Shown: piece after piece, positions 1 through 64,000 of the stretch
Numbering within the stretch: position 1 is the first letter of the stretch
Layout of the letters: each line of letters begins with the position of its first letter
Translations under genes and position numbers: made by a program
Notes under the pieces: model-generated
The model's input: the letters and a program-made list of their open reading frames with translations, nothing else
Databases searched by the model: none
What the model was told of the DNA's origin: nothing
From: Chelatococcus sp. YT9
Lineage (GTDB): Bacteria; Pseudomonadota; Alphaproteobacteria; Rhizobiales; Beijerinckiaceae
DNA length: 64,000 nucleotides
Assembly (NCBI RefSeq): GCF_018398315.1
Contig: NZ_JAHBRW010000001.1
Coordinates: forward strand, 2,042,001-2,106,000
Direction of reading: 5' to 3'

Positions 1-1
1 G

Positions 2-838
2 TCCTATGCGCTCTATCCGCATATGAGCGTCAGGAAGAACATGGCCTTCGCGCTCGAGAACATGGGCATGAAGCCGGCCGAGATCGAGGCGCGGGTCAGC
101 CGCGCGGCGACCATGCTGCGCCTCACCGACTATCTGGAGCGCAGGCCCAAGGCGCTGTCCGGCGGGCAGCGCCAGCGCGTCGCCATCGGCCGCGCGATCG
201 TCCGCGACCCCAAGATCTTCCTGTTCGACGAGCCCCTGTCGAACCTCGACGCCGAGCTGCGCGTCGCGACCCGTAAGGAGCTCGCGGCGCTCCATGCCGA
301 GATCGGCGGCACGATGATCTATGTCACCCACGACCAGGTGGAGGCCATGACCCTCGCCGATCGGATCGTCGTGCTCCGCGCCGGGCGCATCGAGCAGGTC
401 GGCACACCGCTGGAGCTCTACAACAGCCCCTGCAACATCTTCGTCGCCGGCTTCATCGGCTCGCCGCGCATGAATCTTTTGCCGGCTACAGTGACGGGAG
501 GCAACGACGGATCCATGCGCGTCAAGCTCGGCGACGGCGACATCGCCCTGCAGCATCCGGCTGCCGGCCTTGCCCCCGGGACGCCCCTGACCCTCGGCAT
601 CCGCCCCGAGCATATCGCGATAGCGGACGGGGAGGGGGACCTCGCCCTGGTGGTCGATCTCGTCGAGCAGCTCGGCGGCGAGACCTTCCTTTACGCATCC
701 GCGCCGGGCCTGCCGCAGATCACCCTGCGCCAGGACGGACAGGCGCGCCTTACGCGCGGTGATGCGATCGGCATTCGCTTCGACCCTGAGCATCTTCATT
801 TCTTCGACGAGGCCGGCGCGACGCTGGCCCGGCCCTGA
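2..838 (+). CDS. Sugar-type ABC transporter ATP-binding subunit (5' end outside window)
   Basis: Cytoplasmic ATPase of an importer in the MalK/UgpC branch, energising carbohydrate or glycerol-phosphate uptake. The frame is open from base 2, so the N-terminus and Walker A lie upstream. Visible are the Q-loop-proximal YALYPHM segment, the ABC signature LSGGQRQRVAIGRA, Walker B IFLFDEPLSNLD, the switch histidine in YVTHDQVEAM, and a C-terminal TOBE/MalK-like regulatory region from about residue 150 of the visible part. It ends 19 bases before the GH31 glycosidase, so the two are probably co-transcribed and the substrate is probably an alpha-glycoside. The function class is sure; the substrate is inferred from context. 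Confidence 0.93.
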   Translation, partial: SYALYPHMSVRKNMAFALENMGMKPAEIEARVSRAATMLRLTDYLERRPKALSGGQRQRVAIGRAIVRDPKIFLFDEPLSNLDAELRVATRKELAALHAEIGGTMIYVTHDQVEAMTLADRIVVLRAGRIEQVGTPLELYNSPCNIFVAGFIGSPRMNLLPATVTGGNDGSMRVKLGDGDIALQHPAAGLAPGTPLTLGIRPEHIAIADGEGDLALVVDLVEQLGGETFLYASAPGLPQITLRQDGQARLTRGDAIGIRFDPEHLHFFDEAGATLARP

Positions 839-857
839 CCGATCCGGAGACAGATCC

Positions 858-3206
858 ATGAAAGCCCTGACGCATGGCCGCTATCGCGGCCTGGATGGCA
901 ATGCCGCAGTGTTTGACGTCGGCGCGTTCGATGTGGGAGCGTTTGATGTTGGGGCCGGAACCAAGCCGTTGGCAACGATCCGCGTGGCTATTCTCGAGCG
1001 CGACATCGGCCGCGTGACGCTGAGGCGCACGGAGGGTTATCGCCTCGACCGGGGCTGGGCGATCGCGCCCAATGGCCTGGAGCCGCCCTTCGAGGGCCGC
1101 GCCCGCGATGATGTATCGGGCTTCGCCAATCCCGCCGTGACGGCGCGGGAGGAGGGCGGCACGGTCACCCTCGTGGCGCCCGGCCTGTCCGCCACGGTGA
1201 CGCTGCACCCCTTCGGCATCGCCTGGCGGCGCGACGGAGAGGCGGAGCCATTCCTGAGCGACCGCCCGACCCAGGCCTATTTCCTGTCCCGCAAGAGCGG
1301 CGCGCTTGCCCACAGCATGGCGCGACATGCCGACGAGCGTCACTACGGCCTCGGCGACAAGGCGGGGCCGCTCGATCGCACCGGGCGGCGTTTTGCCATC
1401 GACGCGGTGGACCCTTGCGGCTTCGACGCGGAATTATCCGATCCGCTCTACAAGATGCTGCCGTTCTTCATCGTGGATGGGCCGGTCGGTGCGCATGGTG
1501 TGTACTACGACAACCTTGCCACCGGTGCGGTTGATCTTGGCTGTACCATCGACAACTACCATGGCCTTTTCCGTTCCTATCAGGCCAATGACGGCGACCT
1601 CGACTATTACGTTCTCGCCGGCCCGAGCGTGCCCGAGGTCGTGCGCCGCTTCTCCTGGCTCGCCGGCGGGCAGGCCTTCGCGCCGCGCTGGTCGCTCGGT
1701 TTCGCGATGACCAGCATGTCGATTGCCGACGCGCCCGATGCCGATGCGCGGGTATCGGCCTTTGTGGCCGACTGCAAGACCAACGGCATCCGCTGCGACA
1801 GCTTCCATTTCGGCTCCGGCTATACGTCGATCGGGCCGCGCCGCTACGTTTTCAACTGGAACCATGATAAGTTCCCGGATCCCACCGCGACGATGGCACG
1901 GTTGAAGGCCGCGGGCATGCAGCCGGTGACCAATATCAAGCCGTGCCTTCTCGATGATCATCCCCGCCTCGAGGAAGCAAAGCGCGATGGGATTCTGGTG
2001 ACTGACGGCAGCACGGGCGAGCCGGCGGTGGCGCAGTTCTGGGACGGGCTCGGCTTCCATGTCGATTTCACCAATCCCAAGGGCCGGGACTGGTGGGCGA
2101 ACGGAATCCGTAGCCAGCTTCTCGACTATGGCGTCGTCTCCATCTGGAGCGACAACAACGAATTCGAGATCTGGGACGAGGATGCGGTCTGCGCCGGCGA
2201 TGGACGCCCCTTCGCGCAGAGCCTCGCCCGCCCGGCTCAGGCGCTGCTGATGCACAAGCTCGCCTATGAGACGCAGGTGGCCCATGCGCCCGGCAAGCGC
2301 CCCTATGTCATCACGCGCGCCGGCGGCGCCGGCATTTCACGCTATGGCCAGACCTGGACGGGCGATAATGAAACCGCGTGGAAGACGCTGCGTTTCAACC
2401 TGACGCAGGGGCTCAACATGAGCCTGTCGGGTCTGTTCAACATCGGCCATGATGTCGGCGGGTTTCATGGCCCGGTGCCGGGGCCCGAACTCTTCTGTCG
2501 TTTTGTCGAATTCTGCGCGCTCTGGCCGCGGATGGTCATGAATTCATGGAAAGACAACGGCACGGTCAATACACCGTGGATGCATCCGGAGGTTCTGGCG
2601 GAGGTGCGCGCCGTCATCGCGCTGCGGCACAGCCTCATTCCCTATCTCTACACCCAGATGTGGCGCGCCTCCCGCGAGGACATGCCTGCTGTCAAGCCGC
2701 TGTTCTGGGATTTCCCGGCGGATGACGCGGCGCGGGGCGTCGAGGATGCCTTCATGCTGGGGCCGGACCTTCTCGTCGCGCCCGTGCTGGAGGAGGGAGC
2801 GACGGCGCGTGACGTCTATCTCCCCGCCCATCCCGGCGGCTGGTACGACTGGCACGACCTTACGCATTGGGAGGGAGGCCGGATCGTGAGGGTGGAGGCA
2901 CCGCTCGGGCGGCTGCCGCTGTTCGCCCGTGCCGGGGCGATCATTCCCGTCGCGGAGGGCGACGAGACGGCAGCCGTCGTCTTCGGAACCTCGGCGGATG
3001 GCGCTTCAGGCCTCATCTACAGTGACGACGGCGAGACCGCAGACTGGCGGCGGGATGGCGAGGCGATCACCTTGAGCCTGCGGCCGGACGAGGATGGCTT
3101 CGTGCTGGAAGCGCAGGCGCCGGGCGCGCTCAAGGCTATCAGTGTCCGGGCTGTCGGCGTGCCGGGTCTGCGCGTCGCGACGGCCGGGCTTGTCGTGCGC
3201 CAGTGA
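858..3206 (+). CDS. Glycoside hydrolase family 31 (alpha-glucosidase/alpha-xylosidase type)
   Basis: Retaining alpha-glycosidase of 782 residues, a usual size for bacterial GH31. The catalytic nucleophile region reads WSDNNEFEIWDED, and the acid/base aspartate lies in the later TWTGDNE motif. An N-terminal beta-sandwich precedes the TIM barrel, and the C-terminal sheet domains hold the FARAGAIIPV segment seen in the family. The ATG at 858 follows a GGAGA ribosome site and lies 19 bases after the ABC ATPase. There is no signal peptide, so it is probably cytoplasmic and hydrolyses the imported sugar. The preceding 100 bases are in frame but repeat-rich and were not taken as coding. Alpha-glucosidase and alpha-xylosidase cannot be told apart here. 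Confidence 0.93.
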   Translation: MKALTHGRYRGLDGNAAVFDVGAFDVGAFDVGAGTKPLATIRVAILERDIGRVTLRRTEGYRLDRGWAIAPNGLEPPFEGRARDDVSGFANPAVTAREEGGTVTLVAPGLSATVTLHPFGIAWRRDGEAEPFLSDRPTQAYFLSRKSGALAHSMARHADERHYGLGDKAGPLDRTGRRFAIDAVDPCGFDAELSDPLYKMLPFFIVDGPVGAHGVYYDNLATGAVDLGCTIDNYHGLFRSYQANDGDLDYYVLAGPSVPEVVRRFSWLAGGQAFAPRWSLGFAMTSMSIADAPDADARVSAFVADCKTNGIRCDSFHFGSGYTSIGPRRYVFNWNHDKFPDPTATMARLKAAGMQPVTNIKPCLLDDHPRLEEAKRDGILVTDGSTGEPAVAQFWDGLGFHVDFTNPKGRDWWANGIRSQLLDYGVVSIWSDNNEFEIWDEDAVCAGDGRPFAQSLARPAQALLMHKLAYETQVAHAPGKRPYVITRAGGAGISRYGQTWTGDNETAWKTLRFNLTQGLNMSLSGLFNIGHDVGGFHGPVPGPELFCRFVEFCALWPRMVMNSWKDNGTVNTPWMHPEVLAEVRAVIALRHSLIPYLYTQMWRASREDMPAVKPLFWDFPADDAARGVEDAFMLGPDLLVAPVLEEGATARDVYLPAHPGGWYDWHDLTHWEGGRIVRVEAPLGRLPLFARAGAIIPVAEGDETAAVVFGTSADGASGLIYSDDGETADWRRDGEAITLSLRPDEDGFVLEAQAPGALKAISVRAVGVPGLRVATAGLVVRQ

Positions 3207-3343
3207 GGTTTGCGTAAACCCCGTCATGAATGGCGCGCGGCCGCGGTTTCGCCGCGCCTTCGTGCGACGGGGCCTTGCCGGTTCGCTCCTTCCCGGACGA
3301 TGGTACCGTTGACAATTCGGTCCAGCTATTCCGGGAGCGCGTC

Positions 3344-3979
3344 TTGAATGTTCAGCCAGAGCTTTTGTTGCATGGTCTCTACCTCGTGGCGATTGTCGCG
3401 GAGGCCATGACGGCGGCACTGTCGGCCGGACGGCGCAACATGGATTGGGTCGGCGTCTATCTTCTGGGATGCGTGACGGCTCTCGGCGGCGGCTCCGTGC
3501 GCGACGTGCTGCTCGGCCATCATCCGCTGTCCTGGGTGCAGCATCCCTCCTATCTGCTGATCACGGGCGGCGCGGCCCTGGCGACCATCGCCATTGCCCG
3601 CTACATGCATCGGCTGCGCCATGTCTTTCTTTTTCTCGATGCCGTCGGCCTGGTCTGCTTCACGGTCATCGGTTGCAATGTGGCCATCGGCCTCGACATG
3701 CCATTTACGATCGTGATCGCCTCCGGCCTGATTACCGGCTGCGTCGGCGGTGTACTGCGGGACATTCTTTGTGCGGATGTCCCATTACTTTTTCGCGCCG
3801 AACTCTACGCCGCGGTTTCCGTGGTGACGGGCATGATCTATGTCGCGGGCCGGACGACGGAGCTCAACCATGGTCTGGTCATGCTCGGCGCCATGTTGAT
3901 CGGCCTCGCATTCAGGCTGCTTGCTCTTCGCTATAAGTGGAGCATGCCGAAGTTCGTGTATACGCATGATCTGCATTGA
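3344..3979 (+). CDS. TRIC-family (UPF0126/YicG) membrane channel
   Basis: Inner-membrane protein of 211 residues with about seven hydrophobic segments and two repeats, each with the glycine-rich family signature (GGGSVRDVLLG and GGVLRDIL). Bacterial homologues of the eukaryotic trimeric intracellular cation channels share this fold and conduct monovalent cations. The TTG start at 3344 has GGGAG 7-12 bases upstream and gives the normal family length; an ATG at 3230 would add an unlikely arginine-rich leader. A TTGACA-like element sits at 3309. It stands alone, with the next gene convergent. The family call is firm, the physiological role unknown. Confidence 0.88.
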   Translation: MNVQPELLLHGLYLVAIVAEAMTAALSAGRRNMDWVGVYLLGCVTALGGGSVRDVLLGHHPLSWVQHPSYLLITGGAALATIAIARYMHRLRHVFLFLDAVGLVCFTVIGCNVAIGLDMPFTIVIASGLITGCVGGVLRDILCADVPLLFRAELYAAVSVVTGMIYVAGRTTELNHGLVMLGAMLIGLAFRLLALRYKWSMPKFVYTHDLH

Positions 3980-4072
3980 ATAACAAGGCAATCCGAACAA
4001 CTAAAGATGGGCGGCATGGGGCAGAGCAAGGTATTTGTTCAAGGCGCTACTCGCAACCGTTCCAGATAGACG

Positions 4073-5281
4073 TTACGCCGTCGCGACCTCGACCTGTCTT
4101 CGCGGAAACGGCCGGAACGCCATCAGGATCAGCATAGCGGTCAAGCCCATGCCCCAGGAGCCGACATACATCAGCACATAGCTGGAGAAGTGGTCGTAGA
4201 TGAGGCCGCCGAGCAGGGGGCCTGTCGACATGCCGAGGCTGCCGGCCATCGCGGTGCCACCGATGATCGTGCCCATCATTTTAAGGGGAAAGTTCTCCCG
4301 GATGATCACGGCATAGAGGGGCATCGTGCCGGCATAGATGAAGCCGACTGCCACCGCCACGGCATAGAAGCCGCCGAGCTGGTCGACGAATGCATAAGCG
4401 AGCACGCCGAAGGCCTGCGCCATGAGCCCGATGACGAGGACACGCTGTGCGCCGAAGCGGTCTCCCGCGAGGCCGAAGCCGATGCGGCCGAACATGCCGG
4501 CCAGCCCTTCGACGCTGTAGATCGACACGGCCGCGATCATGGGGATGCCGCACGTCACCGCATAGCTCACCGTATGGAAGATGGGACCCGAGTGAGTGGC
4601 ACAGCAGAAGAAGTTCGCCAGCATGAGGATAACGAACTGGGGGGAGCGGACAGCCTGTCGGACTGTCATGCCCGATTGCGGGCCATCTGCCGCCGCCTCT
4701 GCGTGCCCGCCTTCCAGCGCGGGAGGGCGACGCACGAGGAGGGCCGCGGGAATCATGACGCCCGCCGCGATGCCGGCGATGATCAGCATGGCGGTACGCC
4801 AGTCATGGATGGTGACCAGCCAGGCGGCCAGTGGGGCCATGGTCATGGGCGCCATGCCCATGCCAGCAGAAACCAGCGAGACCGCAAGGCTGCGCTGCGT
4901 GTCGAACCAGCCCGTCACTGTCGCCATCATCGGCGCGAAAACGGCGGCGGTCGCCGCCCCAACCAGAAGGCCGAACAGGAGCTGGAACTCGACCAGGGAA
5001 TTCGCCCGGCTGGCAAGCGCCAGACTCGCGGCAAGCACTATCGATCCCGTCAACACGACCGGCCGCGGACCGAACCTGTCGGAGAGGCTGCCCCAAACCA
5101 TGCTGGCCGCTGCCATGGCGAGGAACCCGATCGTCATGGCCGTCGACACGCCGGTGACGGACCAGCCGGTATCCTCCGACATCGGCCGCAGGAACACGGG
5201 CAGGGAGAACATGGCGCCGACCGCCATGCAGCCCAGAAGGCCCCCTGCGGCGACTATCACCCAGCGATAGGGATGGTTCAT
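4073..5281 (-). CDS. MFS transporter, monocarboxylate/oxalate-antiporter-like
   Basis: Major facilitator protein of 402 residues with 12 predicted membrane helices and a central cytoplasmic loop at about residues 185-205. The loop 2-3 motif WGSLSDRFGPRPV and its second-half counterpart GLAGDRFGAQRV are clear. The architecture matches MFS carriers of the OFA/MCT-like group, which move organic anions. The start at 5281 is chosen for the GGAGGAGACC ribosome site directly before it; an upstream in-frame ATG at 5329 lacks one. The gene is convergent with the TRIC gene. The substrate is unknown. Confidence 0.88.
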   Translation of the reverse strand: MNHPYRWVIVAAGGLLGCMAVGAMFSLPVFLRPMSEDTGWSVTGVSTAMTIGFLAMAAASMVWGSLSDRFGPRPVVLTGSIVLAASLALASRANSLVEFQLLFGLLVGAATAAVFAPMMATVTGWFDTQRSLAVSLVSAGMGMAPMTMAPLAAWLVTIHDWRTAMLIIAGIAAGVMIPAALLVRRPPALEGGHAEAAADGPQSGMTVRQAVRSPQFVILMLANFFCCATHSGPIFHTVSYAVTCGIPMIAAVSIYSVEGLAGMFGRIGFGLAGDRFGAQRVLVIGLMAQAFGVLAYAFVDQLGGFYAVAVAVGFIYAGTMPLYAVIIRENFPLKMMGTIIGGTAMAGSLGMSTGPLLGGLIYDHFSSYVLMYVGSWGMGLTAMLILMAFRPFPRRQVEVATA

Positions 5282-5355
5282 GGTCTCCTCCGGCCTCTCC
5301 GTATCGGCATTGGCGCACAATTCGCCCATTGCGTGGGCTGGTCACTGCCGGGAGA

Positions 5356-5799
5356 TCAGCCCTGCGGCTTCCAATCCGCGGAAGGAATGGTGTTCACCAT
5401 CCAGGGCACGCCGAACCGGTCGACCAAGGAGCCGAATCCGGGCGACCAGAAGGTTTCGCCAAACGGCATGACTGCTTGCCCGCCCTCGGACAACGCTTCG
5501 AACCAGCGCTGGCCCTCTGCCTTGTCGTTGGTATGCAGCGTGACATCGAAGCCGTTCTTGGGCTTGTCGATATTGCGCGCCCATTCCACATCCATGTCCG
5601 CGCCCATCAATGCCTGATCGCCGACCTCGAGCCAGCAATGCATGAGCCAGGCCTTATATTTCTCATCCGTGATCGGCATGCCTGGAGGCGCATCGCCATA
5701 GGGAATCGCTGCGGTGATTTTTCCACCCAGAACCTTGGCGTAGAACTCGAATGCCTCGCGGCATTGGCCCCGGAAGCTCAAGCTGGTCACGATCTTCAT
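5356..5799 (-). CDS. VOC-superfamily protein (PhnB/YjdN-like)
   Basis: Cytosolic protein of 147 residues in the PhnB-like branch of the vicinal oxygen chelate (glyoxalase/bleomycin-resistance) fold. It shows the typical opening with FRGQCREAFEFYAKVLGG, the middle ALMGAD segment and the closing WSPGFGSLVDRFGVPWMVN. Members are usually annotated as 3-demethylubiquinone-methyltransferase-like, but biochemical roles are mostly unknown. GGAGACG precedes the start at 5799. A 12-base perfect palindrome about 105 bases upstream may be its operator. Confidence 0.85.
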   Translation of the reverse strand: MKIVTSLSFRGQCREAFEFYAKVLGGKITAAIPYGDAPPGMPITDEKYKAWLMHCWLEVGDQALMGADMDVEWARNIDKPKNGFDVTLHTNDKAEGQRWFEALSEGGQAVMPFGETFWSPGFGSLVDRFGVPWMVNTIPSADWKPQG

Positions 5800-6193
5800 G
5801 GTCGTCTCCTGTTTGGTCGGGTTCCCGCAGTGCTCAGGCAAGGTTCGAAGGCACACTCAAACGTCGGCCAAGGATCCGAGGTCACCATCGACGCCTCTAC
5901 CTAAGTTGATATCAACGTAATTTATGGCGGAATGTCAACCGGCTCACTCGGAACAGGCGCAATGAGCGATGCCAAGGCCGCACGTCGCCACCTTTTTCGG
6001 GAAATACCGGCGCCCAGCTTTCGATGTTACGGATCAGTTCAAAGCCCCGGCGACCGGCGTGAGACAAATCGTCTCCGATAAGCTCGAGCCGAAATGGTCA
6101 AGCGCAAAATCACCTTCTCATGCCGTCGAAGCGGCGGCCGCCAGCAGCCCGATAGGCGTGGTTCGTCCGACGGCGCGGAATTCTGCTGCGTGC
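5800..6193. other. Intergenic region upstream of the VOC gene
   Basis: About 390 bases without a convincing gene. The part nearest the VOC gene contains the palindrome at 5905-5916 and a short AT-rich stretch, and is the likely promoter. The remainder shows only short overlapping frames with no start signal or family resemblance. Confidence 0.5.
5905..5916. promoter_or_regulatory. 12-bp perfect palindrome, candidate operator
   Basis: GTTGATATCAAC reads the same on both strands and lies in a locally AT-rich patch about 105 bases upstream of the VOC gene. Perfect short palindromes here often bind dimeric regulators of the ArsR, MarR or TetR type, and small VOC genes are often paired with ArsR-type regulators. 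No regulator gene is adjacent in this window, so the assignment is inference. Confidence 0.35.
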
Positions 6194-6400
6194 CTAGTGT
6201 TTAGTCGGCACGGTATTGTGCGGCGTTCTGCTCGACGGGTGTGAACGGTCCGCCAGCCACCAGCGGGAATCCCTTCCCAAAAGCGGCATCGGCGTCACGG
6301 CCGCACAACCCGGGCATATGCAAAAACGCCCGAGCGGTTTGACGTCATTCTCGACGCAGACATGACCGCAGATGGTACAGCTAAAACTCAGCGAGTTCAT
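6194..6400 (-). CDS. Small zinc-ribbon-like protein, unknown function
   Basis: A 68-residue protein with two CxxC knuckles (CTIC near residue 8 and CPGC near residue 29) about 20 residues apart, plus two further cysteines, consistent with a zinc ribbon. GGAGGG lies seven bases before the ATG at 6400. It is the only supported frame between the VOC gene and the phosphoribosyltransferase fusion. Short zinc ribbons can be regulators, rubredoxin-like or structural; nothing here decides. It could also be a chance frame, though the spaced cysteines and ribosome site argue for a real gene. Confidence 0.5.
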   Translation of the reverse strand: MNSLSFSCTICGHVCVENDVKPLGRFCICPGCAAVTPMPLLGRDSRWWLADRSHPSSRTPHNTVPTKH

Positions 6401-6570
6401 GGTAGCCCTCCGCAGCTTATGGCGGCGGCCGCATAGGTCCGCCAGCCTTGATCCCATAGTAGCCGAAAGGCGTAGTTCCGCCACCACAATAAGCGGTGAC
6501 TTGACTCACTGCGTATCCATGTCTGCTGCGCGAAAGGGTTGGACGCTGCCTAAACCCGGGAAGAGACGCT

Positions 6571-8580
6571 CTACACCCCGAAGGGATAGGTCTCGGCGAG
6601 CTCGCCGGCGTCCCATTCCGAGCTGCGCTCCAGCGCCTCGACCGCGTGGGTCTCGTCGAAATGCAGCAGCGCGTCGAACTGCGCGGCAAGATCCGCGTGG
6701 AAGTAATGGCTGACCCGTTCCGTCTCCGGACGATAAATTACGCCGATCGCGCGCTCCAGGAGCCTTCGCGGTAAGACTTCACTGGCAACGCGCAGATCAA
6801 TGAGGAAACGCTCCGGAGAGACGGCGTGCAGCAAGGCCTCGTAGCTATCCGCCAATGCGGGACGGACATTCTTGCGCTCTGCGGGTGCGTCCCAGTCGGA
6901 CGCAGCAGTCACCGTTCCATGATGTGTGGTGAAGCCGACAAGGAAGGCGTCACGCTCGTGCGTTTCGCGAATGAGCTGCCCAAGATTTATCTCTTCCCGC
7001 CGGTTGCGGTCTGTCGCTCTCGCGTCGCCGAGATGGGAATTATGCGCCCAAACGATGATCTTGGCGGGCTGCCCATCCTGGCCAAGATGGGTGACGAGGG
7101 CCTCGAACGTCTCGGCCATGTGCCGGTCGCGCAGGTTCCAGGTCGATTCCGGCGCCAGGAACAGGGCGCGGTAATAGCCCTCCGCATTCTTGACGAGGCG
7201 GGCGTTCTGTTGCGCCGCGAAAAGCTCGTCCGCGAGCGCACTCGTGCCAGGCTGGGTCGGCACGGGACGCCGCTTCAGCATCTCGACCAATTGCGCGACC
7301 ACGGCGTCCTGGCATGACTTCTCAACCTCGTTACCTGCGATGAAGCCGTAGACTTCCGGGTCCGGCCCGAAATGATCGAAACAGGCGTAGCGATGGCGCG
7401 CCGCGTCGGCTGCGGCCGGGTCGATGTTTTCGAGATAGCGCAGCACGGCCTTCATTGCGCCATGCAGGGCATAAAGGTCGAGGCCGTAGAACCCAGCCCT
7501 TGATCCGCCCTCGCCGATCGCGTCATTGTGCCGGCGCAGCCATTCGACAAAGTCGACAACCACGCTGTTTCGCCACATCCAGGTTGGGAAGCGTCGGAAA
7601 TCCGAAAGCGCTTCCTCAGCGTCGAGGTCTCCTCCCACGTTCTGGACGTAGCGGTTGACGCGGTAGGTGTCCGGCCAGTCCGCCTCCACGGCGACGGCTC
7701 TGAAACCCTTCTCCTCGATCAGCCGCCTCGTGATCCGCGCCCGTTCCTCATAGAATTCGTGCGTCCCATGTGAGGCTTCGCCGAGCAGCACGAAGCGTGC
7801 CTCGCCGATGGCCTCGAGAAGCCGGTCATAATCGCCAGCCTCGCCGGAGAGCCGAACAATGTGTCGGCGCAGCTCGCCGGCTGCCCCATGCTCCGAGAAG
7901 CCATTGGACCCGCTATCCGAGGAAGCGCGTCCGCGGGCGGAGCGGGCGAGGAGCGCGCGAACCTCGTCGTCGCTCGTCTGCGAGAAATCCTTGTACCACT
8001 GACCCACGCCGAGGAGCGGCTGCGGCGTCGTCGCGCAGACGACCTCGTCCGCTTCGGCCTTCATCGCTTCGCAGGTGTCGGGGCTGCCGACTGGAACCGC
8101 AGCCACGATGCGGGCGGGCGCGCTATCCCGGAGCGCTCTGATGGCTGCCAGCATGGTCGATCCGGTCGCGAGCCCGTCATCCACGAGGATGATGGTTCGT
8201 CCTTTCACGTGGAGCGGAGGCCGCCCGCCGCGATAGAGGCGCTCGCGGCGGGCGAGCTCCTTCTCCTCCTTTGCGGTGACCGCGTCGATGATGTGAGATG
8301 GAAGTGTGAGGCCATCGACGACATCGTCATTCAGGACACGCACACCCCCCGTTGCGATCGCGCCCATTGCCAGTTCCTCGTAGCCGGGAACACCCAGCTT
8401 GCGCACGACAAAGACGTCCAGTGGCGCATTCAACGCGCGTGCGACCTCAAAGCCAACCGGTACGCCCCCGCGCGGCAGCGCCAGGATGATGACATCGTCA
8501 CGTCCGGCATGGTGAGAGAGCTTGCCGGCAAGGTGTCTTCCGGCTTTGCGACGGTCTGGAAAGACGATAGCCATCATCAT
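6571..8580 (-). CDS. Phosphoribosyltransferase / erythromycin esterase-like fusion
   Basis: A 669-residue two-domain cytosolic protein. Residues about 1-210 form a type I phosphoribosyltransferase with the PRPP loop ILVDDGLATGST at 131-142 and an early LPRGGVPVGFEVA segment. Residues about 235-660 are an erythromycin-esterase-like (EreA/ChaN-fold) domain with GEASHGTHEFY at 267-277 and a conserved WAHNSHLGDA. This fusion recurs in proteobacteria, often near stress genes, but its reaction is not established; the Ere domain should not be read as proof of macrolide resistance. The start overlaps several ATGs (MMMA). It is divergent from the DUF305 gene across about 520 bases. Confidence 0.88.
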   Translation of the reverse strand: MMMAIVFPDRRKAGRHLAGKLSHHAGRDDVIILALPRGGVPVGFEVARALNAPLDVFVVRKLGVPGYEELAMGAIATGGVRVLNDDVVDGLTLPSHIIDAVTAKEEKELARRERLYRGGRPPLHVKGRTIILVDDGLATGSTMLAAIRALRDSAPARIVAAVPVGSPDTCEAMKAEADEVVCATTPQPLLGVGQWYKDFSQTSDDEVRALLARSARGRASSDSGSNGFSEHGAAGELRRHIVRLSGEAGDYDRLLEAIGEARFVLLGEASHGTHEFYEERARITRRLIEEKGFRAVAVEADWPDTYRVNRYVQNVGGDLDAEEALSDFRRFPTWMWRNSVVVDFVEWLRRHNDAIGEGGSRAGFYGLDLYALHGAMKAVLRYLENIDPAAADAARHRYACFDHFGPDPEVYGFIAGNEVEKSCQDAVVAQLVEMLKRRPVPTQPGTSALADELFAAQQNARLVKNAEGYYRALFLAPESTWNLRDRHMAETFEALVTHLGQDGQPAKIIVWAHNSHLGDARATDRNRREEINLGQLIRETHERDAFLVGFTTHHGTVTAASDWDAPAERKNVRPALADSYEALLHAVSPERFLIDLRVASEVLPRRLLERAIGVIYRPETERVSHYFHADLAAQFDALLHFDETHAVEALERSSEWDAGELAETYPFGV

Positions 8581-9104
8581 GGTCCCAACGCGGCCGGTCG
8601 GCCCGGCCCTTTGTCAGACGGCCGGGTACCCGGCTTTTCTTCGGCACCGGCGCCGCGCGTGTCGCGCGTCATCGCCTCGCTCGCTTCGCAGCGCGGGTCG
8701 TATGCCCGAGGGAGAAGAGGGGCCGGGGGCCGCTCTCAGATAATCACTGTGGCGCTGATAACGGAGAAACAGTTTTAAACTTCAAGGGTTCCGCTGTTCG
8801 CGCGATTAGCACGGAACGATGGGAATGCGGATACGTTCGCCGAAAGGCGAGTTTATCCGGGGCGCGGGGCGAGACGTATCGCACCGCCTGGATCGGTCGG
8901 AACAAGCTCTCCGGGGCGTGGGTGCAAAAGCAGATAGGAGCGCCACGGCTGGACCCGCCGGTTGGCCGAAGGCTCGTCCTTCCGGGGCCCACTGCCTTGT
9001 CGCCGCATTGCCCCAGCGGGAGTGGCCGGAGGGCCTGCGGACCGGCCGGATGCCTCTTGGTGAGATTCCGAGGGAGAAGGCTGAACCATCACAGGAGATC
9101 ACCG
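8581..9104. other. Divergent intergenic region
   Basis: About 520 bases separate the leftward phosphoribosyltransferase fusion from the rightward DUF305 gene. Frames on both strands are short, arginine-rich and lack ribosome sites. Both promoters should lie here. A somewhat AT-richer stretch around 8740-8820 is the best candidate. I see no clear repeat or RNA gene. Confidence 0.4.
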
Positions 9105-9602
9105 ATGGCGGATCACCATCATACAGGTCAGCACGATCAGAGGGGTAAGCGAAGCTATGTCATGCTGGCGGTCAATTTCGTGCTCGGCCTGGTCGTCATG
9201 TACATCGCCATGTTCACGATGATCGATGGCTGGCAGGACTTCCACAATAACATCAACATGCTCTACATGGCGCTGACCATGGCCGCTCCGATGGGTATCA
9301 TCATGCTCGCGACCATGAGCGAGATGTATCCACGCCGTGGTCTCAACATAGTCCTCTATGTCGCCTTCGCCGTTTTATGCGCGGCCTCCTTCGCCGCCAC
9401 GCGCACTCAAGCTCTGGTCGGAGACCGGCAGTTCGTAGCGTCGATGATTCCGCATCATTCCGGCGCGATCCTCATGTGCCGGCAAAGCCGCTTCACCAAC
9501 GAGGAACTCGCGCGCCTTTGCGAGGGAATCATCCGGTCGCAGAGGGAGGAAATCGACGAGATGAATCGGATCAGATCGCGGCTGGAAACAGGGGCGTCCT
9601 GA
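9105..9602 (+). CDS. DUF305-domain membrane protein
   Basis: A 165-residue inner-membrane protein. A short histidine-rich N-terminus (MADHHHTG) is followed by about three hydrophobic segments at roughly residues 18-40, 50-70 and 80-100. The DUF305 (ferritin-like four-helix) part contains MIPHHSGAILMC and ends in a charged helix. DUF305 proteins are linked to metal, often copper, handling through His/Met residues; the HH and nearby M and C residues here fit that. AGGAG lies eight bases before the ATG at 9105. The next gene converges on it. Confidence 0.85.
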   Translation: MADHHHTGQHDQRGKRSYVMLAVNFVLGLVVMYIAMFTMIDGWQDFHNNINMLYMALTMAAPMGIIMLATMSEMYPRRGLNIVLYVAFAVLCAASFAATRTQALVGDRQFVASMIPHHSGAILMCRQSRFTNEELARLCEGIIRSQREEIDEMNRIRSRLETGAS

Positions 9603-9610
9603 CGACAGCT

Positions 9611-11122
9611 TCAATCGCCGAGTTTGTCGTGATCGATGATCAGGTCGATGACGACGCCATGTGGGTCCCAAGTGGTGGTGAGACGGCCAAGCTGTCTCGC
9701 CGAGGCGTTCACCAGCCGGCTTCCGAAGCCTTGATATTCCGGCTTTCTGACTTCGGGGCCGCCGAGCTCGCGCCAACGAATGCCCACGCCCTCCTCCTGC
9801 TTGGAGCAGAGGATTTGGACCGTGCCCTGTGCTGCCGCCAGGCTGCCGTGTTTAGTGGCATTGGTCGCAAACTCATGCAGGAGCAAGCAAAGAGGCGTCA
9901 CCAATTCCGCTGGTATGGTCGGATCAAACCCGACGATCGAGAAACGCGGCCCCGCGCCGTCAGCGCTGCCATAGGGAGCTAGGATTGTCCCGATGAGGGC
10001 ATGCAGGGCGGTCGGGCGATCATCTCGTGCCAGGTCGTGAGAGCCCGGCGACATCGTGAAGGCATGCGCGCGGGCCAAGGCTGCGAGGCGCTCTGTGACA
10101 TTCGCCACAAGCTCGGCCGGAGTTGCCGCCGACTTTGCGCTCAGGCCAACCAAGCTGCCCGTCAAGGCGAATGCGTTCTTCACTCTGTGATCCATCTCGC
10201 GAAGCATGAGCTCTCGCTGCTCCTGGACGCGGCGGCGGTCCGAAATGTCGCGCGCTATCTTGGATGCACCGAGGATTTCGTCGGCGTGATCCCGAATGGG
10301 CGACACCGTCAGCGAGATGTCGACCAGCGTGCCATCCTTGCGTCGACGAAGTGTCTCATAATGCTCCACCCGCTCGCCAGAGCGAATGCGCGCTAGGATC
10401 GTTGGCTCTTCGTCCTGACGATCCGCCGGCACGAGAAGCATGACGGAGCGGCCGATGACCTCTTCGCTCCGGTAGCCGAACAGGCGTTCGGCACCACCAT
10501 TCCAGTCCGTGATGATGCCGTTCACGTCCGTGCCGATGATGGCGTCATCGGAGGAGTCGACGAGCGCGGCCAGCCGTCTCGAGGTGTGTTCGGCTATGTT
10601 GCGTTCCACCGCGAAACCGAGCTGGCGTCCAATCGTCAGGGCAAGATCATGCTCGCGATCCGTAAACACGTGCGGCGTGTCGTAGTAGACCATGAATTTG
10701 CCGATGAGCGCGTGCGCGCTGGCGAGTGGAATAAAGGCGAGAGCCTCAATCCCTTCTTTGAGGATCGTCGCCTTTAGCTCGTCAGATTCATCGGCATCGC
10801 GGGCGTTCCCGACATAAATTGGCGCAGCATCACGATCTTCCCGACCCCATGGCGAGTGTCCATCGACCGCGACCCGGTAACCTTCCGACAACCCGCGTGA
10901 CGCGACAAAGCGCATGACACCGGCCGTATCGAACAAGAGAATGGAAGCGCGCGAGCACCCCAGCGCTGCGCAGATCGCATCCAGGGCAGCATCGTAAATC
11001 TGCTGGAGCGACTGGGCGCGAAAAAGATGCTCTGTGAAACGATAGAGGATGGTCAGTTCGCGGGCGGTATGCACCATGTGGGCTTCGACGGCACCGCTCT
11101 TCGCTTCGGTGTTTGAGTTCAT
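9611..11122 (-). CDS. GAF-PAS sensor histidine kinase of the HWE family
   Basis: Soluble sensor kinase of about 503 residues. A GAF domain (about residues 20-180) is followed by a PAS domain (about 190-310, with GTDVNGIITDWNGGAERLFGY and a PAC tail) and an HWE-type kinase core. The core has phospho-acceptor motif EMDHRVKNAFAL, N-box HEFATNATKHGSL, the WRE-containing IRWRELGGP, and a GFGSRLV ending. HWE kinases are abundant in Rhizobiales and often act in light or general-stress signalling. The start is taken at 11122 (MNSNTEAK), where domain homology begins; a frame reaching 11254 is possible. No partner response regulator is adjacent. Confidence 0.87.
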   Translation of the reverse strand: MNSNTEAKSGAVEAHMVHTARELTILYRFTEHLFRAQSLQQIYDAALDAICAALGCSRASILLFDTAGVMRFVASRGLSEGYRVAVDGHSPWGREDRDAAPIYVGNARDADESDELKATILKEGIEALAFIPLASAHALIGKFMVYYDTPHVFTDREHDLALTIGRQLGFAVERNIAEHTSRRLAALVDSSDDAIIGTDVNGIITDWNGGAERLFGYRSEEVIGRSVMLLVPADRQDEEPTILARIRSGERVEHYETLRRRKDGTLVDISLTVSPIRDHADEILGASKIARDISDRRRVQEQRELMLREMDHRVKNAFALTGSLVGLSAKSAATPAELVANVTERLAALARAHAFTMSPGSHDLARDDRPTALHALIGTILAPYGSADGAGPRFSIVGFDPTIPAELVTPLCLLLHEFATNATKHGSLAAAQGTVQILCSKQEEGVGIRWRELGGPEVRKPEYQGFGSRLVNASARQLGRLTTTWDPHGVVIDLIIDHDKLGD

Positions 11123-11389
11123 CACCGCCCCCGCACGCGCGCCAGATCCCAGGACCGGCAGATACGCGCTTGTGCTGATTCCGCACCCTATTCGGAAAGA
11201 GCGCTTTTGGACAGGCGAATGTCGCCTCGCGAGGGGACCGATTTCGGTCCGCATGGACCAAGCCGTGCGTTAGTCAGCCCCAACATCCGTCCCCTGGGCA
11301 GATGCGGATCGACTTCGACATGATCAGAGATCTGGCGCGCCGCACCGGGCGAAGATGATAACTACATCTACGCCATAGCCCTCCTTTAA

Positions 11390-11417
11390 GTCGGTTCGAA
11401 TCCCACTGTACCAGCCA
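11390..11417 (+). other. tRNA 3'-end-like remnant, possible attachment site
   Basis: The bases fit the T-arm and 3' acceptor half of a tRNA: a five-base stem GTCGG and CCCAC with one mismatch, loop TTCGAAT, seven acceptor bases TGTACCA, discriminator G, and CCA. No matching 5' half is found upstream, so it is not a working tRNA. Integrases commonly use tRNA 3' ends and leave such copies at island ends. It abuts the truncated end of the IS1595 transposase remnant, which supports a recombination junction. A chance match is possible. Confidence 0.42.
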
Positions 11418-11830
11418 ACATAGTCTCCCGCGCCACCATAAGCCGCAACGCATGACCTATCCGCCACGCGGTCGGTTGGCTCACCCCGACGATTTCCGCC
11501 AAATGTAGCGAGGACATGCCTTTGTCCGATTGCATCAACAGCCACATGGCCTTCAGCCAAGCACGCAGGGGAGCTTTGTCGAATGCAGAGGCGTGTGCGT
11601 TGTCAGGGTGAACTGAAACCGGCAATCGCCGTTTGAGCATTGATACAGCCCTGGCCGGGCGCGTCGCTTGCCCATGCCCCACCGGCAATCGCGATCGAAC
11701 TCTTTAGCCGGTGGCGGACAGACCCGACCATCCGGACATACCATGCCTTTCAACAATCAGCGGCAATGTTCCGCGTCGCGGAAGGCTGCAACCATCTCGT
11801 CGACGGTGCGGACGCTGGGCAGCGTTCGAT
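11415..11830 (-). pseudogene. IS1595-family transposase remnant
   Basis: Decayed N-terminal third of an IS1595-type transposase. In order along the minus strand it shows the start region (SVRTVDEMVAAFRDAEHC), an in-frame TGA stop at about 11757, the degraded zinc-ribbon part (MVCPDGRVCP, then CSNGDCRFQF with TTHTPLHSTKLP), a one-base frameshift near 11570, and then RAWLKAMWLLMQSDKGMS and the HTH-like VGVSQPTAWRIGHALRL. It stops abruptly after ETMLAG, where the tRNA-like sequence starts. The catalytic domain is missing, so it is inactive. Confidence 0.75.
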
Positions 11831-12149
11831 CATCGTAGCAGGCATCCGCGTCTCCTCGGCGACGCCGAAGAATCGCATGCAAGGCCAAATATTTCAACGA
11901 TACTGCTATCTTTGGTTGATAAAGGCCACGTGTCGCCGCGAACAGTTGTTTTGTTCCCCCCGTGAACGAGGACACCCATGGCCATCCGTGTCATGCGCCG
12001 GATCGAGATCGGCGGCCCGAAGGCGCCGAACAACATGGGCTGTACCGCGTCCGCGCCGGCCGGCCATGGCCCATCTACTCGAAGTGATCCGGCTGTCGTG
12101 CATCCGGGTAGGCGGACAAGCCGGATAGAGCGAGCGATGGTCGAGACGA
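11831..12149. other. Gene-free stretch downstream of the broken thiolase
   Basis: About 320 bases between the IS1595 remnant and the end of the thiolase pseudogene. Short frames exist on both strands but none shows a family resemblance or ribosome site. It may hold more degraded insertion-sequence DNA. Confidence 0.35.
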
Positions 12150-13351
12150 TCAGACCCGCTCCAACGCGACCGCCACGCCCTGGCCGACGCCGACGCACAT
12201 GGTCGAAAGCGCACGTCTGCCGCCGGTCAATGAAAGTTCCAGTGCCGCCGTTCCGGTGATACGCGCGCCGGACATGCCAAGAGGGTGGCCGAGCGCAATT
12301 GCACCGCCATTGCGATTGACGTGCTCCGCGTCCTCGGCGATGCCGAGTTCGCGGAGCACGGCGATGCCTTGGGAGGCAAAGGCTTCATTGAGCTCAACGA
12401 TGTCAAAGGCGGCCGGGCTAAGGCCGAGTCGCGCGCAAAGCTTGTTCGTTGCTGGAACCGGACCGATCCCCATGATGCGAGGTTCGACGCCGGCGACAGC
12501 ACCGCCCAGGACACGGGCGATCGGCTTCAGGCCATATCGCCTTGCAGTTGCCTCGGTCGCTAGGACAAGCGCTGCTGCACCGTCATTCACCCCGCTTGCA
12601 TTGCCGGCGGTGACGCTGCCGCCCTGGCGAAATGGCGTCGGAAGCTTTGCCAGGGCATCCAAGGTCGTGGCGCGGGGATGCTCGTCGCGCTCGACAACGA
12701 CAGGAGTGCCCTTGCGCTGCGGAATCGTCACGTGTGTGATTTCCCTTGCCAGCCGCCCATTAGCCTGCGCCTCTGCTGCCTTCGCCTGCGAGCTCAGTGC
12801 GAAGCGGTCCTGATCTTCGCGGCTGACCTCGAAATCCTCGGCAACGTTCTCGCCGGTCTCCGGCATCGAGTCGACGCCGTACTGGGCCTTCATCACAGGG
12901 TTGATGAAACGCCAACCAATTGTTGTGTCGTGAATCTCGGTATGACGCGAGAAGGCCGCATCGGCCTTGGGCATGACAAAAGGTGCACGCGACATGCTTT
13001 CGACACCACCTGCGATCATCAGTCTGCCTCGCCTGCCTTGATGGCGCGCGCCGCATACACAACGGCGTCCATGCCAGAACCGCAAAGACGGTTGATGGTC
13101 GCGCCAGGGACGCTCGCCGGTAGCCCGGCCAGCAGCGACGACATGCGGGCAACGTTACGGTTGTCTTCGCCGGCCTGATTGGCGCAGCCGAAGATCACGT
13201 CATCGACAGCCTCCCAGTCCACGCTGACATTGCGTGCCATCAAAGCCTTGAGTGGAATCGCGCCAAGGTCGTCAGCGCGTAGGGAGGACAGCGATCCGCC
13301 GAAGCGGCCGATAGGAGTGCGGATATAGTCGCAGATGAAGACGTTCGTCAT
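12150..13351 (-). pseudogene. pcaF: pcaF-like beta-ketoadipyl-CoA/acetyl-CoA thiolase with one-base frameshift
   Basis: Thiolase of about 400 residues in two frames. The first part (13351 to about 13019) opens with MTNVFICDYIRTPIGRFGG and holds the nucleophilic cysteine in NRLCGSGMDAV. The second resumes with LMIAGGVESMSRAPFV and carries the HPLGMSGARI histidine region and the C-terminal cysteine in STMCVGVGQG. Around 13019-13025 the reading GAC-TGA-TGA would be GAC-CTG-ATG with one extra C, restoring the usual family sequence. All catalytic residues are otherwise intact, so the lesion is recent or a sequencing error. In the beta-ketoadipate pathway this enzyme makes succinyl-CoA and acetyl-CoA. 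It is the last gene of the long minus-strand operon. Confidence 0.85.
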
Positions 13352-13482
13352 TTGCAAACTCCGGCAGATCAAGATCAACGATAGTCAAGAAAATGTGCAT
13401 CTCGGTGCCGGTCAGGCCCTGCAATTCGTCAAAGCTCATGCCGGAAAGCTTCTCTCGCAGCGCGAAGAACAAGGACACGACG

Positions 13483-14526
13483 TCAAACGACAACCTTTAT
13501 GGGCATGGAAACGAAGATCTCCACTTCGTCTCCTGGAACAAAAGCTGAATCACCAGGCGCCAAGCACTTAAAGCGGTGTTCTCCGACTTTAACCACATAG
13601 CGGATGCGCGAGCCTAGGAACACGCGTGTCTCCACGCGACCGGGTAAGGCTTCGCTTCCGCCGCCCACGCCCCGAAGCTCGCATTCCTCCTGCCGCAACG
13701 CTATCGTGCCGCTGTCCGCCGAACCGTCGACATCGACCGGCAGCCTGCCAGCTCCCTCGATGTGTGCCCAAACGCGTCCAGCGTTGCGATGCAAGTCGAC
13801 TGGGATCAGGTTGGCCGAGCCGAGGAAGGATGACGCAAACTTTGTTTGTGGCTGCCTATAAATTTCGTTAGGCGATCCAATCTGCTCGATCTGACCGTCG
13901 CGCATGAGCACGACATGGTTGGACAGGCTCAGCGCCTCTTCTTGATCGTGCGTTACGAATATAGTCGTCACGCCGATGCGCTGATGCAGCTGGATGAGTT
14001 CCACCTGCATGTCCTCGCGGAGGCGGGAGTCCAAATTTGACAGGGGCTCGTCGAGCAACAGCACGTCCGGATCGGAAACGATGGCGCGGGCGAGCGCCAC
14101 CCGCTGCTGCTGGCCGCCGGAAAGCTGCGAAGGCCACCTTTCGGCCAGATGATCGAGCTGGACCAGCGACAACGCGTTCTTGACCTTTTTGTCCTGCTCG
14201 TCGCGGGTACCGCGCTTACGCACGCGCAAGGGGAAGCGAACGTTTTCCCTGACAGTCAGGTGCGGGAACAGTGCGTAGGACTGGAACATCATCGCCAGAT
14301 TGCGCTGCTCGGGCGGAATGTTCGTAACAAACCGGCCGCCGATCGAGATCGAGCCCGCGCTCAGGGCCTCAAGGCCTGCGAGGATGCGGAGCAACGTCGT
14401 TTTGCCGCAACCGCTCGGTCCCAGCAGGCTGACGAATGAGCCCTGCTCAATCTTGAGCGAGACGTCGCGCAGGGCTTCAAAACTGCCGAACGACTTGCGG
14501 ACGTTGTTGATTTCGACATAGGCCAT
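13483..14526 (-). CDS. PotA-type ABC transporter ATP-binding protein
   Basis: Cytoplasmic ATPase of 347 residues for a spermidine/putrescine-type importer. Walker A GPSGCGKTT (about residues 37-45), signature LSGGQQQRVALARA, Walker B VLLLDEPLSNLD, switch histidine in FVTHDQEEAL, and a C-terminal TOBE domain are all present. It starts 9 bases after the stop of the preceding permease and clearly belongs with the two permeases and the binding proteins upstream. The PotABCD family carries many solutes besides polyamines, and the catabolic neighbours suggest an organic acid or amine. Confidence 0.93.
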   Translation of the reverse strand: MAYVEINNVRKSFGSFEALRDVSLKIEQGSFVSLLGPSGCGKTTLLRILAGLEALSAGSISIGGRFVTNIPPEQRNLAMMFQSYALFPHLTVRENVRFPLRVRKRGTRDEQDKKVKNALSLVQLDHLAERWPSQLSGGQQQRVALARAIVSDPDVLLLDEPLSNLDSRLREDMQVELIQLHQRIGVTTIFVTHDQEEALSLSNHVVLMRDGQIEQIGSPNEIYRQPQTKFASSFLGSANLIPVDLHRNAGRVWAHIEGAGRLPVDVDGSADSGTIALRQEECELRGVGGGSEALPGRVETRVFLGSRIRYVVKVGEHRFKCLAPGDSAFVPGDEVEIFVSMPIKVVV

Positions 14527-14535
14527 AGGATGTCC

Positions 14536-15339
14536 TTACGTGCTCGCAAATCGCTGTAGCCCGACCAGCCGGTCCGTCAATGCGATAAGCGCGACCGTCA
14601 CCAGGATCATGAGCGCGGAGGCGGCGGCAACTGTGGGGTCGGTGTTGTATTCGAGCTGGTTGTATATCTGGATGGGTAGCGTCGTCAGATCGGGAGTCCG
14701 CAGGAACAGGGAGAGGACCGCCTCGTCGAAAGAGATGTTGAAAGCGAAGAATGCGCCGGCGGCGATGCCTGGCATGATCTGCGGCACCACGACCAGCCAC
14801 AGACGCTGCAGCGCCCCGGCCCCCATCGTGCGCGCGGCTTCCTCGAGATGCGGGTTCAGTTCCGAAAGGACCGCGAGCGTTGTACGAAGCACGTAGGGGA
14901 TGGCAATCACCGAATGGGCAATCCACAGCGCCGCAAACGACGCCTGTCCGAACACCGCACTCCACGCCATGAGCATGCCGAGCGCGAAAACGATGGTGGG
15001 AAGTATCAGGGGTGAGAGGAACAACAGCCCGAAGAGCTGGCCACCCGGCAATTGCCGCCGATGAATGGCGATGGCGGCCGAGGCCCCGGCCAGGGTAGCC
15101 GTCAGTGTGACGGCGACCGCCAGTTGCAGGCTGATGATCGTGGCGTCGCGAAATGCCTCGGACGACAATACGGCCCCATACCAGCGCAGACCGAAGCCCT
15201 GCGGCGGGAAAATGACGAACTGTCCTGGATTGACCGACACCGCGATGACGATGATCAGTGGGGCGAAAAGTAGGATCAGCACCGCCACGACGAAGACGAT
15301 TGCCGCCGCAGAAACGAAAGCCGGAGTCGACTTAACCAC
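14536..15339 (-). CDS. PotC-type ABC transporter permease
   Basis: Inner-membrane permease of 267 residues with six predicted helices. The binding-protein-dependent transport signature EAARTMGAGALQRLWLVVVP marks the coupling (EAA) loop that contacts the ATPase. Its start overlaps the end of the preceding permease by eight bases, which implies translational coupling. Together they form the membrane channel of the importer. Confidence 0.92.
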   Translation of the reverse strand: MVKSTPAFVSAAAIVFVVAVLILLFAPLIIVIAVSVNPGQFVIFPPQGFGLRWYGAVLSSEAFRDATIISLQLAVAVTLTATLAGASAAIAIHRRQLPGGQLFGLLFLSPLILPTIVFALGMLMAWSAVFGQASFAALWIAHSVIAIPYVLRTTLAVLSELNPHLEEAARTMGAGALQRLWLVVVPQIMPGIAAGAFFAFNISFDEAVLSLFLRTPDLTTLPIQIYNQLEYNTDPTVAAASALMILVTVALIALTDRLVGLQRFAST

Positions 15340-16165
15340 GCGCGTTTCTCCTGCCTAGGTACAGCGTAGGAACGAGAAGTAGCAGGACGCCCGCAAGCAA
15401 GATGACGGATTGCGCGGCAGCAAACTGCCATTCGAATGTCTTGGTCGCCGATTCAAAAATGGAGGTTGCAACCACAGGAAGCCGTACGCCCCCGAGCAGC
15501 GCAGGCGTGATGAAGGAACTAGCCGACAGGGCGAAGACCAACAGCGAACCGGCGATGACGCCCGGGATCGAAAGCGGCATTACCACCGTTGCAATGCATT
15601 TGAAAAATCCGGCTCCGAGCGTGCGCGCCGCTTCCTCCAGCTTCTTGTCGAGCTTGAGCATTACGCCGAGTATCGACAGCGTCATGAAGGGCAACAGCAC
15701 CTGGACCATGCCGACGACGATGGCGGTTTCGGTGTGAATGATCGTGAAGTTGCGCCCAGTCAGTCCCGCCGACCAGAGCAGGTCTGGAATCACCCCTCCG
15801 CGCCCCAGCAGGATGATCCAGCCGTATGTGCGCACCACGACGCCGGTCATGAGCGGCAGCATCACCGAAATGGTTAGCCAGAAACGAATTCCCGCCGACG
15901 CTCGAGACATCAGGTAGGCGAGCGGAAATCCGATCAGCACGCAGCAGATGGTCGTCAGCGCTGACACGCGTATCGTGCGCCAGGCGATGCTTAGGTAGAA
16001 CGGATCGGTCAAGAAGCGGACGAATTGTTCGCTCGACAGCTCACCCCCGGCGTTGCGAATGCTGAGCAGCAGCACCTGCGCTATGGGTAGGGCGAACCCG
16101 GCCACCAGCAACACCGTGGCGGGAACGATGAGTGCCAGATTTTCCAGTTGTGAACGCGGTTGCAT
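15332..16165 (-). CDS. PotB-type ABC transporter permease
   Basis: Inner-membrane permease of 277 residues with six predicted helices, first of the pair. The EAA loop reads EEAARTLGAGFFKCIATVV. It lies 69 bases downstream of a binding-protein gene, with a strong hairpin in the gap, an arrangement often associated with lower permease than binding-protein expression. Substrate unknown. Confidence 0.92.
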   Translation of the reverse strand: MQPRSQLENLALIVPATVLLVAGFALPIAQVLLLSIRNAGGELSSEQFVRFLTDPFYLSIAWRTIRVSALTTICCVLIGFPLAYLMSRASAGIRFWLTISVMLPLMTGVVVRTYGWIILLGRGGVIPDLLWSAGLTGRNFTIIHTETAIVVGMVQVLLPFMTLSILGVMLKLDKKLEEAARTLGAGFFKCIATVVMPLSIPGVIAGSLLVFALSASSFITPALLGGVRLPVVATSIFESATKTFEWQFAAAQSVILLAGVLLLLVPTLYLGRRNARG

Positions 16166-16182
16166 CTGTCTGCCTCGAAGCC

Positions 16183-16215
16183 GAAGATGGTGCGAACCGG
16201 GCCCGCACCATCTTC
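16183..16215 (-). promoter_or_regulatory. Intercistronic hairpin between binding protein and permeases
   Basis: Perfect 12-base inverted repeat (GAAGATGGTGCG and its complement) with a nine-base loop, located between the binding-protein stop at 16235 and the permease start at 16165. On the operon strand no U-run follows, so it resembles an mRNA-stabilising or partial-termination element, as in other ABC operons, more than a full terminator. Five T's follow it on the plus strand. Confidence 0.6.
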
Positions 16216-16234
16216 CGACCTTTTTGATCGAACT

Positions 16235-17287
16235 CTATTTTCCGATGAGCTTCATCCAGCGTTCCTTCCAGCCCGGAAGATTAGAGGCGACGGTCAGAGG
16301 GTCGACGCGGATCAATTTCGCCACAGCGGCCTCGCCGTAGACGACTTCCTCTGCGGCCGGTCCTTCGAGTTTTGTGGTCCTGTTGCTGGGGGAGTAGCGC
16401 ATCTCCTCGGCCCAGCCCTTCTGAACCTCAGCGGAAAGCTCCATATCGATGAACTTCTTGGCCAGATCCTGGTTCGGACGGTTGGCCACGACGCTCGCCG
16501 TGAAGTAGGAGGCCGGAATGCCTTCTTCGCCAAAGACGAAGGAAACGGGCAGGCCAGCCTTGCGCATCACATAAGCGTAGTCCTGGCCAAAGGCGGCCAG
16601 CCAGGTATTGCCCTGCGCGAAGTTCTGCATCAGTTCATTGGGCGAGAACAACACGGTGGCGCGGTCCAGCAGGTTCTTCACCGCCGTCATGCCCGGCGTG
16701 ACATCGGTCAGGTCGCCGCCGAATATGCGATTGTACATTAGGAACGCCAGCAGGCCGTAGCCATTGGCCATGTCGACCACGATGATCCGGTCGCGGAAGC
16801 GGTCGTCCCACAGATCCTTCCATTTGTTCGGCGGCGGCGACACCTGCTCGCGATTATAGACCAGTCCCATCGCCGACACCGAGATCACCGGGCCTTCGCC
16901 GCGGTCGAGACCGGTTGTGGCGAACGGATATAGATCCTTCGCGTTCGAGAGTTCCTCCTGCCGAATCGGCGACAGCAGCCCTTCCTCGGCGGCGATCGCC
17001 TCTAGTCCAGCGGTCAGGTGTACGACATCGAATTGTGGCGAGGCTTTCTGCGCCCGCAACTGCGCCAGCGCGTCTGCCGCGAAGATGGTGACGACTTGCA
17101 CATCGACGTCATACTTCTTCGAGAACGGCTCAATGACGAGTTTACGATGGATTTTCTCGTAGTCGCCACCGAAGGAGGTGACGACGAGCTTGTCTCTCGC
17201 GAATGCCGGAAATGCTGCAAGAACCGACAGCGTAACCGCACCCAGTCCGAGTAAGGCAGATGAAAGTTTTCGATGGCGCTTGATCAT
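16235..17287 (-). CDS. PotD-type periplasmic substrate-binding protein (copy 1)
   Basis: Secreted binding protein of 350 residues. A Sec signal peptide at about 1-30 has a basic start (MIKRHRK), a hydrophobic core and a cleavage-like AFA-RDK. The mature part opens KLVVTSFGGDYEK, typical of PotD/extracellular solute-binding family 1/13. It is a clear paralogue of the protein at 18312-19364, sharing blocks such as YAYVMRKAGLPVSFV, PNQDLAKKFID and EEMRYSPSNRT. It lies directly upstream of the permeases, so it is the more likely cognate binder. Confidence 0.92.
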   Translation of the reverse strand: MIKRHRKLSSALLGLGAVTLSVLAAFPAFARDKLVVTSFGGDYEKIHRKLVIEPFSKKYDVDVQVVTIFAADALAQLRAQKASPQFDVVHLTAGLEAIAAEEGLLSPIRQEELSNAKDLYPFATTGLDRGEGPVISVSAMGLVYNREQVSPPPNKWKDLWDDRFRDRIIVVDMANGYGLLAFLMYNRIFGGDLTDVTPGMTAVKNLLDRATVLFSPNELMQNFAQGNTWLAAFGQDYAYVMRKAGLPVSFVFGEEGIPASYFTASVVANRPNQDLAKKFIDMELSAEVQKGWAEEMRYSPSNRTTKLEGPAAEEVVYGEAAVAKLIRVDPLTVASNLPGWKERWMKLIGK

Positions 17288-17429
17288 ATATTCCTCCCAT
17301 TATGGGATGATCAAATGATTGGGTGTGCGGGAAAAGTCCAATCGCGTTTGGCGCTGGCATCGATAACGGGGCGGCATTGTTTCCGGCACATTTTTGCCGG
17401 CGCACCCGGTCCGTCGCTGCGTGATCGTG

Positions 17430-18236
17430 CTACGCGGTATAGTGTGCGTCAGCATCCAGCCGGACAGCGACGCCGGTCAGTTCGCGTGACAGCGGCGGGT
17501 AGATGGCCATAACCTTGGCGTCGTGCCCGGGAACGATAAAGTCGATCGCAACAGCGCTTTGCAGCAACTGGTCATAGGCCGCAAGCGTGTCGGATAAGTC
17601 GTGCATGATGTAGAAGGGCCGGCGTGTCGTAATGTTCTCGTAGAACACCGCAGCATCGGAAGCGATGACCACCCATCCGCGTCGCGTGTGCACGCGCACG
17701 AACTGGAGGCCAATCGAATGGCCGCCGACAAGGTGTGTGGTGATGCCGGGCGCGATCTCGGCTTGGCCCTCATAGAGCATCAAGCGCTTTTGGAAATTGA
17801 GTTCCACCAGATGCTTGATGTCTTCTAACTCGAATCCGAGCGCGACCCTGTCTTCCCTGACCGAGGGTCCCGTGGCGTGCCGGAACTCAGAGAGCTGGAC
17901 ATGAAACGTGGCGTGGGGAAACTTGTCGAGATTGCCGCAATGGTCGTAGTGGAGGTGGGTGAGAACCACATGGTTCACATGCAGCGGATCGATCCCTGCG
18001 GCACGCATTCCGTCGACCGGGTTGCGCAGCAGGCGGCGTCCGCGCTTGGTGGCGGTATGGTGCGAATAGCCGGTGTCGATGACACAGATCAGATTGCCAC
18101 GGCGCGCAACCCAGACGTAGTAGTCCATGTCGAACACTGTTTCGTCCGTTTCCCCGATGAAGACATCACAGCGCTTCACCCGGCGCGTGGCATAGCGGAT
18201 CGCCAGCAGTTCATATTCAGGGAGTTTATTGAGCAT
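17430..18236 (-). CDS. Metallo-beta-lactamase-fold hydrolase, AHL-lactonase-like
   Basis: Cytosolic hydrolase of 268 residues. The metal site THLHYDHCGN matches HxHxDH, with further ligands in the VGGHSIG and ASDAAVFYEN segments and a late PGHD. Size and motif order resemble AttM/AiiA-type N-acyl-homoserine lactonases, which open lactone rings using two zinc or iron ions. Between two binding-protein genes in a catabolic operon that also has a carboxymuconolactone-decarboxylase homologue and a pcaF-like thiolase, it more likely opens a catabolic lactone than quenches quorum signals. That role is inference. Confidence 0.85.
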   Translation of the reverse strand: MLNKLPEYELLAIRYATRRVKRCDVFIGETDETVFDMDYYVWVARRGNLICVIDTGYSHHTATKRGRRLLRNPVDGMRAAGIDPLHVNHVVLTHLHYDHCGNLDKFPHATFHVQLSEFRHATGPSVREDRVALGFELEDIKHLVELNFQKRLMLYEGQAEIAPGITTHLVGGHSIGLQFVRVHTRRGWVVIASDAAVFYENITTRRPFYIMHDLSDTLAAYDQLLQSAVAIDFIVPGHDAKVMAIYPPLSRELTGVAVRLDADAHYTA

Positions 18237-18311
18237 GATCTCGCCTAGGGGACACGCCGATGGCGCGCGGGCTGTATTGCCTGCGCGTCATCAGCCGGAT
18301 TGATGGACCGA

Positions 18312-19364
18312 TCAGCTCTTCGTCACGCGCCTCTTCCAATCCTCGACCCAGCGGGGGAGATTCTCGGCGATACCCAGCGGCTCGAAGCGGACCAGCTTTG
18401 CAACCTCTTCGTCGCCGTAGACGAGAAGCTTCGCCAGGTTGGGATCGAGCTGGACCGTCTTGTTGCTGGGCGAGTAGCGCATCTCGCGCGCCCACATTTC
18501 CTGGACCTCCTTCGACAGTTCGAAGTCGATGAACTTGCGAGCGAGATCCTGGTTGGGCCGCCCAGCCACCAGGTTTGCGGTCAGGAACGAACCAGCGGTC
18601 CCTTCCTCAGGCTTGACGAAGTCGACCGGCAGGCCGGCCTTCGACATCACGTATATGTAGTCCTGGGAGAATGCAGAGAGCCAACAATTGCCCTGAGCGA
18701 CACTGGCCTGGAGCTCGGGCGTGGTGGAGACCAGCGTCGCCTTGTCAAGGATCTGCTCGACAGTCTTCAGGCCCGGCTCGATGTTGTTCAGGTCGCCACC
18801 GCTCACCTTATTGATCATCAGGAACGACAGCAGGCCATATCCGTTCGTCGCAATGTCAACGAGCACGCGGTTGTCCGGCGCTTTGCCGCTCCACAAGTCC
18901 GACCATTTGGTCGGCCGCTCCATCTTGTCCTTGTTGTAGAGCAGGCCAACGGCAGCCACCAGCATCACCGGGCCTTCGCCACGCGCAAGGCCGGTCGCTC
19001 CGAAGGCATAGAGATTCTTTATGTTGGGCACTTCATCGGCCGTCATCGGAGTCAACAGACCTTCACGGGCGGCGATCGCCTCGTGCCCGGCCGAAAAGTG
19101 GACAACGTCGATCTGAGGGGCAGCCTTCTGCGCCCGCAAAGACGCCAGCGCGTCGGCGGAATAGCTGGTGACCACCTGGACCTGAACGTTGTACTTCTTC
19201 TCGAATGGCTCAATGACGTTCTTGCGATGGAGCTTTTCGAACTCGCCACCGAACGAAGTAACGACCAGTTTTTCCTGCGCCGCTGCGCTGCCACATGCGA
19301 GCACGATGGCAGCAAAGAGCGCGCCTGCGCGTAATCCTTTTTGTATATATTGATTGTCGATCAT
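18312..19364 (-). CDS. PotD-type periplasmic substrate-binding protein (copy 2)
   Basis: Binding protein of 350 residues, same length as copy 1 and similar along its whole length. A signal peptide at about 1-29 ends near AAAQEK, and the mature part starts KLVVTSFGGEFEK. It shares YIYVMSKAGLPVDFV and EMRYSPSNKTV with copy 1. It is separated from copy 1 by the lactonase-like gene. One permease pair serving two binders would widen the substrate range, or one copy may be a redundant duplicate. Confidence 0.92.
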   Translation of the reverse strand: MIDNQYIQKGLRAGALFAAIVLACGSAAAQEKLVVTSFGGEFEKLHRKNVIEPFEKKYNVQVQVVTSYSADALASLRAQKAAPQIDVVHFSAGHEAIAAREGLLTPMTADEVPNIKNLYAFGATGLARGEGPVMLVAAVGLLYNKDKMERPTKWSDLWSGKAPDNRVLVDIATNGYGLLSFLMINKVSGGDLNNIEPGLKTVEQILDKATLVSTTPELQASVAQGNCWLSAFSQDYIYVMSKAGLPVDFVKPEEGTAGSFLTANLVAGRPNQDLARKFIDFELSKEVQEMWAREMRYSPSNKTVQLDPNLAKLLVYGDEEVAKLVRFEPLGIAENLPRWVEDWKRRVTKS

Positions 19365-19489
19365 AACGTCTCTCCTCCTGTTTAGTATTCTTGTCTACCA
19401 TGTCTATTATTTGGGGAACCAAGAGCGATTCGCGATTGTCTAGATGGTGCAATGATATCGACTGAAAGCTCAGGCATCCGACGCAGTCG

Positions 19490-20272
19490 TCAGGAGGAGG
19501 CCTCTTCGTTTCCTGCGCCGATTGCCTCTGCCCATGCCATCAGGCCGTGCTGGAAGCAGGAATGGCCGGCGGGCGAGATGAGAAGCTCGAGGCCCTCGAG
19601 GATTTCGCGTGGCTCGTAGCCGCCATCGATCGCTCTGCGCACCTCGTCCGAGATCTGGCTCGTGGGCGCCTTCAGGACCGTGAGGATGACGGCGCTCAGG
19701 AGCGCCTTCGTGCGCGCATCGAGCGCCCGCGGCGCGTCGTAGACCGAATGCCTCAAGGCATCCAGCGCGGCGCGCGTGTTGGGATCGATCAGATCGTCAA
19801 GATCGGGATATGCCATTGGGAAGTGCCCATTCTGAATCGCGGCTGACGGTATCGCCCGGCCCGAGAAGGCCGGCAGGACGTCCCCGTTTCTCGGCTGCAC
19901 GCCGCGCAGCGCCGACATCGCCCGCAGGAACGCCGCCTGGCCCGCCTGCCACCCCACCACCAGCATGACGTCCACCATTTCTTCGAGGGTGACGCCGAGG
20001 CGGAAGGCTTTGGAGATGTGGGACTGGACCAGCGGCGTCTGCGCGTTGAGCGCGACGAAACCCGCAACGACCAGGATCTCCTTCGTACGTGCGGAAAGAT
20101 TGCGCTGCTCGACATACATGGCCAGGCCCACCGCATCGATGAGCTTCAGGACGGGAAGGTCGTATTCGGCCAGGACGTGGTGGAACGGATGGACGTAACC
20201 ACGCGATCGCGCGAAAGCAGACAGGAAGGCCTGCTTCTCGGCCTCTTGTGATTCGGTGTGGATCGTCGCCAT
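19490..20272 (-). CDS. Carboxymuconolactone decarboxylase family protein, two domains
   Basis: Cytosolic protein of 260 residues built of two CMD/AhpD-like alpha-helical domains (about residues 40-125 and 155-245). Each has the hallmark active-site-region helix (ARTKEILVVAGFVAL and ARTKALLSAVILTVL). No CxxC pair is seen, so it is more like decarboxylases (PcaC type) than AhpD peroxidase partners. It is first in a minus-strand run of two binding proteins, lactonase-like hydrolase, ABC subunits and thiolase. PcaC acts on gamma-carboxymuconolactone, but the two-domain form here may act on another lactone or keto acid. Confidence 0.82.
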   Translation of the reverse strand: MATIHTESQEAEKQAFLSAFARSRGYVHPFHHVLAEYDLPVLKLIDAVGLAMYVEQRNLSARTKEILVVAGFVALNAQTPLVQSHISKAFRLGVTLEEMVDVMLVVGWQAGQAAFLRAMSALRGVQPRNGDVLPAFSGRAIPSAAIQNGHFPMAYPDLDDLIDPNTRAALDALRHSVYDAPRALDARTKALLSAVILTVLKAPTSQISDEVRRAIDGGYEPREILEGLELLISPAGHSCFQHGLMAWAEAIGAGNEEASS

Positions 20273-20477
20273 TTATCGCCGCCGATGTAGGTCCGCAATG
20301 AATGCGCTGTTCAGGCCGGTGAAGGCCAATACCGATTTTCAATCGAGGCGATGCCGACGACGAAGACGTGGGCGCGCAATGCCTCGCGGCTATTGCAAGG
20401 ATGCCGACACGGTCATACCAGCCGCGCCCGCAGGCGTGATAGCAATCCGCCCAGAATGATGGGGAAGCGAGGCAGTA

Positions 20478-21278
20478 ATGGCAGGTAGCCAGCGCGGCGT
20501 GACGGGAGACGACACCCCGGCTCCGTTCGCGGTCGTCACCGGGGGCGCGCACGGCATCGGACGCGCCATCGCAGACCGTCTCGCCGACCATGGCTATCGC
20601 GTCATGGTGGCCGACAGGGACGGGCCGGGGGCGGTCCGTGCCGCGTCCGAGCTGGCGGGACCGCAATCGCATGCAGCCTTCGAACTCGACATCGGCCTGC
20701 CCGAAACCGCCGCGCGACTGGCGGCGGAAATCGAGGCGCTTGGCGCCGTTCCCCGCCTGCTGGTCAACAATGCCGGCCTCTCCATACCCGGCGCGCTCCT
20801 GGACTATCGCGACGAGGAGTGGGACCTGCTGATGCGGACCAATCTGACCGGGACGTTCCGGGTGACGCGCGCGATCGCGCCGATGATGCCGCCGGTCACC
20901 AACGGGCGGATCGTGAACATCGCGTCGGTACTCGGCATCACCGGCGTGGCGCGGCGCGGTCCCTATGCGGCAACCAAGGCTGGCGTGCTCGCAATCACGC
21001 GGACACTTGCGCTAGAACTCGCGTCGCGCGGCATCACGGTCAACGCGGTGTGCCCCGGGCTCGTCGACACGGCCGCGTCGCGAGCGATCCATACACCGAC
21101 GTCGCGCGCGGCCTGGCTGGCGCACATTCCGATCGGCCGGTTCGTCACGATGGACGAAGTGGCCGATGCGGTTGCCTTCCTCGCATCGCCCGGTGCGGCG
21201 GCGATTACCGGCCAGGCTCTGGCGGTCGATGGCGGCATGAGTTGCGGCCACATGCTTCGTGAATTTGAGGAGGGTTGA
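20478..21278 (+). CDS. Short-chain dehydrogenase/reductase (SDR) 1
   Basis: NAD(P)-dependent oxidoreductase of 266 residues with the classical SDR fold: cofactor loop TGGAHGIGRAIA, NNAG after beta-4, catalytic serine in NIASVLGITG, and YAATK for Tyr-x3-Lys. The aspartate of VADRDG suggests NAD(H) preference. GAGG precedes the ATG at 20478. It is transcribed away from the CMD gene and leads the pair of SDR genes. Substrate unknown; a secondary alcohol or cyclic diol is a fair guess from the neighbours. Confidence 0.9.
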   Translation: MAGSQRGVTGDDTPAPFAVVTGGAHGIGRAIADRLADHGYRVMVADRDGPGAVRAASELAGPQSHAAFELDIGLPETAARLAAEIEALGAVPRLLVNNAGLSIPGALLDYRDEEWDLLMRTNLTGTFRVTRAIAPMMPPVTNGRIVNIASVLGITGVARRGPYAATKAGVLAITRTLALELASRGITVNAVCPGLVDTAASRAIHTPTSRAAWLAHIPIGRFVTMDEVADAVAFLASPGAAAITGQALAVDGGMSCGHMLREFEEG

Positions 21279-21282
21279 CGCT

Positions 21283-22047
21283 GTGGCGCAGACATTGGAC
21301 GGACAGGTAGCGATCGTCAGCGGCGGCGCGAGCGGCATAGGGCGAGCCATCGCCACGCGGCTGGCGATAGACGGAGCCCATGTCGTTGCCTGCGACCGTA
21401 ATGGCGCAGGCGCGGAGGCCACCGCGTCCGCCCTGCGCGGCACCGGGCTTTCGGCGATCGCGGTCGCGAGCGACATCTCCAAGCCGGACGAGGTGTCCGC
21501 GCTGTTTTCGGGCGTTCAAGAGAAATTCGGCAGGCTCGACATCATGGTTAACTGCGCCGGCTTTGCCATCATGAAGCCGGTCGTGGAAATGACCGTCGAG
21601 GAATGGACCAGCCTGGTTGCCACCAACACGTTCGGCTTCTTCCTGATGGCGCAGCGGGCGGCGAAGATGATGCTCCGGCGCCGGTCCGGCCGCATCGTCA
21701 CCATCGCCACCGGCGCGTCCATGACGGGGATTCCCGGGCGTGGCGGCTACGGGGCCTCCAAGGCCGGGCAGAATGCCCTGACGCGCACCCTCGCGCTCGA
21801 ACTCGGACCGTCAGGTATCACCGTCAATGCGATCGCACCTGGTCCGATCGATAGCGAACTGACGCGCCAGATCCACTCCGATGAGATCCGCGCCGCCTAT
21901 TCGAAAAGCGTCGCCCTCAAGAGATATGGCCAGCCCGAGGAAATTGCCGCTGTCGTGGCGTTTCTGTCGTCGTCCGAGGCATCCTTCATCACGGGCGAAA
22001 TCATTGCCGTCGACGGCGGCTTCCTGTCGGGTAGGGAACTGCTCTGA
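21283..22047 (+). CDS. Short-chain dehydrogenase/reductase (SDR) 2
   Basis: NAD(P)-dependent SDR of 254 residues: SGGASGIGRAIA, NCAG, serine in TIATGASMTG, and YGASK. The aspartate in ACDRNG again favours NAD(H). The GTG start at 21283 is chosen because GAGGAGG lies about ten bases before it, just after the stop of SDR 1, so the two genes are co-translated. Two consecutive SDRs commonly carry out successive steps, or act on opposite stereoisomers, in alcohol catabolism. Confidence 0.9.
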   Translation: MAQTLDGQVAIVSGGASGIGRAIATRLAIDGAHVVACDRNGAGAEATASALRGTGLSAIAVASDISKPDEVSALFSGVQEKFGRLDIMVNCAGFAIMKPVVEMTVEEWTSLVATNTFGFFLMAQRAAKMMLRRRSGRIVTIATGASMTGIPGRGGYGASKAGQNALTRTLALELGPSGITVNAIAPGPIDSELTRQIHSDEIRAAYSKSVALKRYGQPEEIAAVVAFLSSSEASFITGEIIAVDGGFLSGRELL

Positions 22048-22183
22048 ACTCGCTTGTCCTCGCATACGCCTGACGGCGGCGGCGACGAATCACGCATGAG
22101 TCATCCATAGCTTACCGACGGGCGTGAACCGAAGAGGCCGGGTTGCAGGACCTCAGGCGACGTTGCGAAGGTGCTGACCCTGC

Positions 22184-23809
22184 TCAACCAAGGTCGCCCT
22201 CGTAGGCGGGCAGCGGCTGGCGGCCGCGGATCATATCGGCCGCCTTTTCTGCAATCATGATCGTCGGCGCGTTGGTGTTTCCGGCCACGATCGTCGGCAT
22301 GATCGAGGCATCAACCACCCGCAGGCCCTTGATGCCGCGCAGCCTCAGTTCGGCGTCGACGACCGAGGCCTCGTCCCGGCCCATTCGGCAGGTACCGACT
22401 GGATGGAACGCGGTCGCGCTACTGTTGCGAATGTAGGTCTCAAGCGACTCGTCATTGTCGACGCCCGTGCCCGGCTGCAGCTCCTCGCCGGCATAGTCGC
22501 GAAAGGCCGGCGCCTCGAATATGCGGCGCGCAAGGCGGAAGCCACGCATCAGCGCGTCGACGTCGGCGCGTTCCTTGAAGAATTGCGGATCGATCTGCGG
22601 ATGGGCGGCGGGGTCTGCGGGCATCAGCGTGATCTCGCCCCGGCTCTTCGGCCGAAGCAGGATGATGGAGGCTCCAAAACCATGGCCCATGCCGACACGC
22701 CCGTTCGGGCTCTTGGAACCCGCCATGAACGTATACTGGATATCGGGACGGTCTAGGCCGGGCTGCGTCCTGATGAAGCCGGCCGCCTCCAGCGCGTTGC
22801 TGGCCAAAAGTCCACGGCGGAACAGGATGTAGTCGAGGCCGCTCCACACGAGGCGCGGCAGCACTTTCCACGAAATTCCGTAGGGACCGGTATGGTCCGT
22901 ACGGTACTGGATCGAAATGGCCGCGTGTTCCTGGAGGTTTCGGCCGACGTCGGGCGAATGCCTTATCGTTTCGATGCCGTAGCCGCGAAGCCGTTCGCCG
23001 TCGCCGATGCCGGATCGCATCAGGATCGCGGGCGACCCGATCGCGCCGGCCGACACGATGACCTCGTTGCGCGCATTCAGGCGGCGTGTCTGGCCGTGCT
23101 GCTCGATCTCGACGCCTACAGCGCGACCATCCTCGATGATGACCCGCCGCGCGATCTGATTGAGAAGGAGATTCAGGTTGGGCCGGGAGGCCGCTCGGTT
23201 GTAAAAGGCACGCGCCACCGATTCCCGCCGGCCCCTGCGCTGGGTGACTTGACGATAGCCGAACCCTTCCGGGTCGGGGCCGGAAAAATCGTCACAGAAC
23301 CTGAACTGAAGCGAAAGCGCCGCGGTCACGAACGTCCTGCTGACATCGTTGAACGATCGCAGGTCGCTGACCCGCAGTTCGCCGCCAGTGCCATGGAACG
23401 GCGACGATCGCCACACCTCGTTGTCTTCCGATCGGATAAAATAGGGAAGCACGTCGCGATAGGACCAGCCGCTGTTTCCGGCCTCTGCCCAGTCGTCGTA
23501 GTCGCGCGGGTGGCCGCGCATGTAGACCATGCCGTTGATCGAACTGGAGCCGCCGAGCACCCGGCCCGCCGGTATCGATATCCGGCGATTGCCGGCATGT
23601 TGCTGCGGCACCGTGCTGTAGAGCCAGTTCAGCCGCGGATGGCGGATGAGGCCAGCCACGCCGAGCGGGATGTGGATCAGCGGATTGCGGTCGCGCGGAC
23701 CCGCCTCGACAATGCAGACCGTTGTCTGGGCATCCTCGGTCAAGCGGTTCGCCAGGACGCAACCGGCCGAGCCGGCGCCGATGACGATGTAGTCGAATGT
23801 CTCGCTCAT
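22184..23809 (-). CDS. GMC-family FAD oxidoreductase (choline/alcohol dehydrogenase type)
   Basis: Flavoprotein of 541 residues. The N-terminal FAD-binding motif is YIVIGAGSAGCVLANRL; the two GMC signatures appear as GRVLGGSSSINGMVYMRG and GAIGSPAILMRSGIG. The C-terminal catalytic histidine lies in TAFHPVGTCRMG. It oxidises primary alcohols to aldehydes with FAD. It faces away from the SDR genes and is 67 bases downstream of an MFS transporter on the same strand. With the aldehyde dehydrogenase at 27.1 kb it could complete an alcohol-to-acid oxidation. Confidence 0.92.
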   Translation of the reverse strand: MSETFDYIVIGAGSAGCVLANRLTEDAQTTVCIVEAGPRDRNPLIHIPLGVAGLIRHPRLNWLYSTVPQQHAGNRRISIPAGRVLGGSSSINGMVYMRGHPRDYDDWAEAGNSGWSYRDVLPYFIRSEDNEVWRSSPFHGTGGELRVSDLRSFNDVSRTFVTAALSLQFRFCDDFSGPDPEGFGYRQVTQRRGRRESVARAFYNRAASRPNLNLLLNQIARRVIIEDGRAVGVEIEQHGQTRRLNARNEVIVSAGAIGSPAILMRSGIGDGERLRGYGIETIRHSPDVGRNLQEHAAISIQYRTDHTGPYGISWKVLPRLVWSGLDYILFRRGLLASNALEAAGFIRTQPGLDRPDIQYTFMAGSKSPNGRVGMGHGFGASIILLRPKSRGEITLMPADPAAHPQIDPQFFKERADVDALMRGFRLARRIFEAPAFRDYAGEELQPGTGVDNDESLETYIRNSSATAFHPVGTCRMGRDEASVVDAELRLRGIKGLRVVDASIMPTIVAGNTNAPTIMIAEKAADMIRGRQPLPAYEGDLG

Positions 23810-23876
23810 GGATGCGTATCCCTGGTAAAATAGGATGCGGCCCGCTTGAAAGCGGGCCGCGCAAATGTGCCGGGCG

Positions 23877-25199
23877 CTATTCGGCCGGCGCCATGCCCAC
23901 CTTCATGGCGGGCAGGCTGTCGTCCGCACCATCATCGGTCACCGCGCGAAGGAATGCCGTTTCCCGCATGCCGTAGACGGTGATCGCGCAGATGACGCAG
24001 GCGGTGATGATGAAGGCCACCGGCGCGAGCTGCGATCCGGTCGCCGACACCGCCGCTGTCACCGCCATGGGAGTGAAGCCGCCGAAGATCGCCAGCGCAA
24101 GTGCGTAGCTGCTGTTGATCCAGGTGATCCGGCGTGGCGGGAACAGTTCGACGATGGTCGTCGGACACGCCGCCGATATGAACAGCAGGGACATCGACAT
24201 CGCGAACTGGCCGATCAGGTAGGAGCTGAACGTATGCGCGGTCGTCATGTTGAGGAAGACTGGGTAGCTCAGCACGATCAGGCTCACGCAGCCGATCATG
24301 ATGGTTCGCCGCCTGCCAATGTAGTCCGACAGCAGACCGACAAGCGGGACGCACAGCGTGTATATGATAAAGATCGCGGTGCTCGCCATCAGCGCGCTGC
24401 GCTGGTCGATGCCGAGCACGCGCTGGGCATAGGTCGGCATATAGAACAAGATCAGGTAATACGGTGCGGCCCACGTGCCGGCGAGAAGGAACAGGCGCAC
24501 AGCCTTGGCCCCCAGCGATTCCGGCGGCTGGCCGGACGTGTCGATGCGAACGGGGCGCAGGTGCTGCTCGGGTGCTTCGGGCGCATTGCGGCGAAGATAC
24601 AAGCCGATGATCAGCAGGACGCCGCCGATCAGGAACGGAATGCGCCAGCCCCAGCTCATCATGTCTTCGGGCGTGAGCATCGCACTCAGACCGAAGCCGA
24701 TGCCGGAACCTAGCAGCGCGCCGATGGCGCTGCCCATCTGATTGAAGCTGCCGAACAGGCCGCGTCGACCGGGGCCGGCCCACGACACCATGTAGGATGC
24801 CGACGGACCGAACTCGCCGCCGCCGGAGAAGCCCTGCGTCATGCGCAAGATCAGCACCAGGATTGGCGCGAGGATGCCGATCTGCGCGTAGCTCGGCACC
24901 AGGCCGAGACCGATCGTAGCCAACCCCATCAAGCCGAACGACAGAAGCAGCGCAGCCTTTCGGCCACGCACGTCGGCGAAGCGCCCCAGGACGACCGCAC
25001 CAACCGGACGCGACAGGAAGCCCACCCCGAACGCCGCGAATGTGGCCAGGAGCGACGCCGTCGGGTCAGCCGAGGGAAAAATCTGAGCGGCTATGTTCGT
25101 TGCGACGAACGCGTAGACGCCGAAATCGTACCACTCCAGCATATGGCCTGCAGCGGCCGATAAAACCGCCTTCCGGCGTTCTTCAACATTCATTGTCAA
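23877..25199 (-). CDS. MFS transporter of the metabolite:H+ symporter (MHS) type
   Basis: Inner-membrane carrier of 440 residues with 12 helices. The loop 2-3 motif RPVGAVVLGRFADVRGRKA is the MHS form, seen in ShiA, KgtP, ProP and citrate carriers, and an RMTQGFSGGGEFGPSA segment in helix 4-5 supports this. MHS proteins take up organic acids with protons. It is transcribed with the GMC oxidoreductase and away from the MmgE/PrpD gene, so it probably imports the compound handled by this block. Confidence 0.9.
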   Translation of the reverse strand: MTMNVEERRKAVLSAAAGHMLEWYDFGVYAFVATNIAAQIFPSADPTASLLATFAAFGVGFLSRPVGAVVLGRFADVRGRKAALLLSFGLMGLATIGLGLVPSYAQIGILAPILVLILRMTQGFSGGGEFGPSASYMVSWAGPGRRGLFGSFNQMGSAIGALLGSGIGFGLSAMLTPEDMMSWGWRIPFLIGGVLLIIGLYLRRNAPEAPEQHLRPVRIDTSGQPPESLGAKAVRLFLLAGTWAAPYYLILFYMPTYAQRVLGIDQRSALMASTAIFIIYTLCVPLVGLLSDYIGRRRTIMIGCVSLIVLSYPVFLNMTTAHTFSSYLIGQFAMSMSLLFISAACPTTIVELFPPRRITWINSSYALALAIFGGFTPMAVTAAVSATGSQLAPVAFIITACVICAITVYGMRETAFLRAVTDDGADDSLPAMKVGMAPAE

Positions 25200-25643
25200 T
25201 CCTCCCGATAATAAGTATTGGCGTGCCCCCCCCTCGCGGCCTCATAGTCGCTACCGTCCTCCGCAATCTACAAGACGTCTTGATACCGAAGACCGGCGCG
25301 CCTCAACGGAGCCTGCCATCATTCGTCCCGCATTACGAAAGCGCCGGGAGCAAAACAGCGCTCCAGATTAGCCCGAGGTTCGGCCGCGTATTCCGTGGGA
25401 GCGATCGCTAACGGCGGTCGCGGGCTCAACGCGGGCAGCGTTGCCGTCGGCGGTTCGATGTATTGCGGACATGTGCGCTCCTCCCGCTGAACCTTTACCG
25501 GCTCCGTCGGATCGTCCCGGCAGCAACTCTAGGCTTATGCGCTTGCCGACATCAAAAACGGATGCGCGATGGAGCGTATCGCAAAAGAGTATTGTTATAA
25601 GGACCCGCCATGGAGGATTCTGGACAGGACAGAGGAAAAGACG
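25200..25643. other. Divergent regulatory gap between MHS transporter and MmgE/PrpD gene
   Basis: About 440 bases. On the minus strand an ATG at 25471-25473 has a strong ribosome site (GGGAGGAG) but only 34 codons follow (stop at 25368-25370), suggesting a truncated gene or leader peptide. AT-richer sequence near 25575-25605 just before the PrpD gene may be its promoter. No recognised operator or family match. Confidence 0.4.
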
Positions 25644-27014
25644 ATGAGTGTGACAGTCGAAGACAGAGTGGGCGGGCTTACGGAGGGCAGCACCGGCCGC
25701 CTCGCCCGCTTCGTCCTTGAAACCGACTGGGGCATGATTCCCGAGACGGTCCGGCACACCGGCGTACGGTGTCTCGTCAACATCGTCGGCAATGCCCTCG
25801 GCGGCGTGCAGGATCTCGCTATACAGCGGTTGATTTCCACATTGAGGCCGGTCAGCGGACCGCCGCAAGTGGCGATTATTGGTCGCCGTGAGTTCTTCGA
25901 TCCGCCCAGCGCCGCTTTCATAAACGCCGCCAGTTCCAACGTGCTGGACTTCGACGACACGCACTTCCCGTCGGTGATCCATCCGAGCGCGCCGGTCTAT
26001 GCGCCGCTGTTTGCCCTGCTGCAGCACGACGCCGTCTCGGGCCAGAAATTTCTGACCAGTTTCATTCTCGGCATGGAGATCGCCTGCCGACTCGGCTGCG
26101 CCGTCTCGCCCCAGCATTATCACCGCGGCGCTCATATTACCGCCACCTGCGGCGTCGTCGGCGCCGCAATCGCGTGCGGCAAGATGAGGGAGCTCAATAT
26201 GGAGCGCCTGGTCTGGGCGATGGGCATCTCGGCGACTTGCGCGGGCGGACTGGTCGAAAACCTCGGCAGCACGGCCAAGAGCGTCGGCGTCGGCGGAGCG
26301 GCGCGCGATGGCCTGATGGCCGCGCTCTTCGCCGAGGCCGGCATCGATTCGTCGCCTATCGCGATCGAGGGACCGCGTGGCTTTTTGGCCGTGGGGGCTG
26401 ACAAGCCGGACCCAGCCATGCTTACTCGCGATCTTGGCGAGGATTGGGAAATCGAGCGGAACGCACTGAAGGCCTATCCGAGCGGCGTTGTACTCGGGCC
26501 GGTTATCGATGCGGCGCTCGAGCTGGCGGGGAAAGTCGACCTCGCGCAGGTGGCAAAAATCGTCGTTACCGGGAATCCGCTTCTGCTCGAGCGCGCCGAC
26601 CGCGCCCAGGTGGAGACGGGCAGGGAAGCCAAGCTCAGCATCCAGCATTCGGTGGCCTCCGCGCTGCTTGGCCGGGCGATCGGCATCGGCGACTACACGG
26701 ATGAAGCTGTCGCCAGGCTGGATGTCAGGCGTCTGCGCAGCAAGGTCAGCGCCCGCCCGTCGGCCGATTTCGCCCTCGACGCCGCCCGGCTCGACGTGGA
26801 GATGCTGGACGGCACGACCGTCAGCGCAACGGTCGATCATGCGCGCGGCAGCCTGACCCGGCCGATCAGTGATGACGAACTCAGCGAAAAATTCCTGAGC
26901 CTGGCCCGATGGGGTTCGTCCCAGGTCAAGAACGACAGGCTTCTCCATACGCTCTGGTCCGTCGACAAACTTGCCGACATGCGTGCGATCACGCGGCTCT
27001 GCACGGCTGCCTGA
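25644..27014 (+). CDS. MmgE/PrpD family protein
   Basis: Cytosolic protein of 456 residues in the MmgE/PrpD family, which includes 2-methylcitrate dehydratase, cis-aconitate decarboxylase and iminodisuccinate epimerase. Family landmarks include the helical N-terminal domain with NAASSNVLDFDDTH, YHRGAHITATCGVVGAAIA and SVGVGGAARDGLMAALFA, followed by the smaller mixed domain from about residue 270. AGGAAAAG precedes the ATG at 25644. The substrate is probably a branched or unsaturated polycarboxylic acid, but members are often misannotated. It is 77 bases upstream of the aldehyde dehydrogenase on the same strand. Confidence 0.87.
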   Translation: MSVTVEDRVGGLTEGSTGRLARFVLETDWGMIPETVRHTGVRCLVNIVGNALGGVQDLAIQRLISTLRPVSGPPQVAIIGRREFFDPPSAAFINAASSNVLDFDDTHFPSVIHPSAPVYAPLFALLQHDAVSGQKFLTSFILGMEIACRLGCAVSPQHYHRGAHITATCGVVGAAIACGKMRELNMERLVWAMGISATCAGGLVENLGSTAKSVGVGGAARDGLMAALFAEAGIDSSPIAIEGPRGFLAVGADKPDPAMLTRDLGEDWEIERNALKAYPSGVVLGPVIDAALELAGKVDLAQVAKIVVTGNPLLLERADRAQVETGREAKLSIQHSVASALLGRAIGIGDYTDEAVARLDVRRLRSKVSARPSADFALDAARLDVEMLDGTTVSATVDHARGSLTRPISDDELSEKFLSLARWGSSQVKNDRLLHTLWSVDKLADMRAITRLCTAA

Positions 27015-27091
27015 GCCGCCCGCCGGCCTTTCAACATTTCCCAATCGAAAATGCGTCCTTCGCTTGGACGCGCGCAGCATAGGAACATCAG

Positions 27092-28576
27092 ATGGAAAAC
27101 AAAAACATCATGCAGGCAAAGGTTTCGCAATTCCTGAAACGCCGGCATCAGCTCTTCATCGACGGCCGTTGGCAGGACGCGGTGTCCGGCAAGACCTTCC
27201 CCGTCCACAATCCGGCCTCCGGCATGGAAATCGCCAACGTCGCCGAAGGCGGCCCCGAGGATATCGATCTGGCGGTAGCGGCCGCGCGGCGGGCTTTCGA
27301 GGGTTCATGGGCGGCGACCACGCCGTCGCAGCGCGCGCGCCTGATGTGGAAGCTGGGCGATCTCATCGACAAGAACGCCGAAGAGCTCGCCTACATCGAA
27401 AGCCTCGACAATGGCAAGACGGTCAGCTCGGCCATGAAGGTCGACGTTCCGGACGCGGCGGAGCGCTTCCGTTATTTCGCCGGATGGGCGACGAAGATCG
27501 CAGGCGAGAGCCTGAACTCAGTCGGCCCGGTGAACTGGCACGCCTACACGCTGCGGGAACCGGTCGGCGTCGCCGGCCTGATCGTGGCGTGGAACTTTCC
27601 GCTGTTTCAGGCGGCCAACAAGATCGCGCCGGCGCTGGCGGCCGGCTGCACGGTCGTGCTGAAGCCGGCCGAGCAGACGCCGCTGACCGCGTTGCGGCTG
27701 GCCGAGCTGGCGCAGGAAGCCGGCTTCCCGGAGGGCGTCATCAATGTCGTCACCGGCTACGGACGCGTGGCGGGAGCGGCTTTGACCGCCCATCCGGATG
27801 TCGACAAGATATCCTTTACCGGCTCGACTTCGGTCGGCAAGATGGTGCTCGACGCAGCCAAGGGAAACCTGAAGCGTGTCACACTCGAACTCGGCGGCAA
27901 ATCTCCGGCGATCATCATGCCGGACGCCGATCTGGACCGCGCCATACCGGCTGTCGCCACGAGCATCTTCTTCAATTCCGGTCAGGTCTGCTCGGCCGGC
28001 TCCAATCTTTTCGTTCACAAGTCTGTGCATGACCAGGTGATCGAAGGAATCGTCAACCACGCGAAGAAGCTGAAGGTCGGCGCCGGCACTGAACCCGGGA
28101 CGGAATTGGGGCCGGTCGTGTCGGAAGCCCAGTTGGAACGCATCCTCGACTATTGCGAAGGCGGCGTCAAAGCGGGGGCCGAAATCGTGATGGGCGGCGC
28201 ACGGATCGCGCGCGATGGCTTCTTCGTCGAGCCCACGGTTCTGGCCCGCACGACGCGCGACATGGCGGTGCGCCAAGAAGAGATATTCGGGCCTGTTCTC
28301 GCAACATCCTCGTTCGACGAATTGGACCTCGACAAGATCGTCGACGAAGCCAACGCCACGATCTACGGGCTTGCCGCCTATGTGTGGTGCAAGGACATCG
28401 GCATCGCGCATCGCCTTGCCAGACGGCTGAAGTCCGGCCTTGTCAACATCAACGGAGGCATGCGCGACGCGTCTGTTCCGTCCGGTGGGTACAAGCAATC
28501 CGGCTGGGGCCGCGAGCACGGGAAGGTTGGCGTCGAGGCCTTCACGGAGATCAAGTCCATCGTCGTCGGCCTTTGA
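27092..28576 (+). CDS. NAD(P)-dependent aldehyde dehydrogenase
   Basis: Aldehyde dehydrogenase of 494 residues, the normal length. The glutamate motif ELGGKSPAII, the cysteine region FNSGQVCSAGSNLFV, the GSTSVGKMV cofactor loop and the C-terminal PSGGYKQSGWGRE segment are all intact. Closest in style to the betaine/phenylacetaldehyde (ALDH1/2-like) group. With the GMC oxidoreductase and the SDRs nearby it would oxidise the aldehyde to an acid. Hairpin sequences follow the stop within 100 bases. Confidence 0.93.
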   Translation: MENKNIMQAKVSQFLKRRHQLFIDGRWQDAVSGKTFPVHNPASGMEIANVAEGGPEDIDLAVAAARRAFEGSWAATTPSQRARLMWKLGDLIDKNAEELAYIESLDNGKTVSSAMKVDVPDAAERFRYFAGWATKIAGESLNSVGPVNWHAYTLREPVGVAGLIVAWNFPLFQAANKIAPALAAGCTVVLKPAEQTPLTALRLAELAQEAGFPEGVINVVTGYGRVAGAALTAHPDVDKISFTGSTSVGKMVLDAAKGNLKRVTLELGGKSPAIIMPDADLDRAIPAVATSIFFNSGQVCSAGSNLFVHKSVHDQVIEGIVNHAKKLKVGAGTEPGTELGPVVSEAQLERILDYCEGGVKAGAEIVMGGARIARDGFFVEPTVLARTTRDMAVRQEEIFGPVLATSSFDELDLDKIVDEANATIYGLAAYVWCKDIGIAHRLARRLKSGLVNINGGMRDASVPSGGYKQSGWGREHGKVGVEAFTEIKSIVVGL

Positions 28577-28627
28577 AGGCACGTCCTACCCGGTCGGATC
28601 CGCGATCCGGTTCGCGCCTTTGACGAA

Positions 28628-28644
28628 CCCCGCCTTTGGCGGGG
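28628..28644 (+). terminator. GC hairpin after the aldehyde dehydrogenase
   Basis: Seven-base perfect stem CCCCGCC/GGCGGGG around a TTT loop, 51 bases after the aldehyde dehydrogenase stop. The IS1182 inverted repeat begins at the very next base, so the U-run expected of a terminator has probably been separated from the stem by the insertion. Confidence 0.55.
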
Positions 28645-28658
28645 TCAGACTGCTGACA

Positions 28659-28691
28659 AACCCCGTCGATTTTCGGCGGGGTTTTTCTTTT
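28659..28691 (+). terminator. Rho-independent terminator just inside the IS1182 left end
   Basis: Stem AACCCCG/CGGGGTT with extra internal pairing, followed by a T-rich run (TTTTTCTTTTT). It starts at the inner edge of the IS1182 inverted repeat and would stop plus-strand transcription entering the element from the aldehyde dehydrogenase. Confidence 0.7.
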
Positions 28692-28748
28692 TGGAGTGGC
28701 GGCGCTGGGATTTGGCCGTTCAGGATGAATTGGCAGGAGGTGTCGGCC

Positions 28749-29477
28749 TCAGGCGGGTCTGGGAAGCGACTTGGGGCTGAGGGCCAGGGCCATCTTCTTG
28801 ATGTTCTGGGCTGTGGCGGCAAGCAGGCACTGGACGCGCACGCGCACCAGACTTCGGAAGCGGGCGTAGCGATGGCCGTGCAACTGCTTTGCATCGGCGA
28901 AGGAACGTTCGACCGTCTCCTTGCGACGGCGGTAGATGGCCTTGCCCCATGCGGTCAGCCGGTTGGCGTCGAGGTGCGCCGAAGCATCGGCCCAGACGTG
29001 ACGGACAATGGTGCGCTGCGCCTTGGCGTTTGAGGTGCATGAAGCCAGCAGCGGGCAGGTGCGGCAGATCGCCGGGTCGGAGTGATAGTGGCGGTAGCAA
29101 TTGCGATCGGTGGTGGCGTAGGCAAGCAGCTGACCCCGTGGGCAGCGATAACCGTCGGCCTCTTGCTCGAAGGCGAAGGCGGACGGCCCCATCATGCCAG
29201 GCTTGGGTGGGGTTGGCCGACGATAGCCGGTGACGCCGCGCACCCTGCGATCCTCCAGGCCCTTGGCGATACCGGCGGTCGCATAGCCGGCATCCAGCCC
29301 GACCGCCGCGACATTGAAGTCGAAGCGCTCCACCTGCCGGTCGAGCCGCGACAGGTAAACCACCGAATCGTGGACGACCGGCGTGGCAAAGGTGTCGGTG
29401 ATGATGGCGTGTCTGGCGTCCACCGTTCGGTGGTCGAGATAGAAGAAGCCTTTCGGCTTGCCCTCGCGCACCATGTA
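28749..29477 (-). pseudogene. IS1182 transposase, C-terminal half
   Basis: About 240 residues of the DDE domain C-terminal part: YMVREGKPKGFFYLDH, DAGYATAGIAKGL, a zinc-binding-like CRTCPLLASC, and the catalytic glutamate region RRKETVERSFADAKQLHG. It joins in sequence to the N-terminal half at 31979-32609 once the IS21 and one copy of the 7-base duplication (29478-29484) are removed: PEAG then YMVREG. Truncated by insertion and not expressed as a full transposase. Confidence 0.85.
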
Positions 29478-29484
29478 GCCAGCC
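29478..29484. repeat. Target-site duplication of the IS21 element (left copy)
   Basis: GCCAGCC occurs here and again at 31972-31978, directly flanking the IS21. Joining the flanks through a single copy restores the IS1182 transposase frame, so this is a real insertion footprint. Eight bases (AGCCAGCC) would also match if the element ended one base earlier, but the TG...CA end rule favours seven. Confidence 0.85.
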
Positions 29485-29600
29485 TGTGTTTCGGCGTGCA
29501 AGTTTGACCCCATGAGGCGGGGGATCGGCGTCCAACTTTGACCCCCTTGAGCCGGTTTCGGTGAGACTGCCCGTCCTGGTTTCGGATGGGCGGGCGGGGG

Positions 29601-31100
29601 ATGAAGGGCGTGGATACGATTGCGCGGATCCGGCGCGAGTTTTCGATCCGTGGGAAGACGATCAAGGAGATCGCCCGCGAGCTGCATGTCTCCCGGAACA
29701 CGGTGCGGAAGGTGCTACGCTCGGGTGCGACGTCGTTCGAGTATGAGCGGAAGGTTCAGCCGCAGCCGAAGATTGGACCCTGGCGCCCTGAGCTGGATCG
29801 GCTGCTGATGGCGAACGACGGCAAGCCGGCCCGCGAGCGCCTGACGCTGATCCGGCTCTTCGAAGAACTGCGGGATCTCGGCTACGAGGGCGGATACGAT
29901 GCCGTGCGTCGCTATGCGCGAGGCTGGCGCCGCGAGCAATCCGCCGTCACGGCCGACGCCTATGTGCCTTTGAGCTTCGCGCCCGGCGAGGCCTATCAGT
30001 TCGACTGGAGCCACGAGATCGTCGTCATCAATGGCGCGACGACCCAGGTGAAGGTGGCGCATGTCCGGCTTTGTCACTCGCGCATGCTGTTCGTGCGGGC
30101 CTATCCGCGCGAGAGCCAGGAGATGGTCTTCGACGCCCATGACCGGGCCTTCGCCTTCTTCAAGGGCGCCTGCACGCGCGGCATCTACGACAACATGAAG
30201 ACCGCGGTGGAGACGATCTTCGTCGGCAAGGAGCGGGCCTATAATCGCCGCTTCCAGCAGATGTGCAGCCATTACCTGGTCGATCCCGTCGCCTGTACGC
30301 CGGCCTCGGGCTGGGAGAAGGGGCAGGTCGAGAACCAGGTCGGGCTCGTGCGCGAGCGCTTCTTCGCCCCACGGCTGCGGGTCAAGAACTACGACGAGTT
30401 GAACGCCTGGCTGATGGATCAGGTGCTCCGCTACGCCAAGGCTCACCGCCATCCCGAACAGCGTGACCGCACGATCTGGGAGATGTTCGAAGCCGAGCGC
30501 CCGAGCCTGGTGCCTTACGCGGGGCGGTTCGATGGTTTCCACTCACTGCCAGCCTCGGTGTCGAAGACCTGCCTCGTGCGCTTCGACAACAACAAGTACT
30601 CGGTCATCGCGAGTGCGGTCGGGCGTCCCGTCGAGATCCGCGCCTATGCCGATCGGGTCGAGCTGCGCCAGGACGGGCGTATCGTCGGCGAGCATCCCCG
30701 CTGCTATGGCCGCGACCAGACCATCTACGATCCTTGGCACTATGTCCCGGTGCTGGCTCGCAAGCCGGGAGCCCTGCGTAACGGCGCCCCCTTCAAGGAT
30801 TGGGTCCTGCCCGGCGCGATCGATCGGGTCCGGCGCAAGCTCGCGGCCGTTCAAGACGGCGATCGGCAGATGGTCGAGATCCTGACCGCGGTGCTGAGCG
30901 ACGGGTTGCCCGCCGTCGAAGCTGCCTGCGCGGACGCCCTTCGGCAGGGCGTCCACTCCGCCGACGTGATCATCAACATCCTGGCCCGGCGCCGCGAGCC
31001 CGCGGCAGCGATCACGATCATGACGCCCGATGCGTTGCGCCTGCGCCATGAGCCCACCGCCGATTGTGCCCGCTACGACAGCCTCAGGAGAGCCGTGTGA
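29601..31100 (+). CDS. istA: IS21 transposase IstA
   Basis: DDE transposase of about 499 residues. An N-terminal HTH ([19 protein letters not shown]) is followed by the catalytic core: aspartate in YQFDWSHE, second aspartate in [11 protein letters not shown], glutamate in [14 protein letters not shown]-terminal beta-barrel and tail follow. The ATG at 29601 has a GGGGG run before it; an ATG at 29586 is possible. Its stop overlaps the istB start by one base. Confidence 0.95.
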
Positions 31101-31828
31101 TGGAACGCTCGGAGATTCTCGCCACCATGGGCGAGCTCAAGCTCTATGGCATGAAGGCCGCCTTCGACGAGATCATCGCCTCGGCGGTGAAGCGCCAGCA
31201 CGAGCCGCAGCGCGTCGTCGGCGACCTGCTCGCAGCCGAGATCGCCGAGAAGCAGGCTCGTTCGATCAAGTATCAGATCACCATCGCCAAGCTGCCGCTC
31301 GCCAAGGATGTCGCCGACTTCGCCTTCGACGGCACCCCGATCAACGAGACGCTCGTCCATGATCTCGCCGGCGGGAACTTCCTGGCTCATCAGCGCAATG
31401 TCGTCCTGGTCGGAGGCACCGGGACCGGCAAGACCCATCTCGCCATCGCGATCGCCCGGGCCTGCATCCGTGCCGGAGCTCGCGGCCGCTTCTTCAACGT
31501 CGTCGATCTCGTCAACAAGCTCGAGGCCGAAGCCCGCGCCGGCCGCCAGGGCCGCATGGCCGATTATCTCGCACGCATGGACTTTATCGTCCTCGACGAA
31601 CTTGGCTATCTGCCCTTCGCCCAGTCCGGAGGACAACTGCTCTTCCACCTGGTCAGCAGGCTCTACGAGCAGAGCTCCGTCATCGTCACCACGAACCTCG
31701 CCTTTGGCGAATGGCCGTCCGTCTTCGGCGACGCCAAGATGACCACCGCGCTCCTCGACCGGCTCACCCATCACTGCGACATCGTCGAGACCGGCAACGA
31801 GAGCTGGCGCTTCAAGAACAGGCTCTGA
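31100..31828 (+). CDS. istB: IS21 helper ATPase IstB
   Basis: AAA+ ATPase of 242 residues that assembles on target DNA and stimulates IstA. Walker [12 protein letters not shown] (about residue 105), Walker [13 protein letters not shown], sensor segment [12 protein letters not shown], and the closing [22 protein letters not shown] are typical. Its start overlaps the istA stop, so translation is probably coupled. Confidence 0.95.
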
Positions 31829-31971
31829 GTTCCCCGCACACCACCGATCCGGAGCCGGCGCGGCTGCGCAATCCAGACCAGCTCCGCCGCGCCGCCTCCT
31901 CACCGCGCAGCATACTCAAGGGGTCAACATTGGACGCCGATCGGGGGGCAACTTTGCGGGCCGTTTGACAG

Positions 31972-31978
31972 CCAGCCT
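31972..31978. repeat. Target-site duplication of the IS21 element (right copy)
   Basis: Second GCCAGCC copy, immediately after the CA end of the element; partner of 29478-29484. Confidence 0.85.
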
Positions 31979-32609
31979 CAGGGTCGGTCCGCGAGACCTT
32001 CGTCTCCTTGACCGTCGGCTGCCGCTCCTTCTCCTTCAAGGGCTTCTGGCCATGCAGCGTCCGTTCGGCCTCGATCGCCCGGTCCAGATCGGCCCAGTAG
32101 TCGGCGCGTGATTTGGCGATCATCGCAAGGTCGTACTTGCCCTTGTTGGCGTTGGCCTTCAGATGCGTGGAGTCGGTGTAGAGCACCGTGCCGTCGACCA
32201 GGCCGGCCCGGATCGCCTGCTCGACAATGCGATCAAAGATGCCCTGCGCAATCGCCTCGTCCTGGTAGCGGCGGCGACGGTTCTGGCTCAGCGTCGATGC
32301 GTCGAACACCTTGTCCGTCAGCTTCAGCCGCAGGAACCAGCGGTAGGCGACGTTGACCTCGATCTCGCGCACCAGCTGTCGCTCCGAGCGCACCCCGAAC
32401 AGGTAGCCGATGAACAGTGCCTTGAACATCAATGTCGGATCGAGGGGCGGACGGCCATTGTCGGCGCAATAGAGCGGCGCCGTCAGATCATGGATGAACG
32501 AGAAGTCGATTACACCATCGATCCTGCGCAGAAGGTGGTCGGCGGGAACCAGCTGATCAAGCGTCACTATCTCGAGCGCGGTCTGTTCGGGAGCGGGTCG
32601 CTTCAACAT
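31979..32609 (-). pseudogene. IS1182 transposase, N-terminal half
   Basis: About 210 residues starting MLKRPAPEQTALEIVTLDQL (ATG at 32609; an upstream in-frame ATG at 32624 is less typical). It includes the IS1182 N-terminal domain (DPTLMFKALFIGYLFGVRSERQL) and the first catalytic aspartate region TVLYTDSTHLKANANKGK. It ends at PEAG where the IS21 begins; the rest is at 28749-29477. Interrupted and non-functional. Confidence 0.85.
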
Positions 32610-32667
32610 GACCCACTGAATCAAAAACCCCCAGCTTATGCCAGCGGCTTGTCAGCAGTCTGAATGG

Positions 32668-32690
32668 CCCGGCGTGAGGCCGGGTTTTTT
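32668..32690 (+). terminator. Rho-independent terminator beside IS1182 right end
   Basis: Perfect six-base stem CCCGGC/GCCGGG with loop GTGAG and six T's at 32685-32690, beginning four bases after the IS1182 right inverted repeat. It lies before the recognisable reverse transcriptase sequence, so it probably belongs to older flanking DNA and not to the intron. Confidence 0.75.
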
Positions 32691-32691
32691 G

Positions 32692-33463
32692 ATGTGCGCC
32701 AGGCGGTTCTTGCCGCCCGGTCCCACGTGGCTGGTGGCCGCCGCTTCGTGGTCGATCTCGATCTGGAGAAGTTCTTCGACCGGGTGAACCACGATGTCTT
32801 GATGGCACGCGTGGCGCGCAAGGTCATGGACAAGCGAGTGCTGCGGCTGATCCGCCGCTACCTGCAGGCCGGGTTGATGACGGGCGGGATCGCGACAGCC
32901 CGCAGCGAAGGCACGCCGCAAGGCGGTCCGCTTTCGCCGCTCCTGTCGAACATCCTGCTCGACGATCTCGACAAGGAACTGGCGCGGCGCGGCCACGCCT
33001 TCTGCCGCTATGCCGACGACTGCAACGTCTATGTGCGGTCGCAGCATGCCGGCGAGCGTGTCATGGCCTCGCTCACCCGTTTCCTTGCCGAGCGGCTGAA
33101 GCTCAAGGTCAACGCTGCCAAGAGCGCCGTTGACCGACCGTGGAGGCGACCTTCCTCGGCTACACCATGAGTGCTCAGGAGACGCCGCGTCTGCGGATAG
33201 CGGCATCGAGCGTGGCACGACTGCGCGACAAGCTGAGAGCGGCCTACCGCGCCGGGCGCGGCCGTGCCCTTGGCGCCACCGTCAAGACCCTTGCCCCGAT
33301 CCTGCGCGGCTGGATCGCCTACTTCCGGCTGACCGAAGTGAAAGGGGTTCTCAAGGAACTGGATGGCTGGCTGCGGCGCAAATTGCGCTGCATCCTGTGG
33401 CGGCAATGGAAGCGACCGCGGACCCGGTTCACGCGGCTGATGCAGCGGGGCCTAGTAGAGTAG
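32692..33463 (+). pseudogene. ltrA: Group II intron reverse transcriptase, 5'-truncated and frameshifted
   Basis: Remnant of an intron-encoded protein. The first part holds the reverse transcriptase palm: VDLDLEKFFDRVNHDVLM, PQGGPLSPLLSNILLDDLD and the catalytic YADD in FCRYADDCNVYV. After NAAKSAVDRP the frame shifts near 33140 and continues with TFLGYTM, then the thumb/maturase (X) domain with GWIAYFRL and LRRKLRCILWRQWK. The first 100 or so residues are absent. No functional protein is expected. Confidence 0.85.
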
Positions 33464-33690
33464 CGCGCACGTGACTCGGCCAACAATGGCCGCGGTCCCG
33501 GGTGGAACGCCGGGGCCCGCCACATGAACGATGCCTTCCGCAAGGCCTTCTCCGACCAACTCGGGCTGATCTCGCTCCAACAGGAACTCAGACGCCTAAA
33601 TCACGCTTCATGAACCGCCGTGTACGGAACCGTACGCACGGTGGTGTGGGAGGAGGGAGACCGCAAGGCTCCCTCCTACCCGATTGGGTG
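32692..33690 (+). mobile_element. 3' fragment of a bacterial group II intron
   Basis: Contains the truncated reverse transcriptase and, after it, a pairing region at about 33608-33650 (GCCGTGTACGG... CCGTACGCACGGT) followed by a GGGAGG/CCTCCC stem-loop at about 33650-33680. This order fits domains V and VI of a bacterial group II intron. The intron 3' end is probably near 33685. The 5' ribozyme domains are lost on the IS1182 side. The RNA boundaries are approximate. Confidence 0.65.
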
Positions 33691-33860
33691 CGGTGCGGCA
33701 GGTCTCGGGGAGGATGCCTTTGTGATCGCCGCCACAGTCGCTCGTTCGCGGCCTGCCTCAGCGGATTGCCTCAGCATGACGCGCCAGAACAGCCCCGCGC
33801 ATGGGCCGAGGGCTGCCGACGGACAGCGCCCGATGGTCCGGGACAGCCTTGCGTTTCCCG

Positions 33861-35141
33861 TCAGTAGAAGAGCGACGGCAGCCAGAGGGCCATGCCGGGG
33901 AAGACGATGAGCAGGAGGATGAAAAGCAGCATGATCACCACGAACGGCAGCGATCCCGTGATGACGTCCATGAACGGCCCCTTTCCGCGCAGATTCTGCA
34001 CAACAAAGAGATTGAGGCCGATCGGCGGCGTTATCATGCCCAGTTCGATCAGGACAACCACCAGGATGCCGAACCACACTTGATCAAAGCCGGCAGCAAA
34101 CATCAACGGCGCCACGATCGGAACAATCATCACCGTCAGCGACAAGGACTCCATGATGCAGCCGAGGAGCAGAAACAACACGACGACCGCAAACAGAAGC
34201 ATCATCGGCGACAGGCTGAAGTCGCCGATCACCGTCTCGATGGCCGATATGACCCCGGCCGTGGACATGGCGAAGTTCAGGAAATAGGCCGCGATCACGA
34301 TGAGCATGATCATGGACGACGTTTTGATCGAGGCATCTATCGCCTCGAAAAGCGTTCGAACGGTAAGGTTCCCGAAGGCCATGCCGAGCAGGATTGCACC
34401 GGCCACCCCCAGCGCGGCGGCCTCGGTCGGCGATGCGAACCCCGCGTAGATTGAACCGACCACCAGTCCAAACAGGAAGATTGGGGGCAGCAAGTCGGGT
34501 AGCCGTCTGACGCGCTCAGCCCATGAGATAGGCTGGCGCTCACCACCATAGGACGGCCGGAACAGGCAGACAACGGCGACGCATGTCATGAACAGAGTCG
34601 CCAGAGCCAGACCCGGCACAATTCCGGCGAGATAAAGCTGCGGGACCGAAGTATTGGTCAGGACGGCGTAAATGATCAGCGTCACCGAAGGCGGGATCAG
34701 AATCCCAAGCGTGCCTCCGGCAGCGATGGTCCCCAGGAAGAGTCGCTCATTGTACCGGTAGCGCCTAGCCTCAGGCAGCGCGACAGTGCCAACTGTGGCT
34801 GCCGTTGCGATGCTCGATCCTGCGGTGGCGGCAAACATGGCGCAGGCGGCTACGTTCGAATGCATGAGCCCTCCCGGCAACCAGGACACCCACGCAGCCA
34901 GTCCATGGTACATTCTGGTAGCCAGACCGGAACGCAGTACGATCTCCCCGAGCAGGATGAACAAGGGGATGGCAATCAAGAGAAATTCGCTGCTCGCCGA
35001 CCAGGCCACATCCCCCAAGGCCGGCATCAACGACAGCGTTGATGACGAACCGATGATGAGGGCGCTCGCGCCCAGTACGGCGGCAATCGGCAATGACAGG
35101 GCAACCAGCACTACGATCGATAGCGGAAGAACGATCCCCAT
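33861..35141 (-). CDS. dctM: TRAP transporter large permease (DctM type)
   Basis: Inner-membrane protein of 426 residues with 12 or more hydrophobic segments. Family landmarks: SSEFLLIAIPLFILLGEIVLRSG, AATAGSSIATAATVGTVALPE, GGTLGILIPPSVTLIIY, and a late GMITPPIGLNLFVV. It is the transport channel of a tripartite periplasmic transporter, driven by a sodium or proton gradient. The ATG at 35141 has GGAGAT before it; upstream in-frame sequence is arginine-rich and not homologous. Partners DctQ and DctP lie just upstream. Confidence 0.93.
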   Translation of the reverse strand: MGIVLPLSIVVLVALSLPIAAVLGASALIIGSSSTLSLMPALGDVAWSASSEFLLIAIPLFILLGEIVLRSGLATRMYHGLAAWVSWLPGGLMHSNVAACAMFAATAGSSIATAATVGTVALPEARRYRYNERLFLGTIAAGGTLGILIPPSVTLIIYAVLTNTSVPQLYLAGIVPGLALATLFMTCVAVVCLFRPSYGGERQPISWAERVRRLPDLLPPIFLFGLVVGSIYAGFASPTEAAALGVAGAILLGMAFGNLTVRTLFEAIDASIKTSSMIMLIVIAAYFLNFAMSTAGVISAIETVIGDFSLSPMMLLFAVVVLFLLLGCIMESLSLTVMIVPIVAPLMFAAGFDQVWFGILVVVLIELGMITPPIGLNLFVVQNLRGKGPFMDVITGSLPFVVIMLLFILLLIVFPGMALWLPSLFY

Positions 35142-35227
35142 ATTTATATCTCCAAGTGACGCCGCATTCCGCCGATCATATATTCTTACGAAACCCCAGC
35201 TCGATCGTTCTCTAATTCTTATGAAGA

Positions 35228-35830
35228 CTAGAGTGCTTGGAGCGCTTCCTTCGACTCCACTTCGGCTTCTTCCTGGACCGATAGGATGCCGAACACCTGA
35301 TGGGCTTCCTGATCCTTCCCTTGAAGAAGAAGAACAACGCACTTGAGGAAGATCAGAATGCAGACGACAAGGAAGAACGCGAAACCAACGACCCAGATGC
35401 CTTGTGGAAGCCACAGGGGCACGACAATGTTGGAGTTCGACGTCGCGCCGAAGCGCCACGACTCCATCACGGTCATGCCGCCCCAGCGAGTCAGCAGAAA
35501 AGCCAGCACAGCAAGAGAGAGGGAAGCGACGGCATCAAGAATGGCGCGAGCCTTCAAAGGCAGAAGGACGTAAAGGAAATCCACTCTTATATGAGACCGT
35601 CTTAGCAGGGCCAGCGACAACCCCCAACTGATGCTGACGGCAAAAGCATAGGAAGAAATCTCATCCGCCCCACCAAGCGTCACCGAAGAAAAACGCCGCA
35701 ACACGACATCGACCACCACCATCAACGCAGCGAAGAAAAGCGCTATCCCACCAATTCGTACGGCGACGAGAGAAAGCGATTCCGATTTCGCCAAGGCGAA
35801 AGAAAGTGCGCGGTCAATCGAGTCAAGCAT
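35228..35830 (-). CDS. dctQ: TRAP transporter small permease (DctQ type)
   Basis: Inner-membrane protein of 200 residues with four hydrophobic helices. The family segments DVVLRRF, GADEISSYAFAVSISWG and SHIRVDFLY are present. DctQ scaffolds the large permease. The ATG at 35830 (MLDSIDRAL) is the sensible start. The acidic tail (VQEEAEVESKEAL) is longer than usual. Confidence 0.9.
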   Translation of the reverse strand: MLDSIDRALSFALAKSESLSLVAVRIGGIALFFAALMVVVDVVLRRFSSVTLGGADEISSYAFAVSISWGLSLALLRRSHIRVDFLYVLLPLKARAILDAVASLSLAVLAFLLTRWGGMTVMESWRFGATSNSNIVVPLWLPQGIWVVGFAFFLVVCILIFLKCVVLLLQGKDQEAHQVFGILSVQEEAEVESKEALQAL

Positions 35831-35889
35831 TTTCGTGTACACTCCAGTGCAAGCGGACGGGACGGAGCAGGGGCCTAGCCTCGAGGCAT

Positions 35890-36984
35890 TCAATTGATCA
35901 GGCCGGCGGCCTTGCCGATGGTTTCGTTGAAGGAGGCGAGGCACTTTTCGCCGCAGCGGGAGGCCCATTCAGGGATGAATTTCTCCTTCGCCAAAGTCTG
36001 CAGCCGATCGCGGTCGGCATCGGATCCATCGATCACGATCATGTCACCTTTGACGCCCAGCACGCAGTTGTCTTTGCCGGCTGAGCAATCGACGCCCTGC
36101 TGTGTGTGTTCGGCGACGGCATCCCACATCACCCCGTGGATACCCTTCTCAAGCGACACCTTAATCATGCTGCGCTGGTTATCGGTCAGACCGTCCCACC
36201 ATGGCTTGTTCGCTACGTAGACCATCTGCCCCCAGCCGATTGCGAGGTTGAGCATGTGTGTGGTGACATCGTCGATATGCGCCTTGTTGTTCGGCAGCGA
36301 GCCGCCCATGGTGCAGTCGATCATCTTGTTCTGGAGTCCGGGAATGACCTCCGCGAACGGCATGAAGACGGGGGTTCCGCCGAGCGCTTCGACCAGAGCG
36401 GCCGGCGACTTGCCATTCACCCGCACCTTCTTGCCGGCAATGCTTTCCAGGCCCGTCATCACGGCGTTGCAGAAGAACATCTGGCCCGGATTGGAGCCGA
36501 TGGCGAGGAGCTCGACACCGAACTTCTCCGCGAAGATCGGCTTCAGGAACGCCAGCGAAGCCATACTGACTTTGCGCGCCGAGGCCACGTCCGGCGCCAG
36601 CCCTGCGATGTCGACGCCTTCCAGCGCCACCTCGTCGCCGGTGTTGTAGCCGAGCAGCACCGAACCCATCTGGACGACGCCGCGTCCAGTCAGCCGCAGC
36701 ACCTCGGGACCCTTGAGGCCCATCTCGGTCAGGGACTTTAGATCGGCTTTGATCTCGCCGTTGGTGTCCTTGGGCATCTGCTCGAGGAATAGTTCGCGCT
36801 CGAACTGTTCGTAGATCGGCGTACCCTTGAGCGATCCGGCCATGTTGAACGTCAGGGGTTCGGCCGACGCCTTGCTCGCAAAGACCGACAACCCAAGAAA
36901 GGCGGCGAGGCCTGCGGCGCGTGCGACGGCGCCCCAACGGTGGCGCCTAACGGCGTTCGCGCGTATCATATTGCTCACGATCAT
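35890..36984 (-). CDS. dctP: TRAP transporter solute-binding protein (DctP type)
   Basis: Periplasmic binding protein of 364 residues. A signal peptide at about 1-42 is arginine-rich, then hydrophobic, ending ASAEPL. The mature part has the DctP-family segment around KKVRVNGKSPAALVEALGGTPVFMPFAEV, including the arginine that usually pairs with a ligand carboxylate. GGAGGACT precedes the ATG at 36984. The ligand is therefore probably an organic acid. It is transcribed with DctQ and DctM. Confidence 0.92.
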   Translation of the reverse strand: MIVSNMIRANAVRRHRWGAVARAAGLAAFLGLSVFASKASAEPLTFNMAGSLKGTPIYEQFERELFLEQMPKDTNGEIKADLKSLTEMGLKGPEVLRLTGRGVVQMGSVLLGYNTGDEVALEGVDIAGLAPDVASARKVSMASLAFLKPIFAEKFGVELLAIGSNPGQMFFCNAVMTGLESIAGKKVRVNGKSPAALVEALGGTPVFMPFAEVIPGLQNKMIDCTMGGSLPNNKAHIDDVTTHMLNLAIGWGQMVYVANKPWWDGLTDNQRSMIKVSLEKGIHGVMWDAVAEHTQQGVDCSAGKDNCVLGVKGDMIVIDGSDADRDRLQTLAKEKFIPEWASRCGEKCLASFNETIGKAAGLIN

Positions 36985-37064
36985 AGTCCTCCCATGTTGG
37001 TCCGCTTAATGCGGATATGAATTCCTCAAATGTCGCGCGGCCCCCTCCTGACGCGCGTCGATTC

Positions 37065-37607
37065 TCAAATGTCCGCCTCCATGGCGAAAACGACGTCATC
37101 GTGCGACCGCAAGCCGACCGTGAATCCGTTGCCGATCGGCCCGGGCGCGTTCTCCTGCCGGAAGGCGCGCATGACCCCCTCATAGACGACGACGCGACGG
37201 GCGATCTTCCACCGGCCGTCGCGCTTCTCGAAGCGATCGACATATCGGCAGGCAATGGTGACGGTCTGGCCGGGCATCGGCTCATCTCCGGCAACCGGCT
37301 TCAGCCACTGGTAGAGGATGCAATAGGTTTCCGCCGACGCGGACGACCCGTTCACATTGACATTTGGAAAGCCAAGGAGGTGCATGGACGCCTCGAACTT
37401 CTCGTGATGGGGACGGGCCCATTCGATGAAGTCGTCGACCTTGCCCTTGAAGACGCCGTGATCGTCATATGCGTCGTTGTGATAGGCCGAGCGCATAAGG
37501 TCGAAATCTTTGCGGTCCGAGCCCCGGCCGCAAGTCTGGATGACTTGGCGTATTTCCCGCTCGTCCCTGAGAAGTTGCAAGAATTCCTGATCGGCCTCTG
37601 TCGTCAC
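37065..37607 (-). CDS. SnoaL-like (NTF2-fold) protein
   Basis: Cytosolic protein of 180 residues of the SnoaL-like_4 kind. It shows the opening IRQVIQTCGRGSDRKDFDLMRSAYHNDAYDDHG, here an acid/base-bearing cone-fold pocket, and a closing WKIARRVVVYEG strand. Relatives include hydratases, isomerases and small subunits of ring-hydroxylating dioxygenases. It sits between a LysR gene and the TRAP genes, so it probably acts on the same compound. Confidence 0.8.
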   Translation of the reverse strand: MTTEADQEFLQLLRDEREIRQVIQTCGRGSDRKDFDLMRSAYHNDAYDDHGVFKGKVDDFIEWARPHHEKFEASMHLLGFPNVNVNGSSASAETYCILYQWLKPVAGDEPMPGQTVTIACRYVDRFEKRDGRWKIARRVVVYEGVMRAFRQENAPGPIGNGFTVGLRSHDDVVFAMEADI

Positions 37608-37764
37608 GCATGTCCTCCGATGGCCTGACGGTCCGGCGATTTCTGACCGTCGGAGCGAGGAAAAGGCTATTCAAGAAGCGCGTGGAATCCCAAGATTGAT
37701 TAACGATACATGTGATGCTCAACAAGCATCGCATGTGCAGGGTCGATCGACCAGCAAAGATGGT

Positions 37765-38688
37765 TCAGCTTTCGTCCGCGGCCTGGAGCGAACCGTCCAG
37801 CCGCTGCGGCAGCTTGAGGAGCTGCTCGATCAGCAGTTCCTCGACGGTGTGTATGCTCATCGATGTAGGCCGCCTGACGTTTACGCCGGAGACGATCTGG
37901 CGCCGTATCGGCGGGTCGGTCAGGCGAACACCGACCAGCCTGCCTTCTGCAACCTCCTTGTGCACCATCGAATACGGAAACACTGTGCAATACAGGCCGC
38001 GAAGCACCATCTCCTTGAGGACTGGGATGCTGTCCATCTCGACCTCATAGTTGGGCGAAATGCGATACGCGGCGAACCACGGTTCCAGAACGCGGTGGAA
38101 GCCGTTGGTGATGGCAAGCGGATAGTGGACGATGTCCCTGAACGGCACGGCGGCGCCTGCGCCGGACATGAGCTTGGCCGTGCCAACCATCACCATGTCC
38201 TCTTCGATCAGCTTCCGGTACTCAACCGACTTGACGGGACCCGGATCGGTCAGCAGCGCGATGTCGATGCGTTCCAGTTCGAGCCATTCAGCCAGGAATA
38301 TGCTAAACCCCTCGATGATCTTGAGGGTGAGACCCGGATATTTTGCGCGGGCCTCGGCGATCAGCGTCGGCGCAATCAGGTAGGACAGCGACGGCGGCAG
38401 TCCCACGACGACCGTCCCAAACGGGCCCGCGGACGTGTCGGACAGGCTTGGCTTGATCGCGCCGATGTAGCGCAGGATGTAGTCGGCCATCTCCTGCAGA
38501 CGGCGGCCGGCATCGGTCAGCTCGACGCCGCGAACCGTTCTCAGCAGCAGCTTGACGCCTAGCTCATCCTCGAGCGCGATGATCTGCCGACTCAGCGCCG
38601 GCTGCGCGATATGGAGCTTCTCCGATGCCTTGGTGAAGCTCTGATGCTGCGCGATCGAGGCAAAGTAGCGAAGCTGTCTGAGCTCCAT
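37765..38688 (-). CDS. LysR-family transcriptional regulator
   Basis: DNA-binding regulator of 307 residues. The N-terminal winged HTH is classical (LRYFASIAQHQSFTKASEKLHIAQPALSRQI is the region at residues 6-36), followed by a linker helix and a two-lobed effector-binding domain from about residue 90. It sits within the catabolic run on the minus strand, 69 bases after the VOC gene, and probably senses the substrate or a CoA intermediate. No T-N11-A operator could be assigned with confidence. Confidence 0.92.
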   Translation of the reverse strand: MELRQLRYFASIAQHQSFTKASEKLHIAQPALSRQIIALEDELGVKLLLRTVRGVELTDAGRRLQEMADYILRYIGAIKPSLSDTSAGPFGTVVVGLPPSLSYLIAPTLIAEARAKYPGLTLKIIEGFSIFLAEWLELERIDIALLTDPGPVKSVEYRKLIEEDMVMVGTAKLMSGAGAAVPFRDIVHYPLAITNGFHRVLEPWFAAYRISPNYEVEMDSIPVLKEMVLRGLYCTVFPYSMVHKEVAEGRLVGVRLTDPPIRRQIVSGVNVRRPTSMSIHTVEELLIEQLLKLPQRLDGSLQAADES

Positions 38689-38757
38689 CGTTCACATCCG
38701 CCTGGCGATTGCCCCCTCAAGCTCCGTGCTCACCCGACCACGAGATCCGCGCCGGCC

Positions 38758-39168
38758 TCAGCCGGATTCCTCGACCTCGACCAGCACGCCCTGCATGGCA
38801 GACGGCTTGAGGAAAGCCATGCGCACGCCCATCACGTTTAACGAAGGTTGGCCGAGCAGTTCGGCGCCTCCAGAAGCCATGCCGGCAAGCGTATCATCAA
38901 GATTCGCCGTCGAGAATGCCAGGTGGTGCAATCCGCCGCGCGGGCTCTTCTGCAGATAGCCGGCCAGCGGACTGTCGGCCTGCAGCGGCTGCAGCAATTC
39001 GATGTAGACCGCGCCGAGGTCGATGCGACGTAGCCGCACCCCTTGCGTTTCGTTCTCGAAGACCGGACCCGCCGCAATGCCCAGCACGCGCTCCCAATGC
39101 GCAGCGGCGGCGTCGACGTCCGGCACCGCCAGGCCGACATGGGAGATGCCGGAGACGGTGCCGGTCAT
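38758..39168 (-). CDS. VOC protein, methylmalonyl-CoA epimerase-like
   Basis: Protein of 136 residues with paired beta-alpha-beta-beta-beta modules. The motifs ISHVGLAVPDVDAAAAHW and HHLAFSTANLDDTLAGM carry the metal-binding histidines, and ELLQPL resembles the glutamate strand of methylmalonyl-CoA epimerase. Its start overlaps the CaiB-type gene stop by four bases (ATGA), so it is the last gene of that operon. It probably epimerises or isomerises an acyl-CoA of this pathway. Confidence 0.82.
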   Translation of the reverse strand: MTGTVSGISHVGLAVPDVDAAAAHWERVLGIAAGPVFENETQGVRLRRIDLGAVYIELLQPLQADSPLAGYLQKSPRGGLHHLAFSTANLDDTLAGMASGGAELLGQPSLNVMGVRMAFLKPSAMQGVLVEVEESG

Positions 39169-40382
39169 GCGGACACCTGTTCTTCGGCGCCTGCCGTCAC
39201 CGCCGCACCGAGTTGGTAGAGCTTGCGCCGGGAATCGGCATCATAGCCGAGCTCGGCCAGAATCTCGTCCGTGTGCTCGCCCAGCAGAGGCGGCGCGGCG
39301 CGCAGCGTCTGCGGCGTCTCGGTCAGCTTGAACGGGAAGCCTAGAAGGTCGAGTGATCCGGCCGTCGGATGCTCGAGGCTCACCACCATGTCGCGGGCGA
39401 TCGTGTGCGGATGCTTGAGGGCGTCGGCGACGCTGTTGACCTTGCCGCAGGGAATGCCCGACAGCTTGAGCTGCGCCATCCACCATTCGCTGGAATGGCC
39501 CTTCATGGCCTCTCCCACCGTGCTGTCGACCAATTCGCGGTTCCTGACTCGCGCCGCGTTGGTCTTCATGCGCGGGTCGGCCGCCCACTCCGGCTGCTCA
39601 GCGAGCACGGACAGGCGCTCAAACTGCGAATCGTTGCCTACCGCAAGCGCGATCTCGCCGTCATTTGTGCGGAACGTGCGGTAGGGGACGATGTTGGGAT
39701 GACCGTTGCCGAAGCGGCTCGCTTGCTTGCCGGAGAGGAGGTGGTTGGACGCGACGTTGGCCAGGAGGGAAATGCCCGTCTCGTAGAGCGAGGCGGTAAC
39801 GGCCTGCCCGTACCCCGTTATCTCCCGCGCCCGAAGCGCGCTCAAAATGGCGATGGTGGCATACAGTCCGGTGGTTATGTCGACGATGGCGACGCCATGC
39901 TTCATGGCCTCGCCGTCGACCGCGCCGGTGATCGCCATCAGTCCGGTCTCGGCCTGGAGGATGAAGTCGTATCCAGGGTCTGCCGCGCGCGGACCGGTCG
40001 GTCCATAACCGGTGATCGAGCAGCGGATCTGGCGCGGGACGCTGGCGCGCCTCCAATCTTCGCCGAAGCCCCAACGCTCCAGCGTGCCGACCTTGTAGTT
40101 CTCCACCAGTATGTCGGCGTTCCGCATCATCCGGTCGAGTATCTCGATGCCCTCGTCCGTCTTCAGGTCGAGCACGATGCTGCGCTTGTTGCGGTTGACG
40201 CCAAGATAGTAGGCGGCCTCGCCGCCGGCATGCGGCGGCCCCCATCCGCGCGTTTCGTCGCCCAGCGGCGATTCGACCTTGATCACCTCGGCTCCCATAT
40301 CGCCCAGCATCATCGTGCAGAGCGGCCCTGCCAGGACGCGCGTCAGGTCGAGGACCTTGAGGCCGGTGAGAGGACCATTCAT
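39165..40382 (-). CDS. CaiB/BaiF class III CoA-transferase
   Basis: Enzyme of 405 residues that moves CoA between carboxylic acids through an aspartyl intermediate. Signature blocks: LKVLDLTRVLAGPLCTMML, GAEVIKVE, NRNKRSIVLDLK, LVENYK, and the catalytic-aspartate region FILQAETGLMAITG (here the position just before is PGYD). It overlaps the CoA-transferase beta gene by four bases upstream and the VOC gene downstream. It probably activates the imported acid. Confidence 0.92.
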   Translation of the reverse strand: MNGPLTGLKVLDLTRVLAGPLCTMMLGDMGAEVIKVESPLGDETRGWGPPHAGGEAAYYLGVNRNKRSIVLDLKTDEGIEILDRMMRNADILVENYKVGTLERWGFGEDWRRASVPRQIRCSITGYGPTGPRAADPGYDFILQAETGLMAITGAVDGEAMKHGVAIVDITTGLYATIAILSALRAREITGYGQAVTASLYETGISLLANVASNHLLSGKQASRFGNGHPNIVPYRTFRTNDGEIALAVGNDSQFERLSVLAEQPEWAADPRMKTNAARVRNRELVDSTVGEAMKGHSSEWWMAQLKLSGIPCGKVNSVADALKHPHTIARDMVVSLEHPTAGSLDLLGFPFKLTETPQTLRAAPPLLGEHTDEILAELGYDADSRRKLYQLGAAVTAGAEEQVSA

Positions 40383-41122
40383 GCGGATGCTCCATCGTTG
40401 ACGAAATCGAAGATCGAATGATTCTTGTCGGGGAGCGGCGGCAGCACATCGAGCCGATGCCTGCGCCTGACATCCCAGGAAATGCCGGCAACGGCCTCGC
40501 CGGCGGTGACGCCGTGGGCGGTCGCGGCAAGCGTCATCTCGCCATCGTCGAAGCGGAACAGCGCTCGCGGGGTGACCAGGGCAGCCGGTCCGGCACCGCT
40601 GCCCGGCCTCACCGCGCGTACGCCGGATGCGGGATGGCCGGGACTGGTGATGTAGCCGACCTTCTCGACGAAGCGCTTCGGCTCATGCGGCATCAGCAGC
40701 ACAGTCCGGCGGGCTAGCATCGCGATGTCGTGCGCGCCGCCCGATCCGGGAAGCCGCACGGCCGGATTGTCATAAGCACCGATGGCCGTGCTGTTCAGGT
40801 TGCCGCGGCGGTCGATCTCGGCACCAGAGAGCATGCCCACGTCTATGCGGCCCTGCTGCAGCGTCGCGAACACGTCGAGCATCGTGCCGATCATGGCAGC
40901 TCCGCGCGCCACCGAAGGGCTGCCGGTGGACAAAGGCGGCTTGTCCGGGTCGGCGCCGATGACGCCCGATTCGAAGATCATAGTGATGTCGGGGGCATGG
41001 CTGCGCCGCGCTATCATCGCCGCAAGCCCAGGAGCGCCGATACCCACGAAGACGACCTCGCCGTCGTGGAGCTCCTGCGCGGCGTGCCAGGCCATCGTCA
41101 GCGTTTCGGCGTCATAGGACAT
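40379..41122 (-). CDS. Class I CoA-transferase-like beta subunit (IpdB/GctB type)
   Basis: Protein of 247 residues paired with the alpha gene, overlapping it by 11 bases. The MIFESGVIGA block holds the glutamate used as CoA carrier in class I transferases, and the SGGAHDIA and VGYITSPGH blocks are typical of the beta subunit. In steroid degradation the homologous pair IpdAB works as a ring-opening hydrolase, not a transferase. The neighbouring BadI/MenB-type hydrolase makes that reading plausible here. Confidence 0.85.
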   Translation of the reverse strand: MSYDAETLTMAWHAAQELHDGEVVFVGIGAPGLAAMIARRSHAPDITMIFESGVIGADPDKPPLSTGSPSVARGAAMIGTMLDVFATLQQGRIDVGMLSGAEIDRRGNLNSTAIGAYDNPAVRLPGSGGAHDIAMLARRTVLLMPHEPKRFVEKVGYITSPGHPASGVRAVRPGSGAGPAALVTPRALFRFDDGEMTLAATAHGVTAGEAVAGISWDVRRRHRLDVLPPLPDKNHSIFDFVNDGASA

Positions 41123-41981
41123 GCGCCGGCACCCCTGCTCTGTCCATCAGTTCCGCGCGGCGCTCGGGGTCGGGCAGCCCGCCGCCGGCGCGGATCGCGG
41201 CCAGATAGGCGTGGACCTTGCTGGGGTCGCGCGATAGCCGGTCGAACGCCACGTAGTGCTCGTCGTCGCGGTCGTAGAGGCCCTTCACGTAGGACGGCCA
41301 CGCCCCGAATGGCGCATGGACGACCGCGGAGACACGGTGGGCCGGGAGGATAGTGCGCTCGGGTTCGGACCTGATCACCGCGTCGTCGACGATCTCTTCG
41401 ACGGTAACGACCACGGATTTCGCCGCCCGCGCTCCCGCCAATGTGTCGCCCATGATGCCGTCGGCTTGTACATTGCCGTGGCGGTCGGCGCGCAAGGCGT
41501 GGACCAGCGCGACATCGGGCGTCAGCGCCGGCACGGCGGAGAGCGTCCCACCCGTGAACGGGCAGACGACCGGCTTCCGGTCTGCGCGCTCGCCCAGGTC
41601 GCCTTCCGACAGAACATGCGCCGGCAGGAACGGAACGCCGAGAGCGGCGGCCTCAAGCTGGAGCAGGAGCCCGAAATTGCTGGTTTCGGTCAGCGCCAGC
41701 CGGCCCTCGCGTATCGCCTTGCGACAGATGTGCGAGATGCCGACGCCGGGATTGCCGAACCAGCCGACGACGATGCGGTCGGCCGCGCCCGCCGCCACCA
41801 GCAGGTCGAACAGGATGTCCGCGCCGGTGCGGCAGAGCGTCAGCCCAGTTATGCCCTGCCGGATGATCTCGCGGCCAGCGGCAAAGGGAACGCCCTGGCC
41901 GAAGCCGCCGACGAAGACGAGCGATCCCGCCGGCACGAAGCCACGGATCGCGTCGCCTATCGACAGGACCTTATCAGTCAT
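41112..41981 (-). CDS. Class I CoA-transferase-like alpha subunit (IpdA/GctA type)
   Basis: Protein of 289 residues with the CoA-binding loop GGFGQGVPFA and the downstream ETSNFGLLLQLEAAALGVPFLP region of glutaconate/3-oxoacid CoA-transferase alpha chains. The closing VHAPFGAWPS segment also fits. It starts ten bases after the ring-hydrolase gene and overlaps the beta gene. The two subunits should form an alpha-beta complex in the cytosol. Confidence 0.87.
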   Translation of the reverse strand: MTDKVLSIGDAIRGFVPAGSLVFVGGFGQGVPFAAGREIIRQGITGLTLCRTGADILFDLLVAAGAADRIVVGWFGNPGVGISHICRKAIREGRLALTETSNFGLLLQLEAAALGVPFLPAHVLSEGDLGERADRKPVVCPFTGGTLSAVPALTPDVALVHALRADRHGNVQADGIMGDTLAGARAAKSVVVTVEEIVDDAVIRSEPERTILPAHRVSAVVHAPFGAWPSYVKGLYDRDDEHYVAFDRLSRDPSKVHAYLAAIRAGGGLPDPERRAELMDRAGVPAHVL

Positions 41982-41991
41982 CGAGGCCTAC

Positions 41992-42888
41992 TCAGGCGCC
42001 TGCGCGCTGGTTGCGGTCGTTCGCGAAGTCCGACAGGTAGCGATCGAGCGCCTCCTTGTTCTGCTTCCGGAACTTCATGAAATCGGGCTTGCGCTTGTCG
42101 AGGAAGGCCTGCATGCCTTCGATGCTCTCATCGGTGCCCCAGATGTTCGCCAGCAACTCCATGCCCTGCTGCCAGGATGCGTAGAGCGTGTCGGACTCGT
42201 GGTTGAGCGACTTCTTGGTCGCACGCAGCGTCTGCGATGAATGGCCCTTGATCTTCTCGCACCAGGCCAGCGTCTCTGCCTTCAGCTTGTCCTGCGGCAC
42301 AACTTTGTTGATCAGACCGATCTGAACGGCCTCCGCAGCGGTGAAGGTGCGGGCCAGGAAGATCATCTCGCGAGCCAAGCGCTCGCCAATGATGCGCGGG
42401 ATGTACTGGGTAGCGCCGACGGTCGGGCAGGCGCCGACCTTGGCTCCGGTCTGACCGAAGACCGCGTTTTCAGACGCGATGACCAGATCGCACCACAGGG
42501 CAAGCTCGTGGCCGCCGCCCATGCAGTAGCCATTGACCATGGCAATAACCGGGATCGACAGGCCACGGATCGTCATCGCCAGCCCGAGCATGCGGTCGTT
42601 CCACATATGGGCGTTCTGGCGGTTGAGCTTCATCATGGCCGTGAAGTCGCCGCCGGCCGAAAAGGCCTCGGCGCCGGCTCCGGTGATGACGGCGCAGCAG
42701 ATAGTCGGATCCTCGCGCGTCGTCGACAGGGCGTGGATCATCTCGTCCAAGCTCTGCTCGCGGAATGCGTTGCGGAAGCGCGGGCGGTTGATCGTGATCC
42801 AGGCAACGTTGTCCTTCACCTCAAAAAGGACATCGCGATAGGTGTCCGGGGTCGCTGCGGTGATGCTCGGCGCCATTGCTGTGCTCAT
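41992..42888 (-). CDS. Crotonase-family ring hydrolase/synthase, BadI/MenB-like
   Basis: Enoyl-CoA hydratase-superfamily protein of 298 residues. Oxyanion-hole segments are GAGAEAFSAGGDF and NGYCMGGGHELAL. The block FGQTGAKVG and the C-terminal TDESIEGMQAFLDKRKPDF are the marks of the MenB/BadI branch rather than ordinary FadB hydratases. BadI hydrolyses the ring of 2-ketocyclohexanecarboxyl-CoA; MenB does the reverse Dieckmann reaction. The start at 42888 has AAGGA before it. It heads the operon with both CoA-transferase types. Confidence 0.85.
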   Translation of the reverse strand: MSTAMAPSITAATPDTYRDVLFEVKDNVAWITINRPRFRNAFREQSLDEMIHALSTTREDPTICCAVITGAGAEAFSAGGDFTAMMKLNRQNAHMWNDRMLGLAMTIRGLSIPVIAMVNGYCMGGGHELALWCDLVIASENAVFGQTGAKVGACPTVGATQYIPRIIGERLAREMIFLARTFTAAEAVQIGLINKVVPQDKLKAETLAWCEKIKGHSSQTLRATKKSLNHESDTLYASWQQGMELLANIWGTDESIEGMQAFLDKRKPDFMKFRKQNKEALDRYLSDFANDRNQRAGA

Positions 42889-43128
42889 TGACGCATCCTT
42901 CCAGTGTTCGATGGTAAAACTCTCCAGATCGATACAGATGTCTGAAAAGGCGCGGAAAGACTGAATTGCGATCAATCCAATGCCCCTGTGCGATAGGGGC
43001 GCGCGGTATTAGCAAAATACCGAAACGGCATTATTGTCCCGCACGGCGAACGTCCAACATGCGTCGCGGCAAACGGGGCGCGCTACCCGGTTGCCACAGT
43101 GCGTTTTCTTGCCGGGGAGGCCCAATCG

Positions 43129-44532
43129 TTGACAAGACCAATTCTCTTTCGCAATGCCACGGTGATCACGATGGACCCCGCGCTGGGGGACATGCGCAAT
43201 TGCGACGTTCTGGTGGAGGACGGCAAGATCGCAGCCGTGCGTCCGAAAATCGACGCACCCGTCGCCAACGTCATCGACTGTACGGACCAAATCATCCTTC
43301 CGGGCTTTATCGACACGCACCGCCATACCTGGCAGTGCCTGCTGCGCAACACCGCCGTGGACTGGAGCCTGGGCCAGTATTTCGGCGGCGTCCGCGGTGT
43401 GATGGGATACCACTACACGGCCGACGACATGTATGTAGCCAACTATTGCGGCGCGGTCGAATGCCTGCATGCCGGCATCACCACGCTCTACGACTGGTCG
43501 CACAACAACAACAGCCCCGACCACTCCGACGCCTCCGTGATCGGTCTGATGGATTCGGGCATCCGCGCCGTCTACGGCTACGGCAACTCCAACGCCGAAT
43601 GGATTCCGGTCAGCGAGAGGCGGACGGATTTCGAGGACGTGAAGCGGATCAGGCAGCGGTATTTCTCGTGCGACGATGGTCTGATGACAATGGCCTTTGC
43701 CGCGCGCGGCCCACAATACACGACGCTGGACGTGGCCGAATTCGATTTCCTCACGGCCCATGAGCTCGGTCTCCGGATCACCGTCCATGCCGGCAGCGGG
43801 CATTGGGGCAAGAGGCGGCCGGTCGACCAGTTACGCAGCCGCGACCTGCTCTATCCCGAGACCGTCTACGTGCATTGCTGCACGCTGGCCGACGAAGAAC
43901 TCGACATGATCGCGGCCAGCGGCGGCTACGTATCCTCCTCGCCCGAGGTCGAATTGAACATGGGCCACGGCTGGCCCGTGACGATGCGGGCCCTGCGCGC
44001 CGGCTTGCGCCCGACGATTTCGATCGACGTGACGACATCCATCGGCGGCGACATGTTTAGCGCAATGCGGGCGATGATGGGCAATGCGCGGGCGCTGGTG
44101 AATGTGCAGGCGCTGGACAATGACGAGGTCCGCGACCGGCCCATCGTCACAAGCCGCCAGATTCTCGAATTCGCCACGATCGACGGCGCCCGCGCCTGCG
44201 GGCTGGAGAACAAAGTCGGCTCACTGACGCCCGGCAAGCAGGCCGACCTGATCGTCATCGAGACCGCGTCACCGAACATGTTCCCGTTGAACTATGCCGT
44301 CGGTGCAGTGGTCGAGGCCGCGAGTCCGGGCAATGTCGTAACCGTTATGGTTGCCGGCCGCTTCATGAAACAGCACGGACAGATGTCCGGTATCGACCTG
44401 ACCGCCACCAAGCGGCGGATGGAGGCCGCAAGGGACGGACTGTTCGAGCGAGCTAAAATTCCGGCGGACGGCTCCTGGTTTCCAATTCCACATGTCGGCG
44501 GAACGGACGGCAAGGTGCACAGTGCGAAATAG
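43129..44532 (+). CDS. Amidohydrolase-superfamily metal-dependent hydrolase (TrzA/deaminase-like)
   Basis: Cytosolic hydrolase of about 467 residues. Metal ligands appear as DTHRHTWQ, HAGSGHWG, HCCTLADEEL and the aspartate in ISIDVTTS, in the order of the chlorohydrolase/8-oxoguanine-deaminase group. The C-terminal composite sheet closes with GSLTPGKQADLIVIE. The TTG at 43129 is preferred for its GGGGAGG ribosome site; a GTG at 43099 lacks one. It is divergent from the ring-hydrolase operon. It may deaminate or hydrolyse an N-containing precursor before the CoA steps. Confidence 0.88.
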   Translation: MTRPILFRNATVITMDPALGDMRNCDVLVEDGKIAAVRPKIDAPVANVIDCTDQIILPGFIDTHRHTWQCLLRNTAVDWSLGQYFGGVRGVMGYHYTADDMYVANYCGAVECLHAGITTLYDWSHNNNSPDHSDASVIGLMDSGIRAVYGYGNSNAEWIPVSERRTDFEDVKRIRQRYFSCDDGLMTMAFAARGPQYTTLDVAEFDFLTAHELGLRITVHAGSGHWGKRRPVDQLRSRDLLYPETVYVHCCTLADEELDMIAASGGYVSSSPEVELNMGHGWPVTMRALRAGLRPTISIDVTTSIGGDMFSAMRAMMGNARALVNVQALDNDEVRDRPIVTSRQILEFATIDGARACGLENKVGSLTPGKQADLIVIETASPNMFPLNYAVGAVVEAASPGNVVTVMVAGRFMKQHGQMSGIDLTATKRRMEAARDGLFERAKIPADGSWFPIPHVGGTDGKVHSAK

Positions 44533-44990
44533 CTTCGCCAGCACTGAGGCTTCTTCAAGACCGGTTGGGGGTTCGTTCTAAAGCGACAATGCAGTCCAAA
44601 TGCCTCTTTCGACGGATCCATGATCCTCAGGATTTAGGCGAAGTTCACTTTGAGCGGTTTCTCGAGCACCGTTTCAAACACTGGAGCCCCGACTCGGGCG
44701 ACCGATCAGCGCCCGGAACTCACGTATTCGTCGCCCAACGTCTTATCCTTCCTGCCGGCTGCATCGCCGCCGCAGCGTTGGCAGAACAGCCGCTCGCCGC
44801 CAGTATACTGGGCGGCGGCGCCGGCCGGCAGCAGCCCAATCGCCGACAGGAGCGTGACCGATGGCACGTACGCATGGTGGTAACGACGGCTTGTTTCAGG
44901 GGGTGAACTTCGACCCGGATCATGGGATTATTCGCAATCTGAAATGATAGATGATCAGCTCATGGCCGGAAGGGGCCACGATCCCCTGGA
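44533..44990. other. Gene-free stretch before the IS66 remnant
   Basis: About 460 bases with only short arginine- and proline-rich frames and no ribosome site. It may contain diverged insertion-sequence DNA, but no family match could be made by eye. Confidence 0.4.
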
Positions 44991-45563
44991 GACCAGCCAG
45001 TCGAGGCGGCGTGCTGGACGCACGCGCGGCGCTACTTCCACGACGAGTTGCTGGCCAATGGCAGCCCGCTGGCGCGCGAGGCGATCGAGCGCATGCAGCC
45101 GCTGTTCGCCATCGAGGCGGAGATCCACGGCCAGCCGCCGGCGGCGCGCCTCACCGCCCGCCAGGCCCGCTCGGCGCCGGTGATGGCTGACCTGCACGCC
45201 TGGCTGGAGGCGACGCTGCGGCGGATCTCCGGCAAGTCGGACCTCGCCAAGGCCATCCGCTACACGCTGGCACAGTGGGGCGCGCTGACGACGGTACTGC
45301 GCGACGGCCGTGCCTGCCTGCACAACAACGCCGCTGAGCGGCGCATGCGCCCGCTCGCCCTTGGACGGAAGAACTACCTGTTCGCCGGATCGCTCGAGGG
45401 CGGTAGGCGTGCCGCGATCATCTACACCCTGGTCGGCACCGCGGAGCTGAACGGCTGGGATCCGCAGGCGTATCTGCGCGTGCTGCTGGACCGCATCGCC
45501 GACTACCCGATCAACCGCATCGGCGAACTCACGCCCTGGAACCTACGGCCCAACCCGGCCTGA
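44991..45563 (+). pseudogene. IS66 transposase TnpC, C-terminal fragment
   Basis: About 190 residues from the end of an IS66-type transposase: VEAACWTHARRYFHDELLA, AIRYTLAQWGALTTVL, the catalytic glutamate in HNNAAERRMRPLALGRKNYLFAGS, and the family ending WDPQAYLRVLLDRIADYPIN. The N-terminal two thirds are missing, so it is inactive. No tnpA or tnpB partner gene is seen upstream. Confidence 0.85.
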
Positions 45564-45607
45564 CCACCGTCAAGCCGCCGACGCCGTAGCCGTCGATGCA
45601 CGCTTAC
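44991..45607 (+). mobile_element. Right-end fragment of an IS66 element
   Basis: The transposase fragment is followed by 44 bases ending CACGCTTAC at 45607, the expected complement of the GTAAGCGTG end of IS66-type elements. The left end is deleted. Confidence 0.7.
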
Positions 45608-46067
45608 CATGAATCAGACAATCCGCGTCAGAGGAATCCCCCCCAAGCGACATGCGGCAATCCGTCCACACCACCTAATCCCTCGAAAGGAAAACATGCC
45701 GTCAACTCCGAAGAACGTGCGAGCCAACATTGAAACAGCGCAAGGTGGACAACCGTCCAACCTCCACTAGTAGTTTTGCGTTAAGCACAGCTTTGGCGGT
45801 TATCGCGTCACTAGAGGGCAATCGGCGTTATTTGGCGCATTTGGTGTGATGCGCACGCCGCACCCGAATGTCGCGACTGAACGCGCTGAGAGAGTGTGTT
45901 ACTAATGTGACGCATCAGTCCCGAAGCAAGATAGACTTCCGACGTCTTGTTGACGAGCGTTTCGATCGCTAAAGTTCGCCGTTGTCCCGCGCGACGATCA
46001 AACTTGCGTTCGCGCTCACTAAACGAGCGGCTCTCATGGACTGATCAATCTTCCATGGAAGTGTATG
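45608..46067. other. Gene-free stretch between IS66 and IS21 remnants
   Basis: About 460 bases, slightly less GC-rich than the surroundings, with no supported frame, repeat or RNA. It probably represents a junction of successive insertions. Confidence 0.4.
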
Positions 46068-46180
46068 TGTTAATTTCCACTGAGAACTGACCCAGTCCAG
46101 AGCGGATTTTCCATCGAGAAGTGACCCATGTTTTCACCACGTCTCACGCGGCCTACGCGGGGGACAGCGGAGTGATCGAC

Positions 46181-47646
46181 ATGGAGTTATTGAGCGTCAT
46201 CCGACGCTGGCACTATCGGGATCACCTCTCGATCCGAGAGATATCCCGTCGTAGCGGCCTCTCACGGAACACCGTGCGCAAGTACCTGCGGGCGAACAGC
46301 ATTGAGCCACAGTTTCAGGCTCCTGACCGGCCGAGCAAACTTGATCCCTATGCCGACAAGCTCGCAGCGATGCTGCGGGTCGAGGGCGGCAAGTCGCGCA
46401 AGCACAAGCGCACGGTTAAGCAGTTGCACGCCGATTTGGTGACGCTGGGCTATGGGGGGTCGTACAATCGGGTCGCGGCGTTTGCCCGGGACTGGAAGGC
46501 CGCGCGGTTGCGCGAACAGCAGACCAGCGGCCGTGGCACTTTCGTGCCTTTGGCTTTCGTCCCGGGTGAAGCGTTCCAGTTTGATTGGTCGGAGGACTGG
46601 GCAATCATCGCCGGCGAGCGCACCAAGCTCCAAGTCGCTCATTTGAAGTTGTCCTACAGCCGCGCCTTCACGCTGCGAGCCTACCTACTGCAGACCCACG
46701 AGATGCTGTTCGATGCCCACAACCACGCCTTCCGGGTGCTGGGCGGCGTGCCGCGGCGAGGCATCTACGACAACATGAAGACGGCGGTCGACAAGGTCGG
46801 CCGGGGCAAAGAGCGCCAGGTCAATATCCGCTTCTCAGCCATGGTGAGCCACTTCCTGTTCGAGGCGGAGTTCTGCAATCCAGCCTCCGGTTGGGAGAAG
46901 GGGCAGATCGAGAAGAACGTACAGGATGCCCGCCATCGGCTGTGGCAACCCATGCCGAACGTCCCCACGGCGCGCAACCCGGCTCGATCGCCGATGTGTG
47001 GGCTGAGGAGATCCGCCACCTGATGCCGATGCCGCGGCCGTTCGACGGCTTCGTCGAACACGCCAAGCGCGTTTCCCCGACCTGCCTCGTCCACCTCGAG
47101 CGCAATCGCTACAGCGTGCCGGCCTCCTTCGCCAACCGCCCGGTGAGCCTGCGGGTCTATCCCGACCGGATCGTCGTCGTCGCCGAGGGACAGGTGATCT
47201 GCGAGCATCAAAGGGTGTTCGCGCGCTCCCATGATCGCCAGAGCCGGACCGTCTATGACTGGCGCCATTATCTAGCCGTGGTCCAGCGCAAGCCCGGCGC
47301 CCTGCGCAACGGCGCCCCCTTCGCCGAGATGCCGCCGGCCTTCCGGTCCCTGCAGCAGCATCTGCTCAAGCGGCCAGGCGGTGACCGCGAGATGGTGGAG
47401 ATCTTGTCCCTGGTCCTCCAGCATGACGAGCAGGTCGTGCTCGAGGCTGTCGAACTCGCTCTCAAGGCCGGCGTGCCGACCAAGACCCACATCCTCAACC
47501 TGCTGCACCGGCTGATCGACGGCACGCCGCTGAGCACGCCACCCATCCTGGCTCCTGCCTCTCTCACGCTGACCACCGAGCCTCAGGCCAATGTGGAACG
47601 CTATGACGCCCTGCGTCGAGCCAGGGAGGCACGCCATGCGTCATGA
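46181..47646 (+). pseudogene. istA: istA transposase with internal deletion and frameshift
   Basis: The first frame (to about 46980) has the HTH (IREISRRSGLSRNTVRKYL), the first catalytic aspartate in FQFDWSEDW, the second in [11 protein letters not shown] and the glutamate in GWEKGQIEKNVQ. After RLWQPMPNVP the frame shifts and resumes at IADVWAEEIRHLMPMPRPFDG to the normal C-terminus. The usual 50-60 residues between these blocks are missing, so a deletion caused the frame change. It is non-functional unless complemented. Confidence 0.83.
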
Positions 47647-48430
47647 TCCGGCCAGCGGAGCCATCGTCATCATGCTGAGAAGCCTCAAGATGCACGGCAT
47701 GGCGCAAGCCGTCGCCGAACTCACCGAACAGGGGTCTCCCGCCTTCGAGGCTGCCATGCCGATCCTCTCGCAACTCCTGAAGGCCGAGACCGCCGAGCGG
47801 GAGGTGCGATCGACCGCCTACCAGCTCAAGGCCGCGCGCTTCCCGGCCTATCGCGACCTCGCCGGCTTCGACTTCACCAGCAGCGAGGTCAACGAGGCGC
47901 TCGTGCGCCAGCTCCATCGCTGCGAGTTCCTCGACGACGCGCACAACGTCGTCCTGATCGGAGGGCCGGGCACCGGCAAGACCCACATCGCCACGGCTCT
48001 TGGCGTCCACGCCGTCGAGCATCATCACAGGCGGGTCCGCTTCTTCTCCACCGTCGAGCTCGTCAACGCCCTCGAGCAGGAGAAGGCGCAGGGAAAGGCC
48101 GGCCAGATCGCCAGCCGACTCGTTCACGCCGATCTCGTCGTCCTTGACGAGCTCGGCTATCTGCCGTTCAGCAGCTCCGGCGGCGCCCTGCTCTTCCACC
48201 TGCTGAGCAAGCTCTATGAGCGCACCAGCGTGGTCATCACCACCAATCTCAGCTTCTCCGAATGGGCCAACGTCTTCGGTGACGCCAAGATGACAACCGC
48301 CCTGCTCGACCGGCTCACGCACCACTGCCATATCATCGAGACTGGCAACGACAGCTTCCGCTTCAAGACCAGCTCGGCAAAGCCACCGAAACCCTCAAAG
48401 GAGAAGTTCCGAAACTTGACCTCGACCTGA
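47636..48430 (+). CDS. istB: IS21 helper ATPase IstB (second element)
   Basis: AAA+ ATPase of about 264 residues. Walker [12 protein letters not shown], Walker [25 protein letters not shown] and [20 protein letters not shown] are intact. The C-terminal tail ([16 protein letters not shown]) is longer than in the copy at 31.1 kb. It overlaps the istA end by 11 bases. Confidence 0.93.
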
Positions 48431-48550
48431 CCTGAGACCACCACCACCCCGGGTCAATTCTCGGTGAAAATCCAGGGACAGTTCTACGCGGAAATCAACA
48501 GGCAGAACCTTCTGGCAATCGAAAACGACATGCGTATCCATCGCTGCACC

Positions 48551-49315
48551 TCATGCTGCCTTTCGTGTGCCTGAATCATCCCGATCATCAGCAACCTCGC
48601 GTTCAAGCGCGAGCAGCGCCTGCTCGACCTCGTCGAGGCGCGACGGCCGGTCGTTCTCGGGCATGCCTTCGTTGGTGGCCTGGTCGATCAGGTACTCGGT
48701 CCAGGCCCAGTTCATCAGGATCGCGCGCTTCGCCTCCAGCGTCAGCGTCGGATCGCTGACCACGTTCATGGGCGTCGTCCAGCTTTCAGGACCGGACGGG
48801 TCGTTGCGGTTCGCCACGCCGTCGAGCGCACGCCCGTAGGTCTCCCGAAGGGCGGCGAGCCCGAGCCGGTCGAGCGTCGCGTCCGAGAAAGCGTGCGTTG
48901 ACTTTCCGACATACGCAGGCTTCTCATCAACGCGCTGGCTGCGGCCATTGCCAGTCGTCTGCCCGGTCGGTGGCTGGACCACATAGGTCAGACCCTGCCG
49001 CTCGGCGTAGCGGATGGCCGATTGCAATGTCGGGAAGCTGAGCTCGACCTGGGCCAGCGTATCGCCGCCGCCCGTATAGCCCATCAGCGGCTCGATGAAG
49101 GGCGCGGTGCGCCGCTCGAAGACCAGCCGCCAGCCCTTCGTGCGGGCCCTACCGGAGGTCGTCACCGCGCGGGACGGCTTGTAGATGCGCGCAACCGCGT
49201 CATCCGGGAAGACCGAGCGCCCCATCGAAAGGGCCTTGTGCCGGTTGTCGTTCGACGGCCACCCCTGCGGAATTGAATTTCCAGTTGATCTGTTGATCTG
49301 TCTCGTCATCTCCAT
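48551..49315 (-). CDS. NDUFS4-like (ETC complex I subunit) domain protein
   Basis: Protein of 254 residues. Residues about 39-115 match the NDUFS4/ETC_C1 domain: ARIYKPSRAVTTSGRARTKGW, RLVFERRTAPFIEPLMGYTGG and SAIRYAERQGLTYVV. The remainder, about 116-254, is a separate charged helical region with no family I recognise, including AILMNWAWTEYLIDQATNEGMP near residues 200-220. True NDUFS4 is an accessory subunit of respiratory complex I, encoded elsewhere in alphaproteobacteria, so this is an accessory paralogue. It follows two Hsp20 genes on the same strand. GGGAGGGATG precedes the start. Confidence 0.8.
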   Translation of the reverse strand: MEMTRQINRSTGNSIPQGWPSNDNRHKALSMGRSVFPDDAVARIYKPSRAVTTSGRARTKGWRLVFERRTAPFIEPLMGYTGGGDTLAQVELSFPTLQSAIRYAERQGLTYVVQPPTGQTTGNGRSQRVDEKPAYVGKSTHAFSDATLDRLGLAALRETYGRALDGVANRNDPSGPESWTTPMNVVSDPTLTLEAKRAILMNWAWTEYLIDQATNEGMPENDRPSRLDEVEQALLALEREVADDRDDSGTRKAA

Positions 49316-49390
49316 TGTTCATCCCTCCCTCTCTGGCGAAGGATGCAGCCGACGGCGGCCAGATGGCCCGCCGCCGGTGCCTGCCATGCG

Positions 49391-49900
49391 TCAACTCTTG
49401 ATGGCGATGCGCTTGACCTGCGACTGCGCCTTTTCGCTCTTGGGCAAGGTCACGGTCAGAACGCCGTTTTTGAACCGCGCGTCGACCTGGTCGTCCTTGA
49501 CCTCGTAGCCGAGCGGGATGCGGCGCTCGAAGCGGCCATAGAAGCGCTCGGAGAACTGTCGGTCCTTGTCCTCCGTCTCGGAGCGCTTCTCGCCCTTCAA
49601 GGTCAGCACGCCGTCGTCGAGCAGGACTTCAATGTCCTTCTCTTCCAGGCCTGGCATTTCGGCGGTCACCTTGATCTCTTTCTCGCCGTCGGAGATCTCC
49701 ACGTTCGGCCAGCCGCCGCTGAAGGCGGAAGCTCCCACGAGAGAGGGCAGGTTCGAGCCGAAGCCGCGGAAGACGTCGTCGAACAGCCGATTCACCTCGC
49801 GATGCAGCGAGAGGAACGGATCACGATCGCCATCGCGCAAGACACTGGGAACCTGATTGCCGTTGCTGCGGCCCCAGGGGATCAGATCACGGACACTCAT
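49391..49900 (-). CDS. Small heat-shock protein Hsp20 (first)
   Basis: Alpha-crystallin-domain chaperone of 169 residues. The core spans about 60-160: DGEKEIKVTAEMPGLEEKDIE, LTLKGEKRSE and the closing FKNGVLTVTLPKSEKA. It binds unfolding proteins as an ATP-independent holdase. The start at 49900 (MSVRDLIPWG) has AAGGAGA before it. It is clustered with a second, different Hsp20. Confidence 0.93.
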   Translation of the reverse strand: MSVRDLIPWGRSNGNQVPSVLRDGDRDPFLSLHREVNRLFDDVFRGFGSNLPSLVGASAFSGGWPNVEISDGEKEIKVTAEMPGLEEKDIEVLLDDGVLTLKGEKRSETEDKDRQFSERFYGRFERRIPLGYEVKDDQVDARFKNGVLTVTLPKSEKAQSQVKRIAIKS

Positions 49901-49996
49901 TGTTCTTCTCCTTTCTGTTCGTTCGATTGACAATGCTTTCCCGACGGCGCCGGGGAGTGCCCGGCGCCGTGCGCGAATTGCGCTGAGGGAGCGGCC

Positions 49997-50473
49997 TCAG
50001 GCCGCCAGCTTCTCGGCCTCGATCTGCCTTGTCTCGACCTTGGGCAGCGCCTTGCCGGCTGTAATCTCGATCCGGCGCGGCTTCATCTCTTCGGGAATCT
50101 CGCGCTTGAGATCGATCGTCAGCAGACCATTGACGAGGCTCGCGCCTGCGACCTTGACATGGTCGGCTAGTTCGAAGCGGCGCTGGAAAGCGCGCCAGGC
50201 AATGCCGCGATGCAGATACTGGCTGTTATCCTCGCCCGGCTTCTGACCCGACACCATGAGCATGTTCTGCTCCTGGGTGATGGTCAGCTCGTCCTGCGAG
50301 AAGCCGGCCACCGCCATGGTGATGCGGTAGTCGTCCTCGCCAAGCTTGGCGATGTCATAAGGAGGCCAGTTGTCGATGCTCTCGACGCGGCTCGCAGCTT
50401 CGAGCGCGTTCAGCATTCGGTCGAAGCCGATGCTCGACCGGAACAGGGGAGTAAAGTCGAAAGTGGTTCTCAT
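49997..50473 (-). CDS. Small heat-shock protein Hsp20 (second, IbpA-like)
   Basis: Alpha-crystallin-domain chaperone of 158 residues of the IbpA type: RSSIGFDRMLNALEAA, NWPPYDIAKLGEDDYRITMAVAGF, ENMLMVSGQK, and HRGIAWRAFQRRFELADHVK. The start at 50473 has GGAGGATG before it. In many Rhizobiales such pairs are controlled by ROSE-type RNA thermometers in the 5' leader; the short leader here was not resolved. Confidence 0.93.
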   Translation of the reverse strand: MRTTFDFTPLFRSSIGFDRMLNALEAASRVESIDNWPPYDIAKLGEDDYRITMAVAGFSQDELTITQEQNMLMVSGQKPGEDNSQYLHRGIAWRAFQRRFELADHVKVAGASLVNGLLTIDLKREIPEEMKPRRIEITAGKALPKVETRQIEAEKLAA

Positions 50474-50979
50474 AGCCACATCCTCCATTGAGCAACATGG
50501 GTACAAGTTGTTCTGCCGCCGGATACTATTGCATCCGCTCGACACGCCGACCCCCAAATGGGCGGCCGGCATTCATGATTTAGTTCAGTTGAGTGGCTGT
50601 TCAAGAGGTTGACGTCTTACCGATACCACGCGGCGCAAATTGACCCGGCGCTAAAGCGCCGGGCTTTGTTCACTGGCGGCCCTCCGGCTCTCTACAGCGC
50701 AATGTCAAAGCGCGTTCGCCTCCGGGCCAGCGCGGCTGCCGCCGCGTCACATCTGATCGACACGGGAAGGATTGCTAAGGGCGCTGCCCTCGCGCGGCGC
50801 AAGAAAACTCTCCGACCTTTCGCGGCATAAACGGCCTGCTCCCCGCAAGCGGGTCCTCTCCATTTATTCCACGGTGCCAAAGAGTTGTCTGGCACCTTAC
50901 TACCCCGGTCTCGCCGACGGGCAAGGGTTCAGGAGCGGCGCTTCGCTGCTCTGAACCCCAAACCCGAAGGAAGAGAGAC
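50474..50979. other. Leader region between hsp20 and ardA
   Basis: About 500 bases between divergent genes. The left part should carry the Hsp20 promoter; a GC hairpin (CCCGGCGC-TAAA-GCGCCGGG-like) lies near 50644-50664. The right part has three hairpins before ardA, described separately. The 73-residue frame at 50609-50830 is arginine/alanine-rich without a ribosome site and was not accepted. Confidence 0.45.
50842..50959 (+). promoter_or_regulatory. Three successive hairpins upstream of ardA
   Basis: Three inverted repeats in 118 bases: CCCGC/GCGGG with a two-base loop (50842-50853), GGTGCC/GGCACC with a twelve-base loop (50873-50896), and a long one (50925-50958) whose arms GGGTTCAG and CTGAACCC enclose further pairing GAGCGGCG/CGCTGCTC. 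The last ends about 20 bases before the ardA ATG. In conjugative plasmids, leading-region antirestriction genes can be transcribed from folded single-stranded DNA soon after entry. These hairpins are candidates for that; transcriptional attenuation is the alternative. Confidence 0.5.
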
Positions 50980-51507
50980 ATGACCAGCGCAGCCGACAGC
51001 AATCCCCGCATCTATGTCGCCTGCCTTGCAGCCTACAACAACGGCTATCTGCATGGTGTCTGGATCGACGCGGATCAGGACGCCGACGAGATCAGGAAAG
51101 AGATTTCCGCCATGCTCGCGCGTTCGCCGATCACGGGCGCGGAGGAATACGCCATCCACGACTATGAGGGCTTTGAAGGCGTCACCATCAGGGAATATGC
51201 CAGCATTGAGAGCGTCGCACGGATGGGCGCTTTCATCGCCGAGTACGGCGCGCTAGGCGCGGGCTTGCTGAAGCAGTTCGTCGGCGACATCGACCAAGCC
51301 GAAGCCGCCTTGCAGGACTGCTACCATGGACAGCACGCCAGCCTTGCCGACTACATGGAAGAACTGACTGCCGAGAGCGTCACGATTCCCGATGCCCTTC
51401 GCTACTATATTAATTGGGAGGCAATGGCGCGTGACGCCGAAATGAACGGCGAGTTCTTTACGGTGGAAACCGCACGCAACGAGGTGCATGTCTTTTCCAA
51501 CTACTGA
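50980..51507 (+). CDS. ardA: Antirestriction protein ArdA
   Basis: Acidic cytosolic protein of 175 residues that mimics B-form DNA and blocks type I restriction enzymes. The opening PRIYVACLAAYNNGYLHGVWID, the EEYAIHDYEGF segment, and the closing YINWEAMARDAEMNGEFFTV are typical of ArdA. It is strongly acidic (many D/E). GGAAGAGAG lies before the ATG. ArdA genes protect incoming conjugative DNA. Confidence 0.95.
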   Translation: MTSAADSNPRIYVACLAAYNNGYLHGVWIDADQDADEIRKEISAMLARSPITGAEEYAIHDYEGFEGVTIREYASIESVARMGAFIAEYGALGAGLLKQFVGDIDQAEAALQDCYHGQHASLADYMEELTAESVTIPDALRYYINWEAMARDAEMNGEFFTVETARNEVHVFSNY

Positions 51508-51571
51508 GGCTCGAATGGCTTTGCTCATATCGCGGGCAAATCTATTCGACAAAGAATGCCAGCAAGTGGAA

Positions 51572-51601
51572 TCCTGATTCGTCTAAATAGACGAATCAGG
51601 A
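51572..51601. promoter_or_regulatory. 30-bp perfect palindrome between ardA and the DUF6499 gene
   Basis: Two 14-base arms (TCCTGATTCGTCTA and its complement) around a central AA, with no mismatch. It lies in an AT-rich gap 65 bases after ardA. No U-run follows, so it could be an operator for a dimeric regulator, a recombination core or a weak terminator. Smaller inverted repeats (GTTCG...CGAAC near 51633 and GTTTCGCAAAC near 51688) follow. Confidence 0.5.
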
Positions 51602-51747
51602 CAGCATGTTTAATGGAAATATACCTATCAATGTTCGCTCGAAACGAACAACGTTCCATTTAATTCTATATACCTTTAGTAGAGACAGTTTCGCAAACTC
51701 TCTATCCGGGCGTTGCCCTGCGCCGCCCGGCATAGGGAGGTAACGCC

Positions 51748-52531
51748 ATGTTGCGTATTGATTGGCGTGTGCCGGGGGCTTACGGCCACGCGAAAGCTAT
51801 TCCCCCGTCCGGTTTCGCCTGGGAATATCTTCGCCGCCATGAGGAATATCATCGCGACTTCCAGAACATTTCGCGCGTGAAGGAGCTGCCGGCGGACGAA
51901 CTGGAGACATTCTCCCAGCGATGGGGTTTGCGATTTCCCATGCGATCCCGAAACCCCGCCTGACCGGCAATCCCTGTTCTGGATTCCGAGCCTTCAGCCG
52001 CGAGCCATTCAACTGTCTCCGGTGCAGCATCGTGAAGGGGCGACGGAGCCGATCGTGACGCTGGCGCATCTGTCCGGCCTCGACCTCCGGCACGCGGCTG
52101 ACGGATGGCATGGCATCTGGCATGTCGGGGGCGTCACGCATCAATTCTGGCTGCCCCAGGCCGTGCCCGACGCGCCCGCCTTCTACGGGTCGTTCCTGCC
52201 GATGGACGACTTTTATGACCTGCGAGTTCACGCCGCGCGGAGGCTTTGGCGTTCGATCAAGGGGCGCTCGCCCGGTCCAGATTTTCGCACAATGCCGGCG
52301 CAGCTTCGACAGTTTCATATCCTGTCCCTGCGCGCGCTCGACGCCCGGTTGCGGGGCGAGAGCTATCGCACCATCGCCGAAGTGCTGCTCGGCTTTCGCG
52401 GGACCAAGGAGGATTGGGAAGTCGATCCCCGCAAGAACCAGGCCCGGCGATTGGTCGCGCATGGCCTGAAAATGATGCGAGGCGGCTACCGCCTGTTGCT
52501 GCATTATCCGATCAAGCCGCCCGCCGAGTGA
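51748..52531 (+). pseudogene. DUF6499-DUF2285 regulator-like gene, frameshifted
   Basis: The first frame (51748-51963, 71 residues) is a DUF6499 domain (WRVPGAYGHAKAIPPSGFAWEYLRRHEEYHRDF is the region at residues 5-37). The second (to 52531) is DUF2285, with FRTMPAQLRQFHILSLRALDARL and ARRLVAHGLKMMRGGYR. These are usually one protein in alphaproteobacterial ICEs. Reading the second frame back from 52022 gives DRQSLFWIPSLQPRAIQL up to the first frame's end, so a one-base change at 51950-51958 splits it. GGGAGG precedes the ATG. It may be a real lesion, a sequencing error or programmed frameshifting. Confidence 0.75.
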
Positions 52532-52545
52532 AGCGCCGGCAACGG

Positions 52546-52833
52546 TCAGCGCCCGGCCGCGACCTCTTGTTCCAAGATTCGCCGATAGCCTTCGCGGGAA
52601 AGCCATTGGGCGCGCGCAAGGTGACTTTCCCAACAACGTCGCGTCCGCGCCTCGTCGTCAACCGGATCACGATGCAGGACGATTCGCGCGACTTCCTGCC
52701 AATCCGCACCTTCCGCCTTCGCATCGAGAAGGCGCCAATAGGTGACGTGGTGCTGTTCATCGTAAGGCGTAATGTCGTTTCCCGTTGGTGCTTCGTCGTC
52801 CACATCGGGATCGAGTTCGACCCGCATCGTCAT
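52546..52833 (-). CDS. Small conserved ICE protein of unknown function
   Basis: Acidic protein of 95 residues: MRVELDPDVDDEAPTGND, then TYWRLLDAKAEGADWQEVARIVLHRDP and a helical RCWESHLARAQWLSREGYRRIL. Proteins of this look recur next to DUF2285 genes in alphaproteobacterial mobile elements. It points opposite to its neighbours. The helical second half may bind DNA. The start could also be six bases further in. Confidence 0.65.
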   Translation of the reverse strand: MTMRVELDPDVDDEAPTGNDITPYDEQHHVTYWRLLDAKAEGADWQEVARIVLHRDPVDDEARTRRCWESHLARAQWLSREGYRRILEQEVAAGR

Positions 52834-53294
52834 TCCCCTTCATCCTGGGAGAGCAATGGCTTGCGGTGCGCCCCCGCAAACAAGACTCTCTGACTCCTGG
52901 TGATCGAGGAGTTAGTAACCGTGTTGGACGGCCCCATGGCCTTTAGGCGAGAAGCCCTGAACATGCGCCAAGGGCTCCCCGACCATAGGGTCAAGGAGTG
53001 TGGTGTCGTCACGGTCGACACCAACCGCCAACAGGGGTTACTAAGCCCCGGAGCAGCGCGTCTGCTCCGCTTTCAGTCTTACCCGACCCGCGCGTGAATG
53101 TCTTCGCCAATTCGGTGCGGCAGGCAATGACGCGCTGAAATCCATCATCTTTTCAGCTTGCCGGCGCTCCCCAAGGGGTGCCGCCAGCGCATAGGCACAA
53201 ATGCGGCACGCTACGTGCCGCCGATCACCCGCCAAGGTTCGCCACAGCCCGCCGAAGTTTTCGGCGACCACATCAACGAACCGAAGGTGATCTT
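52834..53294. other. Hairpin-rich non-coding region before the excisionase-like gene
   Basis: About 460 bases without a supported gene but with three perfect stems: GGTGTCG/CGACACC (53002-53022), CGGAGCAG/CTGCTCCG (53049-53069) and GCGGCACG/CGTGCCGC with a three-base loop (53203-53221). Together with the initiator gene downstream this could be part of a replication or transfer origin, or a regulatory leader. Confidence 0.45.
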
Positions 53295-53567
53295 ATGGCC
53301 ATCCGCCGCAATGCGGAGCTGCCACCGCGCCTGTTGCGCACACAGGAAGCCGCGCGCTTCCTTGGCATCTCCATCCGCACCCTAGAGAAACATCGGACCT
53401 ACGGAACGGGGCCGGCTTATCGCAAGATCGGCGGCCGCGTCCTCTACACCGTCCGCGACCTTGAAGCCTGGAGCGCGGTCGGCACCCGCAAATCCACCCG
53501 CGACAAGAACGCCGGCACGGTCTTTCCCGCGCGCCCGCTGACCCCCGACGAGCGGGGCAAGCTCTGA
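53295..53567 (+). CDS. Excisionase/AlpA-like helix-turn-helix protein
   Basis: DNA-binding protein of 90 residues with a MerR/HTH_17 domain: LLRTQEAARFLGISIRTLEKHR, then the wing YRKIGGRVLYTVRDLEAW. Small proteins of this type act as excisionases or ICE regulators. It ends immediately before the initiator gene (stop at 53565-53567, next ATG at 53568), so the two are co-translated. The ATG at 53295 begins the homology. Confidence 0.87.
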   Translation: MAIRRNAELPPRLLRTQEAARFLGISIRTLEKHRTYGTGPAYRKIGGRVLYTVRDLEAWSAVGTRKSTRDKNAGTVFPARPLTPDERGKL

Positions 53568-54608
53568 ATGCTGCACGACGATCATAGCCCCGCGCAGCCG
53601 ACCGACAGCAGCGAACGCAGCCGCCTCGACCCTTTCATAGTCGCGACAGGCGACGCCGCGCCGCGCGATCAGCGCGATTTGATGGAACGGCCGTTTTTCT
53701 CCCTGGCGAAGCGGCCACGCACCATGCCGATCCTTTACCGGGCCGCCGATGTAGAGGTGCAGGTGTTCGCCATGCCCGAACACGGCATGGCGACGATTTG
53801 GGACGCCGATGTTCTGATATGGGCCGCCTCGCAGATCGTCGCGGCCGAGAACGACGGCTTCCGCACGTCGCGCTTTTTCCGCTTCATGCCCTATCAGCTC
53901 TTACGCGCCATCGGGCGGGCGACGGGCAACCGGGATTACCTGTTGCTCAAAGCCGCGCTGGCGCGGCTGCAATCGACCGTCATCGCCACCACCATCCGTA
54001 ACGGCAAGCATTGGCGGCGGCGGCAATTCTCATGGATCAACGAGTGGGAGGAAATGACGACGCGCGCCGGCCGCGTCGAGGGCATGGAATTTGTCCTGCC
54101 CGAATGGTTCTACAACAGCGTCATCGACCGTTCGTTGGTGCTCACCATCGACCCGGCCTATTTCCGGCTGACTGGCGGCATCGAGCGCTGGCTGTATCGC
54201 GTCGCCCGCAAGCACGCCGGACGCCAGTCCGAAGGCTGGGCGTTCGAGGTGTCCCACCTTCACCAGAAATCCGGCAGCTTGGCGCGGCCGTCCGACTTCG
54301 CGCTCGACCTTCGCCGGATCGCAGCCCGGCAATCGCTGCCCGGCTACAGCCTCCAAATTGAATTGGAGGACGGGCGAGAATTGCTGCGCTTCCTCCCCGA
54401 AAAACAATTCACAGTGCCTGTTGATAACCATGTGAATCCTATCGGGACATTAGGCGCACGCAGTATCGGGACATTAGGCGCAAATCGCGCCCCGGACTCT
54501 ATAGAAGAATCTAACAAAGAATCTAACTCTTCTTCTTTGACGCGCACGCAGGCGATGCGTGGTGCTGTCGGGGTGCCAGGTTTCGCGAACCGGGGCGAGG
54601 TTTCATGA
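53568..54608 (+). CDS. repA: Replication initiator protein A (RPA/RepA family)
   Basis: Initiator-like protein of 346 residues of the RPA family found on alphaproteobacterial ICEs and plasmids. Conserved blocks include ERPFFSLAKRPR, ATIWDADVLIWAASQI, FRFMPYQLLRAIGRATG, MEFVLPEWFY and GGIERWLYRVARKHAGRQ. The C-terminal 60 residues are repeat-rich (IGTLGARS IGTLGANR) and low in complexity. The DNA coding for them contains iteron-like repeats, so an origin may lie inside the gene. ICEs use such initiators to replicate after excision. In relatives a ParA gene follows; here a Tn7-like module does. Confidence 0.9.
   Translation: MLHDDHSPAQPTDSSERSRLDPFIVATGDAAPRDQRDLMERPFFSLAKRPRTMPILYRAADVEVQVFAMPEHGMATIWDADVLIWAASQIVAAENDGFRTSRFFRFMPYQLLRAIGRATGNRDYLLLKAALARLQSTVIATTIRNGKHWRRRQFSWINEWEEMTTRAGRVEGMEFVLPEWFYNSVIDRSLVLTIDPAYFRLTGGIERWLYRVARKHAGRQSEGWAFEVSHLHQKSGSLARPSDFALDLRRIAARQSLPGYSLQIELEDGRELLRFLPEKQFTVPVDNHVNPIGTLGARSIGTLGANRAPDSIEESNKESNSSSLTRTQAMRGAVGVPGFANRGEVS
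54440..54482 (+). repeat. Two direct 19-bp repeats in the repA 3' region
   Basis: TATCGGGACATTAGGCGCA occurs at 54440-54458 and 54464-54482, period 24 bases (eight codons). Repeats inside an initiator gene are often binding sites of that initiator. Perfect DNA-level identity, including codon third positions, suggests selection on DNA rather than protein. Confidence 0.6.
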
Positions 54609-54643
54609 ACTCGCTCCAGGAAACGCGAACCGGATTCACGAAC
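54579..54643. repeat. 20-bp-phased palindromic motifs at the repA end
   Basis: Near-palindromic units TTTCGCGAAC (54581), TTTCATGAAC (54601), AAACGCGAAC (54621) and ATTCACGAAC (54634), the first three exactly 20 bases apart and each preceded by AGG. A fifth, ATTCACGAAACC, lies at 59466, on the far side of the Tn7-like module. The phasing suggests cooperative protein binding: a partition or repA autoregulation operator, or transposase end-binding sites. Confidence 0.55.
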
Positions 54644-56183
54644 CGGGAGCCGGATCATGAGTAGATCCCGCTCCGCGCCTCGGGCCGTATCTGGGTGCCC
54701 ACAAGCGGCAACGCTTTCCTCGCTTCGGCTTTCGGTGTCTCACCAGCAGCTTGGTAGCCGCATCGCCGTTGATGTCGATGCCAAGGGTTTCCCTGGCCCG
54801 CTTGAGTACGGCCTGCCGGTTCTGGTGCCTGTGATCGAGTGCGATCCATTTTCCCAGAGCTTCGGCCTGAGCACTGGTGAGCGCAGGCTTGCCGGTTGGA
54901 CGTTCGAGCGCGGCTTCAAGACCGTTGGCCGCGCCGCGATGAAGCCAGCGATAGATGGTTTTTATATCGACCCCGACGAGCGCCGCTACGGCTTCGACCG
55001 ACGCACCGTCTCTGAGTTCGGCCAGCGCCCGCAGTCTTTGCCGTCGATGCCTGTAGCGCTCCCGCCCGGCTTGTTCGCGCAGATCGGCGGCGACGAGCCC
55101 GTCAAGCCACGGCTTCCATGCACGCCGTCCCTGCGGCGATCTGGTCCGCGCGGCGGAGAGGATTACGCGCAAGCTGTCGCTGGTCAGTTCATCGAGGTCT
55201 GTGAAGGGAGCGAGAAGCCCTTCGAGGCGCGGCGTGCGGAGCGTGGCAATGGCCCTTGGCAGGCGGCGATCGAGATCGCCGAACAGCCAGGCCAACAGCA
55301 AAAGGCCGCCGTAATTCTCTTTCCACGGGATGCGTTCCCACGCGCCCACGGCCATTCCCATATCGCTGCCGATGGCGGCGAAGAGGCGATCGCGCTGCCG
55401 TGGCGCCCAATGGTCGCGTTTGTTCTTCGGGCGCCTGGTCCAGACCATGGCGAGCAGCACGTCGGCGAGCGCCATGGCCGTGGGCCAGTCGAGCGCGCCG
55501 ATGCCGGGAAGGATCACCGTCCCGCCGTGCTTGCCGGCGATGAGCGCGGCCTGCAAGGCGAGCACGGCAGGATGTGCCGGGGTTCCCTCCGCATCGGACA
55601 GCGTCGCATTGCAGCGCCCGCAGCGCAGGTCGATCGGCTCCGAGCCATTCAGCCCGCGCAACCTCAGCCTTGTGCCGCAGGAGGGGCATCGGCTGGTCAG
55701 CATCGTTCCGTGACGAGGGCATGCGCCCGTCCAGCCGAGCGTCCAGTTCAGCCGAAGGTGCGGACGCCGCGCCTCGGCGAGGCAGAGCGCGCAGACATCC
55801 ATGCGGGCCAGGCGTTTTTTGCCCTCAGCACCGGCAGTCCAGCGCTTCGCGGCGAACCGGTCAGGATCGTCGTCGCCAGGCGCAGCAGCCCAGCCATCCA
55901 GCGTCATTCCGGCCAGGTGATCGAGATCGAGGCCGGTCAGGCTGCCGATCCGCTCAAGGGTCACGGAGGCAGGCCGACGCCACCAGCCGGGGTTTTGCCG
56001 GACGTCGATGTGAAGCGCGTCGCGGCAGAAGACGCGCGGCGTCATGCCGAGAACGGCAGAGATCGCCGCCACCCAGGACAGCAGCGCCTCGCCTTCGACC
56101 GGGGCGACATGCCCCGGCAGGCCGATGCGGCCGGGAGCCGGCATCGGGGACGCCGACACCTCGAACAGATCAGACCACGACAC
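54636..56183 (-). CDS. tniQ: TniQ target-selection protein with C-terminal IS630-type HTH
   Basis: Protein of 515 residues. The N-terminal TniQ domain (about 20-200) has zinc knuckles CALC (131-134), CPRH (155-158), CPSC (166-169) and CGRC (188-191). A helical middle follows. From about residue 380 an HTH (VEAVAALVGVDIKTIYRWL, 396-414) and a winged part (GLEAALERPTGKPALT, then a helical 440-470) resemble the DNA-binding domain of IS630/ISxO-type transposases. TniQ proteins bring the transposase ATPase to its target; the added HTH would recognise a specific site, as TnsD does. The start is GTG at 56183, inside the tniB end. The last residues may be read from flanking DNA. Confidence 0.87.
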   Translation of the reverse strand: MSWSDLFEVSASPMPAPGRIGLPGHVAPVEGEALLSWVAAISAVLGMTPRVFCRDALHIDVRQNPGWWRRPASVTLERIGSLTGLDLDHLAGMTLDGWAAAPGDDDPDRFAAKRWTAGAEGKKRLARMDVCALCLAEARRPHLRLNWTLGWTGACPRHGTMLTSRCPSCGTRLRLRGLNGSEPIDLRCGRCNATLSDAEGTPAHPAVLALQAALIAGKHGGTVILPGIGALDWPTAMALADVLLAMVWTRRPKNKRDHWAPRQRDRLFAAIGSDMGMAVGAWERIPWKENYGGLLLLAWLFGDLDRRLPRAIATLRTPRLEGLLAPFTDLDELTSDSLRVILSAARTRSPQGRRAWKPWLDGLVAADLREQAGRERYRHRRQRLRALAELRDGASVEAVAALVGVDIKTIYRWLHRGAANGLEAALERPTGKPALTSAQAEALGKWIALDHRHQNRQAVLKRARETLGIDINGDAATKLLVRHRKPKRGKRCRLWAPRYGPRRGAGSTHDPAPGS

Positions 56184-57072
56184 GACGACGCTCGGAGGGA
56201 CGAATGAAGCCTGTATCCTCGATCATGCGCGTGGAGATCGCTTCCGCGCCGGTCTCCACCGCCCGCACCGCCGCCCGGATGACGACGGCGATCATCTCGC
56301 CGAGCACGCCTTCGGACGCCGAGAGAATGCGTCCGGCAAGCGCGGAATCGGCAAGATGGGACGGCTTGCGCAGCGGCAGCACGGCTTCCAGCGTGCTCAG
56401 CAGACGGCGATACTCGTCGTCGTCGCCCCACAATGGCAGCGGATGCGGCTCGAAGCGGTTGACGAGTTGGTCGTCGCTGCGGATCGCGCGCAGCGCCTCT
56501 GCCGTGCCGACGCCGACCAGCGGAATCCGCAACTCGTTGCCGAGCCAGCGCAGCAGGTTGAGCAGCCGGCGCTGCTGCATCGCCGAGCCGGACAACACGT
56601 TGTGCAACTCGTCGATCACCAGCATGCGCGCGCCCATCGCCTGCATGACACGGACCGCCGTGTCCTGCTTGGTGGCGATCCGGTCGCGCGGGCTGAACGG
56701 CATTCCGAGCGCATGGAGGATGGCCCCGAAGAACCGGCCCTCGTCAGGACCGGGCGGCATCTGCACCTTCACGACGGGAAGGAGTGCCAGACCATCCTCG
56801 CTCTCGGCGGCGGCCGTTCCCGGATGCGCGCGCCGGAACTTCTCGACGATCATGGTCTTGCCGTTGTTCGTCGGTCCGACCAGCAGCAGGTTCGGCATCC
56901 GCGTCCGCGTCGGAAAGCTCAGCAGGTCCTCCAGCGCCGCCAGGACGGCTTCCGCCCGTGCGTAGCCGATCCAGCGATCCGTGCGGATGCGCCGTATCCG
57001 CGAACTGGCGTCCTCGTCGGCCAGGTGCCGGACAGACGGATGTAGATGCGCATAGCCACCGCTCATTCCCAT
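56170..57072 (-). CDS. tniB: TniB/TnsC-like AAA+ transposition ATPase
   Basis: Protein of 300 residues. Walker A GPTNNGKT (66-73), Walker B MLVIDELHN (150-158) and the sensor region PLVGVGTAEALRAI are typical of TniB. It links target-bound TniQ to the transposase and enforces target immunity in Tn7-like systems. The start overlaps the tniA stop; a second ATG two codons in gives a four-base ATGA overlap with better spacing from GTGGAGGA. Confidence 0.92.
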   Translation of the reverse strand: MGMSGGYAHLHPSVRHLADEDASSRIRRIRTDRWIGYARAEAVLAALEDLLSFPTRTRMPNLLLVGPTNNGKTMIVEKFRRAHPGTAAAESEDGLALLPVVKVQMPPGPDEGRFFGAILHALGMPFSPRDRIATKQDTAVRVMQAMGARMLVIDELHNVLSGSAMQQRRLLNLLRWLGNELRIPLVGVGTAEALRAIRSDDQLVNRFEPHPLPLWGDDDEYRRLLSTLEAVLPLRKPSHLADSALAGRILSASEGVLGEMIAVVIRAAVRAVETGAEAISTRMIEDTGFIRPSERRRVVV

Positions 57073-58733
57073 TCCTCCACCGGGAACATGCGTTCATGCG
57101 GAGGAGTGTCAGCACCGATCTGCCGGAAGCGATCAGTCTCATCCGGCTCGACCGGGAGCAGATCGCCACGGGCTTCGGGAGCGACCCGCAGACGCCGTTC
57201 ACGCTGGCGACGCGCTGCTTTGCTGGCACGGACCGCTCCATCCGCGATGGTGCGCATGGCCTCGATCGTGCGGAAGATCGCTTCCTCATCGACCAGCGAC
57301 CGGCCTTCGTCCCGCAGCCGCTTCAACGCCAGGCGGTGCTCCCACAGGCTGATCGGCGGCCGCCGCAGGTCGCGGTAGCTGAGGTTGTAATAGGTGCCGT
57401 CGGGGCCGAGCAGATAAATCCGGCTGAGATCGCGCGGGTCATAGCGCACGATCATCTGCTCGGGATGGCCGATCCAGGTGCCCAGCACATCCGCCCAATA
57501 GGCGATGGAATGCAGCGCCACCCCGTCACGGCGAACCCGGCGACGCGCGATCGGCAGGAAGTCGATCAGGAAGCGGCGGGCATCGGTAACGGCAGTCGGC
57601 TCCCCGCGTCCCAGCGTCGTGCCGTCTCCGGCAATGCCGCGCTGCCACGCCGCCAACGGCGTGATGCCGAGGCCACGATGCAGATCGCGGTGATAAACGC
57701 CGGCGATCGCGTATCCCAGCCAGCGCTCAACCTCGTCGAGCGTCATCGCTGCCGTCTTCTCGGGGTTGAGATCGCCCTTAGCCCGCACGTCGGAGAAGGT
57801 GGTGCCGGGCAGCAGATGGACCTTGCCCATCATCGTGCCGATCAGCCGCTCGATATGGCCGCCGTAATGCGGCGTGCGCACCGGCCTGTAGTCGATGGCG
57901 ATCCCATACTGCTCGCAGCCCCGCTTCAGCGCCTCGGACCGGAACTCCTTCGCGTTGTCGAGATGCAGGCGTTCGGGAATGCCACGCACAGGCCATTCCG
58001 CATCGATGCCGCGCTCGGCCAGCCAGCTTTCCTTGGAGAGAGCGGCGTGCGTCAGGCACAGTGCCACGGAGGTTGCGGACGGCGGTTCCAGCGACAGGTG
58101 GAAGCCGGCCACGCATCGCGAACACACGTCGATCGCCAGCGTGAGCCAGGGCCGCTGGATCGGCGCGCGCGTCTCGCTGTCGACCACGATCACGTCGACC
58201 AGCGTGTGGTCGATCTGGATCAGCGACAGCGGCCAGTGGGCTTCCAGAGAACCGACCACGGGCAGATACCGCTCGCGAACGGCCTTGCGGCCCTCACGCT
58301 TGGCGGCGACCTCACGGGCAGGACGCGCCTTCACGCGTGCGGTGATCGCCTTGCGGCTCGGAACCCGCAAGCCTTCCGCTTTGCAGCGCCGCCGCACTTC
58401 TTCAGCCAGATCGGCAATCCTTGGCCGCTGGCGCGTCAGATAGACAGTGTCGATGACATCGCGGATGACGGCGTCCACATGCTCGTCGAGCAGCGAGATG
58501 CCGCGCTCGGGGCCACGCCGACGCGGCAGCAGGCTCGTCAGACGCGCATCGGCGAGATAGCGACGCAGCAGCGCATAGGCGTGCGTCGGACCGCAACCAA
58601 GTTCGACCGCAGCCGCCACCACGTCGCCTCTGGTGCGCGCCGGGTTCTCCGCCAGACGGCGGATCACCGGCAGGCAGCGCCGCGCTTCGTCCCAGGCAGA
58701 GGCATCGACCATGGAGAGATCGGGCGCGCTCAT
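57063..58733 (-). CDS. tniA: TniA/TnsB-like DDE transposase (Mu transposase core)
   Basis: Transposase of 556 residues from the ATG at 58733, which overlaps the tnsA stop by four bases. N-terminal HTH domains are followed by the retroviral-integrase fold with D175 (LIQIDHTLVD), D259 (HLDNAKEF) and E295 (GGHIERLIG), a D-35-E spacing. A Mu-type C-terminal beta-barrel follows (RYDPRDLSRIYLLGPDG). It joins transposon 3' ends to target DNA. All catalytic residues are intact. Confidence 0.94.
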   Translation of the reverse strand: MSAPDLSMVDASAWDEARRCLPVIRRLAENPARTRGDVVAAAVELGCGPTHAYALLRRYLADARLTSLLPRRRGPERGISLLDEHVDAVIRDVIDTVYLTRQRPRIADLAEEVRRRCKAEGLRVPSRKAITARVKARPAREVAAKREGRKAVRERYLPVVGSLEAHWPLSLIQIDHTLVDVIVVDSETRAPIQRPWLTLAIDVCSRCVAGFHLSLEPPSATSVALCLTHAALSKESWLAERGIDAEWPVRGIPERLHLDNAKEFRSEALKRGCEQYGIAIDYRPVRTPHYGGHIERLIGTMMGKVHLLPGTTFSDVRAKGDLNPEKTAAMTLDEVERWLGYAIAGVYHRDLHRGLGITPLAAWQRGIAGDGTTLGRGEPTAVTDARRFLIDFLPIARRRVRRDGVALHSIAYWADVLGTWIGHPEQMIVRYDPRDLSRIYLLGPDGTYYNLSYRDLRRPPISLWEHRLALKRLRDEGRSLVDEEAIFRTIEAMRTIADGAVRASKAARRQRERRLRVAPEARGDLLPVEPDETDRFRQIGADTPPHERMFPVEEWE

Positions 58734-59353
58734 CGCGACATCACCCGTGTCTGCGCCGTGATCGGTGCGGCCAGATCGACGACAAGCGCACCCCGCGCGA
58801 TCAATCGCCACACTACGGCAAGTCCTGCTTCACGCGAGGCGGGCAGCATACCGACCAGATCGGCGAAGCTCACCGCATTGTCGCGCACATGGGCAAGCGC
58901 ACGTTCCGCCAGCGCCGTGTCGATCGGCGCAGTCCTGAGCGGCAGCAATCGCTTCGCCGCATCGAGTTGCGGTCCGCGAACGCCGCGCTCGGTCGCGATG
59001 CGGAAACGTGCTCCGTTGCTGCCCGCCCATGATCGGGCGGCGGCGAAGGCAGGCCGAAAGCGCCTCCAGCCCGCGCGCAGATCAGCCCGGTACTTGATCT
59101 CGACGATCTCGCAACGGCCATCGCTCCAATCCACGCGAAAGTCCGGCGTGTACCGCCGCTGGCGACCCTCATGCTCGAATCGGATCGTTGCCGGCTGGGC
59201 CGTCACCACCGCGCTCGCATCCATGAAACTCGCGAGCGTCACGAAGTCCCGCTCCAGCGAACTCTCATGCTCCGCCACGCCCGTTTCCAAGGGCTGGAAG
59301 CCGATCACATGCGACCGATGGCTCAGCGGAATGCGCCGCAAATGCACCTCCAT
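58730..59353 (-). CDS. tnsA: TnsA-like heteromeric transposase endonuclease
   Basis: Protein of 207 residues. The restriction-endonuclease-like core has EHESSLERDF (E30/E34), YTPDFRVDW (D71) and EIVEIKYRA (E85, K87), as in TnsA, which cuts transposon 5' ends so that transposition is true cut-and-paste. A C-terminal winged-helix-like region (about 130-200) may contact TniB. The ATG at 59353 begins the homology; upstream in-frame sequence to 59419 is unlike the family. Confidence 0.9.
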   Translation of the reverse strand: MEVHLRRIPLSHRSHVIGFQPLETGVAEHESSLERDFVTLASFMDASAVVTAQPATIRFEHEGRQRRYTPDFRVDWSDGRCEIVEIKYRADLRAGWRRFRPAFAAARSWAGSNGARFRIATERGVRGPQLDAAKRLLPLRTAPIDTALAERALAHVRDNAVSFADLVGMLPASREAGLAVVWRLIARGALVVDLAAPITAQTRVMSR

Positions 59354-59519
59354 TTGCGAAACGAGTCGGTACGCAAACCTAGCACATTTTGGGGTCAGTT
59401 CACAAACATGGAACCACATCTATGCGCGCAAGCCATTGTTCGGACTCACGTCCGCTCTCACGCCGATTCACGAAACCTGGAAAAACGACAGGTGCCGGTT
59501 CTGCCCGGAGAGCCGAGCC

Positions 59520-60038
59520 ATGACCCGCCGCGCCCATCGCAGCGCGCACGGCCGTCCGCTGCCGGACGGACCCGCGCCCTTCACCACGCTTGTCGAGCTG
59601 ACTTTCGAGAAGCGCAAGATCGAGCACTGGATACGCTTCGGCCGCAAGAGCTACGAGCAGATCATCGACCGCCGCCGCAGCGTCGTCGGCTTCGCGCCGG
59701 AAAGCATCTTTGCCTTCGTCCGGTGGGCGAACGGCGAACATGGCACGATCATTTCCCGCATCGACATTGCACGCGCCATCGGGCGCGGCGAGCCATTCCA
59801 GACATTGCCGCTCGTCCGACCTGGCGGCGACATTCTATTGCGTCTCGACGGCTGGCCAAAGGTTCAGCGCGCGCTTGCCGCTATCGACGCCGTGGAAGCC
59901 TTGGGCCTCGATCCGGCAGACGTGTCGCCGGACTACTGGCGGCACGCACACAACCGTCTGACCGCCAATCTAGAGCCGGCCGCCTACACGCCGGAACGAC
60001 ATGCGGCATGGATCGGGCGTCGGAGGATCGAGCCATGA
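59520..60038 (+). CDS. DUF2840 protein of the conjugation module
   Basis: Protein of 172 residues with the DUF2840 core: TTLVELTFEKRKIEHWIRFGRK, AFVRWANGEHGTIISRIDI and LRPGGDILLRLDG-type segments. The role is unknown, but it always accompanies traF and rlxS in these ICEs. The ATG at 59520 follows GGAGAGCCGAG. Its stop overlaps the traF start (ATGA). It marks the point where normal ICE gene order resumes after the Tn7-like module. Confidence 0.88.
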   Translation: MTRRAHRSAHGRPLPDGPAPFTTLVELTFEKRKIEHWIRFGRKSYEQIIDRRRSVVGFAPESIFAFVRWANGEHGTIISRIDIARAIGRGEPFQTLPLVRPGGDILLRLDGWPKVQRALAAIDAVEALGLDPADVSPDYWRHAHNRLTANLEPAAYTPERHAAWIGRRRIEP

Positions 60039-60580
60039 CGCGCCGCCGCTATCTCGCGGTGACGATCCTAGCCGCAATGGGCGTTGCCGCCGCAAGCGCC
60101 GTCGAGACGCCGACGAAACTCATCTGGAACGCAACCGCCAGCGCGCCGGTCGGCTTCTACACCGTCGAGCCGGCCGACCGGATCGAGGTGCCCGATCTTG
60201 TCGCGGTCATGCCACCCGAACCGCTCGCCGCCTTCATGGTCGCGCGCGGCTATGTCGGGCGCGGCGTGCCGCTGTTGAAGCGCGTCGTCGGTCTGCCAGG
60301 GCAGCGGGTTTGCCGCGCCGGCCGCACGATCACGGTTGACGGGATCGAGATGGCCGAGGCGCTGGAGCGCGACCGGATCGGCCGCGAACTCCCCATCTGG
60401 CGGGGCTGCCGCGTCATCGCTCCCGGCGAAATCTTCCTCCTGAATTGGGAGGTCCGCGACAGCCTCGACGGGCGCTATTTCGGACCCATCCCCGCAAGCT
60501 CCGTCATCGGCCGGGCGGTCCCGCTCTGGACCGATGAGGATGGCGTCGGCCGCTACGAGTGGCGCGCGCCGACGCACTGA
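60035..60580 (+). CDS. traF: Conjugal transfer signal-peptidase-like protease TraF (S26)
   Basis: Membrane-anchored serine protease of 181 residues. A hydrophobic N-terminal segment (about 8-24) precedes catalytic Ser36 in NATASAPVGFY and Lys82 in PLLKRVVGLPGQ, the Ser-Lys pair of family S26. In RP4-type systems TraF matures and cyclises the pilin TrbC. The closing FGPIPASSVIGRAVPLW is typical. Confidence 0.93.
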   Translation: MTRRRYLAVTILAAMGVAAASAVETPTKLIWNATASAPVGFYTVEPADRIEVPDLVAVMPPEPLAAFMVARGYVGRGVPLLKRVVGLPGQRVCRAGRTITVDGIEMAEALERDRIGRELPIWRGCRVIAPGEIFLLNWEVRDSLDGRYFGPIPASSVIGRAVPLWTDEDGVGRYEWRAPTH

Positions 60581-60617
60581 CTTCGCGCTTCCCCCACCAA
60601 CCGCAAGGAGACTGACA

Positions 60618-60950
60618 ATGCCCGCTAACATCTTTGAACCCACCGCCAACGGCTATACTGGCCGTGTCCGGCTGTTCGGCATCGACGAGGCAATCACGCT
60701 TGTCGCCATCGAGCCGAGCGACGCTGAAAATGCGCCGGCCTATCGCGTCCACCTCGACGACGAGGGCGGTCCCGAAATCGGCGGCGCGTGGAAACGTGTC
60801 GGCGAACGTGCCGGCGACTACATCGCCCTGGAGATCGACAGCCCGCTTTTCCCTGCGTTGTTTCGCCCGGCGTTGTTCCAGGCCGACGACGAGGGGCGCA
60901 CCTTCCGGCTCGCATGGAAGCGGCCGAAGGCGCGCGAGGACCGGAGCTGA
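60618..60950 (+). CDS. DUF736 protein
   Basis: Small cytosolic protein of 110 residues. The DUF736 pattern is clear: GYTGRVRLFGIDEAITLV, PAYRVHLDDEGGPEIGGAW and LEIDSPLFPALFRPALFQ. AAGGAG lies eight bases before the ATG at 60618. The family is restricted to mobile elements of Proteobacteria and has no proven function; single-strand DNA binding has been suggested by context only. Confidence 0.92.
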   Translation: MPANIFEPTANGYTGRVRLFGIDEAITLVAIEPSDAENAPAYRVHLDDEGGPEIGGAWKRVGERAGDYIALEIDSPLFPALFRPALFQADDEGRTFRLAWKRPKAREDRS

Positions 60951-60953
60951 TCG

Positions 60954-61856
60954 GTGCGCGTTCCTCCCATCCCTTTGTTCGCGGTAAATCCGTCTCATCC
61001 CTTCGTCCCGCTCGACGACCGGACGGCCGGCGCGCGCAGCGAAGGTCAAGGGCGGCCCCCGGCCGGCGCATCGCGCGCACCCTTTACCGTAGCGAGCACG
61101 CTGGCAGGCCGGCGGCGAAGTGGAGACAGGGCGGCATGGCGTTGCGCCGTTCTGTTGCTCGCCGGGGCGCTTTCTCTTTGCTTCGGATCGGGCGTCGTGA
61201 TCGCGCAATCAGCGCCGGTCGCGCGCCCGGTCGCCGCCCATCCCTATGCGGCCCATATCGCCGAGGCGTCGCAACGGTTCGGCATCCCGGCGGCGTGGAT
61301 CGTCGCCGTGCTGCGCGCCGAGAGCGCGGGCGACAGGCGCGCGGTTTCGTCGGCCGGCGCGATGGGATTGATGCAGGTCATGCCCGACACCTGGGCGGGC
61401 TTGCGCGTCCGCTATCGGCTCGGCCGCGATCCCTATCAGCCGCGCGACAACATCCTCGCAGGTACGGCCTATCTGCGCGAGATGTGGGATCGCTACGGCA
61501 ATATCGTAGCCATGCTTGCTGCTTACAATGCCGGACCTGCGCGCTACGACGAGCACCGTTCCACCGGCCGCCCGTTGCCGACCGAGACACGCGCCTATGT
61601 CGCCACGCTCGCGCCGATCCTTGGCGGCGCGGCTGCATCCGAAGCACCATCCCGGCAGTCCGCGCCGCCGCCTGACTGGCGCGACGCGCCGCTCTTTGCG
61701 CTGCGCCCGAGCGACAGCCGAGCAGCCGCCGCGCCATCATCTGGCACGCAAACCGGCGACGCTCGCGCGACCGTTCCGATGCGCGATCCCGCCGCTACGG
61801 AGCCGCAAGACGGCAGCATTTTTGTAGCCCGCGCGAGCGTCGGGGATACGCCATGA
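60954..61856 (+). CDS. Conjugation-associated lytic transglycosylase (SLT)
   Basis: Protein of 300 residues that opens the peptidoglycan for the transfer apparatus. A membrane/signal segment at about 62-84 leads to a periplasmic SLT domain (about 95-225) with catalytic Glu123 in LRAESAGDRRA, then AGAMGLMQVMP and AAYNAGPARYD. The C-terminal 70 residues are disordered and proline/serine-rich. The GTG at 60954 lies three bases after the DUF736 stop. Its stop overlaps the next ATG. Confidence 0.93.
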   Translation: MRVPPIPLFAVNPSHPFVPLDDRTAGARSEGQGRPPAGASRAPFTVASTLAGRRRSGDRAAWRCAVLLLAGALSLCFGSGVVIAQSAPVARPVAAHPYAAHIAEASQRFGIPAAWIVAVLRAESAGDRRAVSSAGAMGLMQVMPDTWAGLRVRYRLGRDPYQPRDNILAGTAYLREMWDRYGNIVAMLAAYNAGPARYDEHRSTGRPLPTETRAYVATLAPILGGAAASEAPSRQSAPPPDWRDAPLFALRPSDSRAAAAPSSGTQTGDARATVPMRDPAATEPQDGSIFVARASVGDTP

Positions 61857-62173
61857 AAGCGGCGTTCCCGCGCTCGGTGGCGCTCGTTCCGGCGTGCAGG
61901 CAGGCAGGTTTGCGGCTGGCTGCATACCGGGCCGGAAGGGCAGAAAGGATCGAAGGAGCGGAGGGCAAGATAAAGGAAACCGGCACTAGGTCGGCCGGAT
62001 TTCTGAAATTGTTGTTGTCTGCACACTGGTTAGATGGTCCGCGAGCGGCACCACGGTTTTCGATACCGCGTGCCGCGATCTTGTGCAAAGACTTGGCTTT
62101 CTTGGGTTTCGACCGGCACCATGGCCGCCGCACGCCCGATTTCCTTGAGTTCTGGCCGGAGGCGCATCCGTGA
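61853..62173 (+). CDS. Small gene between transglycosylase and relaxase, unknown
   Basis: A 106-residue frame whose ATG overlaps the transglycosylase stop (ATGA) and whose stop overlaps the relaxase GTG (GTGA). Double overlap of this kind argues for a translated gene. The product is basic and has no domain I recognise; the C-terminal part (LAFLGFDRHHGRRTPDFLEFWP) is the most protein-like. Alternatively the 300 bases are a non-coding origin-of-transfer region that happens to be open. Confidence 0.5.
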   Translation: MKAAFPRSVALVPACRQAGLRLAAYRAGRAERIEGAEGKIKETGTRSAGFLKLLLSAHWLDGPRAAPRFSIPRAAILCKDLAFLGFDRHHGRRTPDFLEFWPEAHP

Positions 62174-64000
62174 GCGCCGACGACGAAAACCGCTTCCGGC
62201 CGAAACCCGGTCGCATCCGATCCGACGCGCGGCCGGGGAAGACCAAGAGCTTTTTCAGCCAGGCCAAGAAGATCGCCCGGCAGCATAGCGCCAGCCCGTC
62301 CAGATCGTCGCCGCGTTCAGCGTCGCGCCCAGGCAAAAGCCCGACCGGCAAGAGCAGCAAAGCGTCGCGTTCGAGCAAGGGGCCGGGCCTGCAACGCGGG
62401 CGTGGTGCGGCCTTCGTTCGCGCCCGCACCTTGTCGGGTGGCTGGCGGCACAGCGCGCCCGGAATGCGCCGTGTCGTCGTCAAGGCCCGGTATGTCCAGA
62501 ACGCCGGCCGGAACGGCAAGTCCGCCGCCCATCTGCGCTATATCCAGCGCGACGGCACATCGCGCGACGGTGAGCGCGGCCAGCTCTATTCGGCGACCGA
62601 GGACCGTGCCGATGGCGACGCCTTCGTTGAGCGCGGTAAGGAGGATCGGCATCAGTTCCGGTTCATCGTCTCGCCGGAGGAAGGCGCGGACCTGACCGAC
62701 CTGACCGCGCACACGCGCGACCTGATGAAGCAGATCGAGGCCGACCTTGGCATGAAACTCGATTGGGTCGCGGTCAACCACTACAACACCGGCCATCCCC
62801 ATGTGCATGTCATTGTCCGGGGCAAGGACGACCTGGGCGAGAATCTTGTCATCAACGGCGACTATCTCGCCAACGGAATCCGCGAGCGTGCCAGCGAGCT
62901 AACGACGCTGGAGCTTGGCCCCGTGACTGAGATCGAGCAGAGCCGCAAGCTATCGGCCGAGATCGACCAGGACCGTTTCACCCGTATCGACCGCGCGATG
63001 ACCGAGGAAGCCGACGAACGGTTCCTCGACCTTCGCCATGAGCCGACCGAGCCGAGGCGGCAGTTCAATCGCACCCTGCGCCTGCGCCGTCTCGCCAAGC
63101 TGGAGAAGATGGGGCTGGCGACCGAGCACGCACCGGGCGTTTGGGAGTTAAGCGAGCGGATGGAGCCGACCTTGCGCGAGCTGGGCGAGCGCGGCGACAT
63201 CATCCGCAATATGCACAAGGCGCTAAAGGCCGATGGCCTGGAGCGCGATCCCATGACCTTCCATATCCACGACGGGCCTCCTGAAACACCCATCGTCGGC
63301 CGTGTCGTCGATAAGTATCTGTCCGACGAGCTGGGCGAGAACCTGACCGTCGTGGTGGACGGGATCGACGGCCGGACGCACCACGTCGCCGGCATCGACC
63401 CCGCCCGCGTCGAGAACGCCCGCATTGACAGCATCGTCGAAATAGGCCCGGCCGATACGACGCAGCGACCGTCCGACCGGACCATTGCCGCCATCGCCGA
63501 GGATGGCGTCTATCGGCCGAGCCGCCATCTGGAGCGGGCGAAGTTCGAGGGCCGCGTTCCGGGCGGCGACTATGAGAGCTATGTCGATGCCCATGTGCGG
63601 CGCTTGGAGGCGCTACGCCGCGCCGGAATCGTCGAGCGGATCGACGCGGACCAATGGCGCATCCCCGACGATTTCGAGAGCCGTGCCACGGCCTACGATG
63701 CCGGCCGGAATCGGCAAGCCAGCGTTCGCGTGCTTTCGGTGCTCGACCTTGAGAAGCAGATCGGCGCGGACGGCGCGACCTGGCTCGACCGGCGCTTGGT
63801 ATCGCCGGACGCATCCGACCTTGCATCGGCTGGCTTTGGCCAACAGGTGCGCGAGGCGATGGACCAGCGGCGCGAACATCATATCGACCAGGGCGACGCC
63901 ACGCGCCGGCAGGACGGTCGAACCTTCTATCGGCGCAATCTTCTCGCGACATTGCGCGAGCGCGAGGTTGCCAGCGTCGGGGCGGAGATCGCCGCGAGCA
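62170..64000 (+). CDS. rlxS: VirD2-like relaxase RlxS with DUF3363 (3' end outside window)
   Basis: First 610 residues of the conjugative relaxase. After a basic, serine-rich N-terminus (about 1-95), the relaxase domain follows with YVQNAGRNGKSAAHLRYIQ, FRFIVSPEEGADL and the metal-binding HxH motif HPHVHVIVRG at about residue 210. From about 290 the DUF3363 region begins (LRLRRLAKLEKMGLA). It nicks oriT and pilots the strand into the recipient. GTG at 62170 is the likely start. The transfer genes traG and trb should lie to the right. Confidence 0.93.
   Translation, partial: MSADDENRFRPKPGRIRSDARPGKTKSFFSQAKKIARQHSASPSRSSPRSASRPGKSPTGKSSKASRSSKGPGLQRGRGAAFVRARTLSGGWRHSAPGMRRVVVKARYVQNAGRNGKSAAHLRYIQRDGTSRDGERGQLYSATEDRADGDAFVERGKEDRHQFRFIVSPEEGADLTDLTAHTRDLMKQIEADLGMKLDWVAVNHYNTGHPHVHVIVRGKDDLGENLVINGDYLANGIRERASELTTLELGPVTEIEQSRKLSAEIDQDRFTRIDRAMTEEADERFLDLRHEPTEPRRQFNRTLRLRRLAKLEKMGLATEHAPGVWELSERMEPTLRELGERGDIIRNMHKALKADGLERDPMTFHIHDGPPETPIVGRVVDKYLSDELGENLTVVVDGIDGRTHHVAGIDPARVENARIDSIVEIGPADTTQRPSDRTIAAIAEDGVYRPSRHLERAKFEGRVPGGDYESYVDAHVRRLEALRRAGIVERIDADQWRIPDDFESRATAYDAGRNRQASVRVLSVLDLEKQIGADGATWLDRRLVSPDASDLASAGFGQQVREAMDQRREHHIDQGDATRRQDGRTFYRRNLLATLREREVASVGAEIAAS

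Follow-up and report, generated by a model that had tools for sequence, protein, structure and literature searches.

A cargo-less Tn7-like transposon next to repA in ICEs of Chelatococcus sp. YT9 and related bacteria

Genes and boundaries of the transposon

The window that we analysed is a stretch of 64,000 nucleotides from Chelatococcus sp. YT9 (contig NZ_JAHBRW010000001.1, positions 2,042,001 to 2,106,000), in which a transposon lies between the genes repA and DUF2840 of an ICE. The features that matter are the following (positions within the window):

53178..53567, + strand: HTH_17 gene, excisionase-like, in the RdfS position upstream of repA (PF12728, 6.1e-10)
53568..54608, + strand: ICE gene repA, for Replication initiator protein A (PF10134, 3e-82); its open frame extends 43 bp into the transposon
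54440..54482, + strand: two identical 19-nt direct repeats, iteron-like, 24 bp apart
54510..54527, + strand: target array TCTAACAAAGAATCTAAC, 33 bp ahead of the duplication
54561..54565: 5-bp target duplication GGTGC flanking the transposon, repA side
54566..59490, - strand: complete cargo-less Tn7-like transposon, 4925 bp, with the tniQ end at 54566 and the tnsA end at 59490, where the three identical genomic copies terminate
54572..54647: dense repeats of about 18-20 nt, GGTTTCGCGAACCGG type, at the tniQ end; putative TnsB sites
54636..56183, - strand: TniQ/TnsD-like target selector gene, 515 aa (PF06527, 8.2e-19, residues 23-162)
56170..57072, - strand: TnsC/TniB AAA+ gene (PF05621, 3.2e-71)
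57063..58733, - strand: TnsB/TniA DDE transposase gene (PF09299 (Mu-transpos_C), 6e-14; PF09039, 1.6e-06; rve, 2.1e-05, under Pfam's cut-off)
58730..59353, - strand: TnsA-like endonuclease gene (PF08722, 1.8e-13); the longest ORF begins at 59419
59491..59495: 5-bp target duplication GGTGC flanking the transposon, DUF2840 side
59520..60038, + strand: DUF2840 gene, the following ICE core gene (PF11000, 1.9e-68)

The four intact and overlapping genes make up a complete Tn7-like set (a TnsA-like endonuclease, a TnsB DDE transposase, a TnsC/TniB ATPase and one TniQ) and cargo is absent, so that the profile matches bear out the preliminary description of a cargo-less Tn7-like core with ICE core genes on both flanks. 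Among PDB entries, the TnsB protein matches TnsB chains (best 7.1e-44); TnsC matches VchTnsC (7.5e-13) and ShTnsC (2.8e-10), and the similarity of the TnsA-like protein to PseTnsA (E 0.0047) and of TniQ to the TniQ chains in the PDB (best 0.00064) is weak. The length of TniQ (515 aa) and its C-terminal HTH (HTH_29/HTH_23, residues 381-441) fit a selector of the TnsD type; its structure model is poor (mean pLDDT 61), too weak for confident domain placement, with the ShCAST complex as a weak best fold match (E 0.079). The list of open reading frames starts tnsB at a GTG (58811); we read it from the ATG at 58733, which overlaps the tnsA stop.

The unit had been assigned to 54636..59353; its gene content stands, and the element itself is slightly wider (54566-59490). 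Its ends read TGTCG...CGACA, the 35-nt inverted arms are 77% complementary (one flanking base per side included), and TGT...ACA ends are combined with repeated motifs resembling transposase sites, as in other Tn7-like elements. We take the dense repeats at the tniQ end to be TnsB sites by analogy with Tn7. At the tnsA end the repeat search returned none, and sparser ones were seen by eye only.

The HTH_17 gene lies upstream of repA in the RdfS position; passages of PMC8627217 describe rdfS and traF as flanking a Rep gene and DUF2840. As had been remarked before, the 64-kb window is devoid of tyrosine and serine integrases: none of the 14 PF00589 and 12 PF00239 matches of the genome falls within it. 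This absence would suit an ICE that employs the TnsABC-TniQ module as its own integrase or target chooser. That reading, which the preliminary description had kept open, is hardly credible and in its simple form refuted: the four genes are closely bracketed by the ends and duplications, three different backbones carry identical copies, and at many related repA loci the next gene after repA is parA or DUF2840, in place of the module. Moreover, a search outside the window recovered a large serine recombinase of 565 aa (G000:C1:2127593-2129290) that overlaps a tRNA-Arg gene. As the ICE thus encodes a large serine integrase of its own, the transposon is not its mover. The end repeats, the 5-bp duplication and an integrase elsewhere, which had been named as the combination speaking against an ICE role, were all found; the transposon ends lie inside the ICE. 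The serine recombinase is a better candidate for the ICE integrase than the tyrosine integrase at C1:2143785, which is 42 kb from the element and has domains that read as chromosomal XerC/D-type. When the window and three stretches near it were searched for a repeat of the tRNA 3' end, only the gene itself turned up.

Copies, orientation and duplications at repA loci

The host genome (6.74 Mb) has three PF10134 repA genes in all, and each is directly followed by one of three 100% identical copies of the transposon, which is not a matter of chance. Each copy has its own duplication and the flanks diverge immediately; since the copies are identical while the three RepAs are 53-81% alike, the insertions must be independent and recent. 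The same was found in two related genomes, where three of three (G005) and six of six (G082) repA genes run into a tniQ end and the number of both element ends, counted outside the element contig, equals that of the repA genes. Taken together (about 15.4 Mb), the three genomes have 12/12 copies at repA loci in one orientation and 12/12 repA loci filled. A further genome (G199) has four repA genes, one of which is occupied; at one of its empty loci (L092) the array described below is missing from the usual place. The tniQ end points towards repA in all 15 insertions with a TniQ at least 63% identical to ours, and in 19/19 repA insertions when the divergent clade is counted (one, L023, judged from the array alone). 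Insertion is thus targeted and controlled in orientation, as in Tn7-like elements. The preliminary description had passed over this strong targeting, repeated at every PF10134 repA of three genomes.

A 5-bp duplication was present in 8/9 repA insertions with both flanks on one contig, the exception being L025, where none was found. The duplicated bases vary by site (GGTGC, ACCTC, ACATC, CACAC, GCGGA and others). Left and right duplications match as a set in G082 (6/6) and in two of three cases in G005, where one left and one right disagree; those of G199, L022 and G595 are partly given by construction, because the ends were located there by requiring equal 5-bp flanks. The unlike duplications of one G005 copy suggest recombination through element copies and would agree with an inherited position, in which a single ancient, untargeted insertion spread with ICE backbones or with a recombining repA-element-parA block. 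Such shared descent is extremely unlikely and, given that the duplications are independent, refuted: there is a separate duplication per site, the empty sites of near relatives (L043-L046) hold the duplicated bases once at the corresponding place, the copies in the host are identical up to flanks that diverge at once, and the RepAs within multi-copy genomes are 53-87% alike.

A broad insertion followed by loss of all copies outside a harmless repA-parA junction is very unlikely as well. The junction does resemble a safe site, and Tn7-like elements generally favour safe sites according to passages of PMC8649781. Against this stand the 12/12 copies at repA in about 15.4 Mb with one orientation and a modal spacing of 28 bp (see below), and two copies of a divergent clade that lie inside parA, so that the region is chosen even where harm is possible.

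The target array and the probable role of TniQ

The 15 insertions with a TniQ at least 63% identical all follow an array of 12-bp repeats with TCTAAC, at a distance to the duplication of 28 bp in 9/15 and of 27, 30, 33, 24, 16 or 14 bp in the others (range 14-33 bp). In the host genome TCTAACNNAGANTCTAAC has three matches, each at a repA. Across five genomes the strict array pattern matched 11 times, never away from a repA locus (0 for the reversed control), and thereby recovers 11/18 repA loci of these genomes, from which it follows that the array is often degenerate. TCTAAC was present downstream of repA at least once in 29/29 fetched loci and at least twice in 27/29 (our own locus excluded; drawn from a longer match list covering 41/249 genomes). 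Among 19 repA loci of a second set, L092 is without TCTAAC in the usual place and L081 without any; 34/46 rows, with one locus entered twice, contain the 12-bp form with two units.

The preliminary description had offered, as one of two readings, an insertion in parA with subsequent loss of cargo. This reading was rejected. The parA start (NQKGG motif) follows the two other copies in the host at +151 and +160, and element-free ICEs with the same repA type (L044-L046) show no parA motif in about 1.4 kb downstream, DUF2840 being next; since parA is thus not found there in relatives without the element either, the transposon is not directed at parA. As for the cargo, all relatives with both ends located are cargo-less units of 4.7-5.0 kb, save one S. 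baderi copy with an IS21 insertion. The target is most likely an oriV-like region of ICEs downstream of repA rather than parA. Judged by eye, many insertions are in or beside a stretch that resembles a DnaA box (TGTGGAAAA, TGCGGATAA) and follows iteron-like repeats.

The transposon is rare: at the limits used, TniQ relatives were found in 6/298 genomes of the family, 3/397 of the order and 1/385 of the class (own genome included each time), with at least 7 loci among the contig matches listed and 6 plasmid records. Between elements that differ in target, conservation is much stronger in TnsB than in TniQ. Elements with a TnsB 70-78% identical and a TniQ about 30-34% identical are located elsewhere or not at repA, and targeting therefore follows TniQ. 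A truncated relative (L024; TniQ 42%, TnsB 75% identical) is found after parB and not at repA; the genome taken as its source (G252) gave no PF10134 match. The divergent clade (TniQ 35-38%) uses the same region, with the two copies mentioned above inside the parA start and distances from array to duplication of 49 and 67 bp in G346. In G267 and L026 the element fills a whole short contig, and the three repA loci of G267 have no element end, parA starting next.

We conclude that the element is very probably an autonomous cargo-less Tn7-like transposon that is targeted by TniQ to the array, which in ICEs and plasmids with a PF10134-type RepA lies just after repA, in an oriV-like region that contains iterons. 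TniQ is most likely a TnsD-like selector for the origin array, presumably binding the DNA directly, which would make the element IS-like, with a single pathway: an "ICE-origin hunter". The 12-bp array (core TCTAAC) would be marked by TniQ, either alone or together with RepA or a different protein bound at the origin, and TnsC would be loaded next to it; TnsA and TnsB would then cut the element out, as the presence of TnsA suggests, and insert it some 28 bp from the array, so that 5 bp are duplicated and the tniQ end comes to face repA. The element could jump in this way between resident and incoming ICEs, and the ICE would take it from cell to cell.

Since the spacing varies (14-33 bp within the close clade, 49 and 67 bp for G346), recognition may depend on two or more determinants or on a bound protein. 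It is possible, if doubtful, that TniQ and TnsC recognise the origin with RepA on it, or DNA that is locally unwound, instead of the naked array, in which case the element would find replication-competent origins. The spacing spans 19 bp in the close clade and moves downstream in the divergent one, many insertions appear by eye in or near the DnaA-box-like stretch after the iteron-like repeats, and passages of PMC7765201 provide a precedent in the use of the target-site resolvase by the Tn5053 family; on the other hand, a distance of exactly 28 bp recurs in 9/15 insertions despite differing RepAs, and the C-terminal HTH of TniQ is a possible direct reader. Less likely still is an obligate parasite of conjugative elements, whose TniQ would sense an oriV that is RepA-loaded or opening, so that insertion occurs only in episomally replicating ICEs; splitting oriV/repA from parA would then alter replication, partition or compatibility and every repA-type ICE in the cell would end up carrying the element.

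Relation to known Tn7-like elements

Tn7-like transposons are known chiefly for carrying cargo, with a home in the chromosome and a route onto plasmids. The present element carries no cargo, lacks a home gene in the chromosome and relies on one selector; it is addressed to a conserved feature of the origin region in a widespread ICE family. The position beside the predicted replication start of the ICE would allow it to travel between bacteria without settling in the chromosome. A conserved 12-bp repeat array is thereby singled out in predicted ICE origins. The four genes, TnsA included, form a compact system with a natural address on DNA, which might serve to mark ICE origins and on which the dependence of target choice on the TniQ variant could be studied. 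Passages of a 2024 review (PMC11406308) expect further TniQ lifestyles; one at ICE replication origins did not appear in the portions of open-access literature searched.

The element shares with Tn7 (TnsABC + TnsD, attTn7 at glmS; features partly from passages of PMC11406308) the proteins TnsA, TnsB and TnsC, a protein that combines a TniQ domain with a DNA-binding part, here putative, at the C terminus, as well as TGT/ACA ends, a 5-bp duplication, a fixed orientation and insertion beside a recognised sequence. It differs in its target, an ICE or plasmid origin region downstream of repA instead of a chromosomal gene such as glmS, in its size (4.9 kb, only four genes between the ends), in having neither TnsE nor cargo and in its several copies per genome. 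With Tn5053/Tn402 ("res site hunters"; passages of PMC7765201 and PMC11406308) it has in common a single TniQ, a target on mobile elements, a preferred orientation and a 5-bp duplication. Unlike these, it possesses TnsA, lacks tniR/res (0 PF00239 matches between the ends), carries neither mer nor an integron as cargo and inserts at a target other than a res site; given TnsA and the absence of tniR/res, cut-and-paste rather than cointegrate formation is expected. Tn5469 is likewise cargo-less with a single TniQ and, as far as passages of PMC11406308 indicate, apparently without target specificity, whereas the present element is highly specific. Room for Cas effector genes or a CRISPR array, as in CRISPR-associated transposons, is lacking, as four genes fill the 4925 bp.

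Closest in build are the cargo-less TnsABC-TniQ elements on Sphingobium/Rhizorhabdus plasmids (L031-L035), whose TniQ is only about 30-34% identical and whose insertion sites are different. A ACACTTTACC-type palindrome was considered as a mark of these sites and dropped: it was seen by eye at 3/5 loci (L031, L032, L034) and in a strict scan at 2/5, L033 and L035 (S. baderi) being without it. They resemble the present element in gene order, size, end type and TnsB (70-75% identical), and one S. baderi strain has three copies.

Gene content and ends of the element

The four genes of the element (window 54566-59490) are read from the minus strand in the order tnsA, tnsB, tnsC, tniQ, with overlapping gene ends, and the space between the element ends leaves room for no other gene. 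Domain searches recovered PF08722 in TnsA, Mu-transpos_C in TnsB (together with an rve match under Pfam's cut-off), identified TnsC as a TniB protein, and located a TniQ domain (23-162) and a helix-turn-helix (381-441) in the 515-aa TniQ. In sequence searches against solved structures, TnsB and TnsC matched chains mostly from CRISPR-associated transposons; the matches of TniQ (best E 0.00064) and of TnsA (to PseTnsA, E 0.0047) were weak. The Tn7-like core without cargo that the preliminary description had recognized was thus confirmed, and the machinery is without doubt Tn7-like. The features tested separate it from Tn7, from Tn5053/Tn402 and from CRISPR-associated transposons. Its lack of cargo differs from the 96% of 6,549 delimited Tn7-like transposons for which cargo is stated in PMC8649781. 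The elements without two pathways that are named in the review PMC11406308 are Tn5053 (res sites) and Tn5469 (cargo-less, apparently unspecific). Judged from the open-access literature, a cargo-less element that homes to the origin regions of ICEs is a new lifestyle within a known kind of element.

Three copies, which do not differ anywhere along the element, are present in the own genome (6.74 Mb on 7 contigs), and comparison of their flanks yielded the borders. The copies are surrounded by three differing 5-bp duplications (GGTGC in the window, ACCTC and ACATC); because all three end in C, the raw common stretch was one base too long. The end arms are inverted repeats of 35 nt that are 77% complementary, one flanking base each counted in, so that both end repeats and a 5-bp duplication, for which the preliminary description had proposed a search, are present at 54566/59490. 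A repeat search found densely packed 18-20-nt repeats at the tniQ end and none at the tnsA end, where three sparser ones are visible by eye. In Tn7 the right end carries four dense sites and the left end three spread ones, and the right end adjoins the recognized site. The ends of the element, if taken to have four dense sites at the tniQ end and three spread ones at the tnsA end, would resemble this arrangement, the dense end being the one that faces repA.

The host ICE and the absence of parA

Genes noted in and beside the ICE are the following (G000:C1, contig of the own genome; L095, locus fetched from it):

HTH_17 gene, upstream of repA
DUF2840 gene, then transglycosylase gene, downstream of repA and the element
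VirD4/TraG-type coupling protein, TrbE-like ATPase and TrbL, beyond the window, further downstream
G000:C1:2127593-2129290 (L095:3593-5290), large serine recombinase, 565 aa, overlapping tRNA-Arg
L095:5225-5301, tRNA-Arg gene

According to the Mesorhizobium survey PMC8627217, ICEs of this sort have the genes for a replication initiator and for DUF2840 in the interval from rdfS to traF, and both genes are noted there in Tn4371 as well. It had been proposed that the module might be the ICE's own mover; a search for an integrase found, outside the window, the large serine recombinase, which together with the overlapped tRNA-Arg gene likely represents the ICE integrase and border.

The alternative proposal, insertion into parA, did not hold: the element lies directly downstream of repA, and three element-free loci with the repA type of the window (L044, L045, L046) show no parA motif in the ~1.4 kb fetched, with DUF2840 downstream. 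These loci carry a single GGTGC where the window carries two, as does the closest relative among the matches listed (L043), which retains parA. The absence of parA at the window's locus need not, then, be the transposon's doing. Within ~1.4 kb of repA, DUF2840-like frames instead of a parA motif were seen in L044, L045, L046, L054, L055, L065, L066 and L067. Near the ICE core, an ArdA-like antirestriction protein (window 50980-51507) and a small heat-shock (Hsp20-like) protein (49997-50572) were recognized by eye.

Insertions beside repA and the repeat array

The own genome contains exactly three PF10134 repA genes, and each is directly followed by one of the three copies. In two relatives (G005 and G082) a short contig consists of the element alone, its ends exact or nearly so, like a collapsed repeat, and every repA locus runs into the tniQ end with the contig stopping soon after (3/3 and 6/6, respectively). 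Counting each end independently gave 3 occurrences in the own genome; G005 had 3 and G082 had 6, in both cases with the element contig in addition. Left and right duplications agree as sets in G082 (ACCTC twice, ACAAC, GAACC, AACTC, CGTGG) and in two of three cases in G005. In the latter genome, one insertion (L087, on G005:C14) has the left duplication ACATC and the unmatched right end (L101, on G005:C7) has CGTGG beside DUF2840; these unlike duplications suggest recombination between two ICEs, with the identical copies of the transposon as the shared sequence. Further single copies were found in G199 (CACAC; one of its four repA genes is occupied), Bradyrhizobium diversitatis (L022; GCGGA in repA orientation) and, at a contig edge, L023. 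Elements whose TniQ is at least 63% identical thus account for 15 insertions, all with the tniQ end towards the array; 14 adjoin a repA gene, and L023 adjoins the array on a contig too short to reach repA.

Downstream of repA and ahead of the insertion point come iteron-like direct repeats, a pair of 19 nt in the window and a set of three of 21 nt at the copy in L005, followed by the conserved 12-bp repeat array with consensus TTAACTTAGAGTCTAACANAGAATCTAAC. Downstream of repA, TCTAAC occurs at least once in 29/29 and at least twice in 27/29 fetched repA loci of the order (L043-L071, taken from a longer match list). The strict pattern TCTAACNNAGANTCTAAC has 3 matches in the own genome and 11 in five genomes, all at repA loci, and its reversed control has none in these five. 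It covers 11 of their 18 repA loci, others having degenerate or wider arrays; one of the empty G199 loci, L092, has no array in the usual place. The distance from the last array unit to the duplication is 28 bp in 9/15 insertions (one measured from a degenerate unit, TATAAC) and 27, 30, 33, 24, 16 and 14 bp in the rest, 16 and 14 belonging to a different array type. For the ICE, the array may be an unwinding element, an initiator site or something else.

TniQ and target choice

In G346, G595 and L025, elements with TniQ just 35-38% identical also lie downstream of repA, the tniQ end facing it. Both repA genes of G346 are occupied, with array spacings of 49 and 67 bp; in L025 the spacing read by eye is 28 bp, and a 5-bp duplication was looked for and not found. 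Two of these copies, one of those in G346 and that of G595, lie within the first codons of parA, so the insertions do not always keep to a safe site. Elements with TnsB 70-78% but TniQ only ~30-34% identical are sited elsewhere: at several unrelated places on Sphingobium/Rhizorhabdus plasmids, and in G267 at none of three repA genes. In the TniQ tree the rows fall into three clades, with one long S. baderi row standing by itself (7/11 inner branches well supported, 2 open); the TnsB tree has short branches (5/11 and 3, respectively). The choice of target therefore follows TniQ.

Given TnsA together with TnsB, the element would be excised by double-strand cuts, TnsC would couple the target to the transposase, and TniQ with its HTH extension would be the expected target selector, roles that are given for Tn7 in PMC11406308 and PMC10293859. 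According to PMC10293859, a small TniQ that lacks an extension of this sort indicates an element with a different selector; the TniQ studied here is long, and the element encodes no second selector. TniQ probably reads the array, by itself or with the help of RepA, and the element would move between ICEs within one cell, and from cell to cell along with them.

Two contigs of about one element length with other TniQ types (L018, 4918 bp; L026, 4962 bp) are probably collapsed multi-copy elements. Related cargo-less TnsABC-TniQ elements occur on Sphingobium and Rhizorhabdus plasmids (L031-L035); a single S. baderi strain has them on three of its plasmids, with one copy split by IS21.
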